A stretch of DNA of 41,730 bases from a virus: positions 1 to 41,730 of the IMG/VR virus record IMGVR_UViG_3300011440_000035; one strand, written 5' to 3'. Made by a program: the position numbers and the translations under genes. How positions within the stretch are numbered: the stretch's first letter is position 1; every line of letters starts with the position of its first letter. The notes under the pieces are model-generated. The model had not been told where the DNA came from and searched no databases. It saw nothing but the letters and a program-made list of their open reading frames with translations. Positions 1 through 41,730 of the stretch are shown one piece after another.

Positions 1-2
1 CC

Positions 3-329
<327 letters not shown>

Positions 330-362
330 AAATATCCGCATTCGGACTAGCACAGGAGTCCC

Positions 363-638
363 ATGCTTCGCGCTAGGGTTGACTCGAAGCACCGTGAGAT
401 TGCGGACAGTCTGATCGCGTTCGGATGCAGTGTGCAATCACTCCACAAGGTCGGCAACGGATGCCCGGATCTGTTGGTCGGATACCGGGGGCGCGAATAC
501 CTCTTGGAGGTGAAGTCGAAGGGGTGCAAGGCGAAACCGAATCAACAGGAGTGGCATCGCACATGGAAGGGATCGTTTGTGCGAGTGGTCTACACCATGG
601 AAGAGGCGGCGCGTGCCGTAGGATTGGAAATCTCATGA
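363..638 (+). CDS. VRR-NUC-like (PD-(D/E)XK) nuclease
   Basis: A 91-aa protein with the compact VRR-NUC layout: GxGCPDLLVG with Asp36, then LLEVKS with Glu49 and Lys51, then a Gln-rich helix (NQQEWH, residues 60-65). These match the D...ExK catalytic core of small phage nucleases and Holliday-junction-resolvase-like enzymes of the VRR-NUC family. Length is typical for stand-alone phage members. AGGAG at about 351-355 gives a good ribosome site for ATG 363. It overlaps the next gene by ATGA. Role is probably branched-DNA processing during phage replication or recombination. Confidence 0.85.
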   Translation: MLRARVDSKHREIADSLIAFGCSVQSLHKVGNGCPDLLVGYRGREYLLEVKSKGCKAKPNQQEWHRTWKGSFVRVVYTMEEAARAVGLEIS

Positions 639-883
639 TAAAGCCGGGGCGCTCGTGGAAGTACGTCGAGGAAGATGGGCGTATCTTCCGTGGATGGTTC
701 ATCTTCGGAAAATCCAAGAACGGACTGGTCGTCGATCTTGCCGATAGCGAAGGCGACGTTGCACAGGACATCCCCATCTTGGCGGCAGATCGTCTACTCA
801 AGGCACGCAACAAGTTCCTCGCAGAGTGCGAGACCATTACAGAAGAGATCAGATCACCCTCACCTTGGACCGGAGCCTTATGA
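635..883 (+). CDS. Hypothetical protein, 82 aa
   Basis: I do not recognise this protein. The start is taken at ATG 635, which overlaps the nuclease stop as ATGA. A longer in-frame reading from 425 would lie entirely over the nuclease gene and is unlikely. The product is mixed charged/aromatic, with no signal peptide and no membrane segment; the C-terminal half looks helical (residues ~45-70). It ends inside ATGA of the next gene, so it is part of a tightly coupled operon. Confidence 0.65.
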   Translation: MIKPGRSWKYVEEDGRIFRGWFIFGKSKNGLVVDLADSEGDVAQDIPILAADRLLKARNKFLAECETITEEIRSPSPWTGAL

Positions 884-1383
884 AAACCCTGACTGTGATA
901 CTCGCCCTGCTATTTACATCGCCAAGTTACGCCCAGATTGACACCGCCGTAGCCGATGGATGGGTGCTGGCGCTTGGGCCATCCGGCGACGTGTGGCACC
1001 AAAATGACTGCTCCTATTCAGACTGGCGATACGTGGCCGATTTCCCCGGAGCTTACCTCATTGACAACTCCAATATCGGTGTTGTGATTTGCCCGTCGCA
1101 GATGCAAATGGGGTACTTTCGACTGGACCTGGAGCCATGGTTCGACTACCAGAAAACGATCAACATTCCTGCTGAAGTTGGCGTTGTCCTGGACATCGAC
1201 GTGTGCGCGAGGGTCCACGACTACGCGGCACTACTCACCACTGCCAACGGATCTTGGCTGGTAATCTTTTCGCCGGCAGAAAATAGCCCCTCATTCTGGT
1301 CAGGTCCTTGCCCTGGACTGCCAGACGGACCCGTTAACGTGATGGACGAAACTTGGGGTAAGATCAAAGAGAGGTACCGATAG
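880..1383 (+). CDS. Exported hypothetical protein, 167 aa
   Basis: The start is chosen at ATG 880, overlapping the previous stop (ATGA), because it places a textbook Sec signal at the N-terminus: MKTL, a hydrophobic core, then SPSYA before Gln19. An upstream in-frame start at 826 would put a charged peptide ahead of the signal. The mature part has four cysteines, consistent with disulphides in an oxidising compartment, and many aromatic residues. No family recognised. It is likely periplasmic or secreted in a Gram-negative host. Confidence 0.75.
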   Translation: MKTLTVILALLFTSPSYAQIDTAVADGWVLALGPSGDVWHQNDCSYSDWRYVADFPGAYLIDNSNIGVVICPSQMQMGYFRLDLEPWFDYQKTINIPAEVGVVLDIDVCARVHDYAALLTTANGSWLVIFSPAENSPSFWSGPCPGLPDGPVNVMDETWGKIKERYR

Positions 1384-2322
1384 ATGGGAATCCTAGGAAA
1401 CTCACTACCCGGCTGGTGGAGACCCTTTCTTACCACATCGCCGTGGAATACGAAGATCCAGGACGCACGCACTCACCCGCTCTCAAACACCATCATGGAG
1501 TACATGCGTTCCAAGCTCTCGCATTTGGCCCTTGGCCGCGAATACTGCGTGCCCATCTGGGTCATCGACTCCGAGCGAATGCCCAAGGTCAAAGTCAAGA
1601 GCGAGCGCGTCCATGACTTCTTCCGCGAGGGGGACTACACGCGCCCCTGCCCGGTCACATCCGCGATGTGGCAGGAACAGACGAGCGATGGCCATATCTC
1701 CATCATCGACCCATACCTCCAGTACGCATGGGAAATGTCCCGCTTCGTGCACGGCACGCCTCCGCAATGCACGACCTACAACGAATGGGCTTTGAATCTA
1801 ACTGGCTATGGAGATCCCAACCAAGGGGAACGGTGGACGGCAAGGGGTGGACGCGCTTCTGGCTTCCCGTGTATTGCGGGACTCCTTCGTCCTGAGGAGC
1901 TCGAGGCTGGAGTTGTTCGCCACGCTCTCACGTTCACCTTCCCCGACTGTCGCAAGGATGCGTCTGGGGCGAAGATCTTCATACACCCGCCGGCCTGCCG
2001 ATCCGATGGCAAGCTCGTCGGCGAGAAGTACCCCGTTCAGGGGATGCGCTTTCAGCTCCAAGGGGATGAGAATGACTTCGACAAGTGGGGGCTCTCCGAG
2101 GGGGCGCGGGTCATTGCGCGAGCACTCGCAGAGTATGGCATGTTCCTAGGCGATAACGGTGGGGCGTGGAAGGTGCAGCCCCAGCTACTTGCTAAGAACA
2201 AGGACGAGCACCGGGCCATCTGGGATCGTCGAGTCCCCAACATCTTCAATGCAATCGAGGAGATTCCGACCAGCGCGTTTCGCGTTGTCGATACCGGGCT
2301 TGCCACAGTGAGGAAGGGGTGA
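1384..2322 (+). CDS. Paralogue A of unnamed DGHI/EYGM family
   Basis: A 312-aa protein that starts directly after the previous stop (TAG then ATG). Landmarks: WRPF..TSPWNT near the N-terminus, MWQEQTSDGHISIID around residues 95-109, WEMSR, RGGRASGFP, LLRPEELE, RHALTFTF, PPACRSD, and AEYGMFLGDNGG near residue 250. The same landmarks recur in the same order in the gene at 2573-3745, so the two are paralogues. Similar signatures (SDGH, AGLIRPEE, QEYG) occur, from memory, in secreted actinobacterial proteins of unknown function. No signal peptide here. A carbohydrate-related or virion role is possible, but I cannot assign one. Confidence 0.8.
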   Translation: MGILGNSLPGWWRPFLTTSPWNTKIQDARTHPLSNTIMEYMRSKLSHLALGREYCVPIWVIDSERMPKVKVKSERVHDFFREGDYTRPCPVTSAMWQEQTSDGHISIIDPYLQYAWEMSRFVHGTPPQCTTYNEWALNLTGYGDPNQGERWTARGGRASGFPCIAGLLRPEELEAGVVRHALTFTFPDCRKDASGAKIFIHPPACRSDGKLVGEKYPVQGMRFQLQGDENDFDKWGLSEGARVIARALAEYGMFLGDNGGAWKVQPQLLAKNKDEHRAIWDRRVPNIFNAIEEIPTSAFRVVDTGLATVRKG

Positions 2323-2576
2323 TGCCAACTCCACGAATTACGCCTGCGAAAGAGTTGGCAGAAAGTCTTTGGAAACAAAGAGACAGTCTGGGTTGGGACA
2401 AATACGATCCAGACTATGAATACTTTCTTGGCAATGCTATCCCCGAAGTGCGCAAGGAAATCCTTGCGTTGCTGGAGTGTGAGTGCGACCGGTGCGAAGT
2501 GGAGGACCATTGTTGTGAAAGCTGCACTGTGCGTAGAAAACTCATCGCGACCATTCGAGAGGCAAACGAGCCATGA
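2322..2576 (+). CDS. Cys-rich small protein, ITPAKEL family
   Basis: An 84-aa protein starting at ATG 2322 (TGATG overlap with paralogue A, AGGAAGGGG just upstream). A GTG three bases earlier is an alternative. The N-terminus has RITPAKEL; the C-terminus has EILALLECECDRC followed by HCCESC and a final IATIREANE. The gene at 39476-39871 shares ITPAKEL, IIALLEWEMKKC and LQTIRDAD, including 20 of 21 identical bases over ITPAKEL, so they are paralogues. Cysteine spacing suggests metal binding. It is wedged between two large paralogues and overlaps the next by ATGA. Confidence 0.7.
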   Translation: MPTPRITPAKELAESLWKQRDSLGWDKYDPDYEYFLGNAIPEVRKEILALLECECDRCEVEDHCCESCTVRRKLIATIREANEP

Positions 2577-3745
2577 ACTGGGCGCGGGATTCGTTGATAG
2601 GTGCGCCTTTCGGCGGTCAAGATCCCTTGATCATCTTGGGCGGCAACGGAATCATCGGAAATGCCATGATCGGGACATGGCGGCCCTTCGCGAACAATTC
2701 CCCATGGAACACTCTTATCCCAGCAAGTCCAGCAATTCACCAGCACTCCTCGCAGATCATCATCAAGTGCAACACCGTTGCCAACAAGATTCAATTCTCT
2801 CGCGACTACAACTTCCCACTATGGGTGGTCGATTCCAGGGACCTCTCTCCGCACCGTTTCGCCATCATCGACCCAAACCGCGGCGGAAACTTTTTCGACT
2901 TTTGGGATAACCCCGGGTTCCCGAACGGAGACGACAAGACAGACGTTCAGATCCCGATCTTGGAAGAGATGTGGGCAGAGCCCACAACCGATGGACACAT
3001 CATCATTCTCGACCGCGCTCCCCATCCGCCTGGCCTCGCCGATCCAAACGGCCCCCCCTTGGAGCTGTTTACCCTTATGGGCTATGAGATGTCGCGATAC
3101 TCCTGGCATACCCCAGATGTGTGGGCGACGACGTTCAATGTCTGGAACGTCACCTCAACCGGACCAGGCTATTCCGATCTGGTCGGGTTTCGGTGGGAGA
3201 ATCGAGGCGGTCGAGGATCCGGGTATCCCGCACTTGCTGGTATGCTTCGCCCGGAAGAAGTGGAAGAAGACAGCATCCGTCACGCCTTGGTGTTTACATT
3301 TGAAGGGGTGAAGGTCCACGCAACCGAGGAGGCCGTTTTCTACTGGCCGCCGGCTTGCCGATCGGATGACCCGACAGACAACCCAGCCGACGATGGAGAC
3401 GAATGGCCAGTCTACGGAATGCTATTCCAACTAGATCCCTCGAAGACAATCTCTGACTTGGACGGAGTTGTCAGCGGAACGCCAACATCCTCCACAATCA
3501 AGGTGTTCCGGTGCCTTCAAGAATACGGAATGTATTTCGGTGACTTCGGAGGCGGAGGAATCAAAATACAACGCCAGAGATTGCATCCATCGCTCGCCTC
3601 TGGCAGTGCCGCCGACAAGGCTCTATGGGAGGGCCGGTGTCCTGGAATGATTGACCAAATCGCACAGATCCCGACAACATGGTTTAGGGTGATCAACACG
3701 ACGGTTTCTCCGTGGAATGCTTTTCTTACCCTAAAATCCGATTGA
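2573..3745 (+). CDS. Paralogue B of unnamed DGHI/EYGM family
   Basis: A 390-aa protein starting at ATG 2573 (ATGA overlap). It repeats the landmark series of the 1384-2322 product: TWRPFANNSPWNT, PLWVVDS, EMWAEPTTDGHIIILD, YEMSRYSWHT, RGGRGSGYPALAG, MLRPEEVE, RHALVFTFEG, PPACRSD, PVYGMLFQL and EYGMYFGDFGGGG. It is longer through a Gly/Ile-rich N-terminal extension (residues ~8-32) and internal loops after residues ~90 and ~260. The two copies have diverged well beyond a recent duplication. Function unknown; two copies separated by one small gene suggest they work together, perhaps as a hetero-oligomer. Confidence 0.8.
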   Translation: MNWARDSLIGAPFGGQDPLIILGGNGIIGNAMIGTWRPFANNSPWNTLIPASPAIHQHSSQIIIKCNTVANKIQFSRDYNFPLWVVDSRDLSPHRFAIIDPNRGGNFFDFWDNPGFPNGDDKTDVQIPILEEMWAEPTTDGHIIILDRAPHPPGLADPNGPPLELFTLMGYEMSRYSWHTPDVWATTFNVWNVTSTGPGYSDLVGFRWENRGGRGSGYPALAGMLRPEEVEEDSIRHALVFTFEGVKVHATEEAVFYWPPACRSDDPTDNPADDGDEWPVYGMLFQLDPSKTISDLDGVVSGTPTSSTIKVFRCLQEYGMYFGDFGGGGIKIQRQRLHPSLASGSAADKALWEGRCPGMIDQIAQIPTTWFRVINTTVSPWNAFLTLKSD

Positions 3746-3757
3746 GAGGGAAGAGCC

Positions 3758-3931
3758 TTGACCGTTCTTCAATTCGCATGTGGAGTTTTCCTGGGAAAGC
3801 TGGCCCATGATGCCTGGAGCAATGACGCTTATGCGAAAATCCTGGTGGTGTTTGTGGTAGCCTTTGTCGTGGGTATGTTGCTCCAGTGGGTTGGCGTGCA
3901 CCTAAAGTGGGTGGAACGGCGGGTCTTGTGA
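3758..3931 (+). CDS. Small membrane protein, 57 aa (TTG start)
   Basis: A short ORF with TTG start at 3758, preceded by GAGAGGGAAGAG. The translation has one clear membrane helix (KILVVFVVAFVVGMLLQW, residues ~28-45) followed by a basic tail (HLKWVERR). It starts 12 bases after the previous stop and overlaps the next gene's GTG start, as expected for a coupled operon gene. No homologue recognised. Confidence 0.6.
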   Translation: MTVLQFACGVFLGKLAHDAWSNDAYAKILVVFVVAFVVGMLLQWVGVHLKWVERRVL

Positions 3932-4299
3932 TTCTTCCTCTTCTCATTGGGATGATGGTGTGGTCCTTTCCGCCCCCTCGTGCGGAGAATGCCGCCGTAA
4001 TATGGCTCGCCCTCGTGGAGAATCATTTTCCCTCACATCCGCTGGTACGCGACGAGCTCCGATCCTGGCACCGATCGAAGTTCCAATCACTCTACAGTGC
4101 TCCGCCTGCCACTGCCGATAGCATCACGGTGTACCTGTTCTCCGATCAGCCTGGAGCAGATGGCTGGATCGTCCAAGATTCTACGATGGTGCCGCGCTAT
4201 ATCATGTTGCAGAAGAATCAAGTTGAGTACGTGTTTCCCACATTCTGGCCCGACTCGTCGATCTCCAATATTCGATTCATCACAAGGAGGATACCGTGA
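3928..4299 (+). CDS. Exported/anchored hypothetical, 123 aa
   Basis: The start is taken as GTG 3928 (GTGA overlap with the preceding membrane-protein gene). This gives an N-terminal hydrophobic segment (ILPLLIGMMVW) resembling a signal peptide or anchor, followed by PPPRAENAA. The rest is soluble, with many aromatic and polar residues, and is unrecognised. A longer in-frame reading from 3886 is possible but lies over the previous gene. It is followed at once by the PEP-CTERM gene. Confidence 0.6.
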   Translation: MILPLLIGMMVWSFPPPRAENAAVIWLALVENHFPSHPLVRDELRSWHRSKFQSLYSAPPATADSITVYLFSDQPGADGWIVQDSTMVPRYIMLQKNQVEYVFPTFWPDSSISNIRFITRRIP

Positions 4300-4535
4300 G
4301 ACTCGCAGTGTTAATTGCCAGCGCCACGCTTTTCTTTTCGGCAGCTTTTGCTGAGGAGTTGGGTACGGCGTACATAAAAGACGTACAGGACGGCGACGCG
4401 CAGAAGAAACGTGGATTCGTTTCTACCGACGTGCGCCCGCCCGATAAAGTGACCGTTCCTGAGCCTGGAACAATCGCGCTGGTCACTCTTGGCCTTGCTG
4501 GATTGGCTGCCCACAAACGAAGGAGAAAGTCGTGA
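4296..4535 (+). CDS. Mini PEP-CTERM sorting-signal protein
   Basis: A 79-aa protein from GTG 4296 with a very strong site (AAGGAGG about 7 bases upstream). It has both export signals and little else: a Sec signal (residues 1-19, ending AAFA) and a C-terminal VPEPGT (54-59), hydrophobic helix (60-72) and basic end (HKRRRK). This is the tripartite PEP-CTERM signal recognised by exosortase in EPS-forming Gram-negative bacteria. The mature stretch between is only about 34 residues, acidic then basic. It overlaps the neighbours by 4 bases on each side. Finding this in a phage operon is unusual. Confidence 0.85.
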   Translation: MRLAVLIASATLFFSAAFAEELGTAYIKDVQDGDAQKKRGFVSTDVRPPDKVTVPEPGTIALVTLGLAGLAAHKRRRKS

Positions 4536-4621
4536 AGCTATACATGGGAATGATCGCGGTCCTCGGATATACAGCCGTGTTCCTTGGCACCTGGCTGGAC
4601 TTCTGGTGGTGGTTGCGATAG
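4532..4621 (+). CDS. Putative 29-aa membrane peptide
   Basis: GTG 4532 overlaps the PEP-CTERM stop (GTGA) and has AAGGAGAAAG upstream. The product is one hydrophobic helix ending in a cluster of tryptophans (DFWWWLR). It is the last gene of the rightward operon before the convergent leftward tail gene. Very short, so coding is inferred from the site, coupling and composition. Confidence 0.45.
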   Translation: MKLYMGMIAVLGYTAVFLGTWLDFWWWLR

Positions 4622-4629
4622 CGCTACAT

Positions 4630-4660
4630 TGGGGACGAGCATTACCCGATACTCGTCCCA
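4630..4660. terminator. Inverted repeat at convergent gene ends
   Basis: TGGGGACGAG and CTCGTCCCA form a 9-bp stem with one bulged G and a 12-base loop. It lies where the rightward operon (stop 4621) and the leftward fibre gene (stop 4642-4644) meet. It has no clear T-run, so it may be a weak bidirectional terminator or an mRNA 3'-end stabiliser. Confidence 0.35.
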
Positions 4661-6873
4661 TTGTAGTAGACCCCACCGATTGAATTGGCCCAGGTGGTGG
4701 AGTCGTACCCTGATAGAATGCCGAGCGCTGTACGATCGGACGCATTGTTCACATTCCAAGTACAAGAGAGCGGACCCGTTCCGAACTTGACAGCGCTCGC
4801 CATCCAATTCTCTTTCGCCTTCTGAAACACAAGGCGCGCCCGCGCCTCAGATGGGTTCGATACCTCCATGCAAATCATTCCCCACGCCGTCGTGGAGTTC
4901 ACAGTCAAGTTGATAGCACTGGCCGTCTCGCCTGAGTTGCGTCGCATCCCCTCGGTGCGCGAGTCCGGGGTGGCGAAGTTGGCATTGAAGGTGGTAAACC
5001 ATCCTCCCGGGGCAGCGAGATCATCTGTGCCGCCAGATCCGTTACCGACAGCCAGAACTCCCATGTTGATCGCGAAGGCAACCGGCATGGTGACCCCCGG
5101 CGTGGTACCAGCCAATCCCGAATTAGTCGCCAGTTGCTGAACACCATTGACTGTGCGAATTAAGTTTGCTGCGGTCATGCCCGGGTAACCAGGAACGCGC
5201 CGGAAAGAAAGCGTGCAGCCAGTTGCGGTTACACCGCTTGGGCAAAACGTAACTGACCCCGAGACACTTGTGGCCGGCGCTTCGGCCCCAAAGAGGTAGA
5301 GCTTATCCGCACCTGCATTGTAGGAGACCGATGCAAGAAGCTCCATTCCGAGTCCCCAGGTATCAGTCATCGTTCCAACGTCCGTGCAGCCGGTTGCATT
5401 TACCCACACAAAAACCAAGTCATTGGCAGTCGGGGTAATTGCGGAGGAGGTGTACCCACCAGCCGGATTGTTTGTCGAGCTGTTGGAAACTTGAGAGGAA
5501 CCGTCCGTTGTGTTCGCGGCGAAGTGACCGGACTCGAGCGTGATCCCGTCCGTATCTTGCGGAACCTGAGCCTCAGTAAGGGCACCCACGTTGCAAAGAA
5601 GTGCTTTAGAAGCGCCTACCGACGCCTTGAAAGTGGTCTTGAACGCCGCTACCATCGCGATCCAATCTGCCTGGACGAGTGCTAGATCCCCCTCTACCCA
5701 TTCATCTGCAGTTCGATAGTCCACTAAATACGAGTTCGGTAGAGTGGGTTGCTGTTCATCGGCGAACAGGCCGTCAAAGAACGTCAAGTCCGTATTGTTC
5801 AAAATGTAGGTGGCAATCGTCGAACCAAGGAGCGCTGAAGGTCGAACATGATAGATCGTCCCCGCGGTATGCTCTAGGCGCGCTGCACCAATGTGCCAGT
5901 AAGCGCCCTCCGCTCCGAACACTGCCGCCACTGCTGTACGCAGGCCGGAAAAATATGCCGAGCCCGATGCTAGAATGACCGAGGAAGTTCCGTAGAATAG
6001 AACTGACGCCGCCGCGTTGGGTGCTGGAGATGTGTTGTTGAAATTGGTTTGGTTTATCGACGGATTGCAGATATAAACGTCCCGCTCTGCCCATCCAGGG
6101 GGTGGCGTGTTCGGGAAGATGTGCGTGGACTGCACTAAAGTTAACGACGTGCCCTGCTCCGCAAAAGTGGCATCGATGGTATGCGCTGCCGTTACGTTGG
6201 TAAAGTCGTAGAAGATCGGAACCCCAACTGAAGCGGCGTCCACCTCCACGTCAAAGATGTCACAGAGAGCGCTGGCCGCAATCGTATAGCTTTGGCTCGC
6301 GCCGTGGTTCACCGCAGTTGTTCCAAGCGGTACAATCGTTCCGTTCGATCCTTGAGTGGACACGATATTGTATGTGTCGATGGCAAACGATGAGGCAATA
6401 GTGTGATTGGCCAGAACATTCGTGAAGTTGTAACTCGTAACAGCGCCTACCGAAACACCGTCTACCAGCACGTCCAAGATGTGGTAGTTCGCGTTGTCGG
6501 TGATGGTGTACAACTGCGAGCCGCCAGCATTGACCACGGTTGCGCCAAGTGGCGAGATCGTTCCGTTCGGCCCAGTCGATGCAGTGATGGTGTAAGTGTC
6601 AATGGCAAACGTGGCCGAAATCGTATGATTGGCCTGCACGTTCGTAAAGTTGTACGTTCCAACAGCGCCGACTGACACACCATCGACTAGAACATCGAGG
6701 ATGTGATAGTTCACGTTGTCAGTGATGGTGTACAACTGCGAGCCACCGGCCGCAATGACTGTGACGCCAAGCGGGGATACCGTCCCGTTGGCGCCGGATG
6801 TTGCTGTGATGGTAAAAGTTGAGGAAATTTGATTGCCTCGTCCGTGGCCCACGCCAAGTTTCCTGCCACTCAT
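4642..6873 (-). CDS. Tail-fibre-like protein with InlB-type repeats
   Basis: About 743 aa. Residues ~20-240 hold three ~74-aa repeats of the divergent InlB B-repeat/Flg_new_2 type (NGTxxPLG, GGSQxYTI, DVLVDGVSVG, YxFTNVxANHTI). Residues ~300-460 resemble a glycoside-hydrolase-like barrel segment (FFDGLFADEQQ, DGITLESGHF). From ~465 onward comes a beta-sandwich domain like the one at 9809-10510, with a similar ending (WGMICMEV versus WGVIVLEA). The repeats probably project a receptor- or glycan-binding tip. The start is ATG 6873; a GTG 3 bases earlier is possible. A candidate terminator sits just upstream. Confidence 0.75.
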   Translation of the reverse strand: MSGRKLGVGHGRGNQISSTFTITATSGANGTVSPLGVTVIAAGGSQLYTITDNVNYHILDVLVDGVSVGAVGTYNFTNVQANHTISATFAIDTYTITASTGPNGTISPLGATVVNAGGSQLYTITDNANYHILDVLVDGVSVGAVTSYNFTNVLANHTIASSFAIDTYNIVSTQGSNGTIVPLGTTAVNHGASQSYTIAASALCDIFDVEVDAASVGVPIFYDFTNVTAAHTIDATFAEQGTSLTLVQSTHIFPNTPPPGWAERDVYICNPSINQTNFNNTSPAPNAAASVLFYGTSSVILASGSAYFSGLRTAVAAVFGAEGAYWHIGAARLEHTAGTIYHVRPSALLGSTIATYILNNTDLTFFDGLFADEQQPTLPNSYLVDYRTADEWVEGDLALVQADWIAMVAAFKTTFKASVGASKALLCNVGALTEAQVPQDTDGITLESGHFAANTTDGSSQVSNSSTNNPAGGYTSSAITPTANDLVFVWVNATGCTDVGTMTDTWGLGMELLASVSYNAGADKLYLFGAEAPATSVSGSVTFCPSGVTATGCTLSFRRVPGYPGMTAANLIRTVNGVQQLATNSGLAGTTPGVTMPVAFAINMGVLAVGNGSGGTDDLAAPGGWFTTFNANFATPDSRTEGMRRNSGETASAINLTVNSTTAWGMICMEVSNPSEARARLVFQKAKENWMASAVKFGTGPLSCTWNVNNASDRTALGILSGYDSTTWANSIGGVYYNGTSIG

Positions 6874-6888
6874 CACACACCTCGAGGG

Positions 6889-6914
6889 AAAGGGGGAGGG
6901 TTCTACCTCCCCTT
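6889..6914 (-). terminator. Hairpin terminator upstream of fibre gene
   Basis: Read leftward, AAGGGGAGG and CCTCCCCCTT form a stem with a 6-base loop, followed by a short T-stretch. It follows the stop of the 6922-7233 gene and precedes the start of the fibre gene, so it may reduce read-through between them. Confidence 0.5.
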
Positions 6915-6921
6915 CGGTTAC

Positions 6922-7233
6922 TCAGCCTGCAAGTACTGTTGAGGGTTCCCCATATGGAGCAGAGACCCCCCTGCACAGAGCCGCCCTTCGATCGGAATGC
7001 CAATTCTCGATCGTGGCGCCCTTGTCGTTCATGATGAAAACCTGGACCAAATCTTTTGGGCCGACAAGAAATGGACCACCAGGGGATCGACCATTCTCCG
7101 CGATTGATTCGAACATGACGGTTCGATCACCTTCTTTGACTTCGCCATTGTTCAGCCAAACCGGAGAAACGCGCACCCTTGAACAATCAACGATCGTTTC
7201 CCCATCGTTCTCCCAAATAATTTTCAGAAACAT
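6922..7233 (-). CDS. Hypothetical protein, 103 aa
   Basis: The start is placed at ATG 7233 because GAGAGGAAGAG lies just upstream. A longer reading to 7308 would run through a strong hairpin. The N-terminal half looks like a small beta-rich fold (FLKIIWENDGETIVDC, VKEGDRTVMF); the C-terminal part is basic, with two cysteines overall. No family recognised. It lies between two hairpins, so it may be expressed as its own unit within the late operon. Confidence 0.6.
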   Translation of the reverse strand: MFLKIIWENDGETIVDCSRVRVSPVWLNNGEVKEGDRTVMFESIAENGRSPGGPFLVGPKDLVQVFIMNDKGATIENWHSDRRAALCRGVSAPYGEPSTVLAG

Positions 7234-7270
7234 CTCTCTTCCTCTCTTTCTACTTGCGCACCGGATAGAA

Positions 7271-7305
7271 CTTGGGTCCGGGTAGTGCGCATCCCCGGAC
7301 CCAAG
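7271..7305 (-). terminator. Strong 12-bp stem-loop
   Basis: CTTGGGTCCGGG and CCCGGACCCAAG are perfect inverted repeats around an 11-base loop, four bases past the stop of the 7309-7548 gene, with TTCT following in the leftward direction. It is a likely intrinsic terminator or mRNA-end structure between small late genes. Confidence 0.6.
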
Positions 7306-7308
7306 CAT

Positions 7309-7548
7309 TCAATCCTCAGCTGGTAGAGTAACAGCACCAAGCTTCGCTGCCGCCGATCGGCAGATTGCACCCCATATTCCAGGGAATGCCTTTAGCGCCT
7401 GGTCTGTTCCAAACTCCTTCACCCCTTCGTACTTCAACTGCGCGTCGGCCATGTCCCGAAGAATGGTCGCCGCCAAGTCCGAACCATTACAAAGATCGCG
7501 CGTCACACCCAAGAGCACGGCGGAAACGGTGATTTCGTACTTCGCCAT
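7309..7548 (-). CDS. Hypothetical protein, 79 aa
   Basis: The ATG directly follows the TAG of the upstream exported protein, with GGAG nearby. The product looks mainly helical, with two cysteines and a hydrophobic N-terminal third, and no signal peptide. No family recognised. It sits in the lysis-proximal part of the late operon and ends before a strong hairpin. Confidence 0.6.
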   Translation of the reverse strand: MAKYEITVSAVLLGVTRDLCNGSDLAATILRDMADAQLKYEGVKEFGTDQALKAFPGIWGAICRSAAAKLGAVTLPAED

Positions 7549-8052
7549 CTACTGCTCCGACGCGGGCAGCTCGTTTAAGCGAAGACCGAAGCGAAGGATA
7601 TTCGCGTCGTCTCCCAAGATCGCCGGATACCAAGCAACGAAAGGCATGACCTTTAGATCGAAGTCTTCGGAGAGAAGCTCGAGCGAAGCCTCCGGCCCAA
7701 TGAAAACGGAAGTCTCTTGCAAGCCGTCGAGCCCGCCACCGTTCAGATAGAACATCTGGGCACCCAGCCCGGGGTAAATGCCCTCGGCTGCCATCCAGAA
7801 ATGGCGCCCGCCGATACCAAGGAACCCGTCTCCCTCGTCGCCGAATCCACCAAGTCCCGACACCTCGAGCCAGCGAGAGGTCTCGCCGATCGGCAGTGCC
7901 CAGGATACTTCGGCGAATACGTCGCCGATCTTGTGAGATTCGTTGTGCTGATTCAAGAACACAACAGCTCCACCTCCAGCGATTTCCTGGGCTGCAACTG
8001 GCAGCGCCAAGAACGTAAGCAGCAATGCGCCAAGGAACATCTGCTTTTTCAT
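7549..8052 (-). CDS. Exported beta-rich protein, 167 aa
   Basis: It begins with a clear Sec signal (MKKQ, a Leu-rich core, LPVAA before Gln-Glu). AAAGGAG abuts the first ATG (8058), so the second ATG at 8052 has the better spacing and is preferred. The mature part alternates hydrophobic and polar residues, rich in Gly and aromatics (GGRHFWMAAEG, LRFGLRLNE at the end). It resembles a small outer-membrane beta-barrel or porin-like fold. It is adjacent to the lysis genes; a role in envelope disruption or virion release is inferred only. Confidence 0.65.
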   Translation of the reverse strand: MKKQMFLGALLLTFLALPVAAQEIAGGGAVVFLNQHNESHKIGDVFAEVSWALPIGETSRWLEVSGLGGFGDEGDGFLGIGGRHFWMAAEGIYPGLGAQMFYLNGGGLDGLQETSVFIGPEASLELLSEDFDLKVMPFVAWYPAILGDDANILRFGLRLNELPASEQ

Positions 8053-8070
8053 TTTCATCTCCTTTGGGTT

Positions 8071-8280
8071 TTAGCCAGTGGACTTCTGCGGAACTTCACC
8101 AGTGACAACAGTCTCGACAACCTTTGTCGCTTCTGTGGCCTGCGCATGGCGGATGGTAGCTACAGCACCACCGTTTAGAAATCCGAGAATGCTTACGAAC
8201 AAGTCCGTCGTGATCCATCCCATTGCGTGAAGCCCCGTGGCGATTGCAATTCCAATGGCCACAATATAGCTTTTTCTCAT
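8071..8280 (-). CDS. Putative holin-like membrane protein
   Basis: A 69-aa protein with a short basic N-terminus, a hydrophobic region from residue ~5 to ~40 that could form one or two helices (IVAIGIAIATGL, DLFVSILGFLNGGAV) and a charged C-terminus. Size, topology and position two genes after the endolysin fit a holin. The start ATG 8280 overlaps the tiny gene upstream (ATGA). No holin family signature is visible, so the call rests on context. Confidence 0.5.
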   Translation of the reverse strand: MRKSYIVAIGIAIATGLHAMGWITTDLFVSILGFLNGGAVATIRHAQATEATKVVETVVTGEVPQKSTG

Positions 8281-8354
8281 GTCATATCCCCTTCGTCGTC
8301 AAGATCGTCATCATCATCTTCAGGATCGGGAATCGGCCGCGGATCACGTGTCAT
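8277..8354 (-). CDS. 25-aa acidic micro-gene in lysis cassette
   Basis: ATG 8354 overlaps the endolysin stop (ATGA) and has AAGGAGAAGG at ideal distance inside the endolysin 3' end. Its TGA overlaps the next ATG (ATGA). The peptide is very acidic, with a DDDDDLDDEGD stretch. Ribosome site and double coupling argue that it is translated, either for its own product or to couple endolysin and holin translation. Confidence 0.5.
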   Translation of the reverse strand: MTRDPRPIPDPEDDDDDLDDEGDMT

Positions 8355-8905
8355 GCTACCTTCTCCTTGAATTGAGAGATTGCGAGACTCGGCATGGATA
8401 GCGTCCCTTGTTTGTCCCACTGCACGTGGCACTTCTCCCCCTTCAGCTTCGTTCCGCCAATCCTCCACCTCCCGGACCAGGAGAGCCCTTCTTTTTCTGC
8501 GAGAGCACCCAGAAGCCCATAGAGCTGATCGTCTGCCCATTGCGGTTTCCCTCCGATCGTTGGAACGAAATCCACAGCAAGTCCACCCCGCCTGCCATCC
8601 ACTGCGAAGCCATGATGAAACGAGAACCCCGGCTTCGCATTGGTGAGTGCTGCCCTCTCCGGCTTTCCAGTTACCCGATGGAACGCCGCCGCGCACTCGA
8701 CCAATCCCGCATCCTTCAACCACACTCGCGCACCTTCCACTTCCGCTATGCTTCGCCCATGCGAGTAGAGCTCCGCTTGCTCTTCCAGATCGCGGTGCGT
8801 GCAGTAGATAAGAAACGGGATCCGCGCTTTTTTCGATGCGTCTACCCACTTCAAGACCAGCCCCTTCATGATCGGATGCAACTCGTCCAGCGAACGTGAG
8901 GCCAT
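8351..8905 (-). CDS. Endolysin, M15-type peptidase
   Basis: 184 aa from ATG 8905, the first Met that matches the family N-terminus (SRSLDELHP). Features of the VanY/L-Ala-D-Glu peptidase M15 fold: LIYCTHRDLEEQ (residues ~33-44), SFHH (95-98) leading through a small loop to GLAVDF (Asp112), and CHVQW (159-163) near the C-terminus. These provide the expected His/Asp/His zinc ligands. The motif GFAVD before GLAVD looks like a small insertion between the first His and the Asp. It would cleave peptidoglycan stem peptides at lysis. It has no signal peptide, so it needs a holin. Confidence 0.85.
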   Translation of the reverse strand: MASRSLDELHPIMKGLVLKWVDASKKARIPFLIYCTHRDLEEQAELYSHGRSIAEVEGARVWLKDAGLVECAAAFHRVTGKPERAALTNAKPGFSFHHGFAVDGRRGGLAVDFVPTIGGKPQWADDQLYGLLGALAEKEGLSWSGRWRIGGTKLKGEKCHVQWDKQGTLSMPSLAISQFKEKVA

Positions 8906-8910
8906 TCCCC

Positions 8911-9336
8911 CTACCCCCTTGTCAGTGCATAGGCCGCAATGAGCGCCCCCGCTACTGCAATAGCTCGTCCCCACCCGTCAATCATGCCCTTCGCCCTACC
9001 CTCTTCTCGACCTTGGCTATTCATCCGCCGGTTCTCGTCTTGGTCCTGCTTGTCCATGCGTTTGGTCATCGCCTCGAAGAGAACCTGTGCTTCAGATCTA
9101 GGCATGTACGTACGCTGGTGTTCATTGAGAGCATTCCTCCACTCGTTTGTTCCTTCCAATCTCTTCTCGATGGACAGTTCCGCTTTTGAATTGGCCACTT
9201 GAGCATTCGCGATAGCAATGGCAATGGCTTCTTTGTTCGCCTGGTGCCTCTGTTCGTATCTCTTGTCGTGGTCAGCAATTAACACGGTGAGATACTCCTT
9301 GAGAGTGTCTACAGTCCATTGCGAGCTCGAATCCAT
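8911..9336 (-). CDS. Coiled-coil protein with C-terminal TM anchor
   Basis: 141 aa. Residues ~10-105 are a charged helix typical of coiled coils (YEQRHQANKEAIA, KAELSIEKRLEG, NEHQRTYMPRSE). Residues ~120-138 form a membrane segment (IAVAGALIAAYAL). This layout recurs in lysis regions of many metagenomic siphoviruses just upstream of the endolysin, function unknown. Stop and endolysin start are 5 bases apart. It could be a holin/antiholin partner or a spanin-like factor. Confidence 0.6.
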   Translation of the reverse strand: MDSSSQWTVDTLKEYLTVLIADHDKRYEQRHQANKEAIAIAIANAQVANSKAELSIEKRLEGTNEWRNALNEHQRTYMPRSEAQVLFEAMTKRMDKQDQDENRRMNSQGREEGRAKGMIDGWGRAIAVAGALIAAYALTRG

Positions 9337-9353
9337 TGCTTTACCCCGTTGTC

Positions 9354-9812
9354 CTAGTCAATTGCATGCAGTACGATCTTGCGTCCTTCTTGTACCGAAG
9401 TTGATCCTGTTGCCGATGGCCCGCCCTGCCAGACCCTTGTGATCCAATGGCTGTTTACAACATCACGTTCGTGCTCAACCATCCACTGCTCTTGTGCGGT
9501 CGGGCATTCGTTTACAAGCATGTCGCCCCAGTGGCCTGCATTTGTAAACTGCCCCCGCGCCGTGGCCGACTCAATCGTAGCACTGAAAGCTGGGCACGCC
9601 GAGGAGGAGAACAGATCCGTTCCGCCCAGTGCTCCTGTCGTCGTCCAGCGCACCAGGGTGAGTGGCCCAAATAGCTGTGCCTCGATTTGGTAATACTTTC
9701 GCTCTTGGAGTCGAGCCTTGGCCATCACTCCGGCGGAATGCGGAGTCCAGTAAAGAACCGGACCCGTCGCTGCACCCGCACCTCCACCGCCAAAGAGAAG
9801 TAGGAGACTCAT
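9354..9812 (-). CDS. Putative virion protein, 152 aa
   Basis: The start is taken at ATG 9812 (ATGA overlap with the upstream gene), giving the N-terminus MSLLLLFGGGGAGAATGP, a Gly-rich start seen in small phage structural proteins next to beta-sandwich proteins. The longer reading to 9929 overlaps the upstream gene. The body is beta-rich with three cysteines. No enzyme motif. It is likely a minor virion or fibre-associated protein. Confidence 0.55.
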   Translation of the reverse strand: MSLLLLFGGGGAGAATGPVLYWTPHSAGVMAKARLQERKYYQIEAQLFGPLTLVRWTTTGALGGTDLFSSSACPAFSATIESATARGQFTNAGHWGDMLVNECPTAQEQWMVEHERDVVNSHWITRVWQGGPSATGSTSVQEGRKIVLHAID

Positions 9813-10510
9813 GGCGCACCTTGTACGCCGAAGAACCCGCCCGCGTCTGGTAGCATTGTTGGGCCAGACCCAGCAACGTACGCTTCTAGAACAATGACTC
9901 CCCAGGCCGCTGCTGAGGCGGACCCCCAAGTGATTGAGGTTCCGGTCTCACCGGACACTCGATTGCAACATTCGATCCCAACAGTCGGCGCGGCATATCC
10001 GGTGTCGCAGCCATTAGTTTCAGTCCAGCTTGCGGGGGGGGTCAGTGCCGCAGGGTTGGCGAGATTTGTAGCAAAGCCAAGACCACAATTCCCCGTAAGC
10101 ATGGCCGTCGGAAAATCCGCTTCTGGAGTTCCGTTGACGAGATCTCCGGCAGTTGTTACCTGCCGAATGTAAACGCCCTCACCGCCCGTCAAGCAGGCGA
10201 CATGGACACCGACGCCAGTGGCCGCATCACCAACGCAGCTAAATGTCAGCGTGGTGGATACGGCAGCGGCAAGCCGATTGGCGACAAAGCAATAAATTCG
10301 ATGCTGGCTTGTCGCGCCACATGACCGACTGGCGATCCGCTCGAAGCCGATCCCCTGGTTGTCGGTCAACTCGCCAGCAGCGACTGTGCCAGTCGCCAAA
10401 ACAAATACCACCAGGAAAGAGCTGGCCACAGGAGTAAAGGCAGTTACCGGGTAGGCATCCTGGTCGGTGGAATCAGTGAAGGTGATGCCAGTTGCTACGG
10501 TGATTGGCAT
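9809..10510 (-). CDS. Beta-sandwich virion surface protein
   Basis: 233 aa, Ala/Thr/Ser/Gly-rich with alternating beta pattern and conserved cysteines (SRSCGAT, CFVANRL, CGLGFATN, CDTGYAA). The ending WGVIVLEAYV resembles the C-terminal domain of the 4642-6873 fibre protein (WGMICMEV), so the two share a domain type. It probably forms part of the adsorption apparatus. The ATG lies 4 bases after the upstream gene's stop. Confidence 0.6.
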   Translation of the reverse strand: MPITVATGITFTDSTDQDAYPVTAFTPVASSFLVVFVLATGTVAAGELTDNQGIGFERIASRSCGATSQHRIYCFVANRLAAAVSTTLTFSCVGDAATGVGVHVACLTGGEGVYIRQVTTAGDLVNGTPEADFPTAMLTGNCGLGFATNLANPAALTPPASWTETNGCDTGYAAPTVGIECCNRVSGETGTSITWGSASAAAWGVIVLEAYVAGSGPTMLPDAGGFFGVQGAP

Positions 10511-10513
10511 TGC

Positions 10514-11347
10514 TTACCACTCGAAGTATTTGACGCAGATGTCCACAGACAGGTTCCCGTCCGTGGTGACGTGCAGCTCATGGTCAGCGGTCAGACAGTA
10601 GTCTGGTGTCGCCGGCGTGTATACAATCCCCGGCTTGCTCGTCGTGCTCGGCGCAAAAGATGCAATGACGATGGCCTGGTCAGTTCCTGCCGTGTACGTC
10701 GTGTCCGCATTCGCACCGAACCAAAGGATCAAGCGAGCTCCGGTCGTGGCATACGTGCCGACGACAATGGACTTGATCGCAAGCCTCTTCCCCGCAGTCG
10801 GGTCGATGATGACCGCGCCGGTCTGTGTGGTGGTGTAGTTCACCGCAACGGACTTGAACATCTCGGGAGGAATGTCCGTTACGAAGCCGCGGCCCATGAG
10901 ATCCGCCTGTCCATCGACTCGATCGTTCGCAGCAGATGCCGCCGCTAGTACCGTCACCGCTCGATAGCCGATCTTGTGGGGGTTGCCGGCGTCGGCAGCA
11001 TCGTGCGCAACCCCGCCGCCCGTGAGCGTTGTAAGCGTCGCCAACGTCTGCGCTGTGGCGATCTCCACGGCTCCGATGGTAACGCCCGCATTCGCGGTGA
11101 GCTTCCCAATCCCGGCCGTACCGGCACCGAGCACCACCGCCTCCGAATCGAGCGTCACCTTTACATCCGCATGGTCCGAAGCCAGCACCACGGGGATGCT
11201 CTCCGCCGCGAGTTGCGGTCCAGCATCAACGATGTTGTCGAGCGCGGTGGCCGCACCAAGCCCAATCTTCATCACCTGATATTCGGTCGTCCCGACTAGG
11301 TCGGTACCAATATCGGTGCCAACTCCCGGCGTGATTGGAACTGCCAT
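10514..11347 (-). CDS. Virion structural protein, 277 aa
   Basis: Typical phage virion protein found with tail tip genes: an Ala/Thr/Val-rich N-terminal half with AESIPVVLASDHADV, a junction GNPHKIGYRAV and a beta-rich C-terminal domain ending in CVKYFEW. The start ATG 11347 follows GGAGGAGGGGAC. No catalytic motif. It is likely a fibre or baseplate-associated protein. Confidence 0.65.
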   Translation of the reverse strand: MAVPITPGVGTDIGTDLVGTTEYQVMKIGLGAATALDNIVDAGPQLAAESIPVVLASDHADVKVTLDSEAVVLGAGTAGIGKLTANAGVTIGAVEIATAQTLATLTTLTGGGVAHDAADAGNPHKIGYRAVTVLAAASAANDRVDGQADLMGRGFVTDIPPEMFKSVAVNYTTTQTGAVIIDPTAGKRLAIKSIVVGTYATTGARLILWFGANADTTYTAGTDQAIVIASFAPSTTSKPGIVYTPATPDYCLTADHELHVTTDGNLSVDICVKYFEW

Positions 11348-11366
11348 TGTCCCCTCCTCCTCCCCC

Positions 11367-12527
11367 TTACGGAGACTTCCCTAAAACAAAGTATGCAAAG
11401 TGTCGTGTCGTAGCTGCGTCATTGAAGATGTTGACGCGCCACTTTCCGCCTGATCGTTCAACTCTCGACTCATATTGAAACAGGTTGCCACTTACGTCTT
11501 GGATCGACGTGCCATTCGATAGGGTTCCCGAGATGTTCACAAAGCCCATACCTCGGCTCGATGGTTTCCAGTCCGCCTCGGATGCTGGCGTCGTCGCCAA
11601 AGTTTGATGCCCCAAGATCCACGCCGTCGGGGGAAAGGTCGAGTCGAAGATGTTCGCCCCCCCGGACGTTCCGCCAACAGTCAGCCAGAGCACGGTAAAC
11701 GCACCCGCGGCTGCGACCACCCCTTCGCGCCCCGCAATGCGCTGATTCTCGATGGCGAGCGAGCCAGACGATAGGTAGCCCTGTTGTCCGAAAAGCAACT
11801 CTACTTTGTAATGACCCGGCGTCCCTGACACTCCCACCTCGCGAGAGGTTGAGCCGTGCAATCCAGAAAGTTGTCCCACAAAGTCGGTGATAATCGTTTT
11901 GTTCTGCGCCGCCGCCCCGTTAGTATAGTAACTAACAGATACCACCCAGTGCGGCACTGGCTCCTTTTCCAGTCGCATACTGTAGGAGACCATTACACGA
12001 TTCAACATCTCGGAGATTGCGCGCTGTCCTACTCCAAGATCCGTCCAGTACGGAACGTCTGAGGAATAAGCGCCCACTCGATCCACGTTGTCAGCGCTCT
12101 GTTGCGCGCGCTGCACCACGAGCGGGACTACGTTCGGGTCAATGAATGGGACGTTGTCCTCGTCGAGGAGTCGAACCTCGAGCGTCGTGTTTGCCTCGTG
12201 GAACGTACCCACTCGGCAGATGCGCTTTTGATCGACGTGCATTGAAGAAGCCATGATCGTGGTCGTGGCCGCCTCGCGTGCCGAAGCCCACACCGGCATT
12301 GGCACCCCCTTCGCCTCGGAGTAGACCCCAAGGAACGGGTTGACAATGAAGTGGATGACCAGGTGATCTTGACTATATGGATTGTTCGTCGCTTCCCAGA
12401 AGTGCCCGCCGCCCGTGTACTTGTACCTCTTCCCCTCGATGACGTAGATGGCCCCGACAATGGGAAGCTGACTCACCTCGTACGTTCCGCCGCGCGTCCA
12501 TCCCGTCGGAGGGTAGAGGCTGCTCAT
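11367..12527 (-). CDS. Tail tip/fibre protein, 386 aa
   Basis: The start is set at ATG 12527 (ATGA overlap with the upstream gene). The preceding 30 in-frame codons overlap that gene and look like a shadow. The N-terminus (SSLYPPTGWTRGG, KRYKYTGGGHFWEA) and body are beta-rich, with aromatic clusters (WVVSVSYYTNGA) and a C-terminal Ig/lectin-like pattern. No family named. Position after two tail-tip proteins suggests an adsorption component. Confidence 0.6.
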   Translation of the reverse strand: MSSLYPPTGWTRGGTYEVSQLPIVGAIYVIEGKRYKYTGGGHFWEATNNPYSQDHLVIHFIVNPFLGVYSEAKGVPMPVWASAREAATTTIMASSMHVDQKRICRVGTFHEANTTLEVRLLDEDNVPFIDPNVVPLVVQRAQQSADNVDRVGAYSSDVPYWTDLGVGQRAISEMLNRVMVSYSMRLEKEPVPHWVVSVSYYTNGAAAQNKTIITDFVGQLSGLHGSTSREVGVSGTPGHYKVELLFGQQGYLSSGSLAIENQRIAGREGVVAAAGAFTVLWLTVGGTSGGANIFDSTFPPTAWILGHQTLATTPASEADWKPSSRGMGFVNISGTLSNGTSIQDVSGNLFQYESRVERSGGKWRVNIFNDAATTRHFAYFVLGKSP

Positions 12528-13756
12528 AGGAGGACCGCCGCTCCTCCCCACGTAGTCGAACCCCAGGCGGCAAAGTCCCCCTCGATGATCGAGGACTCGT
12601 GGGCTTCGCGAACGCACTCAAGCCGCGTCGCGGGAAACTGGAACGTCTTGCTGGTCACTCGATATGTGGACTGAACGTTGTTGATTGGATCGAGAGCGTT
12701 TACCCGATCGTCAATCTCGACCAGCATCGCCTGCGGGCCGGCCGTGAACGACAGCACTTTGGGATAGTTCTTGTTGGCCGTGTAGAGCACAAAGGCTCCG
12801 AGCCGAGCGCATCGACCATACTTGACAAGCGGTAAGTCCACGTTCTTGGTGACGCGCCCAACTAGTGCCTCCTCAGATTCGACGCGCCAGGCAACGGAGG
12901 ATCCTCCATAGTGTGCAATGACTTCCGTTGCTACCAAGTCCTGACCAATGATGTAGCGCCAGTCTGTGGCGTTGTCTGTAGTGAATACTTCCGGCCAAAG
13001 ATCCCGCGGGAGCGCACTCGAACCGAACACCGAGGGCCACTCAGTCGCCAGATGGTAGGAGCCATCCGCACGCGGCACGATCGTGCCGAGCATGGACGCC
13101 GCCATGATCTTGACCGCCTGGGCCACCGTCGTTCCGGATTCGATCGTGCCGTAACAAATCCAATCGAGCTCCGAGAGCAGCTCGTTGATGGTGGTCCACG
13201 TAGGCGTGAAGTCGCCTGTGGTCAGCCCAGGCACGTAGGCAAGCAAGACCTTGCTCGTCGCGTCGCCGAGATCGCTCGTGTAGTCGGAGACACCGTGACC
13301 GTGCTTTGGCTTGATTGAGACGGTTTCGGCCAGTTGCATTGCCTGTAGCTTGGTGTAGGCATCCACCAGATCGATGTTAATGGCCCCAGGCTCGCAGGTG
13401 AATTCCTCGACGAAGCCCGTGTACACCGGCACATATTCGATAGACCCGTCGGCACGAGTGATCCCACAGTCGATGATGACCTTGCCGCCCAAGTAGTCGA
13501 AGGGCCGAAGATCACCTAAATAGGAACCCGTGCCCAAGGGCGAGAACATCCCGTCGTCGTTGGTGAGTCGAAGTACAATTGGCGCGGCTGCGTACCCTTC
13601 GAGATAGGGTCGAAATCCCCACGAGACCTGCGGAAAGGAGTCGAGCCGAGTGGTAATGTCGAGCGATCCACCTTGCAGCTCCCATCTCACGCGAGGTGTC
13701 ATGGTGACCTGAGGCGCACGGATCGCTACCGCCGTCGCCGCCTCTACCTGGATCAC
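12524..13756 (-). CDS. Tail hub/tip protein
   Basis: 410 aa. VLRLTNDDGMFSPLG (residues ~61-75) and VPVYTGFVEEF are typical of siphovirus tail hub proteins that follow the distal tail protein. The rest is beta-rich with one long domain (residues ~190-330). It overlaps the upstream gene by ATGA, as does its downstream neighbour. It likely sits at the tail end and links the tube to fibres. Confidence 0.65.
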   Translation of the reverse strand: MIQVEAATAVAIRAPQVTMTPRVRWELQGGSLDITTRLDSFPQVSWGFRPYLEGYAAAPIVLRLTNDDGMFSPLGTGSYLGDLRPFDYLGGKVIIDCGITRADGSIEYVPVYTGFVEEFTCEPGAINIDLVDAYTKLQAMQLAETVSIKPKHGHGVSDYTSDLGDATSKVLLAYVPGLTTGDFTPTWTTINELLSELDWICYGTIESGTTVAQAVKIMAASMLGTIVPRADGSYHLATEWPSVFGSSALPRDLWPEVFTTDNATDWRYIIGQDLVATEVIAHYGGSSVAWRVESEEALVGRVTKNVDLPLVKYGRCARLGAFVLYTANKNYPKVLSFTAGPQAMLVEIDDRVNALDPINNVQSTYRVTSKTFQFPATRLECVREAHESSIIEGDFAAWGSTTWGGAAVLL

Positions 13757-15693
13757 GTCACACCAAGGAGTGCCGCATCCTCGCGCCCGCCTTCGATCAG
13801 GGTAAAGTCGGCAAGCCAGATGTCCGGTCGAGCCACGGAAAGCCAGTGGTCGCGCGGATCGACGATCTCAAAGAAGCGACCACCCGCCTCGAGCTCCAAG
13901 AATCGCGCCTCGTCGTTCCCGTACCGTTCGTAGATGGTAAACACTTCCGCCGCGGCCTTGGCTTCCGAGTCGATGCGCAGGTTCGAGAAGCGGATGGCGT
14001 GCTGCCCCTGGCCTGCCCCCGTGCGCAGGAAGTCGAAAGCCGCCCCCCAGTTTTTGGACCAGTTGGCAGCGGCCAGCGTGCCCGTTCCGATTGAAGAGCC
14101 ATTTGCGTAGATGACAACTACCATGTTGTTCGCCGTGGACCGATCCCAGGTTACAGCGATGTGGTAATTGGTGTTGGCGGCTAAGTCGATGGCCCCAACG
14201 ACAGCGGTCCCGGCTGAGATCGCAGTAAACTCCATTTCGGAACCTGCCGCGTCATATCGAATGGAGAAGTCCCCGTCCGTAGTCTCGAGGAGTCGGTAGA
14301 AGGAGCTTCCAGCATCGCCCGGCCAGAAGAGGTCAAAGGAGAGCGTGCCCTCAGTCATGGGGATTTGCTGGTCAAAGACCAGCGTTTCAGCACTTCGCGC
14401 AGCGGTCCCGCCCTCGGTCTGGATCAACGCCGTGGGGACAAATCCCGTCTCAAATTGCATGGCCGAGATGTAGACGACTGAATCCTCCGTCGCTCCAAGC
14501 GAGATGTCGCCCACCGTGTCGCCTCCGACCGTGGCCGCGGTCACCGTACAGCGCTGCCATGTGTCGGTGAGCGTAAACGCGACGGTCCCCCGGTTGTTCG
14601 ATGCAGCGCCCGCCCCCGCGCGTAAGTTCACATTCACGGCGCCGCGCCCCCTTAGATACACCTGGCAGGTGTACGTGACGGAGGCGGACACCGTAACGTC
14701 TGCGCTCGAGATGGAGTTGCCCGAAGCCGGTTCCCAGCGCAGCACACCCGGCGTGTAGTTCGTGGACCAGTGCGTATCGTCCGGGTCGAGCACGCCCTTG
14801 ACTGCGGTGTCCCAGGTGAGCGTTCCCGTGCCCGACCAGGAGAGCGTCCCGGACTTTGGGTGGAAGTTCGTGAAGAGGTTGGTGGCCCCCAAGCCCATCT
14901 CGATCGCATTGGCAAGCCGCCCAGCGCCGTAACGGGGAACACCCGTAGCAACGGAGCGCCATAGGCTCGATCGGCGATCCTGGTACGTTGCGACGCTTCC
15001 ACGCGCGAACGTGCCATATGGACCAACTAGCGGAAGCAGCCCGTCATTGGTCGGGTGCGCCGTTCCTCCGCGCCAGTAGAAAACTGTCGTCTCATCGAAG
15101 TTGTCAGCGAAGGAGAGGAGCGAGCGCCGCCCCTCCCAGAGTCGAAGCGTATCCGCCGCGGAGAAGTCCAGGTAGTCGATCATGGCCGTAATGGCACGCA
15201 GGTTCGCCTGCGGGACTCGAGCCCTTTTCCCGGTGAACGATCGGTGCGTTGTGTCGAGCGAGGAACGGGTCATCTCGGTTACTTGGATGTCCACAGGGAG
15301 CGCTGTCCCCTCCACGATCTTGTGGTCTTTGGCAATGCGATTGGCCGCGGTCATTACAACGGTCAGCGTGTGCCCGGTGACGAAGGTACCCGCAGGGAAT
15401 GCGACCGAAACTCCCTCGTCGAAGTAAACAACATCGTTGGCCGCATATGAATGCGCCGTCCCGAGCTGGAGCTTCCCGGAGTTCGAGCCGGCAGACCAGG
15501 CCACGACGATCGACGCTGCGGTACCAATGAGTCCGCCTGTTACAACGAGCAGCGTATACGTTCTGGTCGTGGCACCCAGGTACGTGCCCGTGAACGCGGG
15601 TACGGGATCGGTCCCCGCCGAGGACCAGGCCGAGGGCGTACCGATGGAGCCCCGCCGCTCTGGTGCTGTCTGGAGAGCCAAGACGAACGTCAC
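13753..15693 (-). CDS. Distal tail protein with carbohydrate-binding domains
   Basis: 646 aa, directly after the tape measure, where the distal tail protein usually lies. The N-terminal ~270 residues carry the tail-binding part (TMIDYLDF-like ring, LRLWEGRRSLLSFADNF). Residues ~275-430 look like a CBM4/9-like beta-sandwich (FHPKSGTLSWSG, YISAMQFETG). Residues ~440-590 look like a LamG/concanavalin-like domain (MTEGTLSFDLFWPGD, NYHIAVTWDRS). This suggests glycan contact at the tail tip. It overlaps its neighbours by ATGA. Confidence 0.7.
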   Translation of the reverse strand: MTFVLALQTAPERRGSIGTPSAWSSAGTDPVPAFTGTYLGATTRTYTLLVVTGGLIGTAASIVVAWSAGSNSGKLQLGTAHSYAANDVVYFDEGVSVAFPAGTFVTGHTLTVVMTAANRIAKDHKIVEGTALPVDIQVTEMTRSSLDTTHRSFTGKRARVPQANLRAITAMIDYLDFSAADTLRLWEGRRSLLSFADNFDETTVFYWRGGTAHPTNDGLLPLVGPYGTFARGSVATYQDRRSSLWRSVATGVPRYGAGRLANAIEMGLGATNLFTNFHPKSGTLSWSGTGTLTWDTAVKGVLDPDDTHWSTNYTPGVLRWEPASGNSISSADVTVSASVTYTCQVYLRGRGAVNVNLRAGAGAASNNRGTVAFTLTDTWQRCTVTAATVGGDTVGDISLGATEDSVVYISAMQFETGFVPTALIQTEGGTAARSAETLVFDQQIPMTEGTLSFDLFWPGDAGSSFYRLLETTDGDFSIRYDAAGSEMEFTAISAGTAVVGAIDLAANTNYHIAVTWDRSTANNMVVVIYANGSSIGTGTLAAANWSKNWGAAFDFLRTGAGQGQHAIRFSNLRIDSEAKAAAEVFTIYERYGNDEARFLELEAGGRFFEIVDPRDHWLSVARPDIWLADFTLIEGGREDAALLGVT

Positions 15694-17081
15694 CGAAGTG
15701 CGCCCGAGGCCATGGCCGCGGCAATCTGCCGGCCGATGGTCATCGCTTCTTCACGGGTTCCGAACACGGTCCGCGCTGTGACGTTCACACTCATACCCGC
15801 GGAACGCCGCAGCGGAGCGAATGCAATGCTCCCGGTATCGCCAGCAGCCCCCACGGGAACACCGGACGAGCCAGCACTGCCGACCCCGCCAAATCCCGAG
15901 ACGGTCGATGCTGCCTGCTTCGCGATCCCGAGAAGCTTGCCGATCGGAGTCCCGGAGAGAAAGCCTTGGAACACGGCGGCAATGATGAGCCTTGCAATGA
16001 TCCGGTTGATCTCCGCAATCACCATGGCCGCGAACTGCTTCCAAAGATCCTTCATCGACTTCGAGAACGATTCATGGAACACGACAACACGCGCCATTGC
16101 GTCGCCCCATCCGTCGGCGAAGGATTCAACCGCGCCGATCATCGTAGCACCCAAGTTCTCGAAGCCGGCCTGGGTGTCCATGATGAACGTTGCCATGGCA
16201 ACTTGCGCGTTGGTAATCTTTTCGGTGATCTCCTCGATTGCCTCCGGCATCCTTTGCATTGGGATGCGCTCTTTGAAGCCAATGCCGAGTTCTGCGAAGC
16301 TTTTGCGGTCTGCTGGCTTGTCCAGCGTGCGCATCTTAAGACGGTCACGAGCGGATTGCATATCCTTGGCGATTAGATCCCGCCGCCGTGCCTCGTGCTC
16401 CTTTAGCATTGCCATCATGCGATCGGTGGAGGCGACTCCTCCGGAGAGAATGTCCGCAATGCGCGCCTTGGAAATCTCCTCGTTCGCATCGCGAAACGCC
16501 TGGGTCATCTTCTCGCCAAGATTCTGGAATTTGTCCGCGAGAAAGGTAATCTCTTTCCCCCAAAAGGGAATGTCGCTGAACCAGTCCACGAATGCATTCC
16601 CCGCCGCGCGGATTCCCGTGACAACGGATGATGCAAGGACAACCCCGAGTCCCATAAACGTCGCCTTCAATGCGCCGATCTGCACGTTCAGATCACGCAT
16701 GACGCGAAGCGCCTGCGGCCCAGCAACTTGTCCGGCAACGATCAACTCGGCATTGGCTTCGGACATTGCCTTGGCAGACACACGAAGCGACGAGGATAGT
16801 TTGTCGTGCTCCACCGCAAGCTTGGACGCATCGCCGATGAGTTTTGCGTAACCTGCGGCCATTGCTGAGGTTACTCCCGTCACGGCAAGAATGGAGTTCG
16901 AGTAAAGCAAGAACTCCTTTTTCATCTTGGTGACGCTGCGATTTAGATCCTGCGTGGTCTGGTCGGTGCGCTTGGTTGCACGGTCCAGATTGGCGAGGTC
17001 AGCGCCCGCCTGCGTAGTCTGCGCGCGCATCTCATTCTTGGCGCGGATTAGAACTTCAAGAAGTGCTGCGTAACTGGCCAC
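15690..17081 (-). CDS. Tape measure protein (short)
   Basis: 463 aa: N-terminal coiled coil (residues ~10-60), hydrophobic segments (NSILAVTGVTSAMAAGYA; LKATFMGLGVVLASSVV), a helical middle and a C-terminal WKQFAAMVIAEINRIIARLII motif, then a Gly/Ser tail. These are hallmarks of siphovirus tape measures. At the usual ~1.5 angstrom per residue it implies a tail near 70 nm. It starts inside the 3' end of the chaperone frame, as is common. Confidence 0.8.
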   Translation of the reverse strand: MASYAALLEVLIRAKNEMRAQTTQAGADLANLDRATKRTDQTTQDLNRSVTKMKKEFLLYSNSILAVTGVTSAMAAGYAKLIGDASKLAVEHDKLSSSLRVSAKAMSEANAELIVAGQVAGPQALRVMRDLNVQIGALKATFMGLGVVLASSVVTGIRAAGNAFVDWFSDIPFWGKEITFLADKFQNLGEKMTQAFRDANEEISKARIADILSGGVASTDRMMAMLKEHEARRRDLIAKDMQSARDRLKMRTLDKPADRKSFAELGIGFKERIPMQRMPEAIEEITEKITNAQVAMATFIMDTQAGFENLGATMIGAVESFADGWGDAMARVVVFHESFSKSMKDLWKQFAAMVIAEINRIIARLIIAAVFQGFLSGTPIGKLLGIAKQAASTVSGFGGVGSAGSSGVPVGAAGDTGSIAFAPLRRSAGMSVNVTARTVFGTREEAMTIGRQIAAAMASGALR

Positions 17082-17277
17082 GCTTCGAGTGCCTTTCCTC
17101 GGCTACGGCCTCACGGCGAAGCCTTGAGAGAATCCCCTTTGCCGCTTCCTCGCTCTTCGCTTCGCTCGCTTGATTCTCAATCGCCACTGCCACCGCAAAC
17201 ACTTCCGCATTGAAGAGGAAGTCCCCCGCCTCAAGCTCACGGAGTTGATGCGGAAGAACTCCGTACTTCTCTCCCAT
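17056..17277 (-). CDS. Tail assembly chaperone, T part
   Basis: The track from ATG 17277 encodes 73 aa (MGEKYGVLPHQLREL, then a charged helical tail). The same frame is open for about 24 codons further upstream, overlapping the 17237-17608 gene and encoding KLEALKLSQ just before the Met. That continuation is what one expects for the downstream half of a G-T fusion made by programmed frameshifting. Independent initiation at the ATG is possible but less likely. Confidence 0.6.
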   Translation of the reverse strand: MGEKYGVLPHQLRELEAGDFLFNAEVFAVAVAIENQASEAKSEEAAKGILSRLRREAVAEERHSKRGQLRSTS

Positions 17278-17608
17278 TTGCGAGAGCTTCAGTGCTTCCA
17301 GCTTCCCCCTCGCCGTCTTGAAATCGCGCGGCCGCTTCCGCCGCCTCCGTCATACCCGAGATGTCCAGCAGCCTTGCGGTCAGCGCCTTCACCTGCGGTA
17401 GATCCAGTTCGTCGAATACATGCTCCGCATCGAAAGTTGGAATAGTCGCCGCTGCGTCGTCCCACACGTGCGATGCGATCACCCTAGCAACAGCGTTCTC
17501 GTCATCGCCCTGGAGCGCGTCTAGCTCGGCTTGCATGATCGGGGTCAGATACACCACGATCTCTGTAGCGAGGACCGGATACTCCACCGAACGGAAAAAG
17601 CGCCTCAC
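17237..17608 (-). CDS. Tail assembly chaperone, G part
   Basis: 123 aa, located between the tail tube and tape measure, the invariant place for tail chaperone G. Acidic and helical, with YLTPIMQAELDALQGDD early and a C-terminal region that overlaps the T frame by about 40 bases and more in open frame. No other family fits. It works with the T extension as chaperone for tape-measure folding in related phages. Confidence 0.65.
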   Translation of the reverse strand: MRRFFRSVEYPVLATEIVVYLTPIMQAELDALQGDDENAVARVIASHVWDDAAATIPTFDAEHVFDELDLPQVKALTARLLDISGMTEAAEAAARFQDGEGEAGSTEALANGREVRSSSASTP

Positions 17609-17617
17609 GTATCCTCC

Positions 17618-18706
17618 TTATTGCCAGTAGCTGGTGGATGTTCCGTTGACCAGCGTCCAGATAGACGGGTCTGTCGTTCCGTTCGTGGATGCGACGTAAG
17701 TCACGCGCTCAGGAATCAAATCTGGTCCGCCGCCGTATGTGACGGGGTTGTCCTGAATCACGCCATACGGGAAGTAAACGTCCAAAGAGAATGGCGTCGC
17801 CGATCCAACAATGATTGTCGGACTCGTAAATTTGACAGCCAACGCAGCAAAGCGGTCAGTGAGAGTAGCCGACTGCATATCAGACCAGAACTGTGTATCC
17901 GTGAAGTCCTTTGAAAACGAGATGGTGCAACGCCTGGCCTTTTCGTATAGTGGCTCCCGAATCCCTCGAACAGTTCCACCAGTCGCGGCGGAAATGCGCA
18001 GGAAGTTTTCTATCGTGATTGTCACTTCCCCGGACGCGAGACCGCTTGTCTGGTTCGTCAAGCTGGCGCGCGACTGCCCGGGGGTGGAATGCCAAGCCAC
18101 CATGCACTCCGAGAACTCGAGCCATGGCGCAGTTGAGACTTCGGCGACTGTAAAACTGTCCGTAGTGTAGTTCGCGGCACCTCCTCTTTGAGCTACAATA
18201 TCCATAGAGAGTTGCACGGGGATTTGTGCTTGAGAGGCCGATGCAGTCAAGGTAAGACGCTGGATTGCACATCCACCGTATTGCAGAGCATCCAGAGTAG
18301 ATACATCGTCTCCGTCATGCACCATAGTGAACGAAGGAGGCATAGCAGTCGGCTTTGTCTTTAGCTGTGTGAACACGTGCGCATTTGCGGTTACGTCAAC
18401 TACAGACGCCGCAGCAGGAACCGCAACTGCGTTTCCGAGAAAGTGCCCAATGTCGTCGTAGTCTGCGTCAACCGTTAACGACCCGGATATATCTGGGATG
18501 CCAAGAAAGCCGCGCGACTTCGTGGAGTGGAACAGCCACGGAGCTAGTGTTCCTGTGGGTCCACTCAATTCGTTGAGCGGATCTTTGCGCGTAAGAGAGA
18601 ACTCGTTGGGGTAATACGACACGGTGAGCACATCATTCACCGTGCCGTATGCTGTCTCACGTGCAATCCCAATTCCTTCAGCATATCCATAACGCGGTAG
18701 AGCCAT
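17618..18706 (-). CDS. Major tail tube protein
   Basis: 362 aa with the pattern of siphovirus tube proteins: GIGIARETAYGT near the N-terminus, ISGSLTVDADYDDIGHFLG (residues ~74-92), a long beta-rich body and RISAATGGTVRGIREPLYE. It lies between the tail completion genes and the chaperones. No ribosome site problem; ATG 18706. Expected to polymerise around the tape measure. Confidence 0.75.
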   Translation of the reverse strand: MALPRYGYAEGIGIARETAYGTVNDVLTVSYYPNEFSLTRKDPLNELSGPTGTLAPWLFHSTKSRGFLGIPDISGSLTVDADYDDIGHFLGNAVAVPAAASVVDVTANAHVFTQLKTKPTAMPPSFTMVHDGDDVSTLDALQYGGCAIQRLTLTASASQAQIPVQLSMDIVAQRGGAANYTTDSFTVAEVSTAPWLEFSECMVAWHSTPGQSRASLTNQTSGLASGEVTITIENFLRISAATGGTVRGIREPLYEKARRCTISFSKDFTDTQFWSDMQSATLTDRFAALAVKFTSPTIIVGSATPFSLDVYFPYGVIQDNPVTYGGGPDLIPERVTYVASTNGTTDPSIWTLVNGTSTSYWQ

Positions 18707-18709
18707 GTC

Positions 18710-18880
18710 TTACTCCTCTTCTTCCACGGAATCCTTGGCCTTCTCCCACGTTGGTTTACGCAAGAGCGATACAGCAATGTCATCGGGCACCTCAATTGGC
18801 ACCCCACGCTCTGCCGTAATTCCGCATGACACTATGGCCCGAGATGGGCTCCCGCCTACGTATACAATTTTCATTTCCAT
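18710..18880 (-). CDS. Small protein before tail tube, 56 aa
   Basis: The start is ATG 18880 with GGGAGG 4 bases upstream; a second ATG at 18874 has looser spacing. The product has a short beta part (KIVYVGGSPSRAIV), the segment GVPIEVPDDIAVSLL and an acidic end. Similar small proteins lie at this point in other siphovirus tail operons, function unknown. Its ribosome site is the 3' arm of a perfect hairpin (see separate entry). Confidence 0.6.
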   Translation of the reverse strand: MEMKIVYVGGSPSRAIVSCGITAERGVPIEVPDDIAVSLLRKPTWEKAKDSVEEEE

Positions 18881-18883
18881 ACA

Positions 18884-18899
18884 CCTCCCGAGAGGGAGG
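18884..18899 (-). promoter_or_regulatory. Hairpin enclosing a ribosome binding site
   Basis: CCTCCC-GAGA-GGGAGG is a perfect 6-bp stem with a 4-base loop on the mRNA. Its 3' arm in the leftward direction is the GGGAGG that serves ATG 18880. It could hold back translation of the 56-aa gene, or be the end of a terminator for the gene before it. Confidence 0.45.
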
Positions 18900-18936
18900 C
18901 GGCACCACACACCGCTCCGCACCGCGCCTCCCTCGT

Positions 18937-19422
18937 TTACTGGCTCGTCATATCTCCAGAATTGTGATCCCACCGCACGGTAAAGTTCATGCGGATAATT
19001 CCACCCAATGCAACGCCACCCTCTTGCAAATACTCGAGAGATTCAATCCCCGAATCGAATGTCATCACGCGAGTTGATCCACGCACCCGGTCCACAAAAA
19101 GAGCCTTGTGCATGTCCTGATACACCTGTCGAAAGAGTGTGCCCGTACCGCTCCCGTCATTCTTTACCGCAACAGATACACGGAACTTCTCGTTGCGTCG
19201 AAAGCGTTGCGTTGCCTGCTCGCCTCCGAATTGATGCGGCTCCGGCCCCATCCACATGACGAAGATGCGAGGGCGTTGGTAGTCCTTCTCCGCATCCCAG
19301 TCCGCATCGCAGTCCAGCACCACATCTCCATAGTCGAAGTTGTACCCTCGACCACGGGATAGCTCGAACAGCGTATCCGCAAAGTCTGTGACCAGAGATT
19401 CGAGCCGATTCGCAACGGGCAC
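18937..19422 (-). CDS. Tail terminator-like protein
   Basis: 161 aa between the gp10-like gene and the tail tube, the standard place for a tail terminator/completion protein. Features: acidic N-terminus, PRIFVMWMGPEPHQFGG, RFRVSVAVKNDG and a C-terminal GGIIRMNFTVRWDH strand pair, consistent with the alpha-beta fold of such proteins. The assignment rests on order and size more than motif. Confidence 0.6.
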   Translation of the reverse strand: MPVANRLESLVTDFADTLFELSRGRGYNFDYGDVVLDCDADWDAEKDYQRPRIFVMWMGPEPHQFGGEQATQRFRRNEKFRVSVAVKNDGSGTGTLFRQVYQDMHKALFVDRVRGSTRVMTFDSGIESLEYLQEGGVALGGIIRMNFTVRWDHNSGDMTSQ

Positions 19423-20010
19423 TTACCTGCTCCTTCGCGTGGGCACGCCCAGTGCAATGCGTGTTGACATCTGCCGACGCTGTGTAGACCCGATCTGATC
19501 GAGAATCTTCTTTGACTGGAGAAGCGCCTCGTCCACCTTCCCAACCCACACCTTCTCCACCGGCTCTTTGGCCGAACGAATGGCAGGGGCCAAGTGTGGG
19601 CGTCTTGGCATGATGACTTTCTTCACCTTGACCCATGGCCATTTCGCACGGTTGGTGACGAGTCCACCAGAAGCCCCAAAGCTCGGCACTTGAAACACCA
19701 GCCACTTGCCACGCTTGGGCAGGATGATCCCACCATGTTCGTGAATGCGTGCGTAGCGTGAGAAGTTGGTGACGATGGCTTGACTTGACGAGATGTCCCG
19801 CGGGATCACCTTACGCTGTAGATCTCCAGTCCCCTTGCCCAGATGCGTGGCGGTGGCGGGACCGGCCAGTTGCACCTTCCAGTGCTTGACCACGATCTGC
19901 GCCGCCAACTTGTGGGCGTTGAACATCTCCTTGTTCACACGGTCGAATATCTCCGCAATGACACGGCCCGCGCGAAGGAAGTCAGGAGGAATGAGCTGCA
20001 CGCCGATCAA
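19423..20010 (-). CDS. HK97 gp10-like tail completion protein
   Basis: 195 aa with the gp10-type signature ARIHEHGGII (residues ~85-95) and MPRRPHLAPAI (~134-144), preceded by a helical N-terminus. These proteins join the head connector to the tail. It overlaps the upstream connector gene by 4 bases. Confidence 0.75.
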   Translation of the reverse strand: MIGVQLIPPDFLRAGRVIAEIFDRVNKEMFNAHKLAAQIVVKHWKVQLAGPATATHLGKGTGDLQRKVIPRDISSSQAIVTNFSRYARIHEHGGIILPKRGKWLVFQVPSFGASGGLVTNRAKWPWVKVKKVIMPRRPHLAPAIRSAKEPVEKVWVGKVDEALLQSKKILDQIGSTQRRQMSTRIALGVPTRRSR

Positions 20011-20642
20011 AAGTACACCGCCTTATGCTTGTCCAAAACCTTCTGAACATGCGGAAGGAAGTTGTCGGTCAAGTAGGAAACGCTGACTCCCTCCATGCTC
20101 CTCGAGGCCAGCCGAGCGCGCTCACGGTCCTGCATGTGGAAGCGGTCAATCACCGTGTCAATGCACGCTGACTCAATCTCCTGGCCTGCTACATTCCACG
20201 AGTAGAGTGGGCGCAGTGCAGCGGCGGGGTCGTCTAAGTAGCCCGCCGTGTAGATGATCTCGACAACCCCGACCGCGTCGTAGAACACGTTTCCATTCAC
20301 GAGCTCGATGTATCCTTCGAGGTTGTTTACCTTGAAATGCTGGTTATATCCCTCGGTCAGTGCAGTCGTGCTCGGGAATAGCTTTAGGGAAGTAACCGCA
20401 GTAATCGGGCGGTTACGCAGGAAGAGGACCGAGCCGCCGTAAGAAGAAAGCCTTTGGTGCGTAGTGTCGTCGTGGGTCCACGTGCGCGAGCGAAAGAATC
20501 GCCCACAGTAGGATTCGAACTCGGAGGAGACCGCATTGATCTGGTGGTCGATCTCCACATCGGAGAATCCCGACACCAGTCCACCGCGCGACTTGACCCG
20601 TGCCGCTGTGGTCAATGCAAGAGAGTTAACAGAAGAACCCAT
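20007..20642 (-). CDS. Head-tail connector, gp6-like
   Basis: 211 aa from ATG 20642; a GTG at 20651 is an alternative start. The N-terminal helix with VEIDHQINAVSSEFESYCGR and the later ENRPITAVTSLKL-type segment (LRNRPITAVTSLKLF) and IIYTAGY are hallmarks of gp6-like connectors. It occupies the standard slot between capsid-proximal genes and gp10. Confidence 0.75.
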   Translation of the reverse strand: MGSSVNSLALTTAARVKSRGGLVSGFSDVEIDHQINAVSSEFESYCGRFFRSRTWTHDDTTHQRLSSYGGSVLFLRNRPITAVTSLKLFPSTTALTEGYNQHFKVNNLEGYIELVNGNVFYDAVGVVEIIYTAGYLDDPAAALRPLYSWNVAGQEIESACIDTVIDRFHMQDRERARLASRSMEGVSVSYLTDNFLPHVQKVLDKHKAVYF

Positions 20643-20654
20643 CCGCCCCACCCA

Positions 20655-20999
20655 TCAATGAATCGTAGGATCAGCCTCGATGATGTAGCGAAACTTGCGC
20701 TTCTCGATCAACGTCGCGCCCGTCGTTGCCTTGATCGTAATGGTACCCCTCGCCTCCGTATCGGGCGAGGTCATCGTTGTATGCGTCGCCGTGAATGGAA
20801 AGGTCACCTGCCCAAGCGTTGCCCCCGACTGCGTCAACAACGTGCATGACCCACTTGTAATGCGCAGTGTGGTTGCGTTCTCGTCCTTCATTTGCAGCGT
20901 CACGGTGTACCCCGTAAGATTTATCGCCGTGCCATCGCGCACCCACGAAAAGGTTTCGGTATACGCCTCGCCCTCCACGAATTCAATCACGTCCTTCAT
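20655..20999 (-). CDS. Ig-like/BppU-N-like structural protein
   Basis: 114 aa. The pattern WVRDGTAINLTGYTVTLQM (residues ~19-37) is typical of small beta-sandwich proteins found at the N-terminus of BppU-like baseplate proteins and in stand-alone phage proteins. It ends with RKFRYIIEADP. It lies among head-tail connector genes and is probably a virion component. It overlaps the 49-aa gene upstream. Confidence 0.55.
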   Translation of the reverse strand: MKDVIEFVEGEAYTETFSWVRDGTAINLTGYTVTLQMKDENATTLRITSGSCTLLTQSGATLGQVTFPFTATHTTMTSPDTEARGTITIKATTGATLIEKRKFRYIIEADPTIH

Positions 21000-21145
21000 T
21001 CGGGGAGATCCACTGTAATGCTATGCGGGTACAACGACACGTCAACCGAGCGCAGCGGGATGTCCACCACAATCGTGCGTGGCTGCAAAGTCACATCATG
21101 CGCATGCACGTTTAGCTTCACAGCAATCTCCTCGCCCTCGCTCAT
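20996..21145 (-). CDS. Small hypothetical protein, 49 aa
   Basis: ATG 21145 overlaps the upstream stop (ATGA), and its own TGA overlaps the start of the next gene (ATGA). It fills exactly the space between two genes in a coupled operon. It is beta-rich and hydrophobic-alternating (VTLQPRTIVVDIPLRSVDVS). No homologue recognised. Confidence 0.6.
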   Translation of the reverse strand: MSEGEEIAVKLNVHAHDVTLQPRTIVVDIPLRSVDVSLYPHSITVDLPE

Positions 21146-21774
21146 GGGGTGACCACCTCACGCCAGTGCAAACGAACTACTGGTCTATTGGGAAGCAATC
21201 CTCCAGTAACAATGAACGCAGAAACGACTTGACCGGAATCAACCGTCACAGTGGAGTCGAACGACATAAATTTTTGCATCTGCTGTGCCACAATCGGCAA
21301 TTTCACGACAAGACTAGCGGGAGAGCCACCGTAGGTCTGCTTGTAGACATAGACCGAACAGGAAGAACTGGGCCTAGAATTCGAGTACTCCGCCGACACG
21401 AGATGATGCGTCGCAAAAAAGGCTATGCCATCCTCGGTGCTTTGGGTCGTGTCACTTTCAATGCTTCCTCCATATAGTAGAGCCCCAGCATGGGCCAAAG
21501 ATTGATGGCTAAACATGGTTTCCTGACTCGGACCAAGATACTTCCCCATCGATGGCGAATATATGAAATCCTCGTAATCCGTCGTCCTCGTGTACCCATC
21601 TATCTGCGTAGCCGGCTTAGTCGCGGTCTCTTCGAAGACGCGCCCTCCCCCTGTGCTCATGTGCTGGCCGGAAGCCGTAGCCGGTATGTGGAAGAAACAC
21701 ACCCAGCCCACAAATCCAAAGAAGATTGCGCAGATGATCGTCATTGCCAGCACGCGCTTGTGATCCTCAGTCAT
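21142..21774 (-). CDS. Membrane-anchored hypothetical, 210 aa
   Basis: The N-terminus has one hydrophobic helix (residues ~9-30, LAMTIICAIFFGFVGWVCFF), probably an anchor or uncleaved signal, and then a soluble, Ser/Thr/Tyr-rich beta domain resembling fibre or adhesion proteins. It lies between secreted paralogues and connectors, an unusual position for a membrane protein. No family recognised. Confidence 0.6.
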   Translation of the reverse strand: MTEDHKRVLAMTIICAIFFGFVGWVCFFHIPATASGQHMSTGGGRVFEETATKPATQIDGYTRTTDYEDFIYSPSMGKYLGPSQETMFSHQSLAHAGALLYGGSIESDTTQSTEDGIAFFATHHLVSAEYSNSRPSSSCSVYVYKQTYGGSPASLVVKLPIVAQQMQKFMSFDSTVTVDSGQVVSAFIVTGGLLPNRPVVRLHWREVVTP

Positions 21775-21784
21775 CCCTCTCTCC

Positions 21785-22219
21785 TCAATTAGTTGCCGGC
21801 GTGCCGTCAGTTACAAAAACCAACACCGTATCCGCACACGCGAGAATCTTGATTGAGTCAATCTTGCACCCACCGATGGTGACGCTGCGCACGTTGCCCG
21901 TAACTAGAAGCGTATCTACTCCCGATGGAAACTTGGGCGAGTAGATAATGGCGTTCAGATTTGCCGAGCCTTTCATATTGCGGATGTGCGCCCAGTACAC
22001 GGGGCGAATGAATCCCGGGAATCCAGCAGGCAGGCACGTGTTGTCCAGCATGGTCTTGGCGGGAAAGCGGAGCGTAGTATCAGCCGTCACGCCACCCGCC
22101 TGATTTCCCAGGGTAACACATAAACGATACTGCTCGCCCGTCATAACCTTGCTATTTGGAATCTGTCCCATGGTTGCTATAGATGCAAGTAGCACCGCCG
22201 CTGCAATTGCTTTCTTCAT
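21785..22219 (-). CDS. Exported paralogue 2 of capsid-adjacent pair
   Basis: 144 aa with a Sec signal (MKKA, hydrophobic core, MGQIP). The mature part shares ADTTLRFP, YWAHI, YSPKFPSGVDT and GGCKIDSIKI with the gene immediately upstream (22219-22635), in the same order: a tandem pair. Its start overlaps the stop of that gene by one base. Function unknown; it is probably a small beta-sandwich in the periplasm or on the outer surface. Confidence 0.7.
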   Translation of the reverse strand: MKKAIAAAVLLASIATMGQIPNSKVMTGEQYRLCVTLGNQAGGVTADTTLRFPAKTMLDNTCLPAGFPGFIRPVYWAHIRNMKGSANLNAIIYSPKFPSGVDTLLVTGNVRSVTIGGCKIDSIKILACADTVLVFVTDGTPATN

Positions 22220-22635
22220 CAGTCCGTCGCCAGGATTGCAATCGTATTCGTGCCGCCGATCTTCACGCGAAGCGAATCAACCTTGCACCCGCCAAAAGAG
22301 AACGCCCGAGCTAGGGAAGTGAGCCTTACCGTATCCGCACCGGCTGGAAACGTAGGCGACCAGATGATGATATCCTGGTCAGTCGCGCCGAGCAGCATGG
22401 TGAGATGAACCCAATTCACCGACCTACGTAGACCCTGATTGGCGGCCTGCTGATCGATGAGGTTGTTCGAGAGCGATTGGCGAGTAGGAAAGCGTACAGT
22501 TGTATCCGCCGCCAGCGTGCCGAACTGAATGGACAGACGGTAGAAGTCACCCGTCTCCACCTTCGATGATGGCACCTGAGCCTGAGCGGCGCTCGCAACG
22601 AACACGAGCGCCAGCCCAAGTAGTACGCCTTTCAC
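22219..22635 (-). CDS. Exported paralogue 1 of capsid-adjacent pair
   Basis: 138 aa. The start is GTG 22635 (GTGA overlap with the preceding gene), which gives the Sec signal KGVLLGLALVFVASAAQA before Gln-Val-Pro. The longer ORF upstream lies over the neighbour. Shared motifs with the gene downstream: ADTTVRFP, NWVHL, WSPTFPAGADT and GGCKVDSLRV. Function unknown. Confidence 0.7.
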   Translation of the reverse strand: MKGVLLGLALVFVASAAQAQVPSSKVETGDFYRLSIQFGTLAADTTVRFPTRQSLSNNLIDQQAANQGLRRSVNWVHLTMLLGATDQDIIIWSPTFPAGADTVRLTSLARAFSFGGCKVDSLRVKIGGTNTIAILATD

Positions 22636-22892
22636 TTGATCACTCGGTAGGCAGTATCCGGGAGCGTCGCCTTGAGCGCAGCCCACTCATCCGGCGACAA
22701 GTGCAAAGTCCGAAACGGACCCGTCCACTTGTACATGGGCGCTCCGGCAAGTCCCATCGCACGAGTGTTGAGCCTCGCATTCGTGGCAACTCGCACAATA
22801 ACCTTCTTCTCATTCTTGGCCGGCGTGGTCGCCTTGGGGATGGCCTTGTCCACCTTAGGCGGAACCTTCGGTGCCTCTGGTTTTTTCTCCAT
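22632..22892 (-). CDS. Lys/Pro-rich small protein, 86 aa
   Basis: The start is ATG 22892, two bases after the upstream stop and near GGGCGAG. The longer ORF to 23150 overlies the neighbour. The N-terminal third is Lys/Pro/Ala-rich and disordered (EKKPEAPKVPPKVDK). The rest has YKWTGPFRTLHLSPDEWAAL, a compact domain common in small phage head proteins whose function is not known. It lies within the capsid cluster. Confidence 0.6.
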   Translation of the reverse strand: MEKKPEAPKVPPKVDKAIPKATTPAKNEKKVIVRVATNARLNTRAMGLAGAPMYKWTGPFRTLHLSPDEWAALKATLPDTAYRVIK

Positions 22893-22893
22893 G

Positions 22894-23322
22894 TTACTCG
22901 CCCTTGTTCCAGAAGATGTAGGCTCGACCAAAAGGGGCACCTGCCGCCGTGAGGTTGTCCATAATGATTCGGATTTGCCATCCTGCATAAGTCCCAACTC
23001 CTCCACCAAAGTTTGCTGTGGCTTCAGCAGCACCGGAAGCGGTGGTGTCAATGTCAATGGCGAACCATCTCGTTCCACCGTCTGGCGACACGATAACCTT
23101 GATGCTCGCAAGCGAATCAACAGCCGAGGCCACGTACCAGTTGATAGCATCTTTGGGAATGTTTTCTATCGCAGACGTATCGGCCGCAACGATCATCGAG
23201 TCCCCAGTGGAACCACCGGAAGCCTTAGAAACCGAAGAGCTTACCGTCTTTGCACCAGTTGACACCAAAAACAGTGCCAGAAGTACCGTGGCGCTGGCCG
23301 TCGCCCTGACAATCTTGTTCAT
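22894..23322 (-). CDS. Exported hypothetical, 142 aa
   Basis: It begins with a Sec-type N-terminus (MNKIVRATASATVLLALFLV) and then a Ser/Gly/Ala-rich soluble domain (NWYVASAVDSLASIKVIV, RWFAIDIDTT). AAAGGGAG precedes ATG 23322. It is the first gene after the major capsid gene, where decoration genes usually are. With a signal peptide it is more likely exported than a virion decoration protein, but this is not certain. Confidence 0.65.
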   Translation of the reverse strand: MNKIVRATASATVLLALFLVSTGAKTVSSSVSKASGGSTGDSMIVAADTSAIENIPKDAINWYVASAVDSLASIKVIVSPDGGTRWFAIDIDTTASGAAEATANFGGGVGTYAGWQIRIIMDNLTAAGAPFGRAYIFWNKGE

Positions 23323-23340
23323 ACCAAGTTCTCCCTTTAT

Positions 23341-23374
23341 CCCCAGGGCGAGGAGGTTATCCCCGCCCTTTGGG
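23341..23374 (-). terminator. Stem-loop after capsid gene
   Basis: Read leftward, AGGGCG and CGCCCT flank a 13-base loop, extended by partial outer pairing. It lies in the 60-base gap after the capsid stop. No long T-run. It may moderate expression of the following genes relative to capsid. Confidence 0.4.
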
Positions 23375-23382
23375 TTGGTTAA

Positions 23383-24834
23383 CTACGCAGCCAGCTCGAA
23401 GATCTCCACAACAATGTCATCACTCGTAGGCGGAGCAAAGTTGAATGCGGAACGCATGAATCCGTAGATGCCAATCTGATCGGCAACAGGATTCGGCACG
23501 ACGCGAACTTCGATGTCCCGCTTGATGCCCAAGTACCAGCGAGTGTGGTTGACCATGAGTGCGATGGTGTTGTTCCCAGGAATCGCCGCATCTCCGTCCG
23601 CTCCAAGCAGCTCGCTAATCTGATCCGTTACCACCACGGGAATGCCGAACACGCGGGCCAATTCACCCGTTAGAATCGTTGCGGCACTACCGTACTTTTC
23701 AAGCGTGATCACACGGTCGTCCGCATCCGCCACGAGGTCCAAGTACCCCTTGGGCGAAACGAGCAAGACAACCTCACTCGGGAACACACCGAACTTGCCC
23801 ATGATTCTCCTGGCAGCGGCCACCAGACCAGAATCAAGCGGTGCTCCACCCGCATCAATCTGATTGCCCAGAGGCACAGCCGGAGGTACACCAGCGTTCG
23901 TAACGTGCGCAAACACGCGAAGCGTGTTCCCGTACCCGTTCGCTGCCTGGGGTCCATTCGTGGCCCCGTCGAGTGTCGCAAGGTTGGTCGTCTGCCCGTT
24001 GATGATCGACGAGTCGAGAGCCAGAGCAAGCTGCTTCCTGATCGCAGCCTGGGCGTAGGCCATCGCGTTTACAACCGAATCCTCGGTGAACTCCCACGAC
24101 ATCGCCGTTCCAGCACGATGCTTCTTCGCAGTCAATTCGAGGAAGTCCGTATCGGGTCCAGTCGTGGCCTGCAAGAACGTGGTCGCCACCGTTTGCTGCT
24201 CTGGAACAAGCGTGACGGCATTTGCGCTCGTTGCCACCGGAACGCGAACCGAGCCGGAACCCATGGGCATTTCCACACGTGGAAACACCTGCGCCACCTT
24301 GGCGGGAAGCTGGTAAAAATCAACGAACTGGGAAGAGTACAGTACCGAAACCCAGTCCTGCAGACCAACCGTGGCATCGCCACCAGCTCCCGGTGTCAGC
24401 GTGTCCCAGTTATCTGACTTTTGGCGAAGCAAGCGGTCGAACTTGCGACCGAGCTTTAAACCCTTGGGATCGGAGTACGATGCCTTGCCGACTTGCGTAG
24501 CGAGGCGAAACACCGAATCGACCTGCTTCAGTTCCCAGAAGGTCTTGTGTACTTCGCGCTCCCATTCGTTCGAGAGCTTCTCTGGCGTGGACATGACCAG
24601 GTCAGAGAGCGAACCGAAGGCGGAAGGATCAGGCTGCGGGGCCTGCTGCACCACACGGTTCTTCTCCCGCGCCTTCTCCACATCGGCCATGAGCAGAGCA
24701 GCCTTCTCGTATCGCTCAGCTGCGGTGTTGGCGTTCGTCGTGAACTCTTTCAAGTCAGCGACAGCCTTCATGTACTCGGGCGACGCAATCTCCCTAGGCG
24801 GGGGCGTCGGTGTTACAACGTTCTCGTGATCCAT
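23383..24834 (-). CDS. Major capsid protein, HK97 fold
   Basis: 483 aa from ATG 24834; a GTG 6 bases upstream is also in frame. Residues ~15-110 form a charged coiled coil, the delta/scaffold domain removed by protease in HK97-type phages. From ~150 the capsid fold follows: YSSQFVDFYQLPAKV, SWEFTEDSVVNAMAYAQAAIRKQLALALD, VLLVSPKGYLDLV, FGIPVVVTDQIS, HTRWYLGIKRDIEV. It follows the protease gene, in standard order. Very good agreement with the family. Confidence 0.9.
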   Translation of the reverse strand: MDHENVVTPTPPPREIASPEYMKAVADLKEFTTNANTAAERYEKAALLMADVEKAREKNRVVQQAPQPDPSAFGSLSDLVMSTPEKLSNEWEREVHKTFWELKQVDSVFRLATQVGKASYSDPKGLKLGRKFDRLLRQKSDNWDTLTPGAGGDATVGLQDWVSVLYSSQFVDFYQLPAKVAQVFPRVEMPMGSGSVRVPVATSANAVTLVPEQQTVATTFLQATTGPDTDFLELTAKKHRAGTAMSWEFTEDSVVNAMAYAQAAIRKQLALALDSSIINGQTTNLATLDGATNGPQAANGYGNTLRVFAHVTNAGVPPAVPLGNQIDAGGAPLDSGLVAAARRIMGKFGVFPSEVVLLVSPKGYLDLVADADDRVITLEKYGSAATILTGELARVFGIPVVVTDQISELLGADGDAAIPGNNTIALMVNHTRWYLGIKRDIEVRVVPNPVADQIGIYGFMRSAFNFAPPTSDDIVVEIFELAA

Positions 24835-24882
24835 TTGCACTTCCCCCCTGTCTCCCGACAGTGGTTGAGCGCCCTTCTAGAC

Positions 24883-25563
24883 TTACGTTATGGGCGCGTT
24901 CTTGAACAATCTCGCGAGTGGAATGGCGGCTGCCATCATCTCGCTAACAACCTCATCTTCCCAGGCCGCCGCCGTTCTCCCCTTCTCCTCCTCCTGTTGG
25001 CGCTGCGCCCATGAACGAAACCCCATGCCCTTCAACGGCTCCAACCAAGTGGAGCGATTCATTGGCACAGGAACGAGTGACACTTCAACGAGCTCCAAAT
25101 CCTTGATGCGTCGCACCTGCAACTTCTCATCCCATTCGTCTTCCTTGATGAAGAACCCAATGGAGGTCGCCATCAGCACCTTGTCGAGCACCAAGCGTTG
25201 CACATCAGCGCGACCACTCGAGATGTAGCCTTCCATGTAGAGCCCGGCCTTGGTGAGCTCGCGCGTATCCCACCGGCCTACTGGTTGGCGCATGTCATGG
25301 TAGGCCAGCATTACGGGGAATTCACCAAAGCGCTCAATGGAGGAGTTGAACGCAGTCGGCTCGACTATCTCTTGCGCCTCATCAATGTCGGGTGTAGATG
25401 CGCGCGTAGCAACGTGCAGCAACCCATCCGCTGCCACTTCCGCCTTCACCATGGACGCGGGCTGGAACATTCTCACGACACGCTCAGGATCAAGACCTAG
25501 TGCCTTCTCGACGGTATACACGCCGTTGCGCCATAGGCTTTCCACATACGTCTTGTTGGTCAT
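24883..25563 (-). CDS. Prohead protease (HK97-type)
   Basis: 226 aa from ATG 25563 (ATGA overlap with the portal). Catalytic landmarks: AYHDMRQPVGRW (His), MATSIGFF (Ser) and LELVEVSLVPVPMN, all in the usual order for peptidase U35/S78. The ~40 residues before the domain are a plausible self-cleaved or capsid-binding extension. It would remove the delta domain of the capsid protein. Confidence 0.85.
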   Translation of the reverse strand: MTNKTYVESLWRNGVYTVEKALGLDPERVVRMFQPASMVKAEVAADGLLHVATRASTPDIDEAQEIVEPTAFNSSIERFGEFPVMLAYHDMRQPVGRWDTRELTKAGLYMEGYISSGRADVQRLVLDKVLMATSIGFFIKEDEWDEKLQVRRIKDLELVEVSLVPVPMNRSTWLEPLKGMGFRSWAQRQQEEEKGRTAAAWEDEVVSEMMAAAIPLARLFKNAPIT

Positions 25564-27767
25564 TTGTCTCCTATCACGACACTGCACCTACAGTTACAAA
25601 CATTCTCCGGTAGCGTCATAGCCAAGGGGTGAGGGCCGCGATCACCATCCGAGAGAACAAAATCCGCAGCGATATCCACCACTTGGCCATCCGCATCTTC
25701 GTGCACGTCCCGGACGAATGAGTCGCGAGATGAGAGCCATTCCTTAGTCTTGACCCCGGCCTCCTCCATGCCCTCGAGCGCTCCGCGGTTGTAAAGCCCG
25801 CCCGTTTCAGTTCGCGCGATGCGTTCCGACCAACTCCGCGAATCCTTCCCGAAGGCATTGCGCAACTCCTTCTCCAGCTCGCCGATGGTCCATGAATTCT
25901 CGACAGCTTCGAGCACCAGCGCATTCACGCGGCCCTGCTGCGTTTGCAGGATGGTCTTGATGTTCTTGCCTAGGCGCCGCTCGATGTACTCCTGTACGCC
26001 AGGTCTGTTCACATCAAAAGCGAAAGCCTCGCCCCCGATCTCCTCGAGCACATCCTCAGCACCGGCACGCAACGTCTTCTCGGAGAGTGGATGGAGACCC
26101 GCTTTCCACCGTTCTTCCTCGGACAGTGGAATCTCTGGCGGGTCTTGGCCCCACTGCGGAGGAACCCCTTCATCCTTAGCTTTACGTGCAAGGGACTGTT
26201 CGCGCGTGAGGCCCAAGTTGGTGCGCCGGTCAATGTCATCGAGAACTGCTGCGAGAGTGCCGCGGAAGAGAGAGCGGACCTTCCGGTCCCACGCGCGCTC
26301 GAAAGCTTCGGTGCGGACCGCAAAGGCTTTCCAGCGAAGGTCACGCGCCCCCTTGCCATGGGTGCGCTTGGCCTTGGCTCGTAGCTGTGCGGCTGCGATA
26401 CGAGAGTTCTTCTCGCCCTCGTCTTCCTCCGATTCGCCTTCATTGCCGAATCCGCCAGAATTCGGTAGGCCGAACTGCATCGGCTCGGGCGGCTCGTCAC
26501 CCCACTCCACATCCTCACCAAACTCGCGGTCACGACGGATCTCGTTCACCGTCTTGACGCGCGTGTTGATGTAGATCTGATCGACCTGCGCCTCTTCGAG
26601 CTTGTTGGGCTGCAATGCCGACACGCCCGAGTAGTCGTGCCCCCAGTACATGCCCTCGTAGGGCAGCATGAGGATGGAGGAGTTGATGACGTCCACCATC
26701 ATGCGATTCCAGGGGATCACCGCATTCTCGTAGAGGTCTTGGAGCTGCCCGCCTGTGTTGGATCGATTGGCATCCTCGACGATCCCCTGGGATACAGGCT
26801 TGCAGTGGTACACGGCGAAGATCTCTTCCCGGCACCAGTGCATCAGCTCCAAGAACATGGCGTCCTTGGGGCTGTTGGAATGGTCCTGCGTCTTTACGTC
26901 CTGGCCTGCGAAGATCATGGGACGCATAGCCTTCTTCACACCCACATGCCGCTCGTCCACCTGCCGGCGAAAGCGGTTGATCTCCGTGTCCGCTACCTGC
27001 GCGCAGGTAATGAGCAGCGAGATGGAAGCCGCATTGTCGAAGTACGCCTTGTTCCATGAGAGTGCAGACCAGAGCAGGTTGAGCGTGGGCTCGAGCTTCT
27101 TGAGTGGCGATAGTCCACGGATGGGATCGCGCGGGTTTGGAATCTTGACGTGGATGATCTCTTCGGGTGCGTAGTGCTCCTGCGGTGCCATGCCACTCCC
27201 GGATGTGTACGCCCATCCCGTCAGCATGGGTGCGGAGTTGCCGCGCCTGCGTGTGTTCGCTTCGAAGGTGGGGGCCAGCCGATCGGACTGAACTACCCAG
27301 ATCTCTTCAGGATCCACAAACGGCATGGAACGCACCGGCCCAACGCCGGCAAAGAACACCTCCCCCGTGTACCCAAGCTGCTGGATCGCCGCATACCACA
27401 GCGAATAGTAGCCATCGACGGGATTTGGATTCTCGAAAAGGTCAATCAGCGGGTGGGAGTCGATCTCCTCAGCATCGCCATCCGCGGTGTCGCGGTAGAG
27501 CTTGAGCGGTACCGATGCGCAAGCGTGGGAGAGCGTGTCCACGCAGGATGCAACCCAGGGGAACATGCCCGTTGCACGCAGGTAGGCAGAGAAGTTTTGG
27601 TCGAGAGGCTGTACGCCCTGCGTTGCGGAGTGCGGGCGCTCTTGCAGTTCATGGGCGAGAGGAGGGTATTGCTTTAGGGTATGGTCGATCGCACGGCTGA
27701 TGGCCGTTTGTAGGTCAGTCCGCGAATAGAGGCCCAGGCGTTCCCGAACCCGATCGAGCATCCCCAC
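25560..27767 (-). CDS. Portal protein fused to MuF-type domain
   Basis: 735 aa. Residues ~1-430 are an HK97-type portal (SHPLIDLFENPNP, YAPEEIIHVKIPNP, GLSPL, SWNKAYFDNAAS, NTGGQLQDLYENAV). A charged acidic/Glu-rich linker (~450-490) leads to a C-terminal phage-head-morphogenesis (Mu F/SPP1 gp7) domain: SERIARTETGGLYNRG, LSSRDSFVRDVHEDADGQ and the terminal NCRC. In most phages these are two genes; here they are one. The start ATG 27767 opens the head module after the 218-bp gap with structured sequence. Confidence 0.85.
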   Translation of the reverse strand: MGMLDRVRERLGLYSRTDLQTAISRAIDHTLKQYPPLAHELQERPHSATQGVQPLDQNFSAYLRATGMFPWVASCVDTLSHACASVPLKLYRDTADGDAEEIDSHPLIDLFENPNPVDGYYSLWYAAIQQLGYTGEVFFAGVGPVRSMPFVDPEEIWVVQSDRLAPTFEANTRRRGNSAPMLTGWAYTSGSGMAPQEHYAPEEIIHVKIPNPRDPIRGLSPLKKLEPTLNLLWSALSWNKAYFDNAASISLLITCAQVADTEINRFRRQVDERHVGVKKAMRPMIFAGQDVKTQDHSNSPKDAMFLELMHWCREEIFAVYHCKPVSQGIVEDANRSNTGGQLQDLYENAVIPWNRMMVDVINSSILMLPYEGMYWGHDYSGVSALQPNKLEEAQVDQIYINTRVKTVNEIRRDREFGEDVEWGDEPPEPMQFGLPNSGGFGNEGESEEDEGEKNSRIAAAQLRAKAKRTHGKGARDLRWKAFAVRTEAFERAWDRKVRSLFRGTLAAVLDDIDRRTNLGLTREQSLARKAKDEGVPPQWGQDPPEIPLSEEERWKAGLHPLSEKTLRAGAEDVLEEIGGEAFAFDVNRPGVQEYIERRLGKNIKTILQTQQGRVNALVLEAVENSWTIGELEKELRNAFGKDSRSWSERIARTETGGLYNRGALEGMEEAGVKTKEWLSSRDSFVRDVHEDADGQVVDIAADFVLSDGDRGPHPLAMTLPENVCNCRCSVVIGDK

Positions 27768-27856
27768 CGCAACCCCACCGGCGCATCACTGCGCGAGACC
27801 CCCCACGTACAAGAGAAAGCGAAGCATACAAACGTCTGGGTGTCAAGCTATAAACA

Positions 27857-27986
27857 AGTGTAGGCGGACTTGATGAGAGTACCGCATATAGAGACGGAAA
27901 TTGCTTCCCGTCGCATAGGGCAAGGACTTAATGGCGTTCTAGCCTGCCTTGCGCTCCGCACCTCCGATGAGAGGTCCGCCTACACT
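27857..27986 (-). other. Structured 130-nt element, terL-portal gap
   Basis: The ends are perfect 13-bp inverted repeats, AGTGTAGGCGGAC (27857-27869) and GTCCGCCTACACT (27974-27986). The inner region can form gcaagg/ccttgc and gacgg/ccgtc hairpins, and contains an imperfect direct repeat of 19 bases (GATGAGAG plus CCGC). It lies in the 218-bp space between terminase and portal, and the outer arm touches the terminase stop codon. It may be an ncRNA, packaging/termination element or attenuator. Confidence 0.45.
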
Positions 27987-29215
27987 CAGATGATATAACA
28001 CTGTAGCCCACCTGAATAGCCCGACCATGCAATGACGCAAGCCATCACGATGTCATCGTGGCAACCTTCGGGCGCAGAGTACCGAGGCGCACCCGAGGGC
28101 GAGTCCTCCCTCGTGTACATCTCGAACTCGGATAGTACGATAGGATCAGGTGGGATTGCCACCTCGAAAGACTCGAAGGCAAGCTGTAGCGCCTCCACTG
28201 CCGTGGCCTTGGTTGCGTTCGTGGTGAGGAAGGCTTCGACGGGAAGCGTGCGCCTTAGCTCCTCGATGAGTGGCCCGCCCATGCTATTCGACTCGCAGAT
28301 GATTCGCGTCGCTCGAAACTTCTTGGCCAGCGCTCGTAGCCTGGTCTTCTGTGTTTCGTAATCCGTCCCCACGAAGCGATCAATGCAAACGAATTGCTTC
28401 GTGTCGAGTTCCAGTACCGCCAGCACGGTCGCATCCGTGGTTCTGGCCCAGTCTACGCCGATAATGTACGAATTATTCCCTCGCGCCTCCTCAAGCGCAT
28501 CTGCCCGCGCCGCGTTCGAGATGAAGCGAAACACCTGCCCTTCGAACTCCACGAACTCGGCGAGGTATTCCTGTTTATAGCGTGTGGAGGAGAACCGCCC
28601 TTCCCTGACCGCACGCTCAAGTGCCACACGCTCAGAGTCAGGATTGGATGGATTGTCCCACGAGGTGAAGCGCCACGACTCCCAGTCCGGGTCATTCCCT
28701 TGGCCGAAGTTGTAGCGCTTCTCGATCCAATTACGCCCGTTGGGTGAGGTGATGAAGAGCCCTCGCCCTTGCCGGTCCATGAGCCGACCACGCAGCTGCG
28801 ACTCCCAGATATCCTCCCCGCCTACAATGAACGCAGCCTCATCCACTACACACAGATCTAGCCCCTCAGCACGAAGGCCCTCGCGTGAGGCTGCGGACTT
28901 GAGCGCAACGAAGCCGCCTCCCGGTGCTCGAATGGTGCGGTCCCCCTGGAGGATCTCTATGCCTGGGATTGCCTTCTGTATCTGCTGGGCTATGCCCGAG
29001 AGAAAGCGCCAGGGTGGAATCGATAGCGGGTAGTTCGGCACCACGTACCACGCAGCTCCACCGCGCAGGTAGGTCTCGGTGCACTCGAGCACGCCGAGTG
29101 AGGACTTGCGGAAACGCACGCCACATACCGCCACGCGAAAGCGCGCCGGCGAGTCGTGGATGATTTGCTGTGCTGGGTGGAGAGTGGGGAACTCGAGGGC
29201 CAGGTCTTGGATCAT
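27986..29215 (-). CDS. terL: Terminase large subunit
   Basis: 409 aa. The start is set at ATG 29215 because it overlaps the upstream stop as ATGA; a GTG at 29233 is an alternative. ATPase part: CGVRFRKSS (residues 31-39) as Walker A, LDLCVVDEAA as Walker B and FITSPNGRNW coupling motif. Nuclease part: IIGVDWARTTDATV, IICESNSMGG and CHDDIVMA provide the RNaseH-like acidic residues. The Walker A residue before the Lys is Arg36 instead of the usual Gly (CGC codon at 29108-29110). It packages DNA into proheads through the portal. Confidence 0.85.
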   Translation of the reverse strand: MIQDLALEFPTLHPAQQIIHDSPARFRVAVCGVRFRKSSLGVLECTETYLRGGAAWYVVPNYPLSIPPWRFLSGIAQQIQKAIPGIEILQGDRTIRAPGGGFVALKSAASREGLRAEGLDLCVVDEAAFIVGGEDIWESQLRGRLMDRQGRGLFITSPNGRNWIEKRYNFGQGNDPDWESWRFTSWDNPSNPDSERVALERAVREGRFSSTRYKQEYLAEFVEFEGQVFRFISNAARADALEEARGNNSYIIGVDWARTTDATVLAVLELDTKQFVCIDRFVGTDYETQKTRLRALAKKFRATRIICESNSMGGPLIEELRRTLPVEAFLTTNATKATAVEALQLAFESFEVAIPPDPIVLSEFEMYTREDSPSGAPRYSAPEGCHDDIVMACVIAWSGYSGGLQCYII

Positions 29216-29517
29216 CGAGGCGATGCGAGACACGCTTTCTCGATGGCCTCAACCGAATCCTTCAAGATAACGAAGGCTCGAAACACTGCGTCCTCAATCG
29301 ATCTATCAGGAGCATCCACATCTGCCCACGCATTGCGCGCAAGGCTCGCACGAGACCATAGCGGGTAGACGTGGTGGGTTGGGATGCCGAGGTGCTCTGC
29401 AATCTTCGGAGCACTCCACCCCATCCGCCGGAGGATTAGGGCTCGCTCGGCCTCACGATGAACAGAACCGAAGTCAACATTTCTCCGATGGTGTAAGATT
29501 GGGCGAGTGTCGCTCAT
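29212..29517 (-). CDS. HTH protein next to terminase
   Basis: 101 aa from ATG 29517 (ATGA overlap). It has a helix-turn-helix-like segment: LILRRMGWSAPKIAEHLGIPTHHVY. It lies between terminase small and large subunits. It could be a second DNA-recognition component of packaging or a regulator. The gene ends in ATGA with terminase large. Confidence 0.55.
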   Translation of the reverse strand: MSDTRPILHHRRNVDFGSVHREAERALILRRMGWSAPKIAEHLGIPTHHVYPLWSRASLARNAWADVDAPDRSIEDAVFRAFVILKDSVEAIEKACLASPR

Positions 29518-29945
29518 TTCGTCTCGGGCACCGCATTGGGCCACTCGATCTTGATGCGCAGCTCGATCGGCTTGCCATCATGTCCACCCAAGTCAATGCG
29601 CTCGCGTCGCCCGAAGTGGTCCGGGTCCATGCGCTCAAGCTGCGTCATGTCAGCGGTCCAGTATCGTGGATCGGCCTGTGCTGCCATCTCAATGCGTCCC
29701 CACTTGCGCGCAATGTATTCAGCTCTCGCCTTTTCAATTTCCTGCGCAAACTGCACAAAATCGGCAAGACCATCCTCTTTGCTTCCCTCTGCTAGCCACT
29801 CATAGAGAAGCCGCTCCGACACACCTGAGAGGTTCGCGGCGAGGTGGCGTAGACCGAGCATGCGCGTGTTCTTGATGATCTCCTTGCGATTCTCCGCCGT
29901 CCACTTCGACGGACGGCCCACTGCGCGAGTTCTACGTTTTTTCAA
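29514..29945 (-). CDS. Terminase small subunit-like protein
   Basis: 143 aa. N-terminal GRPSKWTAENRKEI and the HTH ANLSGVSERLLYEWLAEGS (residues ~38-56) are typical of siphovirus small terminases, followed by a helical oligomerisation part (FAQEIEKARAEYIARKW) and a C-terminal tail. Expected to bind packaging-site DNA and load the large subunit. Confidence 0.7.
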   Translation of the reverse strand: MKKRRTRAVGRPSKWTAENRKEIIKNTRMLGLRHLAANLSGVSERLLYEWLAEGSKEDGLADFVQFAQEIEKARAEYIARKWGRIEMAAQADPRYWTADMTQLERMDPDHFGRRERIDLGGHDGKPIELRIKIEWPNAVPETK

Positions 29946-29948
29946 CTG

Positions 29949-30137
29949 CTACCCAATCCTCGGGTTTGGAATATCACCAGCTCCAAGCAGGAGCTTGAGC
30001 AACCACACTACCAGGACGATAATCACCACCACATTTAGCAGTTGTTTGATCCTTGGCTCCATCGGTATGTAAGCATTAATAGCCCAAAGACACACACCAA
30101 CAACTACTAGCAAGATCACTAATTCGATGAGTCCCAT
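29949..30137 (-). CDS. Small two-helix membrane protein, 62 aa
   Basis: From ATG 30137, with AAGGAGTAACC upstream. Two membrane helices (LIELVILLVVVGVCLWAIN and VVVIIVLVVWLLKLLLGAG) flank a short YIPMEPRIKQLL loop. This is the layout of the Thivi_2564-type small membrane proteins found in phages and proteobacteria. Function unknown. Confidence 0.65.
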   Translation of the reverse strand: MGLIELVILLVVVGVCLWAINAYIPMEPRIKQLLNVVVIIVLVVWLLKLLLGAGDIPNPRIG

Positions 30138-30139
30138 GG

Positions 30140-30265
30140 TTACTCCTTCTTCCGGTACTTCATCGGGGACAAGAGGATCAATAGCCCAACCCCTAGAATC
30201 ATCACGCACACCCCCAGAGTAATAAATTCCTCCGAGAAGATGAAGGCCAGTGCTACGTCAAACAT
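30140..30265 (-). CDS. Small membrane protein, 41 aa
   Basis: ATG 30265; the longer frame above it has no membrane character. One helix (EEFITLGVCVMILGVGLLILLS) and a basic end (MKYRKKE). It stops two bases before the next ribosome site/ATG. The ribosome site is weak, so confidence is moderate. Confidence 0.5.
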   Translation of the reverse strand: MFDVALAFIFSEEFITLGVCVMILGVGLLILLSPMKYRKKE

Positions 30266-30351
30266 GGGGGACGCCCTCAGGTCTCGCGTTGACAAGGGCT
30301 TCGCCCTTAGCGTCGTTCGCCGTCTGTGGCTCCCGGGGCGTCCCGTCCATG

Positions 30352-30546
30352 CTAGTTCACACTCGGCCCACATTGTGGGCGTATAATCATTTCCATGAAC
30401 ATCTCATACCGATGCTTCTCGAGTACACTGATCATCTTCGCCATGTTCTGAAAGCGCGTGATCTCGTACCAGATGAAGTAGTACACCGGATCAACCGGAT
30501 CAACGTAGATGTCAGCTGTTGACATTGGCTCGCTCCATTCGTTCAT
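30352..30546 (-). CDS. Small hypothetical protein, 64 aa
   Basis: It begins at ATG 30546 in a TGATG overlap with the giant gene stop. Acidic N-terminus, an aromatic centre (DPVYYFIWYEIT) and a Met-rich helix (NMAKMISVLEKHRYEMFMEM). No family recognised. The coupling makes translation likely. Confidence 0.55.
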   Translation of the reverse strand: MNEWSEPMSTADIYVDPVDPVYYFIWYEITRFQNMAKMISVLEKHRYEMFMEMIIRPQCGPSVN

Positions 30547-33500
30547 CAGTACCCCCGAGCCTTGGCCCATTCATGATACCAGTGTCCCATAATGCCTTGC
30601 TTTTGGAAGTAATTGTTTCCGTAATTCACGAAGGGGCAGTCATATCCACCGTCCCCAAAATGTACCGGCCCTCGGATCAAGTCGTTGGCGAATGGTAGGC
30701 TAACTCTGCTGATCATACTCGAGGAGAGTACGTTCCAGAAGTAGACGCAGGTCAGACCGTCACCGATTCCCGAAGGCGCTTGGCAGAGGCAGGTACAAGG
30801 GTTTTGGTGCGAGTCCTCACCCCACTGATAGAACATTCCCATAAACGTCACCGTCGTTGGATTCTGGCAGTTAACGTCTCGGATAGTCCTAGACCGCGGC
30901 CCTGCCGCGTATGTCATCCCATGCGTGGAGTAGTTATTCGCCAGGGTTAGCGTTACGTTCGCGTCGGTAAACCGATTCCACCGAGTTTGGATGCGGTTCG
31001 TCTGATACAGCCCGTTGGCAAGAAACGCGAGCATCCAAGGCTTCTGCTGCCACCAGTCGGTATCGCACCCCAACGCCTCGGGATCCTCATTCCAGTGGCC
31101 GGACCAACGCGCAGCGTTCACGTCCACGCATCTCTTCAGGTCCGTCCAGCGCGTAGTGGTCGGCTCAAAGTCGCAGATCATCGCCGCCCAGTTGATGAGA
31201 TTGGCGACCGCGCGGCCTTCTCCATCTGAGAATTCGTCCGCGCCCACCCCGTTCACGAAAGTTACACGGTCGTGGATCATGGTCTTTTTACGGTTCCAAT
31301 CCTCTTGCAGGAATGGGCTGCCCGTAATCATCGCCACCGGCAAGAGAGCCAATCCGTGGCAGTACCCACCCACCGGCTTTTGATTTGATCGCCCTATGTT
31401 GCCAAGACCACTCGATCCATGTGTCGTATGCGGGAAAATAATCCCGTTCTTTCGAGCCTCGAAATCATAATCCACGTTGTAACTGGCCTGCTGGTCCATG
31501 TGTACCTGCTGCTCGATCGACTTCCACGCCGAGTCAGCGTACGCGTATCCGTTGAGCGAATCGCTTGCCACGCCAGCGATGGACCAGAGGAACCAGAGAT
31601 GCGCCAACTCGGTCTCGTATTGCTGTCCACCTCGGCAAGCGTCGATGGTCGGGCCAGCGGAGCCATCAAACTGTCGGTAGCAGTTCCCGAACATGAGAGG
31701 TGACTTCCACCACGAAGCGGGTGGGTTCTCAGTTTGGACGCGCCGCGACCACTCGCGCGCGTGATGCTCAATCACCGACAAAAGCGAGTCCGGGGAATTC
31801 CAGGCCGCCCCTCGATGCTTGACAAGTACATCCGTCCATGGCCACGCCTTGGTCGAGATGTATTCGTCGGCCGGCTGGAGCACCATCGGAGGTTCCATCC
31901 CCTGGCCTTCTCCGAGCTCGAAGCGGAGGCTCTCGCCAGCGCGCCACCGCCCACCATAGTCGTACTGCTCGCCAGACGGATGGTCGTAACTTCCCGGGTG
32001 CCAGACCGAAACGATCGAGGTGTCCGCACCCGATCCCAAGCCCATGTCTGCAGCCCAGCGAATGCGCATGGTGTCACCCGTCTCGCGAATGAAGCGCACC
32101 GATGCGGTCGTTTCAGCCGCAACGTCGCCCCCCCAGTTGCCAGCGTTTAGTTGCCAGTTAGTGGCCCGCTTCTGATTGCGGATCGACACCCAAGACCTGA
32201 TCGTCCCGTCTGCCCAGTAGTCGTGATAAACGCGAATCTCCATTGCGCCAGGCGATCCTAGGTATGTACCCCATCCGTTCGTGGTGTCGTGGAACGCTCG
32301 GCGAAGGATTCGGCCCGTAACTGGCTGTGGTGTGTTCTCGACTTGAGCGCGGGTGAGATCGAATAGCGCCGAGTCGGCCCCCTGATACTTAAAGCGGACA
32401 TTGAAGTTGGGCGGTTCCGAAGTAGTCACCGAATCCGCCGTCTGCGCTGCTGCCGGGATATGTACCTGCCACGTTCCAGAGTGCGTCCACTTCGTTGCCA
32501 TCTGACAGGTGCGCAAGGACCCATCCGGCCAGCACCAGAAGCGCAACGGCTCCTTGGGGTCGATGGTCGAGCTCGTGGCGAACTGCGTGTTGATCACTTC
32601 GCCCGCGGTATCGCGCAACGCCAAGCCGTTGCCCGATGCACAAACCGAGGAATCAATGGATCCTTGAGGAAAGCCCACGCAGAAGATCGAATTGCCCGTT
32701 CCTTTGACGACAATGGTCGCCTTGGTCGCCGGAGTGCCCGTCGGAATCTGCCACGAGCACGGCAAGTTATCCACCGCCTCGTTCGGCTCCCCGTCAGGAT
32801 CATTCTCGAAGATGTTGCAGTTGGTGGTATCGACGAGCCCGCTTCCGCCAGTGGTCGTCCCGAGCACGCGCCCCTTGTTCGACCATGATGTTTTGTCCCC
32901 CTCATGGAACCAGGCAACGAAGGCGACCGTATCCGATGCGCCGGCGGCCAGGGTTTCAGCAGCGACAGAGCGCAGCAACGAGTCATGCGCGGTGGTGCCG
33001 TCGAATGCTGAATTCACCGTGAATAAACGCGAGGTCACGTTGCGCACCGAGTCGAGCCCCGAGGTCGCGGGGAAGCTGGACCCGATTGGGTTGCGCACGT
33101 TCGGTCGAATGAGCGGCGCTGTCCCCATGTTCTTGACAATCGTGGTGCAGGGGACGGAGCGCCGCGTAGCGACTCCACCCACCGGACCCACGATCTGAGC
33201 GCCGGCAATGATTGGGGTAGAGAGTAAAGGCGCGGCGCAGAATTGATTGCTCGGTGTGCCCTGGAGAAAGTGCGAAGCCGACACCGGAAGGTTTCCGAAC
33301 CCGCCCGAAGTCGCATTTGCCCACACCCGATTGGAGAAGCACTCATTGGCCCCATGGGTGACGCGAATCTTGTATTGCAAGATTGTGTACTGAGCCGGGA
33401 ATGATCCTGGGAATTGCGGGCTGTCTACCGAGCCCTCCGGCGCCATAGAAATAATCGTTCCCAGTGATGCGTTGGTATCTTCCCCCGTCCATCCTGGATT

Positions 33501-34286
33501 GGCAATAACCGACGCCGTTCCGCCAAAAACGAAGGGGGGAACCAGCACGGTGTAGTTTCCACCAGTGATGTAATTGGCAAGCGTGTCAGGAATGGAACTC
33601 GGCTGGATCAGTACCATGGGATGCTCCCCACCGGGTGGGGTAACATTCCATATCACTATCTGCATAATTAAGTCGCTGTGAGTCGCATCCACGTAGGTAC
33701 GCTCCGCCACAACTTGGCTTATCGCCATCATCCCGAGCGGAGTCTCAACCGGGAGCTTCATCGGTGGAGGAGTTGAGGTTTCATCAACGCCACCCGATCC
33801 CGTAACCCGCGCAGAGAAGGTGAATTCCTCGAGCGAGTCGGAGGATACCTCCACTACGTAGCGAAGCACCGCAATCTGTCCGGGGAGTAGCGAGTTGGAT
33901 CCGTGTACCAAATTCGAGCTATCCGCGGCACCCGTCCACGTCGTGTCTGCGTGAATATCAGCAGACTTCCCACCTTCGAGCCGTGGCTTGGAAATGATCG
34001 AGTAGGTGGCTGGATCCGCGATGTGGTTAACCAGCGTGTCCAAAACGGCAATCGTCGAGCACACCACCGCCGACTTGTTGACGAGCAAGTGCGAGACGAT
34101 CAGTTGGAAATGACGCTCGCCAGCGAAACTTGCTTGGTACGATGTGTGCACCGAGAGACGGGAATCGGAAATTGGGTGCGACGAACCGGACGTGATATTC
34201 GCCGCATCAACACTCACAAAACAAAAGGCGAGACAGACCGCAAGAGCAATCCATCTCGCCAGATTCTTTGCCACCACCACCCCCAC
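30546..34286 (-). CDS. Giant exported protein, ~1246 aa
   Basis: The frame starts at a GTG (34286), with several further GTGs directly after, so the exact start is uncertain. An N-terminal Sec signal (ARWIALAVCLAFCFVSVDA) is clear. The first ~560 residues are several Ig/beta-sandwich-like domains with cysteine pairs. The rest is Trp/Tyr/His-rich, with DYWADGTIRSWVSIRN, HLWFLWSIAGVASDS, FPHTTHGSSGLG and HGLALLPVAMITGSP. This resembles an alpha/alpha-toroid polysaccharide lyase or similar carbohydrate enzyme, but I cannot identify a catalytic triad. Placed upstream of terminase, an odd location. Predicted to act in the host envelope or outside. Confidence 0.7.
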   Translation of the reverse strand: MGVVVAKNLARWIALAVCLAFCFVSVDAANITSGSSHPISDSRLSVHTSYQASFAGERHFQLIVSHLLVNKSAVVCSTIAVLDTLVNHIADPATYSIISKPRLEGGKSADIHADTTWTGAADSSNLVHGSNSLLPGQIAVLRYVVEVSSDSLEEFTFSARVTGSGGVDETSTPPPMKLPVETPLGMMAISQVVAERTYVDATHSDLIMQIVIWNVTPPGGEHPMVLIQPSSIPDTLANYITGGNYTVLVPPFVFGGTASVIANPGWTGEDTNASLGTIISMAPEGSVDSPQFPGSFPAQYTILQYKIRVTHGANECFSNRVWANATSGGFGNLPVSASHFLQGTPSNQFCAAPLLSTPIIAGAQIVGPVGGVATRRSVPCTTIVKNMGTAPLIRPNVRNPIGSSFPATSGLDSVRNVTSRLFTVNSAFDGTTAHDSLLRSVAAETLAAGASDTVAFVAWFHEGDKTSWSNKGRVLGTTTGGSGLVDTTNCNIFENDPDGEPNEAVDNLPCSWQIPTGTPATKATIVVKGTGNSIFCVGFPQGSIDSSVCASGNGLALRDTAGEVINTQFATSSTIDPKEPLRFWCWPDGSLRTCQMATKWTHSGTWQVHIPAAAQTADSVTTSEPPNFNVRFKYQGADSALFDLTRAQVENTPQPVTGRILRRAFHDTTNGWGTYLGSPGAMEIRVYHDYWADGTIRSWVSIRNQKRATNWQLNAGNWGGDVAAETTASVRFIRETGDTMRIRWAADMGLGSGADTSIVSVWHPGSYDHPSGEQYDYGGRWRAGESLRFELGEGQGMEPPMVLQPADEYISTKAWPWTDVLVKHRGAAWNSPDSLLSVIEHHAREWSRRVQTENPPASWWKSPLMFGNCYRQFDGSAGPTIDACRGGQQYETELAHLWFLWSIAGVASDSLNGYAYADSAWKSIEQQVHMDQQASYNVDYDFEARKNGIIFPHTTHGSSGLGNIGRSNQKPVGGYCHGLALLPVAMITGSPFLQEDWNRKKTMIHDRVTFVNGVGADEFSDGEGRAVANLINWAAMICDFEPTTTRWTDLKRCVDVNAARWSGHWNEDPEALGCDTDWWQQKPWMLAFLANGLYQTNRIQTRWNRFTDANVTLTLANNYSTHGMTYAAGPRSRTIRDVNCQNPTTVTFMGMFYQWGEDSHQNPCTCLCQAPSGIGDGLTCVYFWNVLSSSMISRVSLPFANDLIRGPVHFGDGGYDCPFVNYGNNYFQKQGIMGHWYHEWAKARGY

Positions 34287-34318
34287 ACATCCCCGAGAGA
34301 ATCAGATCGTCAAATCGC

Positions 34319-34516
34319 CTACCACGGAATCCACGGGCCATCGTACGTGCTCAAAATGCCACCAAACCAAGGCGGCTTTCCACCACGCTCCGCACCTGGC
34401 GGAAGCGGGTTCGGCCCGGCAATAGTTGTGACAAAGATATAGTCGCCAGGCGGTTGCGGTTTTATGGCGTCACCGCCACCCATCAAGAGCTGGAAGATTA
34501 GCATCAGGGTAAACAT
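34319..34516 (-). CDS. Small Pro/Gly-rich exported protein, 65 aa
   Basis: From ATG 34516, with AAAGGGA upstream. The first 13 residues are hydrophobic (FTLMLIFQLLM), a signal or anchor; the rest is Pro/Gly/Trp-rich (PPGAERGGKPPWFGG). It is the first gene of the late leftward transcript, behind a structured leader. No family recognised. Confidence 0.6.
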   Translation of the reverse strand: MFTLMLIFQLLMGGGDAIKPQPPGDYIFVTTIAGPNPLPPGAERGGKPPWFGGILSTYDGPWIPW

Positions 34517-34535
34517 GATCAGGGTCCCTTTCGGT

Positions 34536-34596
34536 TTCAGGGGAGAAGAAAACAGGAGGGGTGCAGTGTTTCCGAGTATCTTCGGAGTCCCCTGAA
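34536..34596 (-). promoter_or_regulatory. Structured 5' leader hairpin
   Basis: TTCAGGGGA (34536-34544) and TCCCCTGAA (34588-34596) are perfect 9-bp inverted repeats enclosing a 43-base loop, which itself contains TCCGA/TCGGA. It occupies the leader between the candidate late promoter and ATG 34516. It may control translation or transcript stability. Confidence 0.45.
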
Positions 34597-34632
34597 TTAA
34601 CTCCGCGTCTCCACCGCACCCGTATTGACGAA

Positions 34633-34661
34633 AGCATACCAGCTACGAGGTGTCAAGACAA
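34633..34661 (-). promoter_or_regulatory. Candidate late promoter (sigma70-type)
   Basis: On the minus strand TTGTCT (34656-34661), 17-base spacer, TATGCT (34633-34638), with a TG just before the -10 (extended -10). It lies upstream of the leader hairpin and of the long leftward late operon, and downstream of an inverted-repeat element. Fit is moderate by eye. Confidence 0.45.
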
Positions 34662-34664
34662 TTG

Positions 34665-34745
34665 CCGGGGTGCGCCGGCTCCTCTCGGCCATTTGCCGCA
34701 CTGGCCCGGTCCCCACCGTACCAGACATTTCCGCACGCACCCCGG
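34665..34745 (-). other. 81-bp inverted-repeat element after rep gene
   Basis: CCGGGGTGCG (34665-34674) and CGCACCCCGG (34736-34745) are perfect 10-bp inverted repeats touching the replication-gene stop codon (34746-34748), with further GC-rich internal complementarity. It probably forms a terminator or separator between replication and late transcripts. The candidate late promoter lies next to it. Confidence 0.5.
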
Positions 34746-35663
34746 TTAACCCGTGGCCTCTTTCTCGTACTGCGCTCGCAATTCATCCTCGCTCACCCCA
34801 AGGCGATCGGCAATGGATTTCCCGCTGTCGATCGGGTCAGGCTTGCCATTCTTGACGATCGCCGGATCATTCAGGCAGGCGAGCGCCTTCTCCAGAGTAA
34901 TCTTCCCTTCGGGTAGCGTGGAGATCGCTCTCGAGAAGAAGGCAGAGAGCTCACCATTGGCAACCTTCTCGGTCAAGACATGCGCCGCCGAATCGATAGC
35001 GTCCCAATCCCACTTTTGAACGACATACCCCTTGCCGAGCGGGTGCACTGTACAGAAAGCTTCCACCACCTCCCTCCGGATCATGGCCGCTTCCTGCTTC
35101 CTAGATCCTGAGATCTCGAGAGGGGGGCGTAGTTCTTGCTCTTCGCGCGTGCGCGCGCGCTTGACTTCTCCTTCTTCTTGAACTTTAACTTGAACTTTAA
35201 CTTGTGCGGCGGATTCGTGGAGTGACTCCACGTTTTCGCGGCGGATTCGTGGAGTCACTCCAGCATTTTGCCGCCATTCTTCTGGAGTGACTCCCGCGGA
35301 ATGCTCAACACCTTGAGAAAATACATACTTAGAGTCTTCCTCTCGGTCGGTTCGTACCTTCTGGTGATCCATGAACTTCTCGATGTAGATGGCCGAACGG
35401 CCATTGTCGTCGATGACAAGCCTCCAGAACTGATTCCGAACCAGGTCATAGAGAAGAGTCTCTATTGTCTCGTGGGTCCACCCGAAGAAGCTGGTTCCGA
35501 CTGGGAAACAGACCATGGCGAGCTCGGCGATGTTACCCGGCAGGCACCCTTGAACATCAGCGTGGGGAAGAGACAGAAACCAGGCAAGGGCGGGAGTTGG
35601 TCCTGCAATGCCAAGTCGTCGGTTGGTTGAGATCGACTTCGAGAGGAACCTACCCCTTGCCAT
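34746..35663 (-). CDS. Replication initiator/replisome organiser
   Basis: 305 aa. MARGRFLSKSISTNRRL and the winged-helix-like segment that follows (LAWFLSLPHADVQGCL, LPGNIAELAMVCFP) are typical of phage replication initiators that recruit helicase. The middle (~110-180) is a variable repeat-rich linker (GVTP...ESLHESAAQVKVQVKVQEE) encoded by the origin-like iterons. The C-terminal third (RKQEAAMIRREVVEAF onward) is a helical domain similar to those that bind helicase loaders. The ATG 35663 overlaps the HNH gene's end by 14 bases. Confidence 0.75.
   Translation of the reverse strand: MARGRFLSKSISTNRRLGIAGPTPALAWFLSLPHADVQGCLPGNIAELAMVCFPVGTSFFGWTHETIETLLYDLVRNQFWRLVIDDNGRSAIYIEKFMDHQKVRTDREEDSKYVFSQGVEHSAGVTPEEWRQNAGVTPRIRRENVESLHESAAQVKVQVKVQEEGEVKRARTREEQELRPPLEISGSRKQEAAMIRREVVEAFCTVHPLGKGYVVQKWDWDAIDSAAHVLTEKVANGELSAFFSRAISTLPEGKITLEKALACLNDPAIVKNGKPDPIDSGKSIADRLGVSEDELRAQYEKEATG
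35181..35294 (-). repeat. Candidate replication origin (iterons in rep gene)
   Basis: Two 25-bp copies (35206-35230 and 35238-35262) differ at one base and each holds the near-palindrome TGGAGTgACTCCA. A third, diverged copy with TGGAGTGACTCC is at 35283-35294. Copies 1 and 2 repeat every 32 bp. On the other side lies an AT-rich tandem 12-mer AACTTTAACTTG (35181-35192, 35193-35204), like a DNA-unwinding element. Inside an initiator gene this mirrors the lambda O origin. Confidence 0.65.
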
Positions 35664-36153
35664 CGGGCACCTCGTTCAAGAGCGCACTCGCCCCGAAGTA
35701 TTGGACCGCCGCCCGGTTGTATGACCGTGCCGCCTCGAGCTCGCTCAAGAACACGCCCAGATGCCGCTGCCTCTCCTTGGTTCGGATCTGTGCCGTCCAT
35801 TTCCTTCTGGTCTTGTGCCAGCTCACCCCCTTGTAGATCGACGAGCACGGATTTAACTGCTTGAAGCGGTTGCCTTGATTCAAGCTGGCCGGCCCCGGCT
35901 TGAGGTTCTTGCGCTGGTTGTTCAAGCCATCGTGGTCGTCGTGGTCTACAACCGTAGACCCGCCGTTCACGCCACAGATCTGCCGGTGCATGTAGACGAG
36001 GTCGCGCCCCTCGCGTCGAATGGCGTAGCAATATTCACCTCTAACTACCAGGAGGTGCCACTGGAACTTGGAAAGCCATGCCTGATCGGCATTGTCTACG
36101 GTGCTGTACCCGAGGACTGCGCCGCGGCGGTCCACCAGAGGAATCTTCTTCAC
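35650..36153 (-). CDS. HNH endonuclease with AP2 DNA-binding domain
   Basis: 167 aa from GTG 36153, chosen because GGGAGCGGGAAGA lies just upstream and the protein then begins KKIPLVD, the usual family start. HNH: MHRQICG, VDHDDHDGLNNQRKNL. AP2: SIYKGVSWHKTRRKWTAQIR, FLSELEAARSYNRAA. A classical phage HNH-AP2 homing-type endonuclease, free-standing. The stop overlaps the replication gene start by 14 bases. It may be selfish, or it may nick DNA near the origin. Confidence 0.8.
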   Translation of the reverse strand: MKKIPLVDRRGAVLGYSTVDNADQAWLSKFQWHLLVVRGEYCYAIRREGRDLVYMHRQICGVNGGSTVVDHDDHDGLNNQRKNLKPGPASLNQGNRFKQLNPCSSIYKGVSWHKTRRKWTAQIRTKERQRHLGVFLSELEAARSYNRAAVQYFGASALLNEVPDGKG

Positions 36154-36203
36154 TCTTCCCGCTCCCGTACCCATCCCCACATTCGCCTGCGGAGGGGCAA
36201 ACG

Positions 36204-36249
36204 AAAAAAGCGCCGCTCGGGACTGGCACTTCCCCGAAAACGGCGCTTT
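36204..36249 (-). terminator. Intrinsic terminator after Ig-like gene
   Basis: In the leftward direction, a 9-bp stem AAAGCGCCG (36241-36249 complement) and CGGCGCTTT encloses an inner CGGG/CCCG hairpin, followed by a run of six T on the minus strand. It lies downstream of 36414-36941 and upstream of the HNH gene, separating the two transcripts. Confidence 0.7.
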
Positions 36250-36368
36250 CTGGTCAAACTAAGACCAGCGCTAGAATACCCCGGCCAGTGCCAGAAGGCA
36301 AGGATATTCGCCCGCTCCGCTGCTAGTGACCCTTCGGTCCCAGAACGAGCAAATAAACCCTAGGCTAG

Positions 36369-36407
36369 ACTCTTTCTCGTCGTCAAGCGAAAACTTACTC
36401 TTTCTCG
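36369..36407 (-). promoter_or_regulatory. Possible promoter with flanking direct repeats
   Basis: TTGACG (36381-36386 on the minus strand) sits between two identical 11-mers ACTCTTTCTCG (36369-36379 and 36397-36407, 28 bp apart). A weak -10 may follow 18 bases after the -35. The repeats look like an operator around a promoter for the HNH-replication genes. The -10 match is poor. Confidence 0.3.
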
Positions 36408-36413
36408 CCCTTT

Positions 36414-36941
36414 TTACGCATCCGGGACAGGAGATCCGATCGTTGCATTCAGCGAGCGCGGCACGCCAGGAGCGTAGCTAATCTCGATCGTGACCGACTC
36501 GTAGCCAGGCGCTGAGACTGTGACTGTCGCCACACCCGTCTCGAGCGGGGTTAGGCAGAAGCAGGAGCGGTCATCTTCCGCCGGCTCGACAGATACCTGC
36601 GAGGGGTCGGAGGATTCCCAGGACACGTCCACGGTCGTATCAGGCTCGCCATTGGCGAGCTGAGGGGCGACGGAGAGCTGCACCTTTTCGACGTCAAGCA
36701 TTTTGAGAGGCGGAAGTGTTGCCATTGGACTTTTTCCTTCTATGGAGATCACGTTGACAGTCAGGGTCTTGTGACCACCATGGTCCTCACCCTTGAGTAA
36801 CTGGTCGATCTTCTTGTCTACAATGTCCAGCTTGTCGTAGAGGAACTTGTTCCAGATCCCCCTGACCCAGCGAGGGCGCCATGGGTTATCGCCAGGAATC
36901 TCGGGCTTCCTGCCGTGCTGCTTGTCTTTCTGCTTGAACAT
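36414..36941 (-). CDS. Ig-like (Big_2-type) protein
   Basis: 175 aa. A basic, Lys/Gln-rich N-terminal stretch, a helical part (FLYDKLDIVDKKIDQLLKG), then one Ig-like domain: VDVSWESSDPSQVSV and VATVTVSAPGYESVTIEI (residues ~105-155). ATG 36941 is chosen because the promoter at 36969-36996 would start transcription near 36962, making the earlier GTG leaderless. It probably binds virion or host surfaces, or is an early function; unknown. Confidence 0.65.
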   Translation of the reverse strand: MFKQKDKQHGRKPEIPGDNPWRPRWVRGIWNKFLYDKLDIVDKKIDQLLKGEDHGGHKTLTVNVISIEGKSPMATLPPLKMLDVEKVQLSVAPQLANGEPDTTVDVSWESSDPSQVSVEPAEDDRSCFCLTPLETGVATVTVSAPGYESVTIEISYAPGVPRSLNATIGSPVPDA

Positions 36942-36968
36942 AGATTGGCCCTTCTTGAACACATATGA

Positions 36969-36996
36969 ATAGTACTACACGGGCGGCAGGTGTCAA
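36969..36996 (-). promoter_or_regulatory. Sigma70-like promoter, leftward
   Basis: On the minus strand, TTGACA (36991-36996), 16-base spacer, TACTAT (36969-36974). The -35 is consensus and the -10 matches 5 of 6. It lies directly upstream of the Ig-like gene. Strongest promoter match I see in the window. Confidence 0.65.
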
Positions 36997-37000
36997 ATAG

Positions 37001-37153
37001 TTAGAACTTCCACCACTGCCACCATGGCCGGTCCTCTTCCCCGACCTTCTCTAGGTAGTTGTCTGGCCGCGGCGGATATGGCAATGGCGACAACACAGTG
37101 AACAGCCGGGCTTCTTCCCCGCACTCATGCTCCCTCATATAGCGACTCGGCAT
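37001..37153 (-). CDS. Small hypothetical protein, 50 aa
   Basis: ATG 37153, AGGAA close upstream, TAA at 37001-37003 just before the promoter. The peptide has a Pro-rich centre (LPYPPRPDNYLEKVG) and a Trp-rich end (RPWWQWWKF). It sits in the 200-base gap between two annotated early genes, and codes through it. No family recognised. Confidence 0.5.
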   Translation of the reverse strand: MPSRYMREHECGEEARLFTVLSPLPYPPRPDNYLEKVGEEDRPWWQWWKF

Positions 37154-37167
37154 TTCCTAAAAATTGA

Positions 37168-37422
37168 CTAAGTCCTTGAGAACTTCATGGTCTTCCCGGG
37201 GATGGTTGGGGGAGTAAGCACATAGCAAAGAATGGCCGGATCATCTTCGATAGGGTCCTCACCTTCAGTGTACCCGTACTCACCGTCAAGCCGGTCTCGC
37301 ACCTCCCAATGGGTACCATCCCAGCGCGCGATCGTGGGGTCGTCTAGGACCTTCTTATGTCCAGTAATCCAGCACCAGGCTCCAGCTTCCGGTCGTTTGT
37401 CAGTCCAGTGATTCGGAATCAT
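37168..37422 (-). CDS. Early protein, DUF551-like, 84 aa
   Basis: From ATG 37422, with AAGGAGG upstream. The sequence PNHWTDKRPEAGAWCWITGHK (shown in part) and TIARWDGTHWEV resemble DUF551-like phage early proteins (W...RLPE.G..V), but similarity is loose. It is the first leftward gene of the divergent region. Function unknown. Confidence 0.55.
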   Translation of the reverse strand: MIPNHWTDKRPEAGAWCWITGHKKVLDDPTIARWDGTHWEVRDRLDGEYGYTEGEDPIEDDPAILCYVLTPPTIPGKTMKFSRT

Positions 37423-37464
37423 TATGGGCCTCCTTTTTCTTTTGCCCATCCACAACAATACCGC

Positions 37465-37491
37465 TTGACGCCACTGCTACGCAAGTCTAAT
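37465..37491 (+). promoter_or_regulatory. Candidate early promoter, rightward
   Basis: TTGACG (37465-37470), 15-base spacer, TCTAAT (37486-37491; 5 of 6). It is just upstream of the first rightward gene (37539) and its GGAGGAA site. The spacer is short. On the opposite strand a weaker pair (TTGCGT and TATTGT, 18 apart) could drive the DUF551-like gene. Confidence 0.5.
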
Positions 37492-37538
37492 GTATCCCTG
37501 TCGCCAATCCGATACACAGGCGACCGGAGGAACCCTGA

Positions 37539-37769
37539 ATGTTTGACCTACGCAAGTTCGCTAACAACCTGATCCGCACCGTACACGAAGCGCAAGCCTA
37601 TCGGGAAATGCCCGAGCCCGAGGACCGCACCTGCTGCGAATGCGGTAAAGCCTACACCCTCGATAGGCCAGCAGGCTACGTGCCTACCAAGTGGGACGCC
37701 CTGTGCAACCGCTGCCTGGGCTCCGATGTGGAGATCACCGAGCAGGATAGGAAGCAGGTGGGGCGATGA
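37539..37769 (+). CDS. Zinc-ribbon-like protein, 76 aa
   Basis: Start follows GGAGGAA. Two cysteine pairs (CCECG and CNRC), ~22 residues apart, form a likely zinc ribbon (residues ~32-59). The N-terminus is helical (RKFANNLIRTVHEA). First gene of the rightward operon; it may be a small DNA- or RNA-binding regulator. It overlaps the next gene by 4 bases. Confidence 0.65.
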   Translation: MFDLRKFANNLIRTVHEAQAYREMPEPEDRTCCECGKAYTLDRPAGYVPTKWDALCNRCLGSDVEITEQDRKQVGR

Positions 37770-37999
37770 GACTGGCCACGCCGCGTGATGCCTTTGTGAC
37801 GAAATATCCCAGGAACACGGACAAGGATGAGATCGAATGGTGTTCGGAGGTTATCGCGCACGCATACTCTTTGATCAGGGATGCGTTGCGGGGGGAAGCG
37901 AAGGAGCACGAGGAGATCGACGGTGGCTGCGCTGGGGGAGCTAGCATGTCACTCTACGATGCAGCGTCAAGCATCGACAAAGCCCTGGGAGCAAAATGA
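37766..37999 (+). CDS. Small hypothetical, IRDALR/ALGA family
   Basis: 77 aa, ATGA overlap on both sides. The segment LIRDALRGEAKEH..DGG and the C-terminus SIDKALGA recur in the gene at 40549-40794 (AIRDALRESAKAHHADGG, LIDQALGA). Helical and acidic. Probably an old duplicate within this operon. Function unknown. Confidence 0.65.
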   Translation: MRLATPRDAFVTKYPRNTDKDEIEWCSEVIAHAYSLIRDALRGEAKEHEEIDGGCAGGASMSLYDAASSIDKALGAK

Positions 38000-38232
38000 A
38001 CCCCGACTATGACTACCTGTACGATCCCGAGTGCCGTGCGGAGAACAGGCCCGACAACGAGGGTATCTGGATCGTGGTGTTCGAGCGGTACTACGATGGA
38101 AAGAAGTGCGCCTTCCGGTACGAGGGCGATTACGAGGACGCCGAGAACGAAACGCACCCCGGCGACTACTGGCAGTTGGACGAGATCTACCGTGAACCTG
38201 TAAGGAGAACATCGCATGGCCTCGAAGTCTGA
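37996..38232 (+). CDS. Hypothetical acidic protein, 78 aa
   Basis: Highly acidic and aromatic (DYDYLYDPEC, YEGDYEDAENE, GDYWQLDEIY), which can mimic DNA or bind positively charged partners. It overlaps both neighbours. No family recognised. An acidic DNA-mimic role is only a guess. Confidence 0.6.
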   Translation: MNPDYDYLYDPECRAENRPDNEGIWIVVFERYYDGKKCAFRYEGDYEDAENETHPGDYWQLDEIYREPVRRTSHGLEV

Positions 38233-38599
38233 TCGCTTCCCATCGCGCACGCTTTCCGCCAATGACCTAATCGTAAACGGCCGCCCACAATTAAAGCGCG
38301 TAACAATCGTGCGAGTGGTCGAGGAACAATTTACGAACGATGGCAAGACGGACACCAAGCCCGTGGCCTACTTCAAGGAGACCGAGAAGGGTCTCGTCAT
38401 TTCCGCAACCAAGTGGGACGCCATTGCGCAAGTGTCCGGTGTGGACGACGACGACCAGTGGGTGGGCACCAAGCTGGAACTGTTCCTCGACAAGGTGAAG
38501 TTTCAAGGCAAGCTGGTTAATTCCATTGGGGTGCGCCCCATCGGTGGATGGCCACAAGACGCCGCCGAGGAAGTTGCTGATACCGACTTGCCGTTCTAG
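38216..38599 (+). CDS. Putative ssDNA-binding-like protein
   Basis: 127 aa. Pattern SRTLSANDLI, VTIVRVVEEQF, KPVAYFKETEKGLVIS, WDAIAQVSG and WVGTKLELFLDKVKFQGK recalls a widespread small phage protein of beta-rich fold. The C-terminus is DTDLPF, the acidic tip typical of SSB proteins that recruit partners. It lies next to the Gam-like gene, in a recombination/replication context. Family assignment is by memory, so moderate. Confidence 0.55.
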   Translation: MASKSDRFPSRTLSANDLIVNGRPQLKRVTIVRVVEEQFTNDGKTDTKPVAYFKETEKGLVISATKWDAIAQVSGVDDDDQWVGTKLELFLDKVKFQGKLVNSIGVRPIGGWPQDAAEEVADTDLPF

Positions 38600-38608
38600 G
38601 GAGGAATC

Positions 38609-39100
38609 ATGTCAGCCGAACCCATGCCGCTGCCACAGATTTACATGATCCAAGACGCCGACCGCGATTTGCGACGCATCGGTAAACTACTGCGACAGAA
38701 GGACTCAACTCGCCAGTGGCTTGAGCAACAGATGCAATCCATTGATACCGAGATCGAGATGCTCGAATCATCACTCTACGCATTCGGGCATCAGGCCCGG
38801 CAAGTCACAGGTAAAGCCACGATCCCACTTGCGTCAGGCCGGCTGCGCATGACCGCAAGTCGGAATAGGGTGGAGAAGCTCCCCGAGTATTACCTGTGGG
38901 CCGAGAAGACATTGGTGGAGCCCAGGTTTTGGAAGCGCACGCTCGTGGAGTCCGAGGCGTGGTTGAGGGTGAAGTGGTCTGACGATGGCCGCGCCTACGA
39001 TCGCGTAACAGGCGAGGAGATTCCCGGGCTAGGTAAGCTCAAGCCGGAAAAACCGTTCTCGCTCTCATATGAAATGAACGGCAACGAAGGTGGGAAGTGA
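38609..39100 (+). CDS. Gam-like nuclease-inhibitor candidate
   Basis: 163 aa, GGGAGGAATC before ATG 38609. Helical N-terminus with Gln/Arg-rich segments (LEQQMQSIDTEIEMLESSLYAF), then the strand GKATIPLASGRLRMT and WKRTLVESEAWLRVKW. This mixture (long helix, then 'I-L-A-S-G-L' strand) is typical of Gam-like host-nuclease inhibitors. No alternative found. It adjoins the SSB-like gene. Confidence 0.5.
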   Translation: MSAEPMPLPQIYMIQDADRDLRRIGKLLRQKDSTRQWLEQQMQSIDTEIEMLESSLYAFGHQARQVTGKATIPLASGRLRMTASRNRVEKLPEYYLWAEKTLVEPRFWKRTLVESEAWLRVKWSDDGRAYDRVTGEEIPGLGKLKPEKPFSLSYEMNGNEGGK

Positions 39101-39279
39101 GGGCGAAGGTGATTGCAGTGAAGAAAGGCCCGGCCGGGACGTGGCGCTTCCAAGTGCATATGCCGCTTGCATGGCGAGCTCGGCTCAAGGCTGCGGCCAA
39201 ACAGGACCAGCGCAGTGTAGCATTCTGGCTTCGCCAGGCGGTGGAAGAGAAACTTGAGCGCGAGAGGGGGAAGAAGTAA
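39097..39279 (+). CDS. Ribbon-helix-helix-like protein, 60 aa
   Basis: GTG 39097 overlaps the previous stop. An N-terminal strand (TWRFQVHMPLAW) is followed by RLKAAAKQDQRSVAFWLRQAVEEKLERE, typical of an Arc/CopG-like DNA-binding protein. A likely repressor of its own operon or of host genes. Overlaps the next start by TAATG. Confidence 0.6.
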   Translation: MRAKVIAVKKGPAGTWRFQVHMPLAWRARLKAAAKQDQRSVAFWLRQAVEEKLERERGKK

Positions 39280-39479
39280 TGACTCACCGCAACAGTCGCT
39301 ACGTTGTGGACATTGACCCAGAGATCCGCAAGAGCTGGGCCTATCGAGCGTATATGGACCACTGGGAATCCTCCCGCAACAGTACGCCGCCGCGTGATCT
39401 GGCAAGCCGTGTGCCGAGCTATGTCTACTGGGCGTGGCTGGCGTTTCTGGCGCTGGTGATTGGGTGGTGCGTGAAATGA
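39279..39479 (+). CDS. C-tail-anchored protein, 66 aa
   Basis: Charged N-terminal two thirds (SRYVVDIDPEIRKSWAYRAYM) and one membrane helix at the C-terminus (YWAWLAFLALVIGW). TAATG start, ATGA end. No family recognised. Orientation suggests a cytoplasmic domain anchored to the inner membrane. Confidence 0.55.
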   Translation: MTHRNSRYVVDIDPEIRKSWAYRAYMDHWESSRNSTPPRDLASRVPSYVYWAWLAFLALVIGWCVK

Positions 39480-39871
39480 GCAGTGTCATTCAACACACCG
39501 TTTCCGTGGATGCAGTCAAGGCCGCGCATGACCTCGTAGACAAATTGGCCCCGCATGGATGGCAGCGTGACACCATCCGCGCCGCACTCCCGCCGCTACC
39601 CGAGCCGGAGCGACCAACGATTACGCCTGCGAAGGAGTTGAACAAACGCATTTGCCGTGAAGCTTGGGGTACCTACGTGTCCCCCAAGGGCGAAGCCATC
39701 GGTGAGCGTTGCATCCGAGAAACTCACCGCGACATCATTGCGTTGCTGGAGTGGGAGATGAAAAAGTGCCAGGATTCTCACGGCGCACCAGTGCTCGAGG
39801 ATGACGCGTGTGACGTCTGCATCTCGTTGAGCCTTCTTCTGCAAACTATTCGCGACGCGGACGCGACATGA
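39476..39871 (+). CDS. ITPAKEL-family protein, 131 aa
   Basis: The start is ATG 39476 (ATGA overlap); the longer frame to 39434 lies over the neighbour. It contains ITPAKEL (residues ~48-54), IIALLEWEMKKC (~90-101), two Cys near DDACDVC and the C-terminus LQTIRDADAT. The protein at 2322-2576 shares all these blocks, with near-identical DNA over the ITPAKEL block. Function unknown; spread of the family suggests it is useful early. Confidence 0.65.
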   Translation: MSSVIQHTVSVDAVKAAHDLVDKLAPHGWQRDTIRAALPPLPEPERPTITPAKELNKRICREAWGTYVSPKGEAIGERCIRETHRDIIALLEWEMKKCQDSHGAPVLEDDACDVCISLSLLLQTIRDADAT

Positions 39872-40083
39872 CAAAGCGGTGGTTTTGGCGCGGAACAGAA
39901 GTGAGCACAACGCATCTTCACGAAGCCGACCCCGCTGCCGATCCTGAAGTGCAAGCGAGGGTGTTGAGGGCGGCAAGAGCGTGGAAGGTGCAAACGGGGC
40001 GATATGCAACAAACCTGGTGAGCATGGCCCATGAGATTGAGATGGGCAGGACGGTGCTCCAAGTAGAGGAGGAGCGCACTTGA
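39868..40083 (+). CDS. ADPAADPEVQ/LQVEEERT protein A, 71 aa
   Basis: MTKRWFWRG at the start, then EADPAADPEVQARVL, a diverged centre and LQVEEERT at the end. It shares 29 identical bases (39925-39953 with 40406-40434) and 27 identical bases (40057-40083 with 40526-40552) with the gene at 40349-40552. Only the middle third differs. A cassette-like duplication. Function unknown. Confidence 0.65.
   Translation: MTKRWFWRGTEVSTTHLHEADPAADPEVQARVLRAARAWKVQTGRYATNLVSMAHEIEMGRTVLQVEEERT
40057..40083 (+). repeat. 27-bp direct repeat, copy 1
   Basis: Identical to 40526-40552. It includes the end of one gene, the AGGAGGAG site and the TTGA start overlap of the next. Together with the 29-bp repeat at 39925/40406 it bounds the two duplicate small genes. 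Confidence 0.85.
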
Positions 40084-40352
40084 CGCCGCTGGTAGCACCG
40101 TTGGCCCTGATTGTTTTGTACGGGGCCGCTTGGTGGATTCGGCGCAGCGATACGTGGATTGGTCAGCGAATCCGCAATTCCGATCACTGGGCATGGGAAA
40201 TGGCAATCGAACAAGCTGCGCAGGAAGTTCGCGATGCGCGAGCGAGAAAGTACGTTGCTCCATGGATGCGAAACATGGAAGTAGACGAAGCCAAGAGAAA
40301 ACTTTTAGTCCTGCGAGCAGCCGAGCCAAGGCTCACTGTGGACAAGTCATGA
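40080..40352 (+). CDS. N-anchored membrane protein, 90 aa
   Basis: TTG 40080 overlaps the previous TGA with AGAGGAGGAG upstream. One N-terminal helix (LVAPLALIVLYGAAWWI), then a charged cytoplasmic helix (IEQAAQEVRDARARKYVA). Ends ATGA with the next gene. No family recognised. Confidence 0.6.
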   Translation: MTPLVAPLALIVLYGAAWWIRRSDTWIGQRIRNSDHWAWEMAIEQAAQEVRDARARKYVAPWMRNMEVDEAKRKLLVLRAAEPRLTVDKS

Positions 40353-40552
40353 CGAAGTGGTGGAAGGAGGAAGAGGTGGCGTTCTCTGGAACTAATCTTG
40401 AGCCAGCCGACCCCGCTGCCGATCCTGAAGTGCAGGCGGATGTGCTTAAAGCGTATTTCAAATCCTTCAACGCATGGCCACAGAACCAAACCCTGGTGGA
40501 CAATGTGCGCTCTGGCAATCTCACCCTCCAAGTAGAGGAGGAGCGCACTTGA
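40349..40552 (+). CDS. ADPAADPEVQ/LQVEEERT protein B, 67 aa
   Basis: The start is ATG 40349 (ATGA overlap). It begins MTKWWKEEEV, then EPADPAADPEVQADVL and the final LQVEEERT. Ends as in protein A, with the same ribosome site and TTG overlap to the next gene. The centre is unrelated to that of protein A. Function unknown. Confidence 0.65.
   Translation: MTKWWKEEEVAFSGTNLEPADPAADPEVQADVLKAYFKSFNAWPQNQTLVDNVRSGNLTLQVEEERT
40526..40552 (+). repeat. 27-bp direct repeat, copy 2
   Basis: Second copy of the 27-bp repeat; carries the same coupled ribosome site and TTGA junction, here leading into the 40549-40794 gene. Duplicate junctions would allow homologous recombination to delete or swap the interval. 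Confidence 0.85.
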
Positions 40553-40794
40553 AGCTGCCCAGCGTTCGAGAAGTGGCCGCCAAAGAGCACGGCCTGGAAG
40601 ATGACGAGCGTTGCGAATGCTGCGAAGGTGGTGCCCGCGCAATGGCTGAAGCCATAAGGGATGCGCTGCGGGAGTCGGCGAAGGCGCACCATGCCGATGG
40701 TGGACGGTTTAACTCAGCATTATGGGCACTCAATGGATTCTCGAAGCTGATCGACCAAGCCCTGGGTGCAAGCGAACAAGGGAAAGGGGAATAG
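40549..40794 (+). CDS. IRDALR/ALGA-family protein, 81 aa
   Basis: TTG 40549 overlaps TGA of the previous gene, with AGAGGAGGAG upstream. It has a Cys cluster (DERCECCEGG), then AIRDALRESAKAHHADGG and LIDQALGAS. Shared blocks with 37766-37999 mark it as a paralogue, with a Cys-rich N-terminus added. Function unknown. Confidence 0.6.
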   Translation: MKLPSVREVAAKEHGLEDDERCECCEGGARAMAEAIRDALRESAKAHHADGGRFNSALWALNGFSKLIDQALGASEQGKGE

Positions 40795-41315
40795 TGCGCA
40801 TCGCCTATGCCGATCCTCCATATCCCGGCTGCGCCAAACTTTATAAGGACCAGTCCGATTACGATGGGGAGGTGGATCACAAAGCGTTGATTTTCAAGCT
40901 GTACGCAGAGTTTGATGGTTTTATTTATCACACAGCGAGCACATCTCTTCCACAAATACTTCCATGGTTTGGCGGCGATGTCCGCGTAATGGCCTGGGTC
41001 AAACCCTTTGCTGCTTTTAAGCGCAATGTTTCCGTCGCCTACGCTTGGGAACCGGTTATCATTAAGCCAGTGCGCAAGCCAGTCGTATCGCACCGAATCG
41101 TAATGCGTGATTGGATTAGTCAATCCATCACTCTGAAAAAGGGCCTGGTTGGCGTTAAGCCTGAAGCGGTGTGTCGTTGGGCGTTTGAAATGGTTGGCGC
41201 GGAACCAGATGACGACCTGATCGATTTGTACCCAGGTTCCGGAGCTGTATCCCAAGCCTGGGGAAAATGGAAAACGAGCATGGGACCGCAAGGGAAAGGG
41301 GAGGGAACGACGTGA
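40794..41315 (+). CDS. DNA methyltransferase, beta-order
   Basis: 173 aa from GTG 40794 (overlaps TAG). The N-terminus has YADPPYPG (motif IV, residues ~4-11), the C-terminus DDLIDLYPGSGAVSQAW (motif I, ~146-162), so the motifs are in the beta-class order (IV before I). It resembles small phage N4/N6 DNA methyltransferases. The catalytic DPPY suggests N6-adenine. It may protect phage DNA from host restriction. No partner nuclease is visible. Confidence 0.75.
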   Translation: MRIAYADPPYPGCAKLYKDQSDYDGEVDHKALIFKLYAEFDGFIYHTASTSLPQILPWFGGDVRVMAWVKPFAAFKRNVSVAYAWEPVIIKPVRKPVVSHRIVMRDWISQSITLKKGLVGVKPEAVCRWAFEMVGAEPDDDLIDLYPGSGAVSQAWGKWKTSMGPQGKGEGTT

Positions 41316-41341
41316 GCAACACCAACCAAAAGGAGAGCAAA

Positions 41342-41730
41342 GTGAAAATCACAGTTCCGTATCTGCGTAGTGGTGTCGGAGCAACCCCAGCCGATGGTGG
41401 ATGTGTGCTCCAGATTGTGGGCTGGATCAAAACTGGGGGGTGGACCGATTCGCCAGAATGTGTGCATCCGGTGTTCCAGAAACTTGCCATCACAGCCAAC
41501 GACTCACTCGACAATGCACAGCGACAGGAATTGATTGACCTGATTCCGCAACTCATGGACACCGCGACAGACGACAAGAAGGTCTCGGTGAAGCTGGCGA
41601 TCTTCTGCGCCAAGCGCGTACTTCCGCTCTTCGAGAAACACTCCCCGCACGATGCGCGACCACGCCAAGCGATCGAAGCGGCGGAGCGGTGGTGTGACGG
41701 ACGCACCACCGCCAACGCCGCCTACGCCGC
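41342..41730 (+). CDS. Ala-rich protein, N-terminal fragment
   Basis: The start is GTG 41342 with AAGGAG ~8 bases upstream; an earlier GTG at 41312 overlaps the previous stop and is also possible. Conserved-type N-terminal domain: GGCVLQIVGWIKTGGW, DSPECVHP, VSVKLAIFCAKRVLPLFE and ARPRQAIEAAERW, then Ala/Asn/Tyr repeats at the edge. The family (Imm-5-like in some annotations) occurs in phages and actinobacteria. The C-terminal part is at the left edge of this window. Function unknown. Confidence 0.75.
   Translation, partial: MKITVPYLRSGVGATPADGGCVLQIVGWIKTGGWTDSPECVHPVFQKLAITANDSLDNAQRQELIDLIPQLMDTATDDKKVSVKLAIFCAKRVLPLFEKHSPHDARPRQAIEAAERWCDGRTTANAAYA

Follow-up and report, generated by a model that had tools for sequence, protein, structure and literature searches.

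Many bacteria use the PEP-CTERM tag to route proteins to their outer surface, and this locus raises the question of what such a tag is doing on a 79-amino-acid (aa) protein encoded by a phage. The window analysed here is a whole IMG/VR virus record of 41,730 bases. The first-pass annotation had placed in it a 79-aa ORF with a Sec signal and a mature part of about 34 residues ahead of a PEP-CTERM tail. We favour, at slightly better than even confidence, a reading in which this protein is a phage-encoded substrate of the host exosortase, delivered by an envelope-modifying cassette. The features concerned are collected in Table 1.

The ORF was recovered exactly at the annotated coordinates, on the plus strand and with a GTG start. 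Signal-peptide calls throughout this work come from a home-made heuristic combined with hydropathy; by these, the N-terminus is Sec-like, cleavage is predicted between MRLAVLIASATLFFSAAFA and EE, and 35 residues separate the predicted cleavage site from the PEP motif, in good agreement with the annotation. No other hydrophobic segment was detected by the same means between the predicted signal and the tail, and the layout reads MRLAVLIASATLFFSAAFA, then EELGTAYIKDVQDGDAQKKRGFVSTDVRPPDKVT-VPEPGTIALVTLGLAGLAAHKRRRKS. The tail consists of the PEP motif, a hydrophobic stretch of about 14 residues and a basic end (VPEPGT-IALVTLGLAGLAA-HKRRRKS), and runs up to the stop codon. The HMM search that had been proposed gave 31.2 bits with PF07589 (curated cut-off 20.7) and 28.1 bits with TIGR02595 (cut-off 16), and in a six-frame search of the whole record the tail was the sole PF07589 match over the curated cut-off (E 4.2e-9). 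Because both scores exceed their cut-offs, chance is not a serious option for the tail. The protein is below the NCBIfam whole-protein cut-offs for the named PEP-CTERM subfamilies (EDSAP-1, THxN, PepA, XDP1 and others), which match it in the tail region only, at about 15–31 bits against cut-offs of 50–125 bits. It thus resembles the substrates of the PEP-CTERM/exosortase (EpsH/Xrt) system (PF07589/TIGR02595; Haft et al. 2006, PMC1569441) in its Sec-like signal, its PEP motif and hydrophobic stretch, the basic end at the extreme C-terminus and a middle part that belongs to no recognisable family; it differs from them in being phage-borne, in its length of 79 aa, in its charged middle and in the lack of an exosortase in the record. 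A chance ORF, or a stretch of bacterial DNA joined during assembly, might likewise be short and have a middle part without homologue, but this explanation is highly improbable given the E value, the strong Shine-Dalgarno sequence, the GTGA overlaps described below, the phage genes on both sides and a G+C content around the gene similar to that of the rest of the record.

Table 1. Coordinates of the features discussed (positions in the window, except where a locus is named).
Feature	Position	Strand	Remarks
57-aa ORF	3758..3931	+	one strong transmembrane helix; TTG start; heads the cluster
123-aa ORF	3928..4299	+	N-terminal signal-like segment; no Cys; GTG start
Shine-Dalgarno AAGGAGG	4284..4290	+	5 nt upstream of the GTG of the 79-aa ORF; read from sequence
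79-aa PEP-CTERM protein	4296..4535	+	GTG start; PF07589 and TIGR02595 matches
Sec-type signal peptide MRLAVLIASATLFFSAAFA (predicted)	4296..4352	+	hydropathy and AxA heuristic
Charged middle part EELGTAYIKDVQDGDAQKKRGFVSTDVRPPDKVTV	4353..4457	+	35 residues
PEP-CTERM tail	4452..4523	+	PEP motif, hydrophobic stretch, basic end; PF07589 match
AAGGAG	4520..4525	+	within basic-tail codons; likely Shine-Dalgarno for the 29-aa ORF
29-aa ORF MKLYMGMIAVLGYTAVFLGTWLDFWWWLR	4532..4621	+	one hydrophobic helix; start inside GTGA overlap
Endolysin	8351..8974	-	away from the PEP-CTERM cluster
56-aa Acidobacteriaceae PEP-CTERM protein	L145:5554-5724	-	conserved between genomes
56-aa Acidobacteriaceae PEP-CTERM protein	L146:3861-4031	+	conserved between genomes

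The gene is the third of four small ORFs, all encoding exported or membrane proteins, that are linked by three GTGA overlaps. For the 123-aa ORF, the GTG at 3928, which overlaps the preceding stop codon, is a better start than the listed one at 3886; this ORF has no NCBIfam family match and the 57-aa ORF no confident family match. A succession of three GTGA junctions suggests that translation of these ORFs is coupled, which we take as an argument that the PEP-CTERM gene functions as part of the phage. Structural and lysis genes are on the minus strand, and the cluster closes a plus-strand block; a promoter and terminator scan around it gave nothing useful. The description of the region as an operon of exported genes stands for the immediate cluster; it does not extend to the two paralogues upstream (1384-2322 and 2573-3745), which have no clear signal peptide. 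A cluster of this kind could also be a lysis cassette, in which the 79-aa product would be a holin or spanin-like membrane protein whose tail merely resembles PEP-CTERM: the protein is hydrophobic at both ends and clusters with two single-helix mini-proteins. This is quite improbable, since the tail matches at 31 bits and has an exact VPEPGT motif, a middle part of 35 residues is too short to cross the periplasm, and the endolysin is encoded elsewhere, on the opposite strand. A unimolecular spanin, with a lipobox Cys and a C-terminal helix, was considered and rejected, as the 79 residues contain no Cys and hence no lipobox.

By its gene content the record is a tailed-phage genome. It encodes a portal with a C-terminal head-morphogenesis part, a head maturation protease, a major head protein, a tape measure protein, a VanY-type endolysin, a VRR-NUC-like nuclease and a Mu Gam-like protein, and its terminase large subunit was recognised via tblastn to annotated phage terminases. 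Only two distant loci in IMG/VR carry terminase relatives, and all portal relatives among deposited phages are under 60% identity, so that the phage is, by these comparisons, isolated in sequence space. The tandem paralogues (plus strand, 41% identical) show a weak likeness to the minor tail protein phrog_17388. It had been suggested to survey viral databases for PEP-CTERM ORFs beside paralogues of this pair, but neither singly nor as an alignment did the pair find relatives in IMG/VR. No exosortase (PF09721) is encoded in the 41,730 bases, and any sorting of the 79-aa protein must therefore rely on that of the host. The HMM matches, the phage genes and the missing PF09721 together bear out the view that a PEP-CTERM protein is present here in a phage that has no exosortase of its own.

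The gene might alternatively have come from a host and persist as neutral cargo or for surface conversion, without serving the phage in any special way. Its tail closely resembles bacterial tails, for example VPEPGTIALMVTGL in Acidobacteriaceae, and its middle part has no relative among the phage PEP-CTERM proteins listed. A chromosomal source of that middle part was nevertheless not found: a search of 84,980 genomes with the 79-aa protein gave 21 matches, mainly to the tail, and the 35 residues had no relative in these genomes, in phages or in IMG/VR. The first-pass annotation had held that its proposal would fall if the region occurred in bacterial chromosomes and not in phages; essentially only tail relatives were found there. 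In addition, the overlaps embed the gene tightly among phage-specific ORFs and, unlike a loose moron, it has no promoter or terminator of its own that we could find. We thus regard descent from the host without a phage function as unlikely.

The same annotation did not count PEP-CTERM among the standard phage modules. To hold that phages lack it would be too strong, as such proteins recur in many unrelated IMG/VR records, several of them with clear head or packaging genes. A tail-motif scan of IMG/VR gave at least 119 stretches, and two further complete scans gave 12 and 23. PF07589 was over its cut-off in 48 of 49 records picked by tail shape among the matches listed, a proportion that verifies the tails but says nothing about frequency, since the records were chosen for them. 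None of the 48 PEP-CTERM-bearing virus records had an exosortase match; because the enzyme is absent from these as well as from the window, dependence on the host appears to be the common pattern. By PHROG matches, L098, L101 and L079 lie in records with a terminase, portal or major head protein, L014 in one with a terminase and L119 in one with tail proteins, so that PEP-CTERM proteins belong to phages in no fewer than four unrelated contexts; some of the remaining records may be host flanks. A simple rule yielded at least 80 PEP-CTERM-like ORFs in at least 72 loci, with a median length of 235 aa among the matches listed, and the parts ahead of the tail fell into 38 groups among those matches, the window protein being alone in its own. 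The full-size proteins (L098/L101/L057/L117; L079; L119), of about 170–350 aa and with large secreted domains, share with the window protein a tailed-phage gene order and the lack of an exosortase in the record, but it belongs to none of their groups. Two other short complete proteins among the matches listed, L100 (105 aa) and L014 (138 aa), resemble it in their small size, short linker and a tail over the TIGR02595 cut-off; they differ in their N-terminal helix, which has the look of an anchor that is not cleaved, and their sequences are unrelated to it. L189 (101 aa) does not begin with a signal-like segment. Judged by sequence, the 79-aa protein is the shortest complete one with a cleavable-looking signal among the phage-borne matches listed. 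The recurrence of virus-borne tagged proteins suggests that some phages borrow the surface-sorting machine of their host.

Full-size phage PEP-CTERM queries gave no credible tblastn match in isolated phages, and queries of this type found none in plasmids, which are known to carry such genes (for example in Desulfovibrio vulgaris, PMC1569441); this kind of search is thus insensitive to the tails, and finding nothing in isolated phages is not evidence. In the literature, 13 TIGR03118 proteins with a putative exosortase interaction domain are listed among cell-derived genes of hot-spring viruses (PMC11003980). Such passing mentions were all that the papers searched contained on viral PEP-CTERM or exosortase proteins, and no dedicated study of phage-borne PEP-CTERM was found in the full texts of open-licence papers, which is weak evidence of novelty; the locus points to an unstudied phage–host interface. 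A separate case is L181 (618-2147, minus strand), where a 509-aa ORF combines a tape-measure N-terminal part (TIGR02675 34.8 bits, cut-off 21.35) with a PEP-CTERM end (TIGR02595 21.4 bits, cut-off 16) and adjoins an exported PEP-CTERM-like ORF of 201 aa; either a genuine fusion or a join made during assembly would account for it.

Small PEP-CTERM proteins also exist on bacterial chromosomes. In 12 bacterial genomes, 140 of 146 PF07589 matches were in open frames of more than 102 aa, the length of the frame in the window, and six in frames of at most 102 aa, of which one is located at the edge of a contig. Among Acidobacteriaceae, genomes G059 and G054 encode a 56-aa protein composed of a signal, about ten residues and a PEP-CTERM tail, with relatives in G089 and G075 (in the latter by similarity); the gene lies near pdxT in G059 and G089, and each of the four genomes has a PF09721 exosortase at more than 240 bits. 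Minimal PEP-CTERM proteins are thus, as far as sequence conservation can tell, real and conserved in exosortase-bearing bacteria, and shortness is by itself no reason to regard the phage protein as unusual. The plan of signal, short linker and tail is common to both; the 56-aa family differs in being chromosomal, in its shorter linker and in the exosortase encoded in its genomes, and no similarity to the window protein was found outside the tail.

The most interesting alternative is that the phage protein acts as a decoy, an abundant short substrate that would occupy the host exosortase and thin out the host's PEP-CTERM proteins or bound polysaccharide. A cargo of only 35 residues behind a canonical VPEPGT tail would suit this role, and short phage proteins of similar plan occur independently (L100, L014), but with an apparently uncleaved helix at the N-terminus. 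However, the tail carries no inhibitor-like change and resembles that of an ordinary substrate, phage PEP-CTERM proteins are mostly full-size, and the chromosomal 56-aa family indicates that smallness need not mean inhibition. We therefore consider a decoy unlikely, about as much so as neutral cargo from the host.

Under the favoured reading of the 79-aa protein as an ordinary exosortase substrate, the steps would follow the published model, in which exosortase processing comes after Sec export, with the tail as membrane anchor, and the processed protein is delivered to the surface or to polysaccharide (PMC1569441, PMC12188702). Sec would export the protein, the tail would keep it in the inner membrane, the host exosortase would cut it at the PEP region, and a charged peptide of about 35 residues might reach the outer surface or the exopolysaccharide. 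The PEP-CTERM protein PepA offers a precedent for effects on polysaccharide, which it moved from the soluble to the cell-bound form (PMC9850573). The 38 unrelated groups of middle parts listed fit a tag that serves as a sorting label on diverse cargo, and further window proteins with signal-like N-termini are in keeping with an export-linked reading. Presumed co-translation with three small membrane or exported proteins makes an envelope-modifying cassette, rather than a virion component, most likely; it may alter the envelope, for example as a surface change during infection or against superinfection. The first-pass annotation had offered a block on sorting, a mark on the infected cell surface or a hindrance to superinfection as candidate roles. 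This role, read from gene company only, is the least certain step of the mechanism. Should the host exosortase process the protein, a very small substrate would be available as a handy probe of a sorting system in which the last step, anchoring, is not yet clear. A broader proposal is that exploitation of the host exosortase is general among tailed phages, whose tagged proteins, ranging from full-size secreted domains to a 79-aa minimum, would alter or jam the display of surface proteins and polysaccharide on infected cells, the four-gene GTGA-coupled cassette being a new anti-envelope or superinfection-exclusion module that works via PEP-CTERM sorting; we advance it only tentatively and hold it to be rather doubtful.

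Clues to the host are few. In searches of three phyla, the best portal matches were in Planctomycetota (144 bits), ahead of Pseudomonadota (71) and Acidobacteriota (44), but the planctomycete matches are only 27–32% identical and not decisive. Of the six planctomycete genomes that matched the portal best, one has a clear exosortase; no exosortase match was found in the genome whose portal match is longest. Resemblance of the tail, in the search of 84,980 genomes, favours no single phylum.

Some further features of the record may be mentioned. A 169-aa protein without family match (7549-8058, minus strand), beside the lysis genes, has a clear signal-like N-terminus and is possibly a small outer-membrane barrel; its AlphaFold model (mean pLDDT 36) and those of the tandem paralogues (mean pLDDT 30) were set aside. 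More signal-like N-termini occur among the structural genes (21142-23322 and 30546-34286, minus strand), which seems many for a phage. There is no exact terminal repeat in the record. Two ORFs at opposite contig ends (2319-2576 and 39434-39871, plus strand) are similar when compared by eye (ITPAKEL..., C-x2-C), and the same CCGCCAACGCCGCC-type repeat is present at both ends (90-190 and 41700-41730), which would fit a break of a circular or permuted genome within a low-complexity stretch.

Follow-up and report, generated by a model that had tools for sequence, protein, structure and literature searches.

The window, by which we mean the whole stretch of DNA that was analyzed, is a 41,730-base linear virus record, possibly a fragment, with portal, terminase, and tail-tube genes. 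The minus strand at 34746-35663 carries P0001, a replication initiator gene of 305 aa. Codons 1-112 (35328-35663, minus strand) encode its N-terminal domain, which is modelled as a winged helix and is the proposed binder of the repeats described below. Directly upstream of the initiator gene lies an HNH endonuclease gene (35650-36180, minus strand; phrog_99, E 1.1e-25), with a weak AP2 match. Elsewhere in the window, we noted a tandem duplication of ~222 bp, 76% alike, at 6369-6789 inside a 744-aa ORF (4642-6876), an ORF (41267-41728, plus strand) that runs off the right end and encodes a domain resembling the Imm5 immunity domain (PF21805, E 1.3e-10), and a 1246-aa ORF (30546-34286, minus strand) for which neither Pfam nor PHROG gave a match at E<=0.1. 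Among the window proteins scanned, which represent part of the ORFs of this linear and perhaps incomplete record, we recognized neither a helicase nor a loader.

The repeats are embedded in the initiator gene where it encodes the linker between domains. This part of the gene holds three copies of an 11-bp palindrome, GGAGTSACTCC, and a search of the 41,730-base window returned no further exact copy. In gene order and all on the minus strand, iteron 1 occupies 35284-35294 (GGAGTCACTCC on the coding strand), iteron 2 lies 33 bp further on at 35251-35261 (GGAGTGACTCC on the coding strand), and iteron 3 follows after another 32 bp at 35219-35229 (GGAGTCACTCC again). The first two are read as GVTP, and the third falls in another frame, in which it is read as VESLH. 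Iterons 3 and 2 are contained in two 32-bp direct repeats (35206-35269, no strand assigned). Their 25-mers at 35206-35230 and 35238-35262 differ by one base, in agreement with the earlier note, which had described two 25-bp copies with one mismatch and a 32-bp period and a third, diverged copy with the same palindrome, located here at 35284-35294. That note had also seen the repeats in the protein as GVTP...RREN units. GVTP is indeed repeated, from the palindromes at 35284-35294 and 35251-35261, while RREN occurs once and the 25-bp copies are read as different peptides (GVTPRIRRE and VESLHESAA), since a 32-bp step does not preserve the reading frame. When the gene was recoded synonymously 20,000 times, each time for an unchanged protein and with codons sampled according to their usage in 17 window ORFs, two identical-arm 11-bp palindromes arose in 581 recodings and three arose in none. 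This result, together with the copy in another frame, argues that it is the DNA that has been kept, and not the peptide.

After the palindromes in the gene direction comes an AT-rich tandem block, the proposed unwinding element, at 35177-35204 on the minus strand. Tandem Repeats Finder (TRF) reports it as 2.3 copies of the 12-mer CTTGAACTTTAA, and on the coding strand it is made of AAGTTAAAGTTC repeats. The earlier note had listed an adjacent AT-rich tandem 12-mer within a region whose left edge was put at 35181; the block is there, beginning 4 bp earlier. By calculated duplex stability, the tract adjoining the iterons is easily unwound, since only 7 of 41,703 28-bp windows are weaker than the one starting at 35172, a start picked as the best within 35160-35210. 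Iterons and AT-rich block together make up the proposed origin core (35177-35294, minus strand). GC skew, which had been suggested as a check around 35.2 kb, lent no support: the cumulative minimum falls at 37,716, ~2.5 kb off, near a switch of gene direction, and therefore says nothing either way.

P0001 alone had no Pfam, PHROG, or NCBIfam match at E<=0.001. At E<=0.1 it matched zero Pfam families, so it has no RepA_N Pfam domain, and against phrog_16167, phrog_1408, and phrog_2149, which are PHROG phage replication-initiation proteins, it had no match even at a limit of E 10. In a single hhalign comparison, residues 1-146 were aligned at 94% probability (E 1.3e-7) with a profile of nine related phage proteins, several of which are annotated as replication initiation proteins. 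With the first 112 residues as a phmmer query, which excludes the linker, the best five of 115 N-termini were L261, L252, L263, L029, and L256, at E-values from 2.7e-8 (L261) to 1.5e-4 in a 116-sequence set, the fifth tying with two genes of other subfamilies. All five carry GAGTNACTC iterons in the linker; L261, L252, L263, and L256 match phrog_16167/1408/2149, and L029 matches only phrog_4016 (0.0035). As judged by these sequence comparisons, the P0001 N-terminal domain is related to the PHROG phage replication-initiation families.

An AlphaFold2 model from a 59-sequence alignment reached a mean pLDDT of 86.3, with helices and strands in the order seen in winged helices; a single-sequence structure, at a mean pLDDT of 37.2, was discarded. 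Foldseek with the former model ranked many winged helices, at E-values no better than 6e-3; none was prominent, and the second was 4pt7, a plasmid initiator. As regards a possible RepA_N-type winged-helix fold, the match to 4pt7_B had prob 1.00, E 7e-3, and TMq 0.49, and many winged helices score alike. The best VIA-align hit (Z 7.4) was a Fur-like peroxide regulator, and a PDB sequence search with P0001 gave three matches, all at chance level. Back-translated peptide patterns revealed no direct P0001 relatives in viral_contigs, and a single, weak inovirus tblastn match was set aside. P0003 as a query matched only contigs of its own virus.

Relatives were also sought through the repeats. A first scan of viral sequences returned nine stretches in which the starts of two GGAGTNACTCC are separated by 17-47 bp; three represent one initiator gene (L003, L008, and L010) and the remaining six lie in repeat-rich proteins. 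The same pair was found in 63 stretches of a genome scan, 62 of them outside initiators, with L029 as the sole initiator (judged by the longest overlapping ORF shown). Spacing was counted at 61 of the 62 non-initiator loci; in 21 of these it differed by no more than 1 from a multiple of 11, a proportion near the expected 27%. We rejected the GGAGTNACTCC pair as a stand-alone marker because repeat proteins and dispersed repeats also carry it. Independently of the motif, N-terminal protein similarity to L008 recovered L074, a Rhodobacteraceae phage gene that is annotated as a replication initiation protein and has two GGAGTAACTCC in its linker; L074 as a query led to no further relatives. The last viral scan used a pattern settled on once L029 and L074 had been seen, a pair of GAGTNACTC units at a distance of exactly 11 bp. 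Ten of its 13 stretches fall within genes that match PHROG replication-initiation or helicase-loader families, namely L251, L252, L256, L258, L259, L261, L262, and L263, plus L257 and L260, whose proteins are identical to those of L252 and L258, respectively. The PHROG matches of L261 and L262 are to "replication initiation O-like" families. L254, with its start cut off, has the same layout without a match, and no ORF of at least 100 aa covers L253 or L255. In L253 (11117-11137, minus strand), the phased GAGTNACTC units were seen by eye to span an apparent stop codon of a short frame, and the DNA block may persist there where the coding frame is broken.

We compared 13 distinct genes: those of the window, L008, L029, and L074, and nine from the GAGTNACTC scan. 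The iterons in these genes are spaced by 10-11, 22-23, or 32-33 bp, and 12 of the 13, all except L008, have copies in different reading frames. Downstream of the iterons, AAAGT/AAGTW words occur at least six times in the window, L251, L252, L256, L261, and L263 and once or twice in L029, L259, and L262; L008, L074, L254, and L258 have none and carry tandem blocks of other short repeats. Words of the AAAGT/AAGTW block are spread over different reading frames in the window, L251, L252, L256, L261, L262, and L263. In the comparison of N-termini, L008 departs from the trend, in that its nearest N-termini belong to other subfamilies, and L258 has no match. L258 (3431-4045, minus strand) and L260 carry another Pfam domain at the N-terminus, Lin1244_N (E 1.3e-9), yet share the GAGTNACTC iterons, after which comes a GGGAA-type block, so that origin words are common to different domain families. 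DnaC- and/or DnaB-type genes adjoin the relatives in F10, JBD44, IFTN1, IME307, and Mock2, and eight ORFs near the L256, L261, and L262 initiators had exonuclease and resolvase matches and no helicase or loader. The earlier note had proposed an iteron-type origin in the initiator gene and had named relatives lacking the repeats, or carrying them outside that gene, as evidence against it; the relatives carry them inside the gene, in the same initiator linker, which supports the proposal.

Two other initiator subfamilies, A4 and A5, were sampled by protein only. From 160 viral loci and 11 starting genes, seven short or cut genes were dropped to leave 164, and removal of near-duplicates left 109 (11 starting, 38 A4, and 60 A5). 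Clustered AATCC words (at least three) were observed in 58 of the 60 A5 genes, 53 of which have them in different frames, and a TGATTC block in 25 of the 38 A4 genes, with different frames used in 24 of the 25. By eye, the L104 initiator gene (2501-3580) has an HNH-like stretch in frame in the linker, before its TGATTC block. The word-anchored phase test chose the best phase among periods of 8-13. The DNA upstream of the block has a period of 10 bp in 53 of the 57 block-bearing A5 genes (of 60) and of 11 bp in 31 of the 33 block-bearing A4 genes (of 38). Phase scores upstream were 0.458 for A5 and 0.425 for A4, against 0.247 and 0.267 downstream, and the highest in 200 synonymous shuffles were 0.370 and 0.354. 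A strong tandem score was reached by 41/98 initiators and 1/98 control genes from the same loci. The A5 iterons are of three main kinds, and the nearest N-terminal neighbor shares the kind in 48 of 56 genes. As the initiator genes are related, such counts are not independent events. The word-anchored test replaced a per-gene upstream-repeat test, in which at most 3/60 shuffles reached the observed count for 3/11 starting, 21/38 A4, and 34/60 A5 genes; that test is weak because the generic tandem score sometimes lands on the iterons themselves.

We consider it very probable that the block is a theta-type replication origin inside the linker-coding part of its own initiator's gene. The P0001 N-terminal winged helix would bind the palindromic GAGTNACTC iterons, whose placement at multiples of ~11 bp puts them on one face of the helix. 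The resulting nucleoprotein complex would open the adjoining short-period AT-rich block, and a helicase would then be loaded at the opened DNA. What the sequences show are the repeats with their position, phasing, and independence of frame, their retention in the genes of related initiators, and the kinship of the N-terminal domain with that family; the steps from binding through to origin activity are what we infer. It seems improbable that the palindromes are instead operators at which the initiator or another phage regulator controls early-region transcription, with replication starting elsewhere. Although palindromes suit dimeric regulators and the window has a gene for an Arc-like protein at 39097-39279 (phrog_3178, E 0.0035), these palindromes sit ~370-445 bp inside the gene and not at a promoter, are accompanied by a low-stability tandem block, and are kept as a pair in the initiator linker in many viruses.

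Neutral slippage in a linker under little protein constraint would be in keeping with the great variation among linkers of this kind and with the GVTP-rich repeat proteins that bear the same word. We regard this origin of the repeats as highly improbable, given that the GAGTNACTC word and the 11-bp phase recur in distantly related initiators, that copies lie in different frames, that counts are above those of synonymous shuffles, and that the phase is 10 or 11 depending on the subfamily. Least credible of all, and very unlikely, is that the repeats are the target of the HNH endonuclease encoded directly upstream. HNH genes are also directly upstream of the initiator in OP947163, Gsput1, and JBD44, but the initiators of F10, IFTN1, and Mock2 have similar repeats next to other upstream neighbors, and to our knowledge homing sites are not expected as phased arrays.

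Taking the replication-origin reading of the block together with the other subfamilies, we raise the possibility, at slightly less than even odds, that phage initiators of this winged-helix superfamily share one hidden design, comprising one-turn iterons, a filament, a DnaA-trio-like block, and an iteron type matched to the domain. The iteron period would be 10 bp in one subfamily and 11 bp in others, the initiator would form a continuous helical filament on the one-turn iterons, and the short-period block (AATCC, TGATTC, AAAGTAAAG, GGGAA, and others) would act as DnaA-trios. The iteron type would track the winged-helix domain, and origin specificity would therefore be readable from the initiator gene alone. 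If this is true, sequence could be used to find origins, and the sites read by their initiators, in many uncultured phages, and the correspondence between winged helix and iteron could be tested on many natural pairs. A single stretch of DNA would serve as origin and coding sequence at once, the 3-bp rhythm of codons yielding to one of 10 or 11 bp.

The principle of an origin within its initiator gene is already known from lambda O, SPP1 gp38/oriL, and pSK41 RepA_N. The likeness to lambda O drawn in the earlier note agrees with a published account, which for lambda and the Stx phages describes an origin in the middle of the initiator gene, with inverted-repeat iterons beside an AT-rich tract, and an O protein with affinity for A- and T-rich single strands as well (PMC7466680). 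The repeat required by lambda O is an imperfect inverted one of 19 bp, whereas the units in the window are 11-bp palindromes at multiples of ~11 bp, and P0001 itself has no O-family match, though its relatives L261 and L262 do. SPP1 oriL lies within gene 38 and has direct repeats and an AT-rich unwinding element (PMC6316719); the window shares with it repeats and an AT-rich element inside the initiator gene, a likeness of layout. In the RepA_N replicon of pSK41, a winged-helix N-terminal domain binds four Rep boxes located centrally within rep, and the linker encoded by the ori is dispensable (PMC5703833). Among many winged helices, the structure modelled for P0001 matches 4pt7, a staphylococcal plasmid RepA according to PMC7145576, but P0001 has no RepA_N Pfam match. 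Our searches of the open-licence literature listed no paper on one-turn phased iterons within phage initiator genes, or on such phasing together with a short-period block. We place the window as a distant member that has its own iteron class; one-turn phasing combined with a short-period block appears to be a general variant.
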